The notes: generated from the sequence alone by a model not told the origin. A stretch of 42,136 bases of DNA from Deltaproteobacteria bacterium (GCA_030595125.1 JAUVDV010000049.1:1-42136), one strand, 5' to 3'. Shown: positions 1 through 42,136, counted from the first letter of the stretch. Numbers and translations: made by a program.

Positions 1-2691
1 CACCTGGTTGTCTATCAATCCGCCAATGCCGGCCGCCACTTCGGCCGCCGATCCGTAAAGCTCGTCGTCCGTGCCGTTGCAGTTGTCGTCCTCTCCGTTG
101 CAAAGCTCAGCCGTGGGTAAAATTTCGCCCGCGCAATCGCCGGAAGCCCAGCCGGATCCGAGGTCCGCACCCCAATCGAAAACTCCCCCGCCGGTGTCCT
201 GACAGCTTTGTTGTCCGTGCTGGCACAGACCCAGAGTCGGACCGGTTCCACAACTCTGGAACAATCCCTCGTCGACCGTCCCGTTGCAGTTGTCATCCAG
301 GCTGTTGCAGGGAGCCACATCCTCTCCCACCGGCCCCTGTGGAGCCGAGCAGGTGGCGGTGATCGCGGTATTGCAACACTCGTAGCTCGCTCCACCCATG
401 CCGTCGTCGAGACATCGCCACTCGCCGTCGTCACACTCTCCGGTTCCCACCTGGCAAACGCCGGCGGTAAGTGGATCGGTTGGAACCAGCGCATCTTCAT
501 CAGTGTAACCGTCGCAGTCATTGTCGAGTAAATCGCACTGCTCCGATTGGGGAGTAATCTCGCCTTCGCATGTCGGCAACCACGCTGGTATTGTGAGGGT
601 CGCCGTCGCAGAATCGCAGTACTGTCGGCCTTCCTGGCAAAGACCCTCGTTAGGATCTCCTGTCGGCGCGCCGCCGCACAATATGTACAACCCCTCGTCC
701 GTGAGGCCGTCGCAGTCGTCATCCACGCCGTTGCAATCCTCGGTTCCCGCTCCTTCGAAGGGATTGCAAGTCTGTGTTGAGCCGCCGTCGCAGTTGTCGA
801 CGGTATGAGCACAAATTCCGAGCCCGCATGTTGTCGTGCCGAATCCTTCGTCGACGACATTGTCGCAATTGTTATCGAACCCGTCGCAAACCTCCGGGGT
901 CGGTGTGATTGAACCCACGCAAGTGTCCCACCCACCGCCGGATGTGTTGCACACCTGGGTTCCCTCCTGGCACTCACCGTAGTTGTTCGGAGGATCGCCG
1001 CCACATGTTTGCGAGAAGCCCTCATCGGTCAGACCGTCACAGTCCTCATCGATGCCGTTGCACAGCCCCACTGCGTCTTCTGTCGGATCAGGATCGATAG
1101 CTCCGAAACAGTAGGGGACTCCGAGGATCGTATCGCATTGCCAGATGCCCATCGAACAAGGTGGGGTGGAAGAAACACCGCACGGCAGTCCCATGAGCGG
1201 ATCGGTAGTGTTTACGCCATTGTCATCAACACCATCGCAGTCGTTATCGAGGCCGTCGCACAGCTCGGGCATTCCGTCATAGCCGCCGAGACACATGCGA
1301 CCGTCGAAGGTCCCGTCCGTGTCGCCGGTACCCACGCAAGTCCAGGTTCCAGAGTTGCATTCTCCGACGTCGGTCCCGCAGCTGGTCCCCAGGATGGGAT
1401 TCAGCGCGGCAACCCACCCGCCGACGGGGATCTCATCGGTCTGGCCGTCGCAGTTGTCGTCCTGTCCGTCGCAAACGTTCTCGCCTGGATCGTTGCAGTA
1501 GATTTGGCGGTCGTGATAATCGGTCAGATCCCATGATCCGGGCCCCGGGAAAGACATCGCCGGGTCGTCGATGGTTCCGTCGAAGATGCCCTGGCGGTCA
1601 CAATAGAAGAGGGCCTGATTCTCATCGACGTTCGTATCTTCCGGTCCGCAATCCCAGTTGTCGCCGTTGTCATCCGTGCAGTCGCAATCATTGTCGATGA
1701 AATCGCATTTCTCGATGAGGACAGACTCGCTCACGATCTGGTAGAGAATCGAAGTAAGTGATTCCTGGGAGTCGGCGGTGAAGGCGCTGCCCGGGTTCTC
1801 CGGATCGAAATGACCTCCACCGGCCCCCGCCATGTCGTTCAGTGTCGAAGAGCTGTACGCGAGCCCGATAACCCAGGTGTCGACCCCAAGGGTAGTGTAT
1901 AGATTTGCAACCTGCGGTACCGGGTCTCCGTAGCTGTACTGGCCATCTGTCAACACGATAACGGAGTATGGGCGACAGTCCGCATCCACGTCCGCCGCAA
2001 TGACGCTTGAAAGGTAGGTGTATGACGCCGCAATCACCTCACCGAGCGGCGTTCCTCCGTCGGCCCGAAGCTCCTGCTCCGTGAAGTCGTTCCACGGGCC
2101 TTGCCACGGGGAGGTGTCCGGGCTTCCGAGGCTCGACGATGAGTACTCGTGGTGGTCCATCCACATCACTACCTCGGCTCGATCGTTTTCCGTGTTCACA
2201 TCCCGCGCGTCCGGCAGCACTCCCGTCTGTTGTCCGAACCCGACAGCCAGCCAATCCCTCCTGTCGGTGAAATCCGTACCCGCCCCATTGTACCGTAACC
2301 GGTCAGCTGATGATGCGACCTGGTTGTAATCGTACCAATCGGCCAGCCAGCCGCCGGCCTGAGACGAGCTATACCACTGCGTGAACTTGGCCAGGGCGAA
2401 CTCGATCTCGCCCGTCGAGTAGAGCATCTGGGCCATGGCCTCCTTGGCCGCGTAAATACGCGACCCGCCGGTTCCCGGACAGCAGTGTCGTCCCCCGGTC
2501 CAGTCGTCGTAGCTTCCGTCCCCGTGGGTCTCTGCGCCAGTGAAGTTCCACGCCATGGATCCCGAGGTGTCGAATATGATCATTATTCTCGGCTTGATCG
2601 CCTGAGCGAAAAGCGATCCGGCGCACAGAAAAACCGTCAGCGAAATTGCTCCGAGCAATGTTGTGAGAACACCTTTGGATAGACGATGCAT
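1..2691 (-). CDS. Secreted VWA-domain protein with MopE-type metal-binding repeats (C-terminus cut by window edge)
   Basis: The frame stays open from an ATG at 2691 to the window edge (897 codons, no stop), so the C-terminus is missing. AGGAG lies just upstream of the ATG. A Sec signal peptide spans about residues 1-31. A VWA domain follows at once, with a DTSGS MIDAS motif at residues 41-45, a later GGTPLGE threonine segment and VLTDGQ. From about residue 325 the protein becomes a chain of Cys/Asp-rich units of the type CDGxDNDCDGxTDEG. I count nine in the window, matching the putative metal-binding motif family PF11617 named after MopE. Such proteins are usually exported and sit on or leave the cell surface; ligand and partner are unknown. 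No lipobox is evident, so it is probably secreted or anchored through the missing C-terminus. uvrA lies upstream on the same strand, but a 169-bp AT-rich gap with its own promoter-like site suggests separate transcription. Confidence 0.9.
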   Translation of the reverse strand, partial: MHRLSKGVLTTLLGAISLTVFLCAGSLFAQAIKPRIMIIFDTSGSMAWNFTGAETHGDGSYDDWTGGRHCCPGTGGSRIYAAKEAMAQMLYSTGEIEFALAKFTQWYSSSQAGGWLADWYDYNQVASSADRLRYNGAGTDFTDRRDWLAVGFGQQTGVLPDARDVNTENDRAEVVMWMDHHEYSSSSLGSPDTSPWQGPWNDFTEQELRADGGTPLGEVIAASYTYLSSVIAADVDADCRPYSVIVLTDGQYSYGDPVPQVANLYTTLGVDTWVIGLAYSSSTLNDMAGAGGGHFDPENPGSAFTADSQESLTSILYQIVSESVLIEKCDFIDNDCDCTDDNGDNWDCGPEDTNVDENQALFYCDRQGIFDGTIDDPAMSFPGPGSWDLTDYHDRQIYCNDPGENVCDGQDDNCDGQTDEIPVGGWVAALNPILGTSCGTDVGECNSGTWTCVGTGDTDGTFDGRMCLGGYDGMPELCDGLDNDCDGVDDNGVNTTDPLMGLPCGVSSTPPCSMGIWQCDTILGVPYCFGAIDPDPTEDAVGLCNGIDEDCDGLTDEGFSQTCGGDPPNNYGECQEGTQVCNTSGGGWDTCVGSITPTPEVCDGFDNNCDNVVDEGFGTTTCGLGICAHTVDNCDGGSTQTCNPFEGAGTEDCNGVDDDCDGLTDEGLYILCGGAPTGDPNEGLCQEGRQYCDSATATLTIPAWLPTCEGEITPQSEQCDLLDNDCDGYTDEDALVPTDPLTAGVCQVGTGECDDGEWRCLDDGMGGASYECCNTAITATCSAPQGPVGEDVAPCNSLDDNCNGTVDEGLFQSCGTGPTLGLCQHGQQSCQDTGGGVFDWGADLGSGWASGDCAGEILPTAELCNGEDDNCNGTDDELYGSAAEVAAGIGGLIDNQV

Positions 2692-2785
2692 GCTTATCTC
2701 CTTGGCTTACCCTTTGAAACTCGTAATTTTATACCCAGGACCGAAAAAAACGCACTCTGAATGTAAACAAAACAATTTTCTTATT

Positions 2786-2791
2786 ATTATA
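2786..2791 (-). promoter_or_regulatory. Putative -10 box for the VWA/MopE gene
   Basis: Read on the minus strand this is a perfect TATAAT, about 95 bp upstream of the ATG at 2691 in an AT-rich gap. The -35 position (about 2809-2814) reads AATCGC and is poor, so an activator or another sigma factor may be needed. Assigned from sequence alone. Confidence 0.4.
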
Positions 2792-2794
2792 GCT

Positions 2795-2810
2795 GCTTCT
2801 ACTTAGAAGC
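2795..2810. promoter_or_regulatory. Perfect inverted repeat in the promoter spacer (operator candidate)
   Basis: GCTTCTA-CT-TAGAAGC is a perfect 7-bp inverted repeat with a 2-bp centre. It lies immediately upstream of the TATAAT at 2786-2791, where the -10/-35 spacer of the VWA/MopE gene would be. That is a usual place for a repressor operator. The binding protein is unknown. Confidence 0.4.
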
Positions 2811-2860
2811 GATTGACACATCATCTTTCCGATTTTTTATTATGAAAATGAAAAGGGTGG

Positions 2861-5686
2861 TTATTTCAGGAATTGATCGAGGTAGTGTCCGGTGAGAGAT
2901 CGTTTGGTGAGAGCCAGCTTCTCCGGTGTGCCGCACGCGACGATCTTACCCCCTCGCTCTCCCCCGCCAGGGCCGAGATCTATTACCCAATCGGCGCATT
3001 TCACCACATCGAGATTGTGCTCGATAACAACCACCGTATTTCCCTGATCCACAAGCCTGTGCAGCACCTCGAGGAGCTTCTTCGTATCGTCGAAATGCAG
3101 CCCGGTCGTCGGCTCGTCCAGCACGTAGAAGGTCTTGCCCGTATCTCGTTTGGCCAGCTCTCTCGATAACTTGATCCGCTGCGCCTCTCCACCGGAGAGG
3201 GTGGTGGCAGGTTGCCCGATCCTGACGTAGCCCATTCCAACGTCCTCAAGTGTTTTGAGAATCTTCGCCAGTCGACGGTGGGTGGAAAACATTTCCAGCG
3301 TTTCGGATACCGTGAGATCCAGGATCTCCTTGATGTTGCGGCTCTTGTACCGCACACGGAGCGTGGCGTCGTTGTACCTCCGGGATCCGCACGCCTCGCA
3401 CTGCACGTACACATCAGCGAGAAAATGCATCTCCACCTTGACCATCCCGGCGCCGCCGCAAGCCTCACATCGCCCGCCCCGAACATTGAAGCTGAACCTC
3501 CCGGGATCGTAGCCGAAGGCCCGGGCCTCCGGTGTCATGGACATCACCTTGCGGATCTCATCGAAGGCCTTGGTGTAGGTGGCGGGGTTGGAACGCGGCG
3601 TACGTCCGATGGGTTTCTGGTCAATGTGAATCACCTTGTCCAGCTGCTCGACACCCGTAAGTTCGCGATACGGCCCCGGCTGAACCATGGCGCGGTGAAG
3701 CTTCCTTTGCAGCGCGGGCAGGAGGGTCATTGAGAGGGCCGAGCTTTTTCCCGCCCCGGAAACACCCGTGAAGACCACGAACTCGCCCAGGGGGATCTTG
3801 ATATTGATATCCTTGAGGTTGTTCAGCGTGGCGCCCTTCAGCTCGATCCAGCCTCGTGGTTTGCGCCGTTCCTGGGGTATGGGAATTTCCGCAGAGCCAC
3901 TGAGATAGGAGCCCGTGATGGATTGTGCGCAGCGAGCGATTTTGGCCGGTGTCCCCTGGCAAACGACCAGGCCGCCATTGGGACCGGCTCCCGGCCCGAA
4001 ATCCACCACGTGGTTTGCGCGCTCGATGGTGCCCCTGTCATGTTCCACGACGATCACCGTGTTGCCGAGGTCCCGCAGTACCTCCAGGGCGTCGAGCAAC
4101 TTCTGTCCATCCCCCGGGTGCAGCCCGATGGACGGTTCGTCGAGCACGTACAACACCCCTGACAGCTCCGATCCCAGCTGGCTCGCCAGGCGTATGCGCT
4201 GTGCCTCGCCGCCGGATAGGCTCGGACCCAGTCGATCGAGGCTGAGATACGACAACCCGACATTCGTCAGGAAATCGAGTCGCGCGCGGATTTCCTTGAG
4301 CAGTTCCTGCGCGACGACCTTGCGCGCACCCTTCAGGCGGAGTCCGTCAAACCATTTCGCCGTGTCCTGCACGCTCATTGACGTGACCTCATTGATCGGC
4401 GTGCCACCCACCAGCACGGACCTGGACTGTGGCCGAAGCCGGGTGCCGTCACAATCGCTGCATGGGACGTTGGACAGGAACCGCTGGTAGTATTCCCGCA
4501 TCCTTGGTGAGGTTGTCTGCTGGAGGCGGCGCATCAAGGTGTTTGAAACGCCCTCGAACTGCATGGAGTGACGGAAATCGGTCTTGGTAGTGCTCCAGTG
4601 AACCTTGATCTCCTTGTTTCCCGAGCCGTAGAGAACCAGGTCGCGCACTCGTGAGGGCAACTTCTTCCACGGCGTTTCGAGATCCACGCCCATGTCCCGT
4701 TCGAGGGCCTCGAAGATCCTCGCGTTCCAGCCTTGATCACGCTGGATCTGGCTCGCAAACGGAACGACGGCGCCTTCCCATATGGACAGATTCTTGTCGG
4801 GAACGACCAGGTTCGGATCCATTTCCAGCCTCGTGCCGAGACCGTTGCATGATTCGCACGCGCCCAGAGGCGTATTGAACGAGAACGATTGCGGAGATAG
4901 CTCGGGAAAACCGACGCCGCAATCCGCGCAGTGTCGTTTGGAAGAAAACCGCCGCTCGCCGTCGCCCTCGACCGCCACAATGATCTCTCCGCCGGATTCA
5001 CGAAGGGCCGTCTCCACCGAATCCGCCAGCCGCGAAATATCGGTCTTGCCCATTACGAACCGATCGACGATGAGCTCCAGGTTGTGCTTCCTGTTTTTGG
5101 CCAGTTTGGGAAACGCCTCGTCGAGTCTTCGCTCCTTGCCGTCAACCCGGATCCTGACGAACCCGCGCTCTTTTGATCTTTCGAAGACCTCCCTGTGCGT
5201 GCCCTTCCGGTTGCTGACCAGTGGGGCCAGCAAGCTCGCCCGGACTCCTCCCTTGAACTGGTTGATCTCATCCACGAGCTGCTGTGAGGTGAACGCGGCC
5301 ACCTCCCTTCCGCAGAGGTGACAGTGCTGTACTCCGGCGCGGGCCCAGAGCACTCGCATGTAATCATACACCTCTGTAATGGTCCCCACGGTGGAGCGCG
5401 GGTTGGCTGAGGCCGCCTTTTGCTCGATGGCGATGGTCGGTGACAGCCCGCTGATCTTGTCGTAGCGCGGTTTTTCGAGTTGTCCGAGAAACTGTCTTGC
5501 GTAGGACGACAGGGACTCGACGTAGCGACGCTGTCCCTCGGCGTAAAGCGTATCGAACGCGAGGGACGATTTTCCCGAGCCGGAGACACCGGTGAACACG
5601 ATGAGCCGGTTCTTGGGGATACTCAACTCCTCGATCCTGAGGTTGTGCTCCCTCGCACCCTTGATGTAGATGCTCTCCCTCTTCAT
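2861..5686 (-). CDS. uvrA: Excinuclease ABC subunit UvrA
   Basis: UvrA is the damage-recognition ATPase of nucleotide excision repair; it loads UvrB on DNA lesions in the cytoplasm. The protein is about 941 residues, the usual length. It has two ABC modules: a first Walker A (GVSGSGKSS, about residue 35), a first signature LSGGEAQRIRLASQLG, a second Walker A (GVSGAGKSSA) and a second LSGGEAQRIKLSRELA. Each is followed by a VLDEP Walker B. Zinc-site cysteines are visible as CHLC, the CADC...CESC pair and the CEACGG...CEACGS pair. I chose the ATG at 5686 (MKRESIYIKGAREHNL), which aligns with family N-termini. A TTG at 5695 would add three residues and overlap the upstream stop. The upstream DUF6178 gene ends 5 bp before this ATG, so the two are probably co-transcribed and translationally coupled. 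Confidence 0.98.
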   Translation of the reverse strand: MKRESIYIKGAREHNLRIEELSIPKNRLIVFTGVSGSGKSSLAFDTLYAEGQRRYVESLSSYARQFLGQLEKPRYDKISGLSPTIAIEQKAASANPRSTVGTITEVYDYMRVLWARAGVQHCHLCGREVAAFTSQQLVDEINQFKGGVRASLLAPLVSNRKGTHREVFERSKERGFVRIRVDGKERRLDEAFPKLAKNRKHNLELIVDRFVMGKTDISRLADSVETALRESGGEIIVAVEGDGERRFSSKRHCADCGVGFPELSPQSFSFNTPLGACESCNGLGTRLEMDPNLVVPDKNLSIWEGAVVPFASQIQRDQGWNARIFEALERDMGVDLETPWKKLPSRVRDLVLYGSGNKEIKVHWSTTKTDFRHSMQFEGVSNTLMRRLQQTTSPRMREYYQRFLSNVPCSDCDGTRLRPQSRSVLVGGTPINEVTSMSVQDTAKWFDGLRLKGARKVVAQELLKEIRARLDFLTNVGLSYLSLDRLGPSLSGGEAQRIRLASQLGSELSGVLYVLDEPSIGLHPGDGQKLLDALEVLRDLGNTVIVVEHDRGTIERANHVVDFGPGAGPNGGLVVCQGTPAKIARCAQSITGSYLSGSAEIPIPQERRKPRGWIELKGATLNNLKDINIKIPLGEFVVFTGVSGAGKSSALSMTLLPALQRKLHRAMVQPGPYRELTGVEQLDKVIHIDQKPIGRTPRSNPATYTKAFDEIRKVMSMTPEARAFGYDPGRFSFNVRGGRCEACGGAGMVKVEMHFLADVYVQCEACGSRRYNDATLRVRYKSRNIKEILDLTVSETLEMFSTHRRLAKILKTLEDVGMGYVRIGQPATTLSGGEAQRIKLSRELAKRDTGKTFYVLDEPTTGLHFDDTKKLLEVLHRLVDQGNTVVVIEHNLDVVKCADWVIDLGPGGGERGGKIVACGTPEKLALTKRSLTGHYLDQFLK

Positions 5687-5691
5687 GGTGC

Positions 5692-7395
5692 TCAATCCAC
5701 GAGAATTGTCGATGGATCGCCGGACGCTATTCTGGCCCGTCCAAGGTGGATGAGTCTCAAGATAAGACGCCGCAGAGGATCGCGCTCCAGCGCCGGATGA
5801 AGCGGACCGTCAGCGCTCACTTGCATGGCAAGACTCAGGTCCGAAACCGCGTTGAGGATCAGGTCTTCTTCGTCGCTGTTGAGCACGCGATCCCCGAAAG
5901 CAGCGGCTTCAGCGGGTGTCACGGGAGCCGCGCCGGGATCCTTTCCACTTGCCACATTGGCAAGCGCAGTCATCACCAGGGTGCTTCCACATATTTCCCC
6001 GCGATCATCGACGGCGTACGGATCCCAGCCGAGTTTGTCACAGGCGAGATCGGCCAGCTGCTCAGCCTCCTCGAGCAGATCTTCGGCGCGGCCGAGTTGC
6101 GCAGGATCCGCAAAGGCGACAAGCTCACCGGGAAGCGGATCCATGGGTGTCGGTGAGAGATCGCGTCCCTCGTCCAGCGGAGGCCACCGTCCGGGAATGT
6201 CGAGGGAGAGGGATTGCAGAATCACGTCCAGCGGGGGATCCATACGCAACCCCTGCGCCGTTGTTGTATCGAGCCGCTTGTCCGCAAGCACCTTCCTCGC
6301 GCGCTGTCGCAACGGAATCAACATTCCCATTCCGGCCTGGAGTATTGTTGCGGGCGCCAGGTAGGCGAGGGCCTTTGCGCCCATCGCGACGTTGTCCCCT
6401 GTCACCATCCGAAGGCCCAGGGCGAGGATGTCCCTTGCCCATCGCGCGCAGCGCGCCACCGCCTCCGTGTCGCCCAGATCACAACGAGTGCCCGTCAGAA
6501 ACATGCTTGTCATGGCGCCGAGGTCCGCGCCGAGCCGCTCGGATTTCGTCTGAAACACCGGATCGTCGGACTGCTGGAGAAATTCAAGCGCATGCTCCAG
6601 AAGGTCGTTGCCGGCGGTATTTTCCGACACGATGGCCGACGTCTGGAAATCCGGGGTGGTGAGGTACTGCGGGTCCGTGGCGCAAGCCAACATTTGTTTG
6701 ACCTGTTGGGGATCTCTGGGGCTCAGAATTGCGAGTCCGTCCTCCAGAGTGCCGAACCCGAGATCCGCCAATCTTCCGCCGCGCCACTTGAACGCCGTCT
6801 CCTGCAGATCGGACGGAAGATCGTGTCGGATGCACTCCAGCTCGGCCTGGTACTCCTCGAACGGCTTGTTGATCAAACCCGCCACGATCTGCCTTATCAT
6901 ATCCGGCACACCGTCCGGGTCCGGTATCTCGATGAAATAATAATTGTCGGGACACGCAATCAGATCGGACCCCTCTGCCGCGGGAACCTCGTCGTCCTTG
7001 TCTTCTCTCAAATGAACCACAACGTGCCGCTTGAGAAGAAGGGTTTTTAGCTCGTCTCCGAGTTTGTCGTAGGCTGCCTGCGCTCCTTCGAGCCCGGTCG
7101 ACACAAGAGGCCTTATGAACTCCTCGATGGCGTTCAGATCGGGGATGTCCCCTTTCCAGCAGGCGAGATCTACAACACCCTCGACCTGGTCCTTTCGGGC
7201 CATGGTCAGAAGATCAGCCCTCTGTTCGTCGTCTGCCTCTGCGTGCAGAATCAGGAAATCGTGGGGGGCGAGATTGTCCACTATCGCCAACGGATCGTCC
7301 GCGTTGCGCAACCTCTTGAGGAACGCGCCCGCCCCCTCCGGGGATCCGGGCATTTCAATCAGGTTTGTGGTTTTACTCTTTTTCATCGGGGGCAT
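5692..7395 (-). CDS. DUF6178 family protein
   Basis: A 567-residue cytoplasmic-looking protein without signal peptide or membrane segments. Segments such as AFLKRLRNADDP, LLLKRHVVVHLRED, FKWRGGRLADLGF and ALEFLQQSDDP match my memory of DUF6178, a family of about 550 residues found mostly in deltaproteobacterial lineages and lacking a known function. It is rich in Leu, Asp and Ala and probably all-helical. A second in-frame ATG lies at 7386; the first (7395) has a GGTGA 12 nt upstream and is kept. The stop (5692-5694) abuts uvrA, so a link with DNA repair is a fair guess from context only. A perfect palindrome 73 bp upstream may control both genes. Family assignment is from motif recognition, not a profile search. 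Confidence 0.85.
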   Translation of the reverse strand: MPPMKKSKTTNLIEMPGSPEGAGAFLKRLRNADDPLAIVDNLAPHDFLILHAEADDEQRADLLTMARKDQVEGVVDLACWKGDIPDLNAIEEFIRPLVSTGLEGAQAAYDKLGDELKTLLLKRHVVVHLREDKDDEVPAAEGSDLIACPDNYYFIEIPDPDGVPDMIRQIVAGLINKPFEEYQAELECIRHDLPSDLQETAFKWRGGRLADLGFGTLEDGLAILSPRDPQQVKQMLACATDPQYLTTPDFQTSAIVSENTAGNDLLEHALEFLQQSDDPVFQTKSERLGADLGAMTSMFLTGTRCDLGDTEAVARCARWARDILALGLRMVTGDNVAMGAKALAYLAPATILQAGMGMLIPLRQRARKVLADKRLDTTTAQGLRMDPPLDVILQSLSLDIPGRWPPLDEGRDLSPTPMDPLPGELVAFADPAQLGRAEDLLEEAEQLADLACDKLGWDPYAVDDRGEICGSTLVMTALANVASGKDPGAAPVTPAEAAAFGDRVLNSDEEDLILNAVSDLSLAMQVSADGPLHPALERDPLRRLILRLIHLGRARIASGDPSTILVD

Positions 7396-7466
7396 TGTAC
7401 AGATCTTTCACCGGCGCACCATCATTGCTTTCAGAGGGTTCGCCAGGGGAGATTGGGAGGGGGTGC

Positions 7467-8363
7467 TTACTGTACAGTATTGACGTCGTCGAGCTTGAGA
7501 GGCTCGAGGAGCACGTCGTCCGCAGTGCCGGAGAGGTCGTTGTCGGTGACTCCGTTGTCGGTGACCGAAGACGATCGCACCCAGCCTCTGGTATCGGTGA
7601 GTTCAACCCCGACCACGGGAACTACACGGGGAGTGTCGCTTACCAGGGCGATTCGATTGCGCTGAACCAGGTTTCCCTCCACGAGTCCGCCGCGTCTCTT
7701 GCCCCGATTGTCAGACACCAGGAGTATCCCCGCCGCATTGTAGCCGCCCCTGTCATCGGGATCGACGTACACCGTGCCGGTGATCTCGTTGTTGGCGATC
7801 AGGTTCTCGAACGCGTCGTCACCGGAGTACGAGCCCACCACAATGCCGATTCCTCCGCCGTTGATAGCTTCGAGGTCGACAATCTTGTTGAACTGAACAT
7901 CCCAATCGTCGGCGTGCCACATGGTGATGGCCTGCACCGCGTTTTCCATTGTGCAGTTTTGAACCGTCACGCTGCTCACCACCGCGCTCCACTGGCTCGC
8001 GAAGACGGGGAAATCGACTCCCTGAAAAACAAAGTCGAAAATCTTTGCGTCGCTACCGTTTTCGGCCTTTTTTCCGCGAAACAGGAAACCGGCGCTCAAA
8101 TCCCGACCGCGCCAGGGCCTGGGTCCGTTGGTGATGTACGTGCGTCCCGAGCCCCTGAGGGTCACGGACTTGGTAATGCGCGCTCCATAAAAGTATCCCG
8201 GCCCGACCTCAATTTCATCACCGTCTACGACATCCGCGCTGTTGATGGCCTTCTGAATGGTCGCAAAATCTCCGGGCACGCTCCAGGTTTCCGCCAGGCT
8301 CACTCCGGGAATGGCCAGCACAAAAACCGCGATCAGCGCCATTGTCAGTTTCCTTGCAATCAT
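7467..8363 (-). CDS. Secreted right-handed beta-helix repeat protein
   Basis: 298 residues with a clear Sec signal peptide (MIARKLTMALIAVFVLAIPG...SLA, cleavage about residue 24). The mature part opens with WSVPGDFATIQKAINSA and then DGDEIEVGPGYF, the typical opening of pectate-lyase-like parallel beta-helix proteins. Later come regularly spaced coil motifs (VTVQNCTMENA, LIANNEITGTVYV, GLVEGNLVQRNRI, SSSVTDNGVTDNDLSG). No catalytic residues can be assigned; such folds are carbohydrate-active or structural. There is no lipobox, so it is probably periplasmic or secreted. AGAG lies just upstream of the ATG. The TonB-like gene ends 61 bp upstream on the same strand. Fold assignment is firm; function is unknown. 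Confidence 0.85.
   Translation of the reverse strand: MIARKLTMALIAVFVLAIPGVSLAETWSVPGDFATIQKAINSADVVDGDEIEVGPGYFYGARITKSVTLRGSGRTYITNGPRPWRGRDLSAGFLFRGKKAENGSDAKIFDFVFQGVDFPVFASQWSAVVSSVTVQNCTMENAVQAITMWHADDWDVQFNKIVDLEAINGGGIGIVVGSYSGDDAFENLIANNEITGTVYVDPDDRGGYNAAGILLVSDNRGKRRGGLVEGNLVQRNRIALVSDTPRVVPVVGVELTDTRGWVRSSSVTDNGVTDNDLSGTADDVLLEPLKLDDVNTVQ
7468..7479. promoter_or_regulatory. 12-bp perfect palindrome upstream of DUF6178-uvrA
   Basis: TACTGTACAGTA is a perfect palindrome overlapping the stop codon of the beta-helix gene and 73 bp upstream of the DUF6178 start. The half-sites TACTG/CAGTA are those of the E. coli LexA box, but the central spacer is 2 bp instead of 10. It is therefore not a canonical LexA site. 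It may be a regulator site for DUF6178-uvrA or chance. Confidence 0.3.
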
Positions 8364-8382
8364 ATCGAAGCCTCTCTTTACC

Positions 8383-8396
8383 GGTCGTCGGCGACC
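8383..8396. repeat. Short hairpin in the 5' region of the beta-helix gene
   Basis: GGTCG-TCGG-CGACC forms a 5-bp stem with a four-base loop between the stop of the TonB-like gene and the start of the beta-helix gene. No T-tract follows, so it is not a standard terminator; an mRNA processing or attenuation role is possible. It may be chance. Confidence 0.25.
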
Positions 8397-8424
8397 AACG
8401 ATATCCTAGCACGTTATTTCGAAC

Positions 8425-9471
8425 TCACCACAGAAGTACCAGTTGGTTAGTTGATCCCAGCGCGGCGATAGTTCTCCTTTTCTTGGGTTTTTCCAAAATG
8501 TACGGTTCCGCGTTGAACACTCCGCACTTGCGGTTGTTCCGGAAGAACCCCCATTTTGTGTAAACACGCTTGTTCCACGACCAGATGGCCCTCGGCGGTC
8601 TGGGGAACGGCGACGCCTTGTACAGCGCGTCGACGGCGCCGGCATCGAACTCCCAGTTGCCCGAAGGTCGAACCACCCTGACGCGTTCGACCGTGCCGTC
8701 TTTCGCAATCTCGAACTCCGCGTACATCCTCAAGTTGGCGTTGTTTATGGGGTCCCGCCGCGGCCGATCGTTGAGTGACCGCAGGAATGTATCGGCAAAA
8801 ATAGGGTGGATGGAGTGTGCGTGAATGCCGACGAAGTACCGGTGAAAGATCTCTCGCTTGCGTTCGTTGATTTCACGTGTGGTTTCGGGCCTGACGAAGG
8901 AAGATCTGGATAAAAGTGCGCGCCGCACCTTTGACGAAAACTTCTTTGTAGCTTCCCACCCCTGGTACTTGCCCGAATACTTTTCTTTCTTTTTGAGATC
9001 GGAGTCGGCCACGGCAAGCGATCGGGTACTCGCCGCCTTGTCCCGTTTTTGCGCCGAGCGCACGGGGACCTCGCCGGTCGAGGGCGGCACCGCCGATTCA
9101 GGCTTGTGTGCAACTCGTTCTCGAGTGGGTTCGGCGGCCTTGACCGGGCGCTGTTCGACGCGCCTTGCCGCAACCTGGTCTGCCGCTTTTTCTTTTTGGG
9201 GAACAACCGGAGTCAAATCGATAGAAGCGGTTTCCTCGCTCGCCACCTCACTGGGGGGCAAGGGAGCCGTCTGGGGAACAATATCAACCGCCCCCTCGGG
9301 AGGCTCCACTTCCATCAACGCCACCTCGAAAGAGCGATCGGGCTCTTGCTCGAACAGAGTGAAATCAAGAGAAATGATCCCTATGACAAGAAGATGCAGG
9401 AATATAGAAGCCGCAAATGCGATGGAATTTTGTTTGCGACCGGAGCCGCGTCTGGGTTGTTGATACGCCAT
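8425..9471 (-). CDS. TonB-like protein with C-terminal energy-transducer domain
   Basis: From the ATG at 9471 (MAYQQPRRGSGRKQ) the product has 348 residues. A basic N-terminus is followed by one membrane anchor (IAFAASIFLHLLVIGIISL) and a Pro/Glu/Ala/Lys-rich periplasmic linker. The C-terminal domain carries AEFEIAKDGTVERVRVVRPSG and FDAGAVDALYKASPFPRPP, matching the TonB C-terminal family. TonB links the proton-motive force to outer-membrane receptors, usually with ExbB/ExbD. No exbB, exbD or receptor is in the window. A second basic segment (ERKREIFHRYFVGIHAHSIHP) sits between linker and TonB domain, as in AgmX/GltJ-like deltaproteobacterial proteins, so a gliding or envelope role is an alternative. 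The frame stays open upstream to 9582, but that extension looks non-coding. Confidence 0.8.
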   Translation of the reverse strand: MAYQQPRRGSGRKQNSIAFAASIFLHLLVIGIISLDFTLFEQEPDRSFEVALMEVEPPEGAVDIVPQTAPLPPSEVASEETASIDLTPVVPQKEKAADQVAARRVEQRPVKAAEPTRERVAHKPESAVPPSTGEVPVRSAQKRDKAASTRSLAVADSDLKKKEKYSGKYQGWEATKKFSSKVRRALLSRSSFVRPETTREINERKREIFHRYFVGIHAHSIHPIFADTFLRSLNDRPRRDPINNANLRMYAEFEIAKDGTVERVRVVRPSGNWEFDAGAVDALYKASPFPRPPRAIWSWNKRVYTKWGFFRNNRKCGVFNAEPYILEKPKKRRTIAALGSTNQLVLLW

Positions 9472-9577
9472 GATCCGAACTCTACAAGACCTCAATAATA
9501 GCATTCGCCAGCGTCGTGTGCGTTGTAAATGTATGTTCATATGGTCCAAAGGCAAGGGACTGCTGACAAATTGTAGC

Positions 9578-9592
9578 GTCACAAGTGGTGAC
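9578..9592. promoter_or_regulatory. Inverted repeat in the divergent promoter region
   Basis: GTCAC-AAGTG-GTGAC is a perfect 5-bp inverted repeat ending 6 bp before a TATAAT (9599-9604) on the plus strand. The region 9472-9660 separates the TonB-like gene (minus) from the small membrane-protein gene (plus). A dimeric regulator could bind here. Confidence 0.3.
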
Positions 9593-9598
9593 TTTCCT

Positions 9599-9604
9599 TA
9601 TAAT
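9599..9604 (+). promoter_or_regulatory. Putative -10 box for the 9661 gene
   Basis: A perfect TATAAT 56 bp upstream of the ATG at 9661. No good -35 lies at 17 bp; the region there is occupied by the inverted repeat at 9578-9592. Confidence 0.4.
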
Positions 9605-9660
9605 CGACTATTCTCTACCCTGCTAACCGACACCGCATTTGAGAACGTGAAAGGAAGGTC

Positions 9661-10095
9661 ATGAACATGGGCATGGGCATGGGAAATTTTGGCGGAATAT
9701 GGTTGTTACACCTGGGAGTGCTGGCAATCATCGACGTGAAACTCTTCAAGACACCTCCGACGGAGGGTGAGAAGAACACCGGCATGCTGGTATGGGGAAT
9801 CATCGGCCTGGTCGTCTTCGGTAGCGCCGCGCTCGAGGGAACCTGGGCGTTGTTCGGGAGTCTGACCAGCCTCGGCTTCATCGCCGAGTTCCCTTTTCCC
9901 ATCATCGCCGCGTTCTTCGCCAACATGGCACAGGTGGGCATGTCCGTCTTTCTCATCCTCAGCAATATCAACCGCATCCGCATGCGGGCTCCGGGCTTCG
10001 GCGTGCTGAAGGTCCTCCTCGGCGCCGGCGCCGCGTTCTTCGCCACCCTGCTGTTCATCTCGGGGTTCTTCGGCGGCGGCTACATGTATTACTAG
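9661..10095 (+). CDS. Small four-helix membrane protein, function unknown
   Basis: 144 residues, mostly hydrophobic, with about four predicted membrane segments (roughly residues 10-27, 42-65, 75-105 and 118-138). The N-terminus is Met/Gly-rich (MNMGMGMGNFGG) and the C-terminus ends GFFGGGYMYY. GGAAGG lies about 4 bp before the ATG. I do not recognise the family. The next gene starts 63 bp downstream and is also a membrane protein, so they may be co-transcribed. There are no cysteines or obvious catalytic motifs. Confidence 0.75.
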   Translation: MNMGMGMGNFGGIWLLHLGVLAIIDVKLFKTPPTEGEKNTGMLVWGIIGLVVFGSAALEGTWALFGSLTSLGFIAEFPFPIIAAFFANMAQVGMSVFLILSNINRIRMRAPGFGVLKVLLGAGAAFFATLLFISGFFGGGYMYY

Positions 10096-10158
10096 GGCGG
10101 AGTACCGGGGAGTGCACACCCCGGCAACGATGCAGCGACCGCACAACGCGAAAGCTTC

Positions 10159-11646
10159 ATGAAGCATTCTTTCAAGGTCGGCAAGATCATCAGGGCGATT
10201 TTACGCAGCCTGGTTCTGATCGTGCTCGTGGCGGCATTTTCACTGGCGGCGCCTCTCTGGGGCCTGACGGGTAATCTGGTTCGCGGTCTCACGGACGAGG
10301 CCACTTGCGCACGCGTGGTGAAGGACTGGGGTCTCGGGCAGATCGCCGCCGGAGGCCTGGTCAAGCTGGAAGATCTCCTGCCGCCCCACATCATGGGCTA
10401 CCTGCAGGGCGACGAAAGCGCCAGGGGAGCCGTGGACGAGCTCAACCAGGCTCTCGTCCGGACAATCGACGCGACGGCGGTGGAGATTGCATCTCAGGTG
10501 CCGGCCTACATCGCCGGGCGCCGCGAGCATCTCAACGCTTCGGTGAACCTGTCCGATTTTCGGCAAACGGCCGTCAACATTGTCGTGGCGCGAACACCGG
10601 GGGGGCGGTTGATGGAGAGCGTGATCCGCGGGGGCATCGAGTCGGCCGTGCCCCGGGAGTTCTCCCTGGACAGGCCTCTTCAAAAACTGGAGCTGTTGCT
10701 CACCCCGGTGCGCGCGTCGGTCGGCCGCCTGGTGAGTTTTACCGATTCGGCGGGCGTCTTCTCTCTGTTCATCCTCATGTGGATCGCCCTCATCGGATTT
10801 CGCCTGACCCGCGTCTTTCGATGGATCGGCGCGGCCTTCCTCGGCGCGGGAACGGTGGGCGCGCTGGTGGGCGGACTGCTCTCGTGGTTCATGGGCCTCG
10901 TCCTTCCCGATGTCGTGATTGCGAATCGCTTCTTCCAGGAGATCATGGCCGGGTCGATCCTGTCGTTCCGCTCCACCGCATGGGCCTGGATGATCGCCGG
11001 CGGGTCATCGGTGGCTGTCTCGTTCATCCTGCCCCCCATCGCGCGAGCGGTCGGCCGCAGCTGGAGATCCTGTGCGGTGGGACCATTGTTTTCCGTTCTC
11101 GCTCCGGGGGACGGGCGATGGACGCTGGCGACCCTGGTCAGCCTCGTTCCGGCGTTCCTCGGATACGCCATTGATCACCGCGCAAAGAACCCCCGGCGAG
11201 CGGTTCGCGCATCCCTCGGCGGCCGTGTTATCGCCGCGCGGGTCATCGACTGCATTCTACCGGTGCTGGTGATCGGTTTCTTGAGCGGCGGCGGATCGGC
11301 CGGCTTCTTCTCAGGGATAATTGCAATACCCTTCTGGGCGTTGTTCATCATCTTCTGGTTTCTGCGGGACAGGCCGCGCACCCTGCGCGGATTCAACTTC
11401 GTCGACCGTATCTGCGGGGTGGTCAGGGGCCGTCAACCGGGCAAGAAGGCCGTGGCGGCATCGGTGGTTCGATCGTTGCCGTTGATCGCCGGGGCTGCGA
11501 TGGGGCTTAAGATTCCCGTGCCCGTCGCTTTTGCGATCGTCGCCGGGGCGGAGGTTATTTCGGTGATCTTTTTGTGGCCGGACAGAACGTTCGCAGACTT
11601 GATTGCGGGAACCAGGGCGAGATGGATCGGCGGGATCAGTCGATGA
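10159..11646 (+). CDS. Multi-pass membrane protein with an RDD-like C-terminal region
   Basis: 495 residues. An N-terminal membrane segment (about 14-35) is followed by an extracytoplasmic-looking region of about 160 residues. Then come several membrane segments (about 195-215, 223-250, 275-297, 320-340, 368-405). The C-terminal part (RVIDCILPVLVIGFLSG ... RDRPRTLRGFNF ... GRQPGKKAVAASVVRSLPLI) resembles RDD-family membrane domains in its Arg-Asp start and its basic GKK segment, but the match is loose. It lies 63 bp behind the 9661 gene. Its last 11 bp overlap the end of the convergent VWA lipoprotein gene. Function unknown. Confidence 0.75.
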   Translation: MKHSFKVGKIIRAILRSLVLIVLVAAFSLAAPLWGLTGNLVRGLTDEATCARVVKDWGLGQIAAGGLVKLEDLLPPHIMGYLQGDESARGAVDELNQALVRTIDATAVEIASQVPAYIAGRREHLNASVNLSDFRQTAVNIVVARTPGGRLMESVIRGGIESAVPREFSLDRPLQKLELLLTPVRASVGRLVSFTDSAGVFSLFILMWIALIGFRLTRVFRWIGAAFLGAGTVGALVGGLLSWFMGLVLPDVVIANRFFQEIMAGSILSFRSTAWAWMIAGGSSVAVSFILPPIARAVGRSWRSCAVGPLFSVLAPGDGRWTLATLVSLVPAFLGYAIDHRAKNPRRAVRASLGGRVIAARVIDCILPVLVIGFLSGGGSAGFFSGIIAIPFWALFIIFWFLRDRPRTLRGFNFVDRICGVVRGRQPGKKAVAASVVRSLPLIAGAAMGLKIPVPVAFAIVAGAEVISVIFLWPDRTFADLIAGTRARWIGGISR

Positions 11647-12988
11647 GGATCTCACAACCGAACTTGGCGGTGATGGTATCCCATTCGAAGTCCTTGAGCT
11701 TCTGGCAGGCTTCCGGGCACAGCTCGATCTCGGTGCACTGGGTCGTATCGTAGTTATCCAGATCCGACACGCTTGCGCTGATCCCCTGCCATCTCCATCC
11801 GTAGACATCGTTGCCGGGATCCTCTCCGGCACAATTTGCGTCGGGCATGTACTGCAGGGGAATATCGTCCAGTGACGAATTGGCCGGAACACCGTAGATC
11901 CACACCTTGTCGCAGCCCTTGTCCACCGGAGTGTAGGGCGGATCCGGGCTCAGGTCCGGAATGGAATCCCAGTCGACCGTGTAGAGGCAATTGATGGCTT
12001 CCCCCGTGATCGCCGTGAGCGCGATCTGGAGATCGGTCGCGTCCGTCGCGGCGTAATACTGGCCCGTGCCGCCCCAGTTTGCGATGTCGTCCATCACCGA
12101 GTCCCATGTGGACAGGCTGCTGCCCACGCCGATGACGAAGACCTTGATGCCCGCGGCGGCCAGATGAAGCGCTGCATTGTACGTGCACAAATCGTCGAGG
12201 CACTGGGTCGGGAAGTAAACCGGATCGCCCACCTCGGACGAGGTGCAAGGCAGGTCGTGGGCGGCGTTGCAGTTGGGAGCGCCGTCCGTCGCGAGGAGGA
12301 TGAAGTTCTGGTTCATTGCCACCGATATATCGAGCGGGTTCGTCGGGTAAGTGGCGGTGGGGCCGGTCCAGTTGAGGTACGAGAGCGCCCACTGGAGCGA
12401 CTGGCAGATGGGAGTTCCGCCGCACTGCCCCACCCCCCCCGAGGCGTCGAGCGCTGTCTGTATTTGGGTCAGGGTGCCCGGCAGGTCGACCTCCGGTGAG
12501 CCGTACCCGGGATCGTCCGCGTCCGCAGCCGAGGGCCTGCAAGAGTTGGGGTGACCTCCCGGATCATCCGCGGGACACGACATTGACGGGAAGACCGCCA
12601 GCCCGAAGTTGATCAGTCCGGAACCCATGTTGGCGGCAACCACGTCCTCGATGGCGGTGGCAGTAACAGCAGCGTAGGTATCGTCCGAGGGCGGGCTGGG
12701 ATCGATCTCGTTATCGGCCATCGATTTGGACCGATCGAGCAGGACAAGCATATTGATAGGATTGTACGTCACCTCCCACGGGATGTCCGCGCAGGAGGGA
12801 TCGCTATCGCCATCGGTGTCGCCATCGGTATCCGAATCGCTATCGCCATCGGTGTCGCCATCAGTGTCCGAATCGCCATCGGTGTCCGTGTCCGTCCCGC
12901 CGTCGACAATGAGCGAGTTTCCGCCGCTATCCTCGCAGGCGCAAACGCAAGCCAGTATAATTATCAGAATCCCAAACTTCATCCACAT
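11636..12988 (-). CDS. VWA-domain lipoprotein with acidic DT/DS linker (distant relative of the 24215-28543 array)
   Basis: 450 residues. The lipoprotein signal peptide ends ILACVCAC-EDSGG (likely lipidated Cys18). About 35 residues of Asp-Thr/Asp-Ser/Asp-Gly linker follow. The VWA domain has the MIDAS motif LLDRSKS, the threonine segment GGTPICQS and LATDGAPNC. The C-terminal Cys module ends ELCPEACQKL...ITAKFGCEIL, matching the ends of the array proteins (EFCPDACDLL...GEFGCPQI). It contains an extra insert of about 40 residues (AGEDPGNDVYGWRW region). GGAGG seven bases before the ATG fixes the start. It is probably an outer-membrane lipoprotein that binds a protein partner through a divalent metal. 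The 3' end overlaps the convergent membrane-protein gene by 11 bp. Confidence 0.9.
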   Translation of the reverse strand: MWMKFGILIIILACVCACEDSGGNSLIVDGGTDTDTDGDSDTDGDTDGDSDSDTDGDTDGDSDPSCADIPWEVTYNPINMLVLLDRSKSMADNEIDPSPPSDDTYAAVTATAIEDVVAANMGSGLINFGLAVFPSMSCPADDPGGHPNSCRPSAADADDPGYGSPEVDLPGTLTQIQTALDASGGVGQCGGTPICQSLQWALSYLNWTGPTATYPTNPLDISVAMNQNFILLATDGAPNCNAAHDLPCTSSEVGDPVYFPTQCLDDLCTYNAALHLAAAGIKVFVIGVGSSLSTWDSVMDDIANWGGTGQYYAATDATDLQIALTAITGEAINCLYTVDWDSIPDLSPDPPYTPVDKGCDKVWIYGVPANSSLDDIPLQYMPDANCAGEDPGNDVYGWRWQGISASVSDLDNYDTTQCTEIELCPEACQKLKDFEWDTITAKFGCEILID

Positions 12989-13131
12989 ATCGCGACCTCC
13001 CTTGCCCGATCATGGCAATCAGGAAAATGCTCACCTCCACGTGAGCTGCAAAAACAATACGAAAACCTACTTTTAGATTACCGTCACAACCTCATGTTAC
13101 GATATCATTTTCAAAAAAAGGTGAAAGAAAG

Positions 13132-14310
13132 ATGAGAAAAATTATCGTTGGTGTGGAAAAGCTGAGGAATAATCAGGGGAAATTGATTTCCGGCAGGCGT
13201 GTCGGCCTGGTCGCCCACCCCGCCAGTGTTATTTCGTCTCTCGAACACACCCTTGATGTCCTTGAGGGGCTCGGCGCAAAGATGGAGGTACTCTTCGGGC
13301 CCGAGCACGGATTTGCAGGCGAAGCTCAGGATATGGAGTCGGTGGACGGCGTATCTACGGGCCCCCATGGGTTGCCCCTTCGCAGCCTTTACGGGGCGAC
13401 AGAATCGACTCTCGCTCCCACTGCAGATCAGATCTCCGGTCTGGATGCGCTGGTCGTCGATCTGGCCGATGTGGGTTCCCGATACTACACCTTCGTGTGG
13501 ACCTCCGTTCTGTGCCTGAGGGCATGTCACCGGGCGGGAGTGGAGATGATCCTCACAGATCGGCCGAACCCCATCGGCGGCGAAAAGGTGGAGGGCGGCC
13601 TGCAGAAACCCGGGTTCACTTCTTTCGTCGGTCTGGTCCCGGTGGCGAACCGTCACGGGTTGACCGTTGCGGAGCTGGTGAAAATGGTCGCCGACCACGA
13701 GGGCATGACCGACGGACTGACCATCGTCCCGATGGAAGGCTGGGAACGTCGGATGTATTACGAGGACACCGGTCTTCCATGGATACTTCCCTCGCCGAAC
13801 ATGCCCACCCTGGACACGGCGATCGTGTACCCCGGCATGTGCCTGCTGGAGGGAACGACGGTATCCGAAGGTCGTGGAACCACCCGGCCGTTCGAGATCT
13901 TCGGCGCCCCGGGAATCGACGGAGTCGCGCTCGCTCGCACATTGACCGAAATGAAACTGCCGGGGGTACGCTTCAGGCCGCTTTCCTTCAAACCTTCTTT
14001 CCACAAGCACGCGGGCCGAATATGCGGCGGTGTTCAGATACACGTGGTCGATCGGGAATCATTTCTTTCGTATCGAACCGGCATCGCAGCGCTTGTTGCG
14101 CTCAACCGGATCCTGGAGCCCCGCCTTGAATGGAGAATCGACCCATATGAGTTCGTGACGGACATCCCCGCAATCGATCTGTTGACCGGCTCCTCCGAAG
14201 TCCGGAAGGGAATAGAGCAGGGTGCTGGCCTGTCGGATCTTGCTGAAACATGGCTTGCCGACGAGAAGCGTTTCATTGAAATGCGGCAAGAATATCAAAT
14301 GTACGGTTGA
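13132..14310 (+). CDS. DUF1343 / NamZ-like exo-beta-N-acetylmuramidase family protein
   Basis: 392 residues. Recognisable blocks are GRRVGLVAHPASV, LFGPEHGFAG, DALVVDLADVGSRYYTFVWT, LTDRPNPIGG, WILPSPNMPTLDTAIVYPGM and LEGTTVSEGRGTTRPFEIFGAP. All are characteristic of DUF1343. The Bacillus subtilis member NamZ removes non-reducing-end MurNAc from peptidoglycan fragments (GH171). Unlike exported members, this one starts MRKIIVGVEKLRNN with no signal peptide, which suggests cytoplasmic cell-wall recycling. AGGTGAAAG lies just before the ATG. No other murein-recycling gene is nearby. The downstream intergenic region holds two matched hairpins. Confidence 0.93.
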   Translation: MRKIIVGVEKLRNNQGKLISGRRVGLVAHPASVISSLEHTLDVLEGLGAKMEVLFGPEHGFAGEAQDMESVDGVSTGPHGLPLRSLYGATESTLAPTADQISGLDALVVDLADVGSRYYTFVWTSVLCLRACHRAGVEMILTDRPNPIGGEKVEGGLQKPGFTSFVGLVPVANRHGLTVAELVKMVADHEGMTDGLTIVPMEGWERRMYYEDTGLPWILPSPNMPTLDTAIVYPGMCLLEGTTVSEGRGTTRPFEIFGAPGIDGVALARTLTEMKLPGVRFRPLSFKPSFHKHAGRICGGVQIHVVDRESFLSYRTGIAALVALNRILEPRLEWRIDPYEFVTDIPAIDLLTGSSEVRKGIEQGAGLSDLAETWLADEKRFIEMRQEYQMYG

Positions 14311-14330
14311 AGCAGGTTTCCAACAACTTT

Positions 14331-14351
14331 CCCGCGCAGGATCTGCGCGGG
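14331..14351. repeat. Hairpin 1 of a matched tandem pair
   Basis: CCCGCGCAG-GAT-CTGCGCGGG is a perfect 9-bp stem with a GAT loop, in the gap between the DUF1343 and mobA-like genes. A second copy begins 54 bp downstream. The outer stem pair differs between copies but stays paired. There is no T-tract. Confidence 0.65.
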
Positions 14352-14384
14352 CTGGAGGAAACAGGAACTCGGGATCTCACTGAC

Positions 14385-14405
14385 CTCGCGCAGGATCTGC
14401 GCGAG
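14385..14405. repeat. Hairpin 2 of a matched tandem pair
   Basis: CTCGCGCAG-GAT-CTGCGCGAG is a perfect 9-bp stem with the same GAT loop as hairpin 1. The second and eighth-from-end positions changed together (C-G to T-A), so the pairing is kept. It ends 49 bp before the MobA-like start. It could be an mRNA stabiliser, a Rho-linked element or a protein-binding site. Confidence 0.65.
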
Positions 14406-14454
14406 TAGGATATCCAAACTTGCGGTGCGCGGGAGCTTGTGCGAAGCCTTCATC

Positions 14455-15051
14455 ATGAGCGATGGGATCAGTTCAAAGGATATCACCGCCGTGATCCTGG
14501 CCGGCGGCAAGTCCAGTCGCATGAACGGCGTGGACAAGACCGTCCTCGAGATCGGCGGACGCCCTCTCATCATGCGGGTGATGGATGTGGTTGATCCGAT
14601 GTTCGGGGAGGTCCTGGTGGCCGGCGGCGGGCCGGGGCGTTTCGAAGACCTCGAGGGTGTTCGAGTGGTTCAAGATTCTGTGGAAGGTTTCGGCCCTCTG
14701 GCCGGTATCCGGGCGGGGTTTCAGGCCGCTCAGACCGAGTGGATCTTCGTGGTCGCCGCCGATATGCCGCTAATAGATCACAAGCTGGTAGCTGCCGTTA
14801 TAGACGGCGTGGGTCCGGACGTCAGCGCTGTCGTGCCGTGCCTGGACGACAAATACGAACCCCTGCACGCGGCCTATAGACGCGACCTGGTGCCCCGGAT
14901 CGACGAGCTCATAGCGGGGAACGTGCGCAAGGTGACGCGTCTGCTGGACGAAGTATCAGTGCGATGGGTTCCAATCGATCCCGTAAATCACAAGTGTTTC
15001 AAGAACATCAATCGACCGGAAGACGTATCCGCTGTAAAGAAATTACTTTGA
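14455..15051 (+). CDS. mobA: MobA-like molybdopterin guanylyltransferase (NTP transferase)
   Basis: 198 residues from the ATG at 14455; an in-frame GTG at 14425 is less likely. The N-terminus ITAVILAGGKSSRMNGVDKTVLEIGGRPL is the nucleotide-binding signature of the MobA/NTP_transf_3 family, and VVAADMPLI carries the metal-binding Asp. MobA transfers GMP from GTP to Mo-molybdopterin to form the bis-MGD cofactor. RMNGVDK replaces the usual RMGGxDK, a mild change. ALLAGIRAG-type and EPLHAAYRR segments also fit MobA. No other Mo-cofactor gene is visible, so a sugar- or polyol-phosphate nucleotidyltransferase remains possible. The SDR gene starts 1 bp after its stop, so the two are translationally coupled. 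Confidence 0.8.
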   Translation: MSDGISSKDITAVILAGGKSSRMNGVDKTVLEIGGRPLIMRVMDVVDPMFGEVLVAGGGPGRFEDLEGVRVVQDSVEGFGPLAGIRAGFQAAQTEWIFVVAADMPLIDHKLVAAVIDGVGPDVSAVVPCLDDKYEPLHAAYRRDLVPRIDELIAGNVRKVTRLLDEVSVRWVPIDPVNHKCFKNINRPEDVSAVKKLL

Positions 15052-15052
15052 A

Positions 15053-15808
15053 ATGAACGACAAAAGTGAACTGCAAGACAAGGTGGTCATGGTCACCGGA
15101 GCCTCGTCCGGCATCGGGCGGGCGATATCCCTCGCCCTCGCAAAGGAGGGCACGCGCCTGGCGATCGTGGCCAGAAACCTCGATAAGCTCGTCACGCTCA
15201 AGGCGCAGATCGAAAGCTCTGGTGGACGGGCGTTTCCATTGGCGGTGGATCTGAAAGACGAATCTCAGATCCTTTTCGCGTTCGAAGCCATCGGCCGCGA
15301 GTGGGGTGGGGTGGATGTGTTGATAAACAGCGCAGGACTCGGGCACGACGCCCCTCTCTCCAGCGGCAGTACCGAGCACTTTCGAGAGATGCTCGAGGTG
15401 AACGTGCTCGCCCTTTCCGTCATCACGCGTGAGGCCGTTTTGAACATGCAGGCCAACAAGACGGCGGGCCAGATCATTCACATCTCGTCGATGTCCGCAT
15501 ACCGGGTTCAGACGGGCGCCGGCATGTACGCCGCCACCAAGCACGCGGTCCGCGCCATGACCGAGGGGCTTCGCCGGGAGCTCCGCGAGGCGGGCAGTTC
15601 GATACGCGTCACGGCCGTGAGCCCCGGCGACACGGAAACGGAGTTCATGGAGCGAATGCTCGGCAGATCGGAGGCCGGCAAACGGGCTCCGGAATATCGA
15701 CAGATGGACCCGGAGGACATCGCCCAGGCAGTGCTCTACATTTTAAAGACGTCACCCAACGTCGAAATCCACGACATACTCATGCGCCCCATCAACCAAC
15801 CTGATTGA
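15053..15808 (+). CDS. SDR-family NAD(P)-dependent oxidoreductase
   Basis: 251 residues, the typical classical short-chain dehydrogenase length. It shows the cofactor motif TGASSGIG (15-22), the NSAG stabilising motif (92-95) and the catalytic set Ser146, Tyr159 and Lys163 (YAATK). ARN after the second strand suggests NADP(H) preference. The ending PNVEIHDILMRPINQ is like YdfG-type 3-hydroxy acid or serine dehydrogenases, but the substrate cannot be told. It begins 1 bp after the MobA-like stop. Confidence 0.93.
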   Translation: MNDKSELQDKVVMVTGASSGIGRAISLALAKEGTRLAIVARNLDKLVTLKAQIESSGGRAFPLAVDLKDESQILFAFEAIGREWGGVDVLINSAGLGHDAPLSSGSTEHFREMLEVNVLALSVITREAVLNMQANKTAGQIIHISSMSAYRVQTGAGMYAATKHAVRAMTEGLRRELREAGSSIRVTAVSPGDTETEFMERMLGRSEAGKRAPEYRQMDPEDIAQAVLYILKTSPNVEIHDILMRPINQPD

Positions 15809-15975
15809 TCATCCAAAGGCCGGTAATGTTTCCGGTGCATCGTAAAAGAATCCAGAAATATATACGAAGGGTCGTAAAATATTCCTTCCCAATCGCTTTG
15901 CAGTGGGCTATCTTTATTTTATCGGCAGGCTGGCGAATTATGCAGATTAGGCCTTTGCAATGAGATGGAGGCGAC

Positions 15976-17175
15976 ATGGAGCGGGTATACACCGGAGTTT
16001 TGCGCGAACACTTCGAGGAAAATCGACAGATGGCGTTCCTGAGCGGTCCGAGGCAGGTGGGGAAGACAACAACGGTGCGGGATGGGATGCCGGAGAGTGC
16101 CTACCTCAACTGGGACCGAACTACAGATCGGGCGCTCATTGTTGGTGAGGGGAGCGGCCTCGTCGAGCGACTCGGGCTCGACATGATCGCAGGTAACCCC
16201 AGCTCTGTAATCTTCGACGAGATTCACAAGTACCCGCAGTGGAAACTGTTTTTGAAAGGTTTCTTTGATACTTATGGGCAAAGGGTCCGTGTCGCCGTCA
16301 CCGGCAGCGCTCGACTGAACATCTACAAGAAGGGTGGGGATAGCCTGATGGGGAGGTATTTCCTCTATCGCATGCACCCATTGACCGTGGGTGAAATCGG
16401 CAGCGTGGCGTTCGTCGAAGACATGGTGAAAAAGCCCGTTCGTCCGGAGCCGAGCATTCTGAAGAGTTTGTTGCAGTTTGGGGGATTTCCCGAGCCGTTT
16501 CTGAAATCGAACATCCGTTTCTATAACCGCTGGCGCAGGTTGCGCTCCGAGCAATTGTTCAACGAAGACATCCGTGATCTCACAAACATCCAGGAGGTAA
16601 AGCAACTCGAGGTGCTCGCCGAGCTGTTGACGCATCAGGTGGGGCAGCTCGTGAACCTCAGTTCTCTGGCGGGTCAGACGGGGATGTCGGTCGATACCAT
16701 CTCTCGCTGGGTATCCACGTTGGAGTCCGTTTACTTCTGCTATATATTGCGTCCCTGGTTTCGCAATGTCCCGAAGTCTTTGAGAAAACAGCCCAAAATC
16801 TATCTTTGGGATTGGTCGCTGGTCACCGATCCCGGATCCCGTGCCGAGAATTTGGTTGCCTCTCATCTGCTCAAGGCCGTCGAGTTCTGGACAGACGCGG
16901 GGCTCGGCAACTTCGGTCTTCATTTTTTACGGGACTCGACGAAGCGAGAAGTGGATTTTCTGGTGACAAGAGACGGGGTCCCGTGGTTCCTCGCCGAGGT
17001 CAAGACATCTGCCTCCGGTCGCCTCTCCAAGAGCCTGAGGTACTATCATGCTCTTCTCGGGACCGCGCATGCCTTCCAGATCATTTTGGACGCCGACTAT
17101 ATCGACGAGGACTGTTTTTCGCACAGCGAGCCCATCAAGGTCCCTGCCGTCACGCTCCTCTCCCAGCTCGTTTGA
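15976..17175 (+). CDS. AAA_14 / DUF4143 ATPase
   Basis: 399 residues. Walker A GPRQVGKTT (about 24-32) and Walker B SVIFDEIHKY (about 76-85) are followed by sensor-like AVTGSARLNIY and then a DUF4143 C-terminal half. The end has a PD-(D/E)xK-like signature: KREVDFLVTRDGVPWFLAEVKTS. The family is widespread, often sporadic and accessory, and its role is not settled. GGAGG lies just before the ATG. The gene sits alone in an AT-richer gap between the mobA-SDR pair and lgt, consistent with an acquired gene. No mobile-element ends are visible. Confidence 0.92.
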   Translation: MERVYTGVLREHFEENRQMAFLSGPRQVGKTTTVRDGMPESAYLNWDRTTDRALIVGEGSGLVERLGLDMIAGNPSSVIFDEIHKYPQWKLFLKGFFDTYGQRVRVAVTGSARLNIYKKGGDSLMGRYFLYRMHPLTVGEIGSVAFVEDMVKKPVRPEPSILKSLLQFGGFPEPFLKSNIRFYNRWRRLRSEQLFNEDIRDLTNIQEVKQLEVLAELLTHQVGQLVNLSSLAGQTGMSVDTISRWVSTLESVYFCYILRPWFRNVPKSLRKQPKIYLWDWSLVTDPGSRAENLVASHLLKAVEFWTDAGLGNFGLHFLRDSTKREVDFLVTRDGVPWFLAEVKTSASGRLSKSLRYYHALLGTAHAFQIILDADYIDEDCFSHSEPIKVPAVTLLSQLV

Positions 17176-17240
17176 CACAGCGTGTGCCGGACGGATGGTT
17201 TGGAATGTGGACCGAGTGGACGGCAACTCAAATGACAAGA

Positions 17241-18176
17241 TCAGGACACGGCCGCCGATTTCTTCTTAAAATAGGGCCAGAGGTAGGCGCAGATCACTAC
17301 GATGGCGGCGGCGATGATCTGGCTGGTGGAAAGTCCCAATACGGCCCCCCGATCGTCACGTCTTACAATTTCAATCGCGAATCGCGCGAGGGCGTACATA
17401 ACCATGGTCACCACGAAGACCTGCCCGTCGAAGCGCTTGTTCGGCCGGACGATGAAGTAGGCGAACGCGGCGATTACGAGGGCTGCGAGCGATTCGTAGA
17501 CCTGCGTCGGATGGACCGGCAACGATTCAAGGCGATAGGAATCGAGGAGGCCTTCTTGCCACTGGTGACGTGACGCCGCCGAACCGCCCGGGAAGATAAC
17601 GGCCAGGGGCGAGTCGCTCCTCGCGCCGAAGCAGCAACCTGCGAGGAGGCAGCCCATCCTGCCCCAGACCAGACCAAACGAGATCGTCCATCCGCCCATG
17701 TCGCACATCCTGCCCACCGACCAGCCCTGCTTCCGGATGAAGTACACGCTGAAAAGCGCCGCGGCGATGAGGCCGCCGTAGTACGCGAACCCGCTGCCGC
17801 TGAGCCAGGCCAGGCAGTTGGACTTTGCCGGGTGGCACACGCCGGCTGCGGCGTCCCATATTCCCGCAAGCGCGGAGCACTCCCTGGCGTCCACGAGCCA
17901 GTCCACCTTTGAGGGATCCAGGCAGACATTGACGTAGTCCATGAAGTGCCCGTCGGCGATGATGTGGAGGATCTTGGACCCCACCATGCCCCACAAGACC
18001 ATCCAGATCCCGAAGTCGATCATGCGCCCCTTGTTCATTCCGTGACCGCCCGCCCACCTGTACGCCAGGAAGATGGCCAGGATGAACCCCAGGGACAGCA
18101 TGGTGAAATACGGCGGAAGATAGAAGTTATCGATGCCCTCTATCCCGGTGGAGAATTCAAGCAGGCGTGGGTTCAT
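17241..18176 (-). CDS. lgt: Prolipoprotein diacylglyceryl transferase Lgt
   Basis: Lgt transfers diacylglycerol from phosphatidylglycerol to the lipobox Cys of prolipoproteins in the inner membrane. The protein has 311 residues and about seven membrane segments. Signatures are GMVGSKILHII, FAYYGGLIAA, LVWGRMGCLLAGCCFG and LPVHPTQVYES. A periplasmic loop of about 45 residues between the first two (CLDP...ARECSAL...GVCHPAKSNCLAWL) carries four Cys and is longer than in E. coli; I believe similar loops occur in other deltaproteobacterial Lgt proteins. It follows the 18183 gene by 6 bp in an rnc - secreted protein - lgt operon. Many lipoprotein substrates are encoded in this window. Confidence 0.96.
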   Translation of the reverse strand: MNPRLLEFSTGIEGIDNFYLPPYFTMLSLGFILAIFLAYRWAGGHGMNKGRMIDFGIWMVLWGMVGSKILHIIADGHFMDYVNVCLDPSKVDWLVDARECSALAGIWDAAAGVCHPAKSNCLAWLSGSGFAYYGGLIAAALFSVYFIRKQGWSVGRMCDMGGWTISFGLVWGRMGCLLAGCCFGARSDSPLAVIFPGGSAASRHQWQEGLLDSYRLESLPVHPTQVYESLAALVIAAFAYFIVRPNKRFDGQVFVVTMVMYALARFAIEIVRRDDRGAVLGLSTSQIIAAAIVVICAYLWPYFKKKSAAVS

Positions 18177-18182
18177 ACGAGG

Positions 18183-18611
18183 CTACCAATCCCTGTCCCA
18201 GAGATAGAGTTGAAGGCGTTCCTTCTCGGCCATGGCCTCCAGAATCCGCAGCTCCTTGCGCACGATCTTCTGGTGATGCCTGTATCTGTCCAGTTTGCCT
18301 TTCGATGCGTAATGGAAGGCCCTCTCGATGTTCTCGAGTACCAGGAGAAAATGGGGATGAAGGTCAGCATACAAGGGCGGCGGGGTCATCTGTTCGGCGG
18401 CATCGGCGTTCTTTGCGGCCATATCGGCGGCGTAGGCGCACAATCCCCGGTCCCCGAGATGCCGACGAATGTACTCGTTGGAACGGACGGCGTAGTCGAG
18501 CATCATCTGAAACCGTTGCTGGTATTCCCTCTTCGATTCCGCGCGGACCGGCGCGCAGAACATAACCGCCACTGCCAGGACGAGCATCATGATGGATTTT
18601 GGCAGCGTCAT
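18183..18611 (-). CDS. Small secreted helical protein, function unknown
   Basis: 142 residues. A Sec signal peptide (MTLPKSIMMLVLAVAVMFCAPVRA) is followed by a mature part of about 118 residues, mostly helical and charged (YQQRFQMMLDYAVRSNEYIR ... RHHQKIVRKELRILEAMAEKERLQL). One Cys remains after the signal. The ATG overlaps the rnc stop (ATGA) and lgt starts 6 bp downstream, so it sits firmly in an rnc-lgt operon. I do not recognise the family. Confidence 0.8.
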   Translation of the reverse strand: MTLPKSIMMLVLAVAVMFCAPVRAESKREYQQRFQMMLDYAVRSNEYIRRHLGDRGLCAYAADMAAKNADAAEQMTPPPLYADLHPHFLLVLENIERAFHYASKGKLDRYRHHQKIVRKELRILEAMAEKERLQLYLWDRDW

Positions 18612-19315
18612 TTTTGTAGCCAGTTCCTTTCCGTGGCCAGCGCATTGACGGCCGCGTCCTTCTCCGCTTCTTTCTTGCTCTTCCCGGTACCCCTGGCGAT
18701 CCTGCCTTGCGCCACAATCACCTCCACCTCGAACATCTTATCATGGTCCGGCCCGGTGGACCCGACCACATTGTACGAAGGCATACCGTCGCCCCGAGCC
18801 TGGAGCTTCTCCTGCAGCACGGTCTTGGGATCCTGGGGAGACTCGCCTTTCGCAATGTCGCCGAACAGGGCCCCGTACCATATCATCACAGTATCCCTGG
18901 CCGCATCGTAGCCGCCGTCCAGGTAGATCGCGGCAACGATGGCCTCAATGGCATCTGCAAGGATGGACGTTTTCTGTCGTCCGTTATTCTGCTCCTCTCC
19001 CCGGCCGAGCCGGAGAATCGGACCCAGATCCAGCTGGCGGGCAACCCTGGCCAGACTCTCCTCGTTTACCAGCGCCGCCCTTCGTTTGGTCAGCTGCCCC
19101 TCGGGCGCGTCCTCCAGCCGCTCCATGAGGGCCTCGGCCACGATCAGATCGAGCACGGCGTCCCCGAGAAACTCGAGCCGCTCGTTGTGCCCCCGATCAT
19201 CCGGGTGCTCGTTCTGGTATGAGCGATGAGTTACGGATTCCATCGCCAGATCCTCGTTGACAAACAGGTAGCCGATGCGCGCGGCGAGGTCCTCTGGAAA
19301 TTTATTTTTGTCCAT
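18608..19315 (-). CDS. rnc: Ribonuclease III
   Basis: RNase III cleaves double-stranded RNA, including rRNA precursors. From the ATG at 19315 (MDKNKFPEDLAARIGYLF) it has about 235 residues. The catalytic signature NERLEFLGDAVLD lies at 44-56, with ILADAIEAIVAAIYLDGG later. A C-terminal dsRNA-binding domain follows (DPKTVLQEKLQARGDGMPSY ... GKSKKEAEKDAAVNAL). ATG 19330 or TTG 19339 would add short N-terminal extensions; no clear ribosome site decides. The stop overlaps the next gene's start by 4 bp. Confidence 0.97.
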   Translation of the reverse strand: MDKNKFPEDLAARIGYLFVNEDLAMESVTHRSYQNEHPDDRGHNERLEFLGDAVLDLIVAEALMERLEDAPEGQLTKRRAALVNEESLARVARQLDLGPILRLGRGEEQNNGRQKTSILADAIEAIVAAIYLDGGYDAARDTVMIWYGALFGDIAKGESPQDPKTVLQEKLQARGDGMPSYNVVGSTGPDHDKMFEVEVIVAQGRIARGTGKSKKEAEKDAAVNALATERNWLQK

Positions 19316-19411
19316 GTTGATCAAAATCATACTTCCCAACCCAATGATTACAATAACAACTGAAAGATGATAGGAAACATTTTAGTAAACGTTGAGGAGA
19401 ATTAGAGTCAG

Positions 19412-20626
19412 ATGACCTCTTCTGAGCAAGAAAAAGTAACCCACAATCCGATCAGGGGGCGCGCCCTCATCGTTGTGATCCTGCTGCTGGCCCTGGCGGG
19501 TCTGGGTGTTTCTGTCGAGCTCACGAGAATCCATTATTTCACCCACACGGATCCGTCCTATCACTCTGTTTGTGCGGTCAACGCCAAGATCAACTGTGAG
19601 TCCGTCGCCATGTCGCCCTTTTCCGTTTTTGCAGGCCTTCCCATATCCATCTGGGGATTGCTCGCCTACACGGTATTCGTAGCGCTCGCGTTGTGGGGCC
19701 TGATCTCCCGCCGGCTGCATGGTCTCTGGCCCCGGGGCATCATGTTTGCAATGTTCACCGCAGCTTTTCTCGCCTCTGCGACGCTGGCGTGGGTCTCGTT
19801 TTTCCTGATCACCTCCATGTGCCTTTTCTGCATGGCTCTGTACGGGATAAACACCGCGTTGTTTGTGATCGGATCGATCCTCGTCAAGATCAGCCGCGTG
19901 AACCCATTCGGCGCCCTGATCGCCGATTTGAAGGCGCTCTTTTCGAGGCCCGTGGTTCTCGTCCCCTTAGCCGCGCTCGGCGGCGGCGCCCTCCTCGGCG
20001 CACAGCTGCTCATACCTCCCTACTGGCAACACATCGGGTGGCAAGAGCTTCCGGATCTCCCCACGGGCGTAAATGAAGACGGTGTTCACTGGATAGGCGC
20101 GAAAGAACCGCTGGTGACGGTGACGGAATTCACCGACTACGAGTGCCCGTTCTGCCGGAGGGCCCACAGGAACGCTCGTGGAATGGCCGCCAAGTTCCCC
20201 GACACGGTTCGCCTGATGCATCAACATGTGCCCCTGGACAAGGCCTGCAACCCGGACGTCAAACGCGTCTTCCACAAGAGGGCGTGTGAGTTCTCAAAGG
20301 CTGCCGAGTGCGCCGCAGAGCAGGACAAATTCTGGGAGATGAACGACGCCCTGTTTTCCATCCAGGACTCGGTGCGAGCATCCGACGTGAACGTCGACCA
20401 CCTTGCGGCCCGCATAGGGCTGGACATGACCGTGTTCGAGAGGTGCATGGGCTTCGAGCGGGTGATGCGCGTCATCCGGCGCGACATGAAGGAGGCGAAG
20501 AAAAGAAAAGTCAGGGGAACCCCCACTTTCTTCGTCGACTCCCAGCCTTACCAGGGTGGTTTCACCGAGAAAGTTCTTCAAAGAACGGTGCAGGCCGCGA
20601 AGGAACGCGCCGCCGCCGGCAAATAA
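19412..20626 (+). CDS. VKOR-DsbA fusion (disulfide-forming thiol oxidase)
   Basis: 404 residues. The N-terminal half is a four- to five-helix vitamin K epoxide reductase domain with loop cysteines Cys54 and Cys62 and the quinone-proximal pair CLFC (Cys137, Cys140). After a last membrane segment (about 181-202) comes a periplasmic DsbA-like thioredoxin domain with the active site ECPFC (Cys245, Cys248) and the cis-Pro segment RGTPTFFVD. Such fusions form disulfides in exported proteins and pass electrons to quinones, replacing DsbA/DsbB. The many Cys-rich exported proteins around it are plausible substrates. It diverges from rnc and converges on the 20632 lipoprotein with a 5-bp gap. Confidence 0.95.
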   Translation: MTSSEQEKVTHNPIRGRALIVVILLLALAGLGVSVELTRIHYFTHTDPSYHSVCAVNAKINCESVAMSPFSVFAGLPISIWGLLAYTVFVALALWGLISRRLHGLWPRGIMFAMFTAAFLASATLAWVSFFLITSMCLFCMALYGINTALFVIGSILVKISRVNPFGALIADLKALFSRPVVLVPLAALGGGALLGAQLLIPPYWQHIGWQELPDLPTGVNEDGVHWIGAKEPLVTVTEFTDYECPFCRRAHRNARGMAAKFPDTVRLMHQHVPLDKACNPDVKRVFHKRACEFSKAAECAAEQDKFWEMNDALFSIQDSVRASDVNVDHLAARIGLDMTVFERCMGFERVMRVIRRDMKEAKKRKVRGTPTFFVDSQPYQGGFTEKVLQRTVQAAKERAAAGK

Positions 20627-20631
20627 TTCGC

Positions 20632-21111
20632 CTACGGGCAATCCGTCATGCAGCTACCGTTGTTCTCGCCGTACCAGGTATTGAACAGGGAGTCGCAGGT
20701 ACCGTCGCCACAGCACGGCGTTATGGGCGTGGTGCCGCACATGTTGCAGACCGGCTCGCAAGTTCCGGCGTTGCAGAACCAGTGACCCTGACAGAATACA
20801 TTCCACATGAGTGAGAAGCAGTCGGAGACAGCGACACAGCCGGGGTCGGAATCCGTTTCGGTATCAGTGCCTGTGTCAGAGTCGGTATCAGAGTCGGTAT
20901 CAGTATCGGTGTCAGAGTCGGTGTCAGAGTCGGTGTCAGAGTCAGTATCAGAGTCAGTATCAGAGTCGGTGTCAGAGTCGGTGTCAGTATCGGTATCCCC
21001 ATCCGAATCTGTGTCGGTCCCGGAATTCGGGTTTTCCCGAACGTCGTTGTCACAGCACCAACAGGTCAGCGCAAATCCAGCCAAAATTAAAAATTTCAAA
21101 GCGTTTGTCAT
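20632..21111 (-). CDS. Cys-rich lipoprotein with a long acidic DT/DS linker
   Basis: 159 residues. The signal peptide ends FALTCWCC-DND; which of Cys17, 19 or 20 is lipidated is unclear. A pure Asp-Thr/Asp-Ser linker of about 60 residues fills the middle. The C-terminal 65 residues hold 12 Cys (DPGCVAVSDCF ... FCNAGTCEPVCNMCG ... CCGDGTCDSLF ... GENNGSCMTDCP). The CGDGxCD...GEN...CxxDC part is a Cys-rich motif common in exported deltaproteobacterial proteins. AGGAGG seven bases before the ATG fixes the start. There is no VWA domain. It converges with the VKOR-DsbA gene, which could oxidise it. Confidence 0.88.
   Translation of the reverse strand: MTNALKFLILAGFALTCWCCDNDVRENPNSGTDTDSDGDTDTDTDSDTDSDTDSDTDSDTDSDTDSDTDTDTDSDTDSDTGTDTETDSDPGCVAVSDCFSLMWNVFCQGHWFCNAGTCEPVCNMCGTTPITPCCGDGTCDSLFNTWYGENNGSCMTDCP
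20860..21000. repeat. Hexanucleotide-based minisatellite encoding the acidic linker
   Basis: On the minus strand the DNA is built from 6-bp units of the form GACwCn (Asp followed by Thr or Ser) with third-base variation. It is the longest such tract in the window. Copy-number change would add or remove two residues at a time and never shift the frame. Confidence 0.8.
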
Positions 21112-21219
21112 GTTGCCTCCTCAATAAATTTGCCCAACGTGATTCACCTAAAAACCTTATTCTTCTGCTATAGTGTACTTGGGCAAGATCATCGCTCGAT
21201 AAAAAAAAGAAATCGATAA

Positions 21220-23034
21220 ATGCGCAACTTACTACTAATGAACCTCATTGTTATGGCCTTCGCGGCCGGCTTTTCCGCCCACGCGAAGATCCCCAAGAAG
21301 TCACTCGGTTCATGCGCGGCGTTCCCGACTCACACGGCCATCGGAAATACCCTGCAGGCGTACGCTACTGCCAACCCGGGGATCGCCGACTTCTTCTCCA
21401 TCGGAACGTCCGTCGAGGGTCGCGAGTTGTGGGCGCTTCGTGTTTCTTCTTCTCCCGGCGTCGAATCCGCCGAGCCAGAGATCCGGATCATCGGAACCAT
21501 CCACGGCAACGAGTGCATGAGCGTGACCACCGTGATGTCAATAATCGATTGGCTGATCAATGACTACGGGAGCGGCGGCCTGGCAGACGATCTCATCGAC
21601 GGAGCAGAAATTCTCTTCGTTCCCCTGGTCAACCCGGACGGCTACATGTCCTACACGTCCGCCCCGTGGTCCTCCAGCCGACAAAACGCAAACGGCGTGG
21701 ACATGAATCGCAACCTGGGGTTCGGCTGGGTCGCCGGCGGGCCTTACCCGTTCTCCGAACCGGAGACTATCGCCCTCCGGGACGTGAGCCAGGACAACAG
21801 CTTCAACCTGGGCCTCACCTACCATACGGTGGCCACGTATGTTAACGCCGCCTGGAACTACAAGCCCCACTATCCGCTCGACGACGTTCTGTTCGACGAC
21901 ATCGGATATTCTTACAAAGGAACCTCCTCTTACAATGTGGTTTTCGGGTGGGATTGGTACGCTATTTCCGGGGACGTGAACGACTGGTCCCTCGGGACCC
22001 AGGGAACCTTCGACTGGACCATCGAGCTCAGGTCCGACACCGATCCCGAGTGGAGCATCCACGGCCCCGGGGTCGCCGATTTCCTCGCATGGGCGCTGGT
22101 CGGAGCGGAGGGGATCGTCACCGACGCCAATACCGGAACACCTCTATTTGCCCGCATCACCATCTCCCCTGAAGGCGAGCCGGTCTTCACCGACCCGGAT
22201 CTGGGCGACTTCCACAGAATCCTCCTGCCGGGGACCTACGATATCACGGCATCGGCCAACGGATACCAGCCTGTCACTCTGACCGGCGTCACGGTTCCTT
22301 CGAGCGGGACGATTCAGGTGGATTTCGAGCTGTACCCGGGCGGGTCCTTCGACGCCATCTCCATCAATCGGATGACCATGCCGCAGGAGATACCGACCAC
22401 CGTCTACCAGTCCATCGGATACGATAACGAGACCCTGACCTCCGACGCCCTCGGACCTCCGGACAGCCTGTTCTACTCCATGAGCCCGGGGGGAACCATC
22501 ACCCTGGACATGGGCGCGGACACCCTCGTGTCGGACGTGGTCGGCCCGGACATCAACGTGGTCAGCGGCACCGGCAGCGCGGATCCCATCGAAGTGTGGG
22601 TGTCGGACGACCAGGACGGATCCTTCGTGCAGATTGCCGCCGGCAACGGAGACGTTTCGGGAGACCTGGATGGCAGCGGTTACGGTTCGATCCGGTTCGT
22701 CCGCATCATCGACACCGGGAGCGGAACGTTCAACGCCGCATATGCCGGCTACGATCTCGATGCAGTGGAGAACATCTCGCTGGGCGGCGATATAGATACC
22801 GACACTGACACCGACACTGACACCGATACCGACACTGACACCGATACCGACACTGATACCGACACCGACACTGACTCGGACATTGATTCGGACTCGGACG
22901 GCGATACGGACACCGGTGATGACGCGGGGCCTCAGATCTTCAAGCCGGGCACCTCCGGGTGCGGGTGCGAAATCGGAGATGTGCGCGGTCACTCATCGCC
23001 CCTGGCACGCTTCTGGAAGCTGTTCGCGGAATGA
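21220..23034 (+). CDS. Secreted M14 zinc carboxypeptidase with C-terminal acidic linker and GCGC tail
   Basis: 604 residues. A signal peptide (about 1-22) is followed by a peptidase M14 domain. Zinc ligands are His95 and Glu98 (HGNE) and His202 (TYHT), with VNPDGY and DMNRN for substrate binding and catalytic Glu269 (WTIELRS). After it comes a carboxypeptidase-regulatory-like beta domain (GIVTDANTGTPLFARITI ... GTYDITASANGYQPV), then a beta-rich region (about 375-510). A DT/DS linker (about 525-570) and the tail SGCGCEIGDVRGH...FWKLFAE close the protein. The GCGC resembles the start of MYXO-CTERM sorting signals, but the membrane helix and terminal Arg cluster are missing. It should remove C-terminal residues from peptides or act on murein peptides. 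The ribosome site is weak; ATG 21238 is an alternative. Confidence 0.93.
   Translation: MRNLLLMNLIVMAFAAGFSAHAKIPKKSLGSCAAFPTHTAIGNTLQAYATANPGIADFFSIGTSVEGRELWALRVSSSPGVESAEPEIRIIGTIHGNECMSVTTVMSIIDWLINDYGSGGLADDLIDGAEILFVPLVNPDGYMSYTSAPWSSSRQNANGVDMNRNLGFGWVAGGPYPFSEPETIALRDVSQDNSFNLGLTYHTVATYVNAAWNYKPHYPLDDVLFDDIGYSYKGTSSYNVVFGWDWYAISGDVNDWSLGTQGTFDWTIELRSDTDPEWSIHGPGVADFLAWALVGAEGIVTDANTGTPLFARITISPEGEPVFTDPDLGDFHRILLPGTYDITASANGYQPVTLTGVTVPSSGTIQVDFELYPGGSFDAISINRMTMPQEIPTTVYQSIGYDNETLTSDALGPPDSLFYSMSPGGTITLDMGADTLVSDVVGPDINVVSGTGSADPIEVWVSDDQDGSFVQIAAGNGDVSGDLDGSGYGSIRFVRIIDTGSGTFNAAYAGYDLDAVENISLGGDIDTDTDTDTDTDTDTDTDTDTDTDTDTDSDIDSDSDGDTDTGDDAGPQIFKPGTSGCGCEIGDVRGHSSPLARFWKLFAE
22796..22905. 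repeat. Acidic-linker minisatellite in the carboxypeptidase gene
   Basis: Repeats of GACACTGACACC-type units encode Asp-Thr pairs and then Asp-Ser pairs. The tract lies at the C-terminal side, next to the GCGC tail. Confidence 0.8.
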
Positions 23035-23040
23035 TGCGCG

Positions 23041-24015
23041 TCAGTCGCCGAGCACGTAGGAAAAGATCAGCGGCGCCACGATGGACGCGTCCGAATTGAT
23101 CGTGAACTTGGGTGTATCCACATCGAGTTTGAACCAGGTGATCTTCTCGTTGGGCACCGCGCCGGAGTACGAACCGTACGACGTTGTGGAATCGCTTATC
23201 TGGCAGAAATAGCCCCAGAGGTCATGCTTCAGCTCGAGATCCTGCAGGATGAGGGGTACTGCACAAATGGCGAAGTCGCCCGCTATCCCTCCGCCGATCT
23301 GGAAGAACCCGATTGAGCAGTCCGGATCGTGTTGCCGGTACCACCCTACCAGGTGCTCCATCTGCTCGGTGCCGGTCTTCAGCATGAGGTGATCCGGCAA
23401 CTTTCCCTGGATGACTCGAGCCGCGAAAATGTTGCCCAGCGTGCTGTCCTCCCAGCCCGGAGAGTAAACCGGGATGCCCTTCTCGCACGCGGCGTACAGC
23501 CATGATCTCTCGACTGGTATCTGATAGTGCTGTTCCAGCCGTCCCGACAGCAGGATCTTCGAGAAAACCTCAAACGGGAAGAGGCGCTCCATCGCCTCGT
23601 GTGCCCTCCTGCATTCATTCATGAACTCCCTTTCCAGGTGCCGAAAAACGGTCTCGGGAATGGCGGTATCCGTTACCCGGTTGAACCCCCTGTCCCTGAG
23701 CTCTCGCTCATCCTGGGGGGAGAGATCCAGATATCCCGGCAACAACTCATATTCGTTGTGGGCGATCAGATTGAAAACATCCTCTTCCATATTCGCCGCC
23801 GTGCACGAGATGGCGTGTACCTTGTCCTCACGAATCATCCTCGCGAGGCTTATCCCTATCTCCGCGGTGCTCATGGCGCCCGCCATGGCGACGAGCATCT
23901 TTCCCCCGGCCTCCAGATGAGCGCGATATGCCTTCGAGGCGTCCAATGTCTCCCGTGCGTTGAAATGAAGAAAATGAGTGTCCATGAACGCGGAAATGGG
24001 ACCGTTCGTAGCCAT
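23041..24015 (-). CDS. Deoxyhypusine synthase-like (DHS/SpeY family) enzyme
   Basis: 324 residues. Blocks GKMLVAMAGAMSTAEIGISLA, HAISCTAANMEEDVFNLIAH, KGIPVYSPGWEDSTLGN, FFQIGGGIAGDFAICAVP and DSTTSYGSYSGAVPNEKITWFKL define the deoxyhypusine synthase fold. The catalytic Lys corresponds to Lys296 in TWFKLD, followed by the conserved SDASIVAPL. True DHS modifies eukaryotic and archaeal eIF5A with spermidine. Bacteria lack hypusine, and some bacterial members have been reported to make homospermidine, so a polyamine role is likelier. Its stop lies 6 bp from the convergent carboxypeptidase stop, and it diverges from the lipoprotein array. Confidence 0.92.
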   Translation of the reverse strand: MATNGPISAFMDTHFLHFNARETLDASKAYRAHLEAGGKMLVAMAGAMSTAEIGISLARMIREDKVHAISCTAANMEEDVFNLIAHNEYELLPGYLDLSPQDERELRDRGFNRVTDTAIPETVFRHLEREFMNECRRAHEAMERLFPFEVFSKILLSGRLEQHYQIPVERSWLYAACEKGIPVYSPGWEDSTLGNIFAARVIQGKLPDHLMLKTGTEQMEHLVGWYRQHDPDCSIGFFQIGGGIAGDFAICAVPLILQDLELKHDLWGYFCQISDSTTSYGSYSGAVPNEKITWFKLDVDTPKFTINSDASIVAPLIFSYVLGD

Positions 24016-24123
24016 CGACTGTTACCCTTCTTTCATAGGAAAACTGTTTTATTTCATACAGCAAACGCGGGCCGGATGAAACATCATCATTTTGGGCCAT
24101 GCATTTTTTCAAGGTGACTAGAA

Positions 24124-24142
24124 TATATAAATGCTTTATATA
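24124..24142. promoter_or_regulatory. AT-rich palindrome upstream of the VWA lipoprotein array
   Basis: TATATAAA-TGC-TTTATATA is a perfect 8-bp inverted repeat with a 3-bp centre, 73 bp before the ATG of the first array gene. It lies in the AT-rich part of a divergent region (24016-24214), where a -10 element would be. It may be an operator, a promoter core, or both. Confidence 0.45.
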
Positions 24143-24203
24143 AATTATTATCGGAAGTTTACGCGCGGCCGTCGTCCAAATGAATGGTAGCAATTTCTTT
24201 TGT

Positions 24204-24208
24204 GGAGG
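24204..24208 (+). promoter_or_regulatory. Ribosome binding site deciding the start of array gene 1
   Basis: GGAGG six bases before the ATG at 24215. It favours this ATG over the in-frame GTG at 24200, and the ATG gives a clean lipoprotein signal peptide. Confidence 0.7.
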
Positions 24209-24214
24209 TGTGTG

Positions 24215-25261
24215 ATGAAGTATCTGGTGTTGATGTTTTCTATGTCATTGATCATATTTGGTTGCGAGGATCCCACGAATCCGCACGCTTCGAGTTCGGA
24301 CAGCGATTCGGACAGTGATTCCGACGGTGATACCGACACCGATACCGATGGTGACACTGACAGCGACACCGATTCGGACACCGACACGGGTACGGGTGAA
24401 GCAATCTGTGACGAATTCCAGTTCGAGATCGAGGCCGTGCCCGTGCGCATGGTGTGGTTGCTGGACATTTCGGGGTCAATGATCGGCCAGAAGATTGCCG
24501 ACGCAAAGGCCGCCATCAACAACATCCTCGGTATCTGGGGAGGGACGCAAATTGAATTCGGTTTCGATTATTATCCCTTCAATGCAACCAGCTACGACGT
24601 TAATTCGAACTGCCCCATTTCTCCGGCAACGGGCACGGAGACCGCCATCACCACCCTGGTAAACAGTCTCGCAGCTTACGGCGGCACACCGACATTCGAC
24701 GCCATGCAGAACTATTTGACCACCACTTACGCCACCGGATTCCCGGAGGCGGGAGTCGAGTCCTACCTGGTTGTCGTAACAGACGGTACCCCCAACACCG
24801 GAACGGCGGCCCAGTTCACCACCCTCACCAACGACCTGCTGACCAACCAGATCAAGACCGTCGCCATCGGCGTTGATTATACAGGGTCCACCCTTGGCGC
24901 CATCGCGGCGGCCGGCGGCATGCCGGCGCCCTACAATGTGCCGATCGTCGCTACCGACCTGACCACCTTGCAAAATGCGTTCGACGACATTGCGGGCGCA
25001 ATTATCAATTGCATTTACGACATTACCATCACCAATGATGTGGATTACGATTCGGTGAACTTCTTCTTCATCGACTCTATGGGAACTGAAACGGCCGTGC
25101 CCTACGATGAGGACTGCTCGTCCGGGTTTGGCTGGCACTGGATCGATGTGTTGACCCACGAGCAGATCGAATTCTGTTCCGACGCCTGCGACCTGCTTCA
25201 GGGGGGAGATGTGGAAGAAATCAGGGGCGAGTTCGGCTGCCCGCAAATCATTGTGGATTAG
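24215..25261 (+). CDS. VWA lipoprotein, array copy 1
   Basis: 348 residues. The lipoprotein signal ends SLIIFGC-EDP (Cys17). A DS/DT/DG linker of about 35 residues follows. The VWA domain has MIDAS DISGS (about 84-88), the threonine segment GGTPTFDAM and VVTDGTPN. The C-terminal module is VDYDSVNFFFIDS ... EDCSSGFGWHW ... EFCSDACDLLQGG ... GEFGCPQIIVD. It is probably anchored in the outer membrane and binds a protein ligand through a metal ion; the ligand is unknown. It is the first of four tandem paralogs and is closest to copy 2. In the third conserved Cys segment it has EFCSDAC where the others have EFCPDAC. Confidence 0.92.
   Translation: MKYLVLMFSMSLIIFGCEDPTNPHASSSDSDSDSDSDGDTDTDTDGDTDSDTDSDTDTGTGEAICDEFQFEIEAVPVRMVWLLDISGSMIGQKIADAKAAINNILGIWGGTQIEFGFDYYPFNATSYDVNSNCPISPATGTETAITTLVNSLAAYGGTPTFDAMQNYLTTTYATGFPEAGVESYLVVVTDGTPNTGTAAQFTTLTNDLLTNQIKTVAIGVDYTGSTLGAIAAAGGMPAPYNVPIVATDLTTLQNAFDDIAGAIINCIYDITITNDVDYDSVNFFFIDSMGTETAVPYDEDCSSGFGWHWIDVLTHEQIEFCSDACDLLQGGDVEEIRGEFGCPQIIVD
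24383..24465 (+). repeat. 83-bp exact repeat, copy A (within array copy 1)
   Basis: Identical base by base to 25452-25534, including third codon positions. It covers the linker end, the CDEF segment and the strand leading to the MIDAS Asp. Confidence 0.9.
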
Positions 25262-25271
25262 GAGGAAATCA

Positions 25272-26327
25272 ATGAGATATTTACTGCTTACTTTTCTGGC
25301 AATAACGCTTGTCTTCGCCGCCGGTTGTGAGGATGCCAAGAATCCGCACGCTTCGAGTTCGGACAGCGACTCCGACAGCGATACCGACGGCGACACCGAC
25401 ACCGACACCGATGGTGACACTGACAGCGACACCGATTCGGACACCGATACCGACACGGGTACGGGTGAAGCAATCTGTGACGAATTCCAGTTCGAGATCG
25501 AGGCCGTGCCCGTGCGCATGGTGTGGTTGCTGGATATCTCGGGATCCATGTCAGGCCAGAAGATCATCGACGCGAAGGCCGCCGTCAACAACATCCTCGG
25601 CATCTGGGGAGGGACGCAGATTGAATTCGGTTTCGATTACTACCCCAACAATGCCAGCAGCGGAGTCAACACGGCCTGTCCCATTTCTCCGGCAACAGGT
25701 ACGGAGACCGCCATCACAACCATGGTAAACGGGCTCTCGGCCGGCGGCGGCACGCCGACGTTCGAGGCCATGACCAACTACACAAATGTCGGATACGCCA
25801 CCGGCTTCCCGGAGGCGGGCGTCGAATCCTACATGGTTCTCGTAACCGATGGTAACCCCAATAACGGAACGCCGGCCGACTACACCGCCCTCACCGGCAC
25901 CCTGCTGGCGAACCAGATCAAGACCGTCGCCATCGGTGTTGATTATTCCGGTCTCACCCTGGGCGCCATCGCGGCGGCCGGTGGTATGCCGGCGCCTTAC
26001 AATGTACCGATTGTGGCCACCGACCTGACCACCTTGCAAAACGCGTTCGACGATATCGCGGGCATGATCATCAATTGCATCTACGACATTACCATCACCA
26101 ACGATGTGGATTTTGATTCGGTAAACTTCTTCTTCATCGACTCGATGGGAGTCGAGACGGTCGTGCCTTACGATGCGGACTGCTCGACCGGGTTCGCCTG
26201 GCGCTGGATCGACGAGTTGACACACGAACAGATCGAATTCTGCCCGGACGCTTGCGACCTGCTCCAGGGTGGAGATGTAGAAGAAATAAAGGGCGAGTTC
26301 GGCTGCCCGCAGGTCGTTCCAGACTAG
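25272..26327 (+). CDS. VWA lipoprotein, array copy 2
   Basis: 351 residues from the ATG at 25272, preceded by GGAGGAAATCA. The signal ends LVFAAGC-EDA (Cys19) and the DT/DS linker is slightly longer than in copy 1. The VWA domain has DISGS, GGTPTFEAM and VTDGNPN. The C-terminal Cys module ends CPDACDLLQGG...GEFGCPQVVPD. VWA core and linker are almost the same as copy 1, including an 83-bp stretch identical in DNA. It starts 10 bp after the stop of copy 1; the stop codon runs into the Shine-Dalgarno (TAGGAGG). The frame is open further upstream inside copy 1, but that extension is not real. Confidence 0.92.
   Translation: MRYLLLTFLAITLVFAAGCEDAKNPHASSSDSDSDSDTDGDTDTDTDGDTDSDTDSDTDTDTGTGEAICDEFQFEIEAVPVRMVWLLDISGSMSGQKIIDAKAAVNNILGIWGGTQIEFGFDYYPNNASSGVNTACPISPATGTETAITTMVNGLSAGGGTPTFEAMTNYTNVGYATGFPEAGVESYMVLVTDGNPNNGTPADYTALTGTLLANQIKTVAIGVDYSGLTLGAIAAAGGMPAPYNVPIVATDLTTLQNAFDDIAGMIINCIYDITITNDVDFDSVNFFFIDSMGVETVVPYDADCSTGFAWRWIDELTHEQIEFCPDACDLLQGGDVEEIKGEFGCPQVVPD
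25452..25534 (+). repeat. 83-bp exact repeat, copy B (within array copy 2)
   Basis: Identical to 24383-24465. It indicates a recent duplication or gene conversion between array copies 1 and 2. Confidence 0.9.
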
Positions 26328-26337
26328 GAGAAGACCA

Positions 26338-27444
26338 ATGAAACATCTATTGCTTGTTTTTCTGGCAACAACGCTCATTTTTGCAGTCGGTTGCGAGCCG
26401 GGCTCGAGTCCGAGTCCTTCGGGTTCGGACAGCGACTCCGACGGCGATTCGGATTCCGACACGGATTCGGACGGCGACAGCGACACGGATTCCGACACGG
26501 ACTCCGACACGGGTGAAGCGATCTGCGATGAGCTGGACTTCCAGATCGAAGGAATCCCGGTGGCCATGGTGATCCTGCTCGACAGATCCGGTTCCATGTC
26601 CGGCTCCAAGTGGACGCAGGCCAAGGCCGCCATCGAGAACATAGTCAACAGCTGGGAAACCCAGCTCGAATTCGGTTTCGACGTCTTCCCGGACGGCAGC
26701 ACCTGTGGAGGGATGACCGATCGCTGCGGGACGCTGAACCCTGTTGCGCAGGACTGCGCTCCTCTGAACGCGACCAATATCATCACTTCGATGAACAGCT
26801 ACAGTGCGACCGGCGGATGGACGCCGTTATACTGCGCCATGGCCAACTTCCAGGATCCGACCACCTACGGCGCCGGACAGTGTGTCGGAACCAATATCAA
26901 CTCGTACATTGTGGTGGTTTCCGACGGCGAGGACACCTGCTCCACCGCGTGTAACACTTCGAGCTGCGAGGGTAGCGGCGTGAGCGCCGCCCAGCTCGGA
27001 ACCCTGTCGGCGACTCTGTTTACGGGAGGGATCACCAGCATCGCCATCGGATTCGGCACCGGAGCCCCGGTGGCGCAGCTCCAGGCCATCGCCGAAAACG
27101 GGGGCCTCGGCGTCACCGACGGCTACTTCTCGGCCACTGACGGTCCGGCCCTTCAGGCTGCCCTCAACAACATCGCTTCCTCGGTCATTTCGTGCGTCTA
27201 TGACATCACAATTACCAACGAGGTTGATTACGATTCGGTGAACTTCTTCTTCATCGATTCGTCAGGCATCGAGACGGTTGTGCCCTACGACGAGGACTGC
27301 TCGTCCGGGTTTGGCTGGCACTGGGTCGATGAGTCGACCCATGCGCAGATCGAATTCTGCCCCGACGCTTGCGACCTTCTCCAGGGTGGAAATGTCGATG
27401 AGATCAAGGGCGAGTTCGGCTGTCCGCAGATCATTGTGGATTAG
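26338..27444 (+). CDS. VWA lipoprotein, array copy 3
   Basis: 368 residues. The signal ends LIFAVGC-EPG (Cys19), then a Pro/Ser stretch and a DS/DG/DT linker. The VWA domain has DRSGS, the threonine segment GGWTPLYCAM and VVSDGEDTC. It is clearly diverged from copies 1 and 2 and carries extra Cys (CGGMTDRCG, CSTACNTSSC) that probably form local disulfides. The C-terminal module (VDYDSVNFFFIDSSG ... EDCSSGFGWHW ... EFCPDACDLL ... GEFGCPQIIVD) is again nearly the same. GGAGAAGACCA precedes the ATG, 10 bp after the copy 2 stop. Signal and linker match copy 4 best. Confidence 0.92.
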   Translation: MKHLLLVFLATTLIFAVGCEPGSSPSPSGSDSDSDGDSDSDTDSDGDSDTDSDTDSDTGEAICDELDFQIEGIPVAMVILLDRSGSMSGSKWTQAKAAIENIVNSWETQLEFGFDVFPDGSTCGGMTDRCGTLNPVAQDCAPLNATNIITSMNSYSATGGWTPLYCAMANFQDPTTYGAGQCVGTNINSYIVVVSDGEDTCSTACNTSSCEGSGVSAAQLGTLSATLFTGGITSIAIGFGTGAPVAQLQAIAENGGLGVTDGYFSATDGPALQAALNNIASSVISCVYDITITNEVDYDSVNFFFIDSSGIETVVPYDEDCSSGFGWHWVDESTHAQIEFCPDACDLLQGGNVDEIKGEFGCPQIIVD

Positions 27445-27454
27445 GAGAAAATCA

Positions 27455-28543
27455 ATGAAGCATCTACTGCTTGCTTTCCTGGCAACAACGCTCATTTTTG
27501 CAGTCGGTTGTGAGCCGGGCTCGGATGCCAGTTCTTCGGGTTCGGACAGCGACTCCGACGGCGATTCGGATTCTGACGCGGATTCGGATGCCGACAGCGA
27601 CACGGATTCCGACACGGACTCTGACTCGGATACCGGCGAAGCGATCTGCGACGAACTCGAGTTCGACATCGATCATACCCCGGTAGCCCTGATGCTACTT
27701 CAGGACGTCTCGGGCTCCATGTTTCCGAGCAACTGGAACCAGGCCCTGCCGGCCCTCAACAACGTCATCAATGCCTGGACCGGCTCGCAGATTCAATTCG
27801 GTCTGGACTACTTCCCGGACGGCAGCGATATTGACTCCACAGGTTGGAACTGTGGTTACACCAACCCGGTTCGACAGGACTGCGGCATCGGGACCGAAGC
27901 CGCGATTCTCAACGACTTGAACACTTTTGCGGATCCCAACGGAATGACGCCCCTCGCGTGCGGGCTCACCAATTTCCTGAACACAGCGTATTCCAACGGC
28001 TGCCTCAATTCCGCAATTGATTCATACGTCGCCGTGATTTCCGACGGTGGCGACACGTGCAGCTCCTGCTCCGGTTACAGCGGAACAGCAACTAGCATGG
28101 GCAACCTGGCGACGGCTCTCAACGCTCAGGGAACCAAAGTCTTTGTGATCGGGTTCAACTATTCCAGCACCGTTCTGGACGCCATCGCGGCCAACGGCGG
28201 CGTGCCCGCACCCTACAACGTGCCCCTCGATGCATCGGACACCACCACCCTCCAGGCTGCGCTAAACGATATCGTAGGCGCTGTTGTCAATTGCATTTAC
28301 GACATCGACATTACAAACGATGTGGACTACGACTCGGTGAACTTCTTCTTCATCGACTCATTGGGAAATGAAACGCCCGTGCCTTACGACGAGGACTGCT
28401 CGTCCGGGTTCGGCTGGCACTGGATCGACGTGTCGACCCACGAGCAGATCGAATTCTGCCCCGACGCCTGCGACCTGCTCCAGGGGGGAGATGTTGAAGA
28501 AATCAGGGGCGAATTCGGTTGCCCTCAGATAACAGTCGATTAG
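27455..28543 (+). CDS. VWA lipoprotein, array copy 4
   Basis: 362 residues from the ATG at 27455, preceded by GGAGAAAATCA and 10 bp after the copy 3 stop. The signal ends LIFAVGC-EPG (Cys19), almost the same as copy 3, followed by a DS/DA/DT linker. The VWA domain has DVSGS, NGMTPLACGL and VISDGGDTC, with an extra CSSC. It differs from all three other cores, while the C-terminal module (VDYDSVNFFFIDSLG ... EDCSSGFGWHW ... CPDACDLLQGG ... GEFGCPQITVD) is almost that of copy 1. The frame is open upstream inside copy 3; that part is not used. Confidence 0.92.
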   Translation: MKHLLLAFLATTLIFAVGCEPGSDASSSGSDSDSDGDSDSDADSDADSDTDSDTDSDSDTGEAICDELEFDIDHTPVALMLLQDVSGSMFPSNWNQALPALNNVINAWTGSQIQFGLDYFPDGSDIDSTGWNCGYTNPVRQDCGIGTEAAILNDLNTFADPNGMTPLACGLTNFLNTAYSNGCLNSAIDSYVAVISDGGDTCSSCSGYSGTATSMGNLATALNAQGTKVFVIGFNYSSTVLDAIAANGGVPAPYNVPLDASDTTTLQAALNDIVGAVVNCIYDIDITNDVDYDSVNFFFIDSLGNETPVPYDEDCSSGFGWHWIDVSTHEQIEFCPDACDLLQGGDVEEIRGEFGCPQITVD

Positions 28544-28593
28544 CCTGTCTTTAACACGCGGGGCGTATGGGTTCAGTTTTTAGTGGGGAATAA

Positions 28594-30552
28594 ATGAAAA
28601 TGAAACACTTGTTGGTTTTGCTATTCGTTTGCTCGATGAGCTTTGGGGGAGTTGCTTGTTCGAAGAGTCACGGCAACGACGATCCGGACGGCGGAGACGC
28701 GTCGACGGACACCGATACTGACACGGATACGGATACGGATACCGACACGGATACAGGGGAGGAGTGGTGTCCGGAGCTGGAGACTTCCTGTGAGGCGCCC
28801 GATGCGCTGGATGTGTGCGGCGACGATACGCTGAATGAGCCGAGGCTGATCTTTCCGTTGTCGGGAAGGCACATCAGGGACCGTCGGCCACGTATCATCT
28901 GGGAGGAGGCGGTCGGCGCGACGCAATACCGCCTGGAGATAGCGCTGGACCGCGCGTTCACCGACGTGGTGTACCGATCTGCCGACTACCAGCCGCTGGG
29001 AACGGATCGGTTCGAACATATTGTGACCTGCGACCTCGACTGTGGGGTGCACTTCTTCCGCGTCAAGTCGGTGACTTCACCCGAATGCGAGACGGGCGCT
29101 TCGTCCTACACCTGGGAGATGTTCGTCGGCATGGCCCCCGGCGACCTGGATAGGGACGGCGTACCGGACATCATGTACTGGAAGCTCATCGAACCGGCAG
29201 GGGAGATGCAGCCCTACCTGGTTCAAGGGTGGGCGTTCTTCGACCTGGACGAGAAAGGCGGACAGATCGCCGAGGCGGAGAAGGTCGTGGAGTTTGAGGT
29301 GGAGGGGAACACAATCGTGTTTAAAGGCTCGGCGTACCTGGGAGATGTAAATGCTGACGGCTCTGCAGATGTCAGTGTAGGAGTTCTTGCTGAAGATGCC
29401 CCCTATGAATTCGAAACCGCAGTAATAGAAACGTATGTGTTTAGCCAATTGCGCTCGGGGCCGTTGCAAGGAAAGGACGATGCGATTCGGTTGTTTCAAG
29501 GAGATGTCGGGCAAATATATAATATTTATCCCCTAAATAGATATTCCGATTTCAATGGCGATGGGTTTTCAGATATGGCCATTTCGTTTTACGAGGACTA
29601 TGGGGATCCGGGATTCACAGATACTTTACTAGTATATTATGGGGCATCGGAAGAAGATGTGGTTTCGGACATGTCATCCGCCGACGTGGTTGTACCGTGC
29701 CCTATCGGATGCGACTCGGACAATAGCTTCGGTCAGGTTGTTCGCCAAGTCGACGTAAACGGAGACGGTTTTTCGGACATAACAACTCGCTTGAACGATT
29801 ACGATATTGGAATCCCCGATGCGGGGGCAGACAACTCGGTTGTAGTTTTCGGGTCGGCGGATCCAGGAAATACCGTCGATATTCTTTCTTCCTCGGTGAT
29901 AATTGCATCCGACGCTTCTTTAAAATCGTTGTTTTCATGGGAGCTATTTTATAGCTCGTCAAATAACACAGTTCAATTAATGGGTGACGTCGATTTCGAC
30001 GGATACCCGGAGCTTGGTAGATTCATTGGCGCGATCGACACCGGCCAGTCACCGTTGCTCGATACCGGCGGGTGGGGGATTCTGGGTGATTTGCCGGGGC
30101 CCGGCCAATACCTGATCTCCGAAATGATAGACACCGTCATTGTCGCGAATTTCGAGACACATACAGACCTGATGGATACCGAGCAACTTTACACCATAAT
30201 CATGCCCGGCGACATATATGGAGATGGGATTGACGATTTTATCATCGAAACTTCGATGGCCGATTCCGGCAGTCCGGTTTACCCGGGCAGGTATTTCTAT
30301 TTTGAAGGACAGAGGGATTGGGATGACTTCATTCTACTGTCTACCATCGCCGAAAATGAGGTGATAAATTCGTCAAATTCCATTTATTGGTTATCCACTG
30401 ACATTGACGGTGACGGTATTGCCGATTTCATTCATATCGTTTCAGAGGAGATGTGGGCGATTACGCTATCCTCTTCTGGAGAAGACGTTGAACTGCATTT
30501 CGATTGGACGGGATCCGCTGGCAGTGCTGCAGCGATCCCCGAGATTTACTGA
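28594..30552 (+). CDS. Lipoprotein with DT linker and FG-GAP/VCBS-type repeats
   Basis: 652 residues. The lipobox is GGVAC-SKS (Cys22), followed by a short DT linker. A fibronectin-III-like segment comes next (PRLIFPLSGRHI ... AVGATQYRLEIALDRAF). Then at least seven Asp-rich calcium-type motifs appear at FG-GAP spacing: DLDRDGVPD, DVNADGSAD, DFNGDGFSD, DVNGDGFSD, DVDFDGYPE, DIYGDGIDD and DIDGDGIAD. These suggest a calcium-stabilised beta-propeller on the cell surface. The gene lies 50 bp behind the VWA array and 41 bp before the metalloprotease gene. From about 29340 the DNA becomes distinctly richer in A/T than the first 700 bp of the gene. Confidence 0.9.
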   Translation: MKMKHLLVLLFVCSMSFGGVACSKSHGNDDPDGGDASTDTDTDTDTDTDTDTDTGEEWCPELETSCEAPDALDVCGDDTLNEPRLIFPLSGRHIRDRRPRIIWEEAVGATQYRLEIALDRAFTDVVYRSADYQPLGTDRFEHIVTCDLDCGVHFFRVKSVTSPECETGASSYTWEMFVGMAPGDLDRDGVPDIMYWKLIEPAGEMQPYLVQGWAFFDLDEKGGQIAEAEKVVEFEVEGNTIVFKGSAYLGDVNADGSADVSVGVLAEDAPYEFETAVIETYVFSQLRSGPLQGKDDAIRLFQGDVGQIYNIYPLNRYSDFNGDGFSDMAISFYEDYGDPGFTDTLLVYYGASEEDVVSDMSSADVVVPCPIGCDSDNSFGQVVRQVDVNGDGFSDITTRLNDYDIGIPDAGADNSVVVFGSADPGNTVDILSSSVIIASDASLKSLFSWELFYSSSNNTVQLMGDVDFDGYPELGRFIGAIDTGQSPLLDTGGWGILGDLPGPGQYLISEMIDTVIVANFETHTDLMDTEQLYTIIMPGDIYGDGIDDFIIETSMADSGSPVYPGRYFYFEGQRDWDDFILLSTIAENEVINSSNSIYWLSTDIDGDGIADFIHIVSEEMWAITLSSSGEDVELHFDWTGSAGSAAAIPEIY

Positions 30553-30593
30553 GTTGTGAAGTTAAAGACAAAACCGAGAAAAGGGGGATTTCA

Positions 30594-33500
30594 ATGAGAA
30601 AGTTGAGTGTTTTGTTTATCGGATTTTCACTGACGGTGACTATGATGGTTTCGGCGGATCCGTTTCCCTTCGCTCCGTTCCCTCCGGCGCCTGACGGCGC
30701 GTTCGCCGTGACCGTTGACGACGCGGCGGTTTCCCTCTTGACGGCTCAGGGAACAAGCGATCCGTTCCTGGGAACAAGCGATCCGTTCGTCGACGCGATG
30801 GACAGTCTTCTCACAACGGATCCCGTAGCGGCCCTGCCCGCGAGCGTCCCCTGCGAGCCGGGCCTGGTCTATTGGGAGAGTCGGAATGCGCTTGGCAGGT
30901 TGCTGAAATGGACGGCCTCGGACCTGCGGGGAACAAAGTATCGCGCCCCCTGGTTCCAGGCTTTTCCGTGGACCAAGTCCTTTCCGGAGGCCGGGGAGGT
31001 GGCCGGTGCGAAGTACCGTTACAACTCGATGGGCACCGTGGGGCTCGTGAAATCCACTTCCCCGTGGCCACTTCAGTACAACTGGGGGCCACTGCCGACC
31101 GATGAAGCAGCCTGCGTCGTAATAGCCCGCGGTTTTCTGCGACTCTGGGGAGATCTGATAATGCTAAACGGTCGCATGCAAGAGCTGGTTGTAGATCGCG
31201 TGACGATCGAGCCCGATGGCGAGTGGTCCGTCGTATTCGGACAGGAGTACCAAGACCTGAAGGTTCTCGGAGCAAGTGTTATGATCAACGGCGACGAGTT
31301 CGGCGACGTCTTCACCATGCAGAGTAACTACGTGCCGAACCTCGCCGTGGATGTCGTTCCAACCTACGGAACCGACGCGCTCGGCCGCATACTGGCGGGG
31401 AGCGGAAATCCACACATCGAGAACGGCTTCGAGTACATTAAAACACCGGAGCTGACGGTCGCCCACACGGCGAGCGATCCGTGCGCGGGAACTCTGCTTT
31501 GGAGTTTCGGCATTTTTTCGTGGGCTGGTATCGGCCCGGAGTTTTCATACGCTGTTGACGCTCATCGGGGCGAGGTGTACGGGTACAACCGCCTCGATTC
31601 ACAAGATGTAGAAGAATACCAGTTGTACAATTTCAGGGGCAACCACGAATTCCGGACAGACCTTGTACAAACGGCAACAATAGACGCTTGCGGGCCGGGA
31701 GGCGCGTTTGACTGTCACTGGTTTTCTACTCCTGAAACGAATAAGGCCAACGTTGTGAGGCAGAGCTTGTGGGATCCCGGCTTGATAGTAACCCCCCTTA
31801 TACAGCCTCCAGCTTCTGATTATTGGAGTTCAAGAAAATGCTGGTCATACACACCCGGTTGCAACACCGGAGGATTTCCTTTTGACGATCCTCAAGACCA
31901 CAATGGTGACATATTGTCCGCCACCGGCAACCACTACTTGTGCTACGACACCACCGATCCGTACCTGTCCAGCCCGTACGACTGCTGGATAGAAAACGAT
32001 CCTGTGCACAATCCATGGAGAATTTACACCGTGGGTCCGGGCGCGAATAACGAGTACAACGCGGGCAAGTGGCTGGTGGACGATTTGGATGACTTCGTGG
32101 CGTACATCAATCATATGGAAACAGAGCTTTCAAATGCGGGCGTAACTTCAGGCACCCTCACTGGCGACATTAGTTTCGATTTCCCTGTATACAGCGTCCT
32201 GGCCAGCGAGCCGAGGGATACCGCGATATTCGACGGGATAGCATTTCCCTGGGACGACGAAAGACACTACCCTTTCTTTTGGACGGCATTCAGCGGGTAC
32301 AGCAAGGGAAGCAGGTGGGGGAACCAGCGCATACTTATCTCACCAAGCCGTTACAACCGTTCCTTCGACGGTGGAAACCAGTTCGCTGCGGACGACACTG
32401 TGTATCACGAGATCGGCCACATGTTGCAGCAGGGTTTTCCGGAATCCAATTACTATCGAGGTTACGATCCCCTCACTCCATCAGTCGTAGCGCCTCAGAG
32501 ATTCGATCATAAGACCTGCGTGATGTGGAAAGGCATCCACCACGAGTCGATGCCGGATCTTTACGCCGCGCTCATAGAGTACTACAGGTTTTCCACCGAC
32601 CGCGTGATAATCGAGAACGGCAATACCAACTCTTTCATAGACATCGATGGCGACGAGTACAAGCCGGACTGGAATTACGGAGAAGGCCTGGTGACAGGAC
32701 CTGCGCGCGATATGCAACGCCCCGACCACGCGGACTTGGACAGGTTCCCCGAATCTCTGAACGATTTCAAATTCAGACGAACATCCGATGCCACACTCGA
32801 TTACCGCGACGCGGAAATACACGGCGCCTCCGGGCTTATAGGCAAGTTCAACTTCCTGTTCGGAAACGACATCTGCGACAAGGACAATCGTTGCGGCGAA
32901 AACGCCAACGAACTGGTCAACGATCCCTGTACCTGCGGGGCAGCAGACGCCAATACACCCGTCTGCTATGATGATCCCCTCAATCCGAGATACCAAAGAG
33001 CCAACGATAGATTTCACACAGTAATGCCGCCCTCTTCCTGCCAATTAAACGGTTCGACAGAAACACCCGGAGATACCACCAGCGAGGGCTTTCAGCAGTA
33101 CCATTGTGGTGTCGAGGTAACCAGCCTGGACAGGACGCATGAAGGAGGCGAGAACGGCCTGGAACGCCTGGGCAGGCTCTACTTCCGCATGTTATTCGAC
33201 CCCGCCGCGATAACCTACGAAGGCGACGAGTTTCTCCCATACGCATTCATGGACGCCGTGGAAGACGCGTTGATGAATGACACAGGGTGGTCATTCCCCG
33301 ATCCCTTCGCACCCCTGATACCGTTCTATCGCGCTCGTGACGCGGTGGGGTTCTGGACTGAAATCGGCAATTACTTCCCGATACAGCAAACCATAGCAGA
33401 TGAGGGCCTCTCGGCCGCGTTCGTCAACTGGAAACCTGGCGCCGCCTACCCGATGAACACTGAATGGATATTCGGGTTCGAACCGTCGAACCACACTATT

Positions 33501-34619
33501 TATCTTGCTTTACGACTCTGCTGGAACACGGACGCCGATGGCGACGGCGACATGGACTACTGCCTGGCCAACCCGAACTGGTACTATTACGTTGTCGAGG
33601 GTCCGGCGATGCCCGGAGTGAATTGGGCTAAAAGTGTACCATCCGTCGATGTGAATGATGAGGGAGATCCCAACAACGACTCGAACCACGGTCTCTGGAT
33701 AGTGTACAACGCCACAATTCTAGCCGCGACAACCAATGCGATTTGCAAACGGCAGGTTCCGATCTCCCCCAATACCGGCACGGCCACGCCTCGCGATTGC
33801 AATACCGACTTCGTGAGCGACCTCAGGCCGGGAGCCGGGCACTACCTGGATCCGAACGCATCAGAAACCAGGGAGGTTATAGTATTTGCCGATGCCAGCG
33901 ACTCGGGAAAACTAAAGAGCTTTGAATGGGGACAGGTGACCGGAGACGAGTTGACCATACCGCAAGCAAACATTGCGTGTGGCAATTCCTCAATATGGCG
34001 GCCCGAAGTGGTAAATCACGATGGTTATGTTTGGGTATTCTGGACCGCAGAAAGTGGTCTGGATCTTTGCTACTCGCGTCTCCGACACGACGATCCGAAC
34101 CCACATTGGGAAGACCCGCACCGGATTCCTTTCGAGGGAGATTTCGATACATGCGGCACACAGAGTCGCCGGCTTAATGGGGCGCCGGAAGCCGAAACGA
34201 GAAACGGAATAATCAATCTCGTGGTACGGGACGTAGAAACAGCCAATACACCCCCGAACGATCCATGGGTATGGATGATTCAACTCTCTGATCAAGATCA
34301 AAGCGGTATCTTTGAAGAGTGCAGGGGGGGCGTCGAGGAATGCGCAGGAGACTGCCGGGCGGACTGCTCTGAGTGGAACAACTACGAAGAGCGGAGCAAC
34401 TGGGTGCCTCACACTGAGTTCTATGTCAATCCGGATTCACCCGAAGTGGGCGCCCTGGCGAGTACAGAGCACCTGCTGAACATGAAGAACGCGCTCTCTG
34501 GCAATCGTCAGGATTACACATTCTTCTATAATCCGAAGGGTTACACTGACCCCCCAATCGAGAAGGCGTCCGGTTTCCTATGGTCGGATTTGTCCGTATG
34601 GGTAAGGGAATCCTGGTAG
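30594..34619 (+). CDS. Large secreted HEIGH-type zinc metalloprotease
   Basis: 1341 residues from the ATG at 30594, preceded by AAGGGGGATTTCA. A signal peptide (MRKLSVLFIGFSLTVTMMVSA) is followed by a propeptide-like region resembling FTP/PepSY domains (EWSVVFGQEYQDLKVLGASV ... DAHRGEVYGYNRL). The zinc site HEIGH is at 605-609 and a likely third ligand is Glu651 in HHESMPDLYAAL, as in gluzincins of the M4/M36 type. Asp-rich and Cys-rich stretches follow (NDICDKDNRCGENANE ... CTCGAADANTP). The C-terminal third has beta-propeller-like segments (NHDGYVWVFWTAESGLDLCYS). No C-terminal sorting signal was seen. It is the last gene of the array cluster. Exact peptidase family and substrate are unknown. 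Confidence 0.85.
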   Translation: MRKLSVLFIGFSLTVTMMVSADPFPFAPFPPAPDGAFAVTVDDAAVSLLTAQGTSDPFLGTSDPFVDAMDSLLTTDPVAALPASVPCEPGLVYWESRNALGRLLKWTASDLRGTKYRAPWFQAFPWTKSFPEAGEVAGAKYRYNSMGTVGLVKSTSPWPLQYNWGPLPTDEAACVVIARGFLRLWGDLIMLNGRMQELVVDRVTIEPDGEWSVVFGQEYQDLKVLGASVMINGDEFGDVFTMQSNYVPNLAVDVVPTYGTDALGRILAGSGNPHIENGFEYIKTPELTVAHTASDPCAGTLLWSFGIFSWAGIGPEFSYAVDAHRGEVYGYNRLDSQDVEEYQLYNFRGNHEFRTDLVQTATIDACGPGGAFDCHWFSTPETNKANVVRQSLWDPGLIVTPLIQPPASDYWSSRKCWSYTPGCNTGGFPFDDPQDHNGDILSATGNHYLCYDTTDPYLSSPYDCWIENDPVHNPWRIYTVGPGANNEYNAGKWLVDDLDDFVAYINHMETELSNAGVTSGTLTGDISFDFPVYSVLASEPRDTAIFDGIAFPWDDERHYPFFWTAFSGYSKGSRWGNQRILISPSRYNRSFDGGNQFAADDTVYHEIGHMLQQGFPESNYYRGYDPLTPSVVAPQRFDHKTCVMWKGIHHESMPDLYAALIEYYRFSTDRVIIENGNTNSFIDIDGDEYKPDWNYGEGLVTGPARDMQRPDHADLDRFPESLNDFKFRRTSDATLDYRDAEIHGASGLIGKFNFLFGNDICDKDNRCGENANELVNDPCTCGAADANTPVCYDDPLNPRYQRANDRFHTVMPPSSCQLNGSTETPGDTTSEGFQQYHCGVEVTSLDRTHEGGENGLERLGRLYFRMLFDPAAITYEGDEFLPYAFMDAVEDALMNDTGWSFPDPFAPLIPFYRARDAVGFWTEIGNYFPIQQTIADEGLSAAFVNWKPGAAYPMNTEWIFGFEPSNHTIYLALRLCWNTDADGDGDMDYCLANPNWYYYVVEGPAMPGVNWAKSVPSVDVNDEGDPNNDSNHGLWIVYNATILAATTNAICKRQVPISPNTGTATPRDCNTDFVSDLRPGAGHYLDPNASETREVIVFADASDSGKLKSFEWGQVTGDELTIPQANIACGNSSIWRPEVVNHDGYVWVFWTAESGLDLCYSRLRHDDPNPHWEDPHRIPFEGDFDTCGTQSRRLNGAPEAETRNGIINLVVRDVETANTPPNDPWVWMIQLSDQDQSGIFEECRGGVEECAGDCRADCSEWNNYEERSNWVPHTEFYVNPDSPEVGALASTEHLLNMKNALSGNRQDYTFFYNPKGYTDPPIEKASGFLWSDLSVWVRESW
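30750..30788 (+). repeat. Short tandem duplication in the metalloprotease propeptide region
   Basis: An 18-bp block (30750-30767) recurs exactly at 30771-30788 with a 21-bp period, giving GTSDPFL-GTSDPFV in the protein. It is in-frame and recent-looking. Confidence 0.85.
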
Positions 34620-34676
34620 TAGGATCGAATAACTTTGCCGTGTTTCGAACAACCAGATCACGAGAGCCGCAAATAG

Positions 34677-35930
34677 ATGAAAACCCACATCAAGGGCGGT
34701 CGAATCATCGACCCGTCGCGAGGAATGGATGAACCCGGCGACCTGTACATCCACGAAGGGAAATTCGTGGACCGTCACCCCGGGGAAGGATCCACGATCG
34801 TGGATGCCGAGGGTCTGTGGGTGGTGCCCGGTCTCATCGATGCCCACGTTCACCTGCGGGAGCCCGGCGGGGAGCACAAGGAAACCGTGGAGACCGGTCT
34901 CGCCGCTGCGGCCGCCGGCGGGTTCACCGCAGTGCTGCCAATGCCCAACACGATTCCCGCCAACGACAACGTGAAGCTCACACGCTGGCTCGTCGATCGC
35001 GCCAGGGACCTTGGCGGAACCAGAATTTTTCCCGTGCCCGCGATTACCATGGGCCGAAAGGGACGAGATCTCGTCCCGATGGCCGATCTGGTCGAGGCGG
35101 GCGCAGTGGCTTTCTCCGACGACGGTTCGGGGTTGGCGGACGACTCCGTTATGGAGCGCGCCCTCGTTACGGCTGCGGGGCTCGCAGTGCCCATCTCCCA
35201 GCATTCGGAGTTCTCCGACCTGAGCGCGGGAGGAGTTGTTCACGATGGTACGGTATCCCGATTTCTGGGCCTCCCGGGCTGGCCGGCCGAGGCCGAGGAG
35301 CGCATGGTGGAGCGGGATATCGCGCTGGCGAAAAAGACCGGTGGAAGGCTCCATGTCAGTCATATCTCGACCATCGGCGCCATCGATCTGGTGCGCCGTG
35401 CCAGGGCCTCCGGGTTGCCCGTGACTGCCGAGGTTACACCTCACCACCTGCACCTCACAGACGAGCTACTGAGGGATGGTTCGACCGACGCCAAGGTGAA
35501 CCCCCCGCTGCGTCCGGCAAGGCACATGGAGGCGTGCAGGGCGGCCCTCGCGGACGGGACCATCGACATCGTCGCCACGGATCACGCCCCTCACACAGCG
35601 AAGGACAAGGAAGGCGGCTTTATCGGGGCGGCTTTCGGGATGATCGGCCTGGAGATCGCCGTGCCCATGCTGCTGTTACTCGTACAAGAAGGAGCATTAA
35701 CCGCTGAGCGGATGATCGCCGCCATGAGCACGAAACCCGCCGAGATCTTCGGTCTTCCCGGCGGAACGCTTCGTCCGGGTGCGCCGGCGGACCTGACGCT
35801 CATAGATCCGGACCTGCCCCACGAGATTGATCCCTCCCGTTTTTTCACCAAGTGCGCGAACACTCCTTTTGCCGGGTGGAAAGTTTCGGGAAGAGCGGTT
35901 AGTATATATGTCGGCGGGCATCGACATTGA
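34677..35930 (+). CDS. pyrC: Dihydroorotase (class I)
   Basis: 417 residues. Dihydroorotase cyclises carbamoyl-aspartate in pyrimidine synthesis. Metal-site motifs are DAHVHLREPG (His57, His59), PMPNTIPANDN, QHSEFSDLSAGG, HVSHIST, EVTPHHLHL and ATDHAPH (catalytic Asp about 301). NPPLRP and the C-terminal GTLRPGAPADLTLIDPD complete the amidohydrolase layout. The ribosome site is weak. It stands 57 bp after the metalloprotease gene. pyrB is not next to it, unlike many class I dihydroorotase loci. Allantoinase or hydantoinase is less likely given the REPG and NPPLR motifs. Confidence 0.95.
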   Translation: MKTHIKGGRIIDPSRGMDEPGDLYIHEGKFVDRHPGEGSTIVDAEGLWVVPGLIDAHVHLREPGGEHKETVETGLAAAAAGGFTAVLPMPNTIPANDNVKLTRWLVDRARDLGGTRIFPVPAITMGRKGRDLVPMADLVEAGAVAFSDDGSGLADDSVMERALVTAAGLAVPISQHSEFSDLSAGGVVHDGTVSRFLGLPGWPAEAEERMVERDIALAKKTGGRLHVSHISTIGAIDLVRRARASGLPVTAEVTPHHLHLTDELLRDGSTDAKVNPPLRPARHMEACRAALADGTIDIVATDHAPHTAKDKEGGFIGAAFGMIGLEIAVPMLLLLVQEGALTAERMIAAMSTKPAEIFGLPGGTLRPGAPADLTLIDPDLPHEIDPSRFFTKCANTPFAGWKVSGRAVSIYVGGHRH

Positions 35931-36021
35931 TCCTTTTAGTGATTATGTGAGTTTTTGAGAACGTTTTTGAAAATGAACATTGAAATAGTTAACTTTTCGG
36001 GGAACGGCAACTAAGCATACG

Positions 36022-36043
36022 CGACTGAACGTCATGTCAGTCG
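36022..36043 (+). promoter_or_regulatory. Hairpin just upstream of the ribosome site of the fifth array-type lipoprotein
   Basis: CGACTGA - 8-nt loop - TCAGTCG forms a perfect 7-bp stem ending 22 bp before the ATG at 36065 and about 9 bp before AAAGGAG. It may stabilise or control the mRNA, or be an operator in DNA. Confidence 0.35.
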
Positions 36044-36064
36044 GCATGTAAAAGGAGCGACATC

Positions 36065-37126
36065 ATGAATATCTCCAGGCAAATCTTTTTATTGCTGGCG
36101 TCTTTTACGCTGGCATTGGGCGTCTTCGGCTGCGAGGCCGTTGAGCACCTCGACGAGGGCAACAGTGACGCGGACACCGACACCGACACCGATACGGATA
36201 CAGATACAGATACAGATACGGACTCGGACTCGGATTCGGACAGCGACTCCGATGCCGACGGCGACGGCGGCGATACCATCTGCGACGAGCAGGATTTCGA
36301 GATCGACATTACACCGGTGCGGCTGGTCTTCCTGCTGGACATCTCCGGATCCATGGGCACCACACCGCTCCAGCAGGCCAAGGACGCCATCAACAATATT
36401 CTGAGCATCTGGGCGGGCACGCAGATCGAGTTCGGTTTTGATCATTACCCGATCTACAGTGACAGTTGCGGCATCAATACCACCATCCCCATCGCACCCG
36501 CTCCCGGCACGGAGACATCCATCACCACAATGCTCAACGGATTGACCGCCACCGGCGCTACTCCGACGGAAGAGTCGATGATCAACTACCTCAGCTACGG
36601 ATACGCGGCCAATTTCCCGGAGTCGGGCGTTGAATCCTATCTGGTGCTCGTCACCGACGGTTCGCCCAACTGCTCAAGCGGAGACATCGCCTCGTTCTCC
36701 GCAACCACGGCCTCGTTGCTCGCAAACCAGATCAAGACCTTCGCCGTCGGCTTCAACTACACAAGCTCCTCTCTCAACGCGGTCGCTGCGGCGGGAGGGA
36801 TGCCGGCCCCCTACAACGTACCAATCCAGGTTACCGACTCGACGACAATGCAGAACGCTTTCAACGACATCGCGCAGATCGTCATCACATGCATCTTCGA
36901 CGTTCAGAGTCCGGACGCGACCGCAGATCCCGATAACGTGAACTTCTACTTCGACGGCGTGGTCCTTCCCATGAACGACGGCTGCGGCGGCTCCGGCGAG
37001 GGCTGGCAGTGGGTGGACGCGGCGCACACACAGGTGGAGTTCTGCCCGGTATCTTGCGACGACATCAAGGACGGCGATCCGCCGGACATCTCGGCCGCGT
37101 GGGGTTGCCCCACCGTCATCTCGTAG
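36065..37126 (+). CDS. VWA lipoprotein, dispersed fifth paralog
   Basis: 353 residues. The signal ends LGVFGC-EAV (Cys23), followed by a DT then DS linker of about 36 residues. The VWA domain has DISGS, GATPTEESM and VTDGSPN, and its core (IEFGFDHYPIYSDSCG ... PAPGTETSITTMLNGL) is close to array copies 1 and 2. The C-terminal module is a variant (PDNVNFYFDG ... DGCGGSGEGWQWVD ... EFCPVSCDDIKDG ... AAWGCPTVIS). GGAG ten bases before the ATG. It sits between pyrC and the pyrimidine phosphorylase, apart from the array, so it is probably a transposed or duplicated copy. Confidence 0.92.
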   Translation: MNISRQIFLLLASFTLALGVFGCEAVEHLDEGNSDADTDTDTDTDTDTDTDTDSDSDSDSDSDADGDGGDTICDEQDFEIDITPVRLVFLLDISGSMGTTPLQQAKDAINNILSIWAGTQIEFGFDHYPIYSDSCGINTTIPIAPAPGTETSITTMLNGLTATGATPTEESMINYLSYGYAANFPESGVESYLVLVTDGSPNCSSGDIASFSATTASLLANQIKTFAVGFNYTSSSLNAVAAAGGMPAPYNVPIQVTDSTTMQNAFNDIAQIVITCIFDVQSPDATADPDNVNFYFDGVVLPMNDGCGGSGEGWQWVDAAHTQVEFCPVSCDDIKDGDPPDISAAWGCPTVIS

Positions 37127-37149
37127 CACTTTCGCGATACCGAGAACGC

Positions 37150-38454
37150 ATGCACATCTCCCTTCCGAACATGATCCGACAAAAACGCGATGGAGGTCGG
37201 CTTGGAGAGGGCGAGATTCGCGAACTCATCGCCGCGTATACCGCCTCGAAAGTGCCCGACTACCAGATGGCGGCCATGCTGATGGCCGTGCTTTTCAATG
37301 GTCTCGACGAGGAGGAGCTCTCGGTCTGGACCGATGCCATGCTCCACTCCGGCAGGGTGATGAGCCATGCGGGAGTACCGGGAATCAAGGTAGACAAGCA
37401 CTCCACAGGGGGTGTTGGAGACAAGATCTCCCTTTGCCTCGCGCCGGCCGTCGCCGCCCTGGGAGTTCCGGTTCCCATGGTCTCCGGTCGCGGTTTGGGC
37501 CATACGGGGGGAACCCTGGACAAGCTCGAGTCCATTCCGGGATTCGAGGTGAACCTCGCTGCTGACAGGGCCTGCCGGATGCTCGAGGAGTGCGGTCTCT
37601 TCCTCATCGGACAGACCGAGGATCTGGCACCCGCCGATCGCAAGCTCTACGCTTTGAGGGACGTAACCGGCACGGTGGAATCGATCCCGCTCATCGCTTC
37701 ATCGATCATGAGCAAGAAGCTGGCGGAGGGAATAGACGCGCTGGTCCTCGACGTGAAAGTCGGCGACGGAGCTTTCATGAGGGATCTGGAACAGGCCCGG
37801 ACGCTTGCTAAGACTCTCATCGGCATAGGCGAGGCGTCAGGCAAGAACGTCGTGGCCCTGATCACGGACATGACCGCCCCCATCGGGCGAACGGTGGGCA
37901 ACGCCCTCGAGGTGCGTGAGGCCATCGACGTCATGAAAGGGGGCGGCCCACCGGACACCGTCGAGTTGACCAGGGAGCTCGGCGCCCGAATGCTTCTCCT
38001 CGGGGAGGCGGTCGATGATCTCGACGCGGGCAAGGAGGCGATCGATCGGGTCCTGAGCGACGGAAGCGCCCTTGAGTTGTTCACGAGGGTGATCGAACTC
38101 CAGGGGGGCGATCCGGGCGTTTGCGCGGATCCGAACGGTCTCCCTGCGGCCCGAAATCGCGAAACCGTCGTTGCTCGCAGGCAGGGTTATGTCGCCCGGA
38201 TCCACCCGAGGATTGTGGCTGCGGCAGCCCTCGAGGTCGGTGCGGGACGCAAGGTCAAGGAAGACGACGTCGATCCGGCCACGGGGATCGAGCTTGCGGT
38301 ACGCCCCGGAGATCCGGTGGACGCGGGTCAACCCCTGGCGGTCTTGCATCACAATGACTCGGGCGCCACGGAGGCATTGAAAACCCTCGAAACGGCGTTC
38401 GAGATAGACGACGCGCCCCGAAAACCGGCAAGTCTGATCAGGGATCGAATCTGA
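37150..38454 (+). CDS. pdp: Pyrimidine-nucleoside / thymidine phosphorylase
   Basis: 434 residues from the ATG at 37150, the normal family length; ATG 37171 (MIRQKRDGG) is an alternative. The enzyme splits thymidine, uridine or deoxyuridine with phosphate to base and (deoxy)ribose 1-phosphate. Signatures are VDKHSTGGVGDK, VSGRGLGHTGGTLDKLESIPG, SSIMSKKLAEG, VLDVKVGDGAFM and a C-terminal PYNP domain (GYVARIHPR ... VKEDDVDPATGI). Sequence alone does not separate DeoA from Pdp. It starts 23 bp after the fifth VWA lipoprotein. Confidence 0.95.
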   Translation: MHISLPNMIRQKRDGGRLGEGEIRELIAAYTASKVPDYQMAAMLMAVLFNGLDEEELSVWTDAMLHSGRVMSHAGVPGIKVDKHSTGGVGDKISLCLAPAVAALGVPVPMVSGRGLGHTGGTLDKLESIPGFEVNLAADRACRMLEECGLFLIGQTEDLAPADRKLYALRDVTGTVESIPLIASSIMSKKLAEGIDALVLDVKVGDGAFMRDLEQARTLAKTLIGIGEASGKNVVALITDMTAPIGRTVGNALEVREAIDVMKGGGPPDTVELTRELGARMLLLGEAVDDLDAGKEAIDRVLSDGSALELFTRVIELQGGDPGVCADPNGLPAARNRETVVARRQGYVARIHPRIVAAAALEVGAGRKVKEDDVDPATGIELAVRPGDPVDAGQPLAVLHHNDSGATEALKTLETAFEIDDAPRKPASLIRDRI

Positions 38455-38457
38455 CGG

Positions 38458-38904
38458 TCACCCGCCCGCGCCCATGGAAACGAGACCATCCTTGAAAACA
38501 TCGGGCAATCTGGCCAGACAGCGCTTCTCGTAATCGAAAGCTGCGAACCCTATCTCCATGAGGGCGACGCTCTTGCCGTTTTTTCTGTGGCGTACGCGAT
38601 ATGCCAGCCTAAAAGAGATGGGGCCTACCTCCATCGGTAGAATAGCGATCTCCAAAACGTCGTTGACGAAAGCCTCGCCCTGATAGGTCACGACCAGATC
38701 GGCGGCCACCAGCCCTGTTCGTCCGTCCCCGAGATCGATTTCCGTAACCCCCATCCCGTCGAACATCTCCACCCTGGCCTGATGGACCAGGCCCAGGATG
38801 CTATCGTATCCGAGGTGGGCTCCGTAGTTCAGATCCGAGACTCGCACCTTCAGATCGGTCGAGAACGGATAGCTTCTGTGTTCATCTATTTTTACCCTTG
38901 GCAT
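38458..38904 (-). CDS. Hot-dog acyl-CoA/ACP thioesterase (4HBT-like)
   Basis: 148 residues from the ATG at 38904 (MPRVKIDEHRSYPFST). VRVSDLNYGAHLGYDSILGLVHQARVEMF is the hot-dog helix region of 4HBT-type thioesterases, with DLVVTYQGEAFVNDVLEIAI and VALMEIGFAAFDYEKRCLARLP in the sheet. It should hydrolyse acyl-CoA or acyl-ACP thioesters in the cytoplasm. Substrate unknown. It converges with the phosphorylase (4-bp gap) and diverges from the prepilin peptidase (46-bp gap). Confidence 0.88.
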   Translation of the reverse strand: MPRVKIDEHRSYPFSTDLKVRVSDLNYGAHLGYDSILGLVHQARVEMFDGMGVTEIDLGDGRTGLVAADLVVTYQGEAFVNDVLEIAILPMEVGPISFRLAYRVRHRKNGKSVALMEIGFAAFDYEKRCLARLPDVFKDGLVSMGAGG

Positions 38905-38950
38905 GCTTCGAGAATAACCTCTTTGCGTCGACCGTGATAGACTGCAATCG

Positions 38951-39877
38951 ATGCAAGCTCTGCTGGAAATTGTTCCCGCCTGGCAGTTCATCGCCTTCGC
39001 GGCCGTGTTCGGCGCCATGTGGGGTTCATTCGCCAACGTGATTATCGTGCGCTGGCCCCTTGAAATGTCCGTCGTGCGTCCGGCGTCGCACTGCATATCC
39101 TGCAAGACACCCATTCGTTTCTACGACAATATCCCCATTCTCTCGTACCTGTTTTTGAGAGGAAAATGCCGCCATTGCAAGGCCTCGTTCTCTCCCCGAT
39201 ACATGGTTGTCGAATTGGCCCTGGCCCTGTTAGCCGTGGGCGTGATGAGGCTCACCATTCTCAACGATCCACCATCCTTCCAGCAAGGAGCAGCCGAGTT
39301 CTTCATCTGGTTCTCCTTTGTGTGGGCGCTGGTCACCATGGGGATGATCGATCTGGAGACTTACCTAATCCCCGACGCCATCACCTATCCCGGCATCGTG
39401 GTGGGTATCGCCGCCAACACCTTCATCCTGGAGCTTGGTTGGATGGAGCCGCTCATTGCCGCCGTCGGAGGATTCGTGGTTATTCGGCTGCTATTCATCG
39501 ACGGCTACAATCTCCTCACGGGAAAGCCCGGGATGGGCGAGGGAGACGCCAAGCTCATGGCCATGTTCGGCGCCTTCTTCGGCATCGAGGGGGCCATGTT
39601 CGCGCTCTTTGCCGGCGCTTTCCAGGGGTTGATCGTGGGGGTTGTCATGGTGGTAGTGCGCCGCAGGGGCGGCGGGGATTCGGAGCCCATTTTCGATGAA
39701 TACGACGGGGATCCCGATGAGGACGGCGAGAACGAGACTGCGCAGGAAACGCGGTTTCGGAAGGCCAAGATCCCCTTCGGGCCGTTCCTCGCCCTTGGAG
39801 CTATCGAGTACTTCTTCATGGGAAACGCTATACTGGATGCCTACCTGGACGGCATTGCCAGGCTGATCGGATTTTAG
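38951..39877 (+). CDS. pilD: Type 4 prepilin peptidase / N-methyltransferase
   Basis: 308 residues, membrane-embedded aspartic protease that cleaves and N-methylates type IV prepilins and type II secretion pseudopilins. The N-terminal GSFANVIIVRWP is followed by the zinc-type cysteines Cys48, Cys51, Cys73 and Cys76 (CISC...CRHC). Catalytic Asp134 (MIDLETYLIPD) and Asp199 (GEGDAKLM) are present. About seven membrane segments are visible. An acidic insert of about 25 residues (DEYDGDPDEDGENE) sits before the last helix. No pilin or secretion genes are in the window. The stop overlaps the vapC stop by 4 bp. Confidence 0.95.
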   Translation: MQALLEIVPAWQFIAFAAVFGAMWGSFANVIIVRWPLEMSVVRPASHCISCKTPIRFYDNIPILSYLFLRGKCRHCKASFSPRYMVVELALALLAVGVMRLTILNDPPSFQQGAAEFFIWFSFVWALVTMGMIDLETYLIPDAITYPGIVVGIAANTFILELGWMEPLIAAVGGFVVIRLLFIDGYNLLTGKPGMGEGDAKLMAMFGAFFGIEGAMFALFAGAFQGLIVGVVMVVVRRRGGGDSEPIFDEYDGDPDEDGENETAQETRFRKAKIPFGPFLALGAIEYFFMGNAILDAYLDGIARLIGF

Positions 39878-40302
39878 GTCCTGGACTTGATTGAAAAGCC
39901 CTCGCGGTGAGCCGCCGTGATCAGCCGTTCATCAAGACACACAAACTCCAACAAGGCAGGCTCTCGTCCGGAGGCGATGATCGCTGCGGCCAGCTGCTGA
40001 GAATCGGCAGCGCGCAACGGATGGGTTCTCAACAGGCGCTCCGCAATAGTACGCATTTGGTTTGTGGGCTGGACCTCATGCCAGCTTTTAGCCAGCTCGC
40101 GCAGACGCTCCAACGCGCTCGTGGCGTCGTCCGTGCCGAGGTGGCCCTCGCGTTCTCTTCGCGCGATGGCAGAGGTGCACTCTATTCTCGTACCCCACCA
40201 GACAAGCATGACCGGGTCGCTCTCCAGAAGAGCGATGAGACGGTTGCGGTTCGCCTCGGCGACGAGCAGAGGAACTATTGCCGAGCTGTCCCAGAACTTC
40301 AA
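39874..40302 (-). CDS. vapC: PIN-domain toxin (VapC-like)
   Basis: 142 residues, a PIN-fold ribonuclease toxin. The acidic metal site is complete: Asp5 (FWDSSA), Glu41 (TRIECTSA), Asp100 (RAADSQQLAA) and Asp124 (CLDERL). The start ATG overlaps the antitoxin stop (ATGA), typical of a coupled toxin-antitoxin pair. VapC enzymes cut tRNA or rRNA at specific sites; the target here is unknown. Confidence 0.93.
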   Translation of the reverse strand: MKFWDSSAIVPLLVAEANRNRLIALLESDPVMLVWWGTRIECTSAIARREREGHLGTDDATSALERLRELAKSWHEVQPTNQMRTIAERLLRTHPLRAADSQQLAAAIIASGREPALLEFVCLDERLITAAHREGFSIKSRT

Positions 40303-40586
40303 CGGCCTTGTTGTCTTTCTTCCAGCAACGCCGCAAGCACGCTTTCACTGGATTTAGGAGGAACCGACTTCAATATATCGATCGGAACGGGTCGCGATGC
40401 ACGGAGGAGCAAGCCGTCTTCTTCAAGTTTTGCCAATCGGTCATCCGGATTCTCCTCGGTGGCCACGCGTTCCAATCGCGCCACCGGCCGATTGCGATCC
40501 CAGACGACAACCACCTCTCCTGCACGAACCTTTTTTATATAGGCGCTCAAGTGGTTTCGCAGCTCTGACAGGGCAACTTTTTCCAT
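40299..40586 (-). CDS. Phd/YefM-family antitoxin
   Basis: 95 residues. The N-terminal MEKVALSELRNHLSAYIKKVRAG and VVWDRNRPVARLERV are the DNA-binding dimer fold of Phd/YefM. The C-terminal half (ENPDDRLAKLEEDGLLL ... VLAALLEERQQG) would wrap the toxin. It pairs with the PIN toxin downstream with a 4-bp overlap. There is no ribosome binding site before the ATG; the promoter is placed so that the mRNA may start at the ATG itself. Confidence 0.92.
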   Translation of the reverse strand: MEKVALSELRNHLSAYIKKVRAGEVVVVWDRNRPVARLERVATEENPDDRLAKLEEDGLLLRASRPVPIDILKSVPPKSSESVLAALLEERQQGR

Positions 40587-40595
40587 ATGTACATA
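40586..40595. promoter_or_regulatory. TGTACA-core palindrome (antitoxin operator candidate)
   Basis: TATGTACATA is a perfect 10-bp palindrome overlapping the -10 box and the first base of the antitoxin ATG. YefM-type antitoxins are known to bind TGTACA-core palindromes in their own promoters, so autoregulation is likely. Confidence 0.5.
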
Positions 40596-40621
40596 ATAGA
40601 CATTTCAACATGTAATAGCAA
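40593..40621 (-). promoter_or_regulatory. Sigma-70-type promoter of the toxin-antitoxin operon
   Basis: On the minus strand TTGCTA (40621-40616) and TATTAT (40598-40593) are spaced by exactly 17 bp. The expected transcription start, about 7 bases after the -10, coincides with the A of the antitoxin ATG at 40586. That implies a leaderless mRNA. Confidence 0.55.
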
Positions 40622-40629
40622 GGCATATT

Positions 40630-40644
40630 CACGTGGCACACGTG
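40630..40644. promoter_or_regulatory. CACGTG repeat pair upstream of the toxin-antitoxin promoter
   Basis: CACGTG-GCA-CACGTG: two palindromic hexamers 9 bp apart, 9 bp upstream of the -35 box. It may be a second operator. Nothing else identifies the binding protein. Confidence 0.35.
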
Positions 40645-40670
40645 CATGATATTGTATTTACTGTTAATTT

Positions 40671-40690
40671 AGGGGGTCAGACACTTTTCT
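40671..40690. repeat. Possible end fragment of a dispersed repeat
   Basis: AGGGGGTCAGACACTTTTCT resembles GGGGTCAGAC-type sequences that I have seen at intergenic repeats near small transposases in many genomes. There is no second copy in the window and no transposase, so this is a weak call. Confidence 0.2.
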
Positions 40691-40709
40691 GCGATGGGGA
40701 TCGCTTTGC

Positions 40710-42113
40710 TCAGAACAGACGCCAGGCGATGATCATGACGGTGAAGGTGCCTCCATAAAGGCCGGGAATCAGGTAGAGCGGTGCGGCGCGCCAGCCGGAT
40801 TTTCGCACATGAGCCGCGATCAGTTTGCGAACGACCAAGAGACTCAGAGCGACCGCCACGCCCATCAGCGCCAGAGCCAGCACTGTTATCGCCGGGTCGC
40901 GCCAGGCGGGCAGCGCGGCCAACGGCAAGGTCGTGTCCATGATACCGCGCGCGGTTTTTTCACCCACCGGATCGACCGCCACGTATTCCCAATAGGGGAT
41001 GCGTGAGGTGGTTTTCAACAACGCCTTCACGGTATGAGCGGCCGCCATGATCGGAATGAAGGCGATGCCGAATCTGCGCAGATAATCGCCCAGCGGGAGG
41101 CGTCCGCCGGCCAGGCGAAACGCGACAAACGGCAGCGTCCAGAAAACCACGGGCAAGGCTGCGAATAAAATAATGGACTGCACGATTCCACGACTCCATG
41201 TGCCGTTCGCTTGGAGCACCTGCTCCAACTTCGTCGGCGTCCAGAGCAAGAGATCCTTCGTGACAGACCATTCCGTGAAGACCTCGTAGACGACAAAGCC
41301 GGACACGACCAGGCAAAACGCGGCCTGAGCGGCGGTCATGGGTTTCAGGTTCAGCAGGTCCCTGAACCAGCGGCGCGGGAACCAGCCCGGGTTGGGTCGC
41401 GCATCGATTCCAGGGTTGTTTCGGTCGCAGGCCTTGAGACATTGGCCGCAAACCAGACATTCCGTATTGTCTTCTATATCGGCGGGTCTCAGGAAGACAC
41501 CGCAGCTGCGTCCCTGGAATTTGTAGGCCGTTTTATCGGAAGTGCAGGAGCGGTCCACGCAATGCGAGCAAATCGATTTGTCGCGCACCCCCCAACCCAT
41601 CGGTGCGAGCCGGGCGTACAACCCCAACAGGTGCCCGATCGGGCAGACATGGGCACAAAAAGTATTGCGAGAAAAGAGCAGGCCGATCGCCACGGCCACA
41701 CCTGACAGGCCAATCATGTAGAGCGCCATGCGAAAAGGCACACGGTGGATCGCGAGGGTGTGAATGCCGACGAAGAGAATGAGAATATAGAAACAGGTAA
41801 TCACCCAGCCGGAGCGAAGGAAGGCGGGTGGTTTGCGCTTGAGCCCGATCTTCGAGGCCAGTGACGTGACCAGCTCAATCGGACAGACCGTGCACCACAC
41901 CCGACCCAGGAAGATCGCCGACAGGATGATAATGGGCCACCAGTAGGACCAGACGATCAGGTTTGCCGCGTTGGTGTTTCGCAGCACCTTCGCAAAGGCC
42001 ATGTCACTGGTGTTGGCAGCCAGTCCGCCGGCAATAAGCAGGATGAACACACCCAGACTCAGTAATTGAAACGCCATGGGAAACCAGGTGGATCGAAATA
42101 ATCGGTTGATCAT
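40710..42113 (-). CDS. Membrane-bound 4Fe-4S protein of the NapH/NosR/YccM type
   Basis: 467 residues, about nine to ten membrane segments. Two membrane CxxxCP sites (WCTVCPIEL, CAHVCPIGH) are as in NapH and NosR. They are followed by a soluble cluster region CSHCVDRSCTSDK ... RSCGVF ... CLVCGQCLKACDRNNP, enough ligands for ferredoxin-like 4Fe-4S centres. It should pass electrons between the quinone pool and a periplasmic or membrane partner. The N-terminal FMN-binding domain of NosR is absent. The ATG lies 24 bp from the window edge, so its operon partners are out of view. Confidence 0.88.
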   Translation of the reverse strand: MINRLFRSTWFPMAFQLLSLGVFILLIAGGLAANTSDMAFAKVLRNTNAANLIVWSYWWPIIILSAIFLGRVWCTVCPIELVTSLASKIGLKRKPPAFLRSGWVITCFYILILFVGIHTLAIHRVPFRMALYMIGLSGVAVAIGLLFSRNTFCAHVCPIGHLLGLYARLAPMGWGVRDKSICSHCVDRSCTSDKTAYKFQGRSCGVFLRPADIEDNTECLVCGQCLKACDRNNPGIDARPNPGWFPRRWFRDLLNLKPMTAAQAAFCLVVSGFVVYEVFTEWSVTKDLLLWTPTKLEQVLQANGTWSRGIVQSIILFAALPVVFWTLPFVAFRLAGGRLPLGDYLRRFGIAFIPIMAAAHTVKALLKTTSRIPYWEYVAVDPVGEKTARGIMDTTLPLAALPAWRDPAITVLALALMGVAVALSLLVVRKLIAAHVRKSGWRAAPLYLIPGLYGGTFTVMIIAWRLF

Positions 42114-42136
42114 TTTGGTGATGCTCTTCCCGTTGG

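What the first reader, a model, noticed from the sequence alone, without database searches (positions are those of the whole stretch)
24124..34619. Four-copy VWA lipoprotein array with FG-GAP lipoprotein and giant metalloprotease: a candidate undescribed surface system
Four tandem VWA lipoproteins with 10-bp gaps are followed closely by an FG-GAP lipoprotein and a 1341-residue HEIGH protease, all in one direction. Seen: gene order, MIDAS motifs, lipoboxes. Known: VWA domains bind protein ligands through metal, and FG-GAP propellers often act in adhesion. Inferred: one polycistron making a multi-ligand surface patch with its own processing or attacking protease, for adhesion or predation.
Basis: partly seen in the sequence, partly recalled or inferred. 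Interest (0 to 1): 0.75.

Follow-up and report, generated by a model that had tools for sequence, protein, structure and literature searches.

The report
VWA array plus inserted propeller-lipoprotein cassette
A cold-seep bacterium has a row of four related surface-binding lipoprotein genes into which a two-gene cassette (a propeller-shaped lipoprotein and a protease) was inserted; that cassette's lipoprotein is one of nine scattered copies whose anchor part stays constant while the propeller part varies and is swapped between copies.

Summary
The gene list is right, but the "one system" reading is not. Four VWA lipoprotein genes with 10-bp gaps, an FG-GAP lipoprotein and a 1341-aa HEIGH protein stand where stated; a fifth VWA paralogue lies beyond pyrC. 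The two halves have separate histories. In the congener G002 (cold-seep MAG CSMAG_2956) the array runs VWA-VWA-VWA-VWA-pyrC-VWA with nothing between VWA4 and pyrC, so the FG-GAP and protease genes sit on a 6,087-bp insert (28553-34639). The FG-GAP gene is one of nine dispersed copies in this genome; six of the nine sites are empty in at least one congener. Inserts show no transposase, terminal inverted repeats or target duplications. FG-GAP copies share an anchor and head (75-92% nt identity) and carry a variable propeller body (down to 40%). Head and body trees conflict strongly (AU p = 0.0007 and 1e-11), so bodies have been exchanged. VWA genes show the same design more weakly: constant ends, divergent MIDAS cores, core order rearranged between species. 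Intact proteases accompany few FG-GAP copies. Best reading: two diversified repertoires of surface-binding lipoproteins, juxtaposed in this species. Functions are inferred. Novelty: new variant of known kinds.

The parts
24215..25261 (+). VWA1 lipoprotein, 348 aa; orthologue in G001 (90% nt core)
25272..26327 (+). VWA2 lipoprotein, 351 aa; core orthologue is the first array gene of G002
26338..27444 (+). VWA3 lipoprotein, 368 aa; core orthologue is the fourth array gene of G002
27455..28543 (+). VWA4 lipoprotein, 362 aa; core orthologue is the third array gene of G002 (order differs from this genome)
28553..34639 (+). 6,087-bp insert carrying the FG-GAP and protease genes, absent from the same site in G002
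28594..30552 (+). FG-GAP lipoprotein, 652 aa, seven DxDxDG repeats
28594..29298 (+). Constant head of the FG-GAP lipoprotein: signal, S/T-D linker, head domain, first FG-GAP repeat (residues 1-235)
29299..30549 (+). Variable propeller body of the FG-GAP lipoprotein (residues 236-652), exchanged between copies
30594..34619 (+). HEXXH protein with an apparent Sec signal peptide, 1341 aa, candidate zinc metalloprotease with a weak FTP propeptide match
32406..32420 (+). HEIGH motif, residues 605-609; candidate third zinc ligand E651 in GIHHESMPDL, conserved in the G001 and G002 relatives
34677..35930 (+). Dihydroorotase-like gene (pyrC); follows VWA4 directly in G002
36065..37126 (+). Fifth VWA lipoprotein paralogue, conserved in G002 behind pyrC

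Best explanation
The stretch joins two independently evolving repertoires of surface-binding lipoproteins. Layer 1 is a genus-conserved tandem array of VWA lipoproteins beside pyrC: signal and lipid anchor, S/D/T linker, divergent MIDAS core, shared Cys-containing C-terminal module. Layer 2 is a dispersed cassette, an FG-GAP lipoprotein that was probably once regularly followed by a secreted HEXXH protein, inserted 9 bp behind the stop of VWA4. Shown: the insert, the empty sites in congeners, the constant head and variable propeller, the exchange of bodies between copies, and the lack of the upstream TATAAT-bearing stretch in this copy. Inferred: both protein families sit on the outer membrane; the MIDAS cores and propeller bodies bind different ligands while the constant parts anchor and present them, so the families diversify binding specificity by duplication and recombination; in this species the cassette is read through from the array; the protease is an accessory that is often lost.
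For: Empty site in G002: left homology ends at 28552, right resumes at 34640. Other FG-GAP sites of this genome empty in congeners: C111 and C73 in G001 and G002, C112 in G001, C70 and C113 in G002. C111 carries a second insert of similar size, 6,081 bp. Heads are 75-92% nt identical, bodies down to 40%, with a sharp step near residue 236. Tree conflict: W+C73+g1C504 is 100/100 for bodies and rejected for heads (p 0.0007); C113+C73+g2C164 is rejected for bodies (p 1.5e-11) although the C73 and C113 heads are 92% identical. At one syntenic site (C32 in G000, C183 in G001) flank and head are 86% identical and the bodies are of different types. dS differs between head and body of one gene pair: 0.51 against 1.22, 0.65 against 1.38. 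VWA cores are 50-54% nt identical between several array paralogues but 84-92% between orthologues; C-terminal modules are 78-90% identical between array paralogues. dN/dS is 0.05-0.48 wherever measurable, so both families are maintained as proteins.
Against: No binding, localisation or expression data. Homogenisation of the VWA C-terminal modules is suggested by identity and dS but not decided by tree tests (p 0.08-0.28). Both AlphaFold2 models are poor (pLDDT 44 and 26), so propeller and protease folds rest on sequence motifs. Only three genomes of the genus are held, all fragmented MAGs, and G001 contigs fall into two coverage classes (about 9x and 80x), so it may mix strains. Polarity of insertion is inferred.
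Confidence: 0.6

Rival explanations
1. One conserved functional operon: VWA patch, FG-GAP adhesin and protease act together, perhaps as an integrin-like propeller/VWA pair.
For: Same strand, short gaps, no excess of terminator-like sites. Integrin alpha propellers and beta VWA-type domains meet in integrins (established knowledge), and seven-repeat FG-GAP propellers occur in bacteria (PMC3192720).
Against: G002 has the array without the FG-GAP and protease genes; the other eight FG-GAP copies lie at other places with unrelated neighbours; the protease is missing or a remnant beside most FG-GAP copies.
Confidence: 0.12
2. Ordinary gene-family expansion: tandem and dispersed duplicates with constrained anchor domains and relaxed binding domains, with occasional recombination but no special diversification role.
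For: dN/dS well below 1 everywhere measurable; VWA C-terminal tree tests do not demand gene conversion; the genome has over a hundred other matches to the same signal and S/D/T linker.
Against: Six FG-GAP sites empty in close congeners and different bodies at a shared site imply turnover and exchange faster than simple duplication and divergence.
Confidence: 0.25
3. The FG-GAP/protease cassette is a mobile element moved in trans by a transposase elsewhere in the genome.
For: Presence/absence at syntenic sites; two inserts of nearly equal size (6,087 and 6,081 bp); in G002 a reading frame resembling a REP-associated transposase occupies the spot where G000 has the C112 insert.
Against: Insert ends differ from copy to copy (about 41-167 bp upstream, 20-1,208 bp downstream), with no clear target duplication and no inverted repeats at the ends.
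Confidence: 0.1

Closest known systems
CglB, VWA-domain surface lipoprotein adhesin of Myxococcus gliding motility (NCBIfam NF033757)
   Same: Lipoprotein with a VWA domain; CglB acts as a cell-surface adhesin (PMC12288465)
   Different: No hit over the family cut-off in 20 related genomes; VWA5 matches only 46 residues at E 2.2e-5; occurs here as a tandem array
Integrin-type seven-bladed FG-GAP beta-propellers of bacteria (PMC3192720)
   Same: Seven repeats with a calcium-type DxDxDG motif in each
   Different: Multi-copy family with a constant lipoprotein head and recombining propeller bodies; fold not confirmed by a confident model
TraA, polymorphic myxobacterial recognition receptor (PMC6372800, PMC12288465)
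   Same: Surface receptor whose variable domain sets specificity while the rest is conserved; an analogy of design only
   Different: TraA is a single locus varying between strains; here many paralogues vary within one genome, with unrelated domains
Thermolysin/fungalysin-type metalloproteases with FTP propeptide
   Same: HEXXH, a following conserved glutamate and a weak FTP match
   Different: FTP match is below the gathering score (16.3 against 21), no Pfam peptidase family matches, and 41 residues separate HEXXH from the candidate glutamate
vls-type antigenic variation by segmental recombination (PMC11499132, abstract)
   Same: Constant parts with a recombining variable part
   Different: No silent cassettes and no single expression site: the copies are dispersed, mostly full-length reading frames with their own start

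Membership tests
Pfam VWA (PF00092) | Score above gathering cut-off (23.8 bits) | tested here: met
   24.3-37 bits for VWA1-4, 41.1 for VWA5
Pfam VWA (PF00092) | MIDAS DxSxS motif | tested here: met
   DISGS, DISGS, DRSGS, DVSGS; VWA5 DISGS
CglB (NF033757) | Score over the curated cut-off (200 bits) | tested here: not met
   Best hit of the array and VWA5 is 23.7 bits; 0 of 20 genomes over cut-off
Bacterial integrin-type propeller | Seven FG-GAP repeats, each with a DxDxDG calcium motif | tested here: met
   Motifs at residues 184, 251, 319, 387, 465, 540, 603; FG-GAP family hits over gathering
Bacterial integrin-type propeller | Seven-bladed propeller fold | tested here: inconclusive
   Model pLDDT 44; best Foldseek matches are mostly propellers, integrin alpha chains among them, but from a low-confidence model
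Thermolysin/fungalysin metalloprotease (M4/M36) | HEXXH zinc motif | tested here: met
   HEIGH at 605-609; HELGH and HEFGH in relatives
Thermolysin/fungalysin metalloprotease (M4/M36) | FTP propeptide and peptidase domain over Pfam cut-offs | tested here: not met
   FTP 16.3 bits against 21; no peptidase family matched
Insertion sequence / transposon | Terminal inverted repeats, target-site duplication, transposase in the element | tested here: not met
   the insert codes only for the FG-GAP and HEXXH proteins
Insertion sequence / transposon | Presence/absence at syntenic sites | tested here: met
   Six FG-GAP sites, the window included, empty in at least one congener
vls-type antigenic variation | Silent cassettes and one expression site | tested here: not met
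   FG-GAP copies in G000 are full-length reading frames at dispersed sites
vls-type antigenic variation | Switching within a population | not testable with these tools
   Needs reads or isolates

The most novel reading that the evidence does not exclude
The FG-GAP copies form an actively recombining combinatorial receptor repertoire: a gene cassette that spreads to new intergenic sites without a transposase of its own, keeps a constant anchor/head, and swaps propeller bodies between sites, giving lineages different surface specificities.
Probability: 0.22. Interest if true: 0.75.

Novelty: new variant of a known kind. Interest (0 to 1): 0.5.

Why it matters
If the FG-GAP copies really exchange propeller bodies while spreading between sites, an uncultivated bacterium would be diversifying an integrin-like surface propeller in the way some pathogens diversify antigens, with no host or immune pressure evident. 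The filled and empty sites found here make the movement directly testable in cold-seep read data.

Tried and rejected
AlphaFold2 of the FG-GAP protein (6 rows, pLDDT 44) and of the HEXXH protein (2 rows, pLDDT 26) gave no usable folds; the Foldseek search of the former is reported only as weak support. Profile searches of the PDB with both families found nothing useful. The first head/body tree was spoiled by a frame-shifted row (g1C341) and was redone. Transposon ends, inverted repeats and target duplications were sought and not found. Assembly chimerism was considered for the head/body joins: the longest exact stretch shared between FG-GAP copies of one genome is 71 nt, shorter than the k-mer sizes (119, 127) that appear in the relatives' contig names; the assembler of the window's genome is unknown. 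Sigma-70-type and terminator scans were at chance level. The VWA-pyrC linkage was looked for in other genera of the family by comparing the contigs of VWA and pyrC hits; none coincided.

Full report
What is there. The window holds four VWA lipoprotein genes, VWA1 24215-25261, VWA2 25272-26327, VWA3 26338-27444 and VWA4 27455-28543, with 10-bp gaps, then an FG-GAP lipoprotein gene 28594-30552 and a 1341-codon gene 30594-34619 with HEIGH at residues 605-609. Each VWA passes Pfam's gathering score and has a DxSxS MIDAS motif. The window's genome is a 5.39-Mb assembly in 203 contigs. In the named collection of 84,980 species the FG-GAP head was found only in two 'Deltaproteobacteria bacterium' MAGs, CSMAG_220 and CSMAG_2956 (records of the window's own genome may be left out of that search). 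CSMAG is the prefix of a global cold-seep catalogue (PMC10491686).

The array. G002 contig C269 (L079) carries four VWA genes, pyrC and a VWA5 orthologue in that order, with pyrC about 40 bp behind the last array gene. G001 shows the M14 peptidase gene, the deoxyhypusine synthase-like gene, VWA1 and VWA2 before its contig ends. Cores pair as VWA3 with the fourth G002 gene and VWA4 with the third, 90-92% nt, while the cores of VWA3 and VWA4 are only 54% alike; their signal regions are 90% and their C-terminal modules 78% alike. The second G002 core has no close counterpart in the window. So the array has constant ends, divergent cores and a rearranged order. Homogenisation of the ends by gene conversion is suggested by dS (0.31 between two G002 paralogues against 0.44 and 0.71 between orthologues) but not decided by tree tests. 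Related VWA genes occur throughout the family and seldom outside it.

The insert. Against G002 the left homology stops at 28552 and the right resumes at 34640, so 6,087 bp holding the FG-GAP and protease genes are extra in the window. The corresponding junction in G001 lies at a contig end (W 34630) and is unresolved. Insertion rather than loss is favoured because most other FG-GAP copies share an upstream stretch of about 85-105 bp with a TATAAT, while this copy keeps only about 35 bp of it before array sequence begins.

A dispersed family. This genome has nine FG-GAP copies (window, C73, C32, C112, C70, C96, C113, C111, C43). Empty sites: C111 in G001 and G002, C73 in G001 and G002, C112 in G001, C70 and C113 in G002, the window in G002. 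Occupied in G001: C32 (by C183) and C43 (by C50). C96 is not resolved. Insert ends differ between copies, with 0 to about 30 nt of target lost, no clear duplication and no inverted repeats. How the copies spread is not known.

Constant head, variable body. Heads (residues 56-236) are 75-92% identical in nt across copies; bodies (245-460) range from 40 to 84%, with a sharp step near residue 236. Bodies of W, C73 and g1C504 form a 100/100 clade that heads reject (p 0.0007); C113, C73 and g2C164 are rejected as a body clade (p 1.5e-11) although the C73 and C113 heads are 92% alike. C32 in G000 and C183 in G001 occupy the same site with 86% identical flank and head and bodies of different types. 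The C73 copy also has a different signal-peptide region. Exact stretches shared between copies of one genome do not exceed 71 nt, which argues against assembly chimeras. Both parts are under purifying selection.

The protease. Relatives were found in the same genus only, among 59 related genomes. Full-length frames: window and G002 C212. G001 C50 is interrupted by a stop; C111 lacks the region between about residues 290 and 688, HEXXH included, and its frame is broken. Short N-terminal remnants follow the FG-GAP genes in C113, C504 and C341. A weak FTP propeptide match (16.3 bits, cut-off 21), HEXXH and a conserved E651 suggest a zinc metalloprotease; family membership is not shown.

How it most likely works. 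Inference from the domains: anchor and linker place the VWA and FG-GAP proteins on the outer membrane, the MIDAS cores and calcium-type propeller repeats bind ligands, and diversity in the binding part with a constant anchor gives a set of binding specificities. The closest named comparisons are CglB (cut-off not met), bacterial integrin-type propellers (seven repeats met, fold not confirmed) and, as an analogy of design only, TraA. Adjacency of the FG-GAP gene and the VWA array is best read as a chance insertion in this lineage.

Limits. Three fragmented MAGs, one of them perhaps mixed (two coverage classes); no expression, localisation or binding data; poor structure models.

Noticed in passing
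L112:4352-5905 (G002 C233): Where this genome has the C112 FG-GAP insert, G002 has about 1.5 kb with a reading frame that looks by eye like a REP-associated (Y1-type) transposase; the same intergenic spot took two different inserts. No family search was run on it.
   Followed up: partly
G000, genome-wide: About 150 matches to the VWA2 query in this genome, most to the signal plus S/D/T-rich linker alone: a very large set of lipoproteins with the same linker.
   Followed up: no
window 17241-18176 (-): Prolipoprotein diacylglyceryl transferase (Lgt) gene near the lipoprotein array.
   Followed up: no
window 34677-38454: VWA5 lies between a dihydroorotase-like gene and a pyrimidine nucleoside phosphorylase-like gene.
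   Followed up: no
L071:5605-8404 (-): Protease copy with the catalytic region missing and frame broken, beside an open FG-GAP frame.
   Followed up: yes
L065:4152-6113: FG-GAP copy whose signal-peptide region is unlike that of the other copies.
   Followed up: no
L089-L093 (CSMAG_220 and CSMAG_2956 contigs): CSMAG_220 contigs have about 9x or about 80x coverage, so the bin may mix strains.
   Followed up: no
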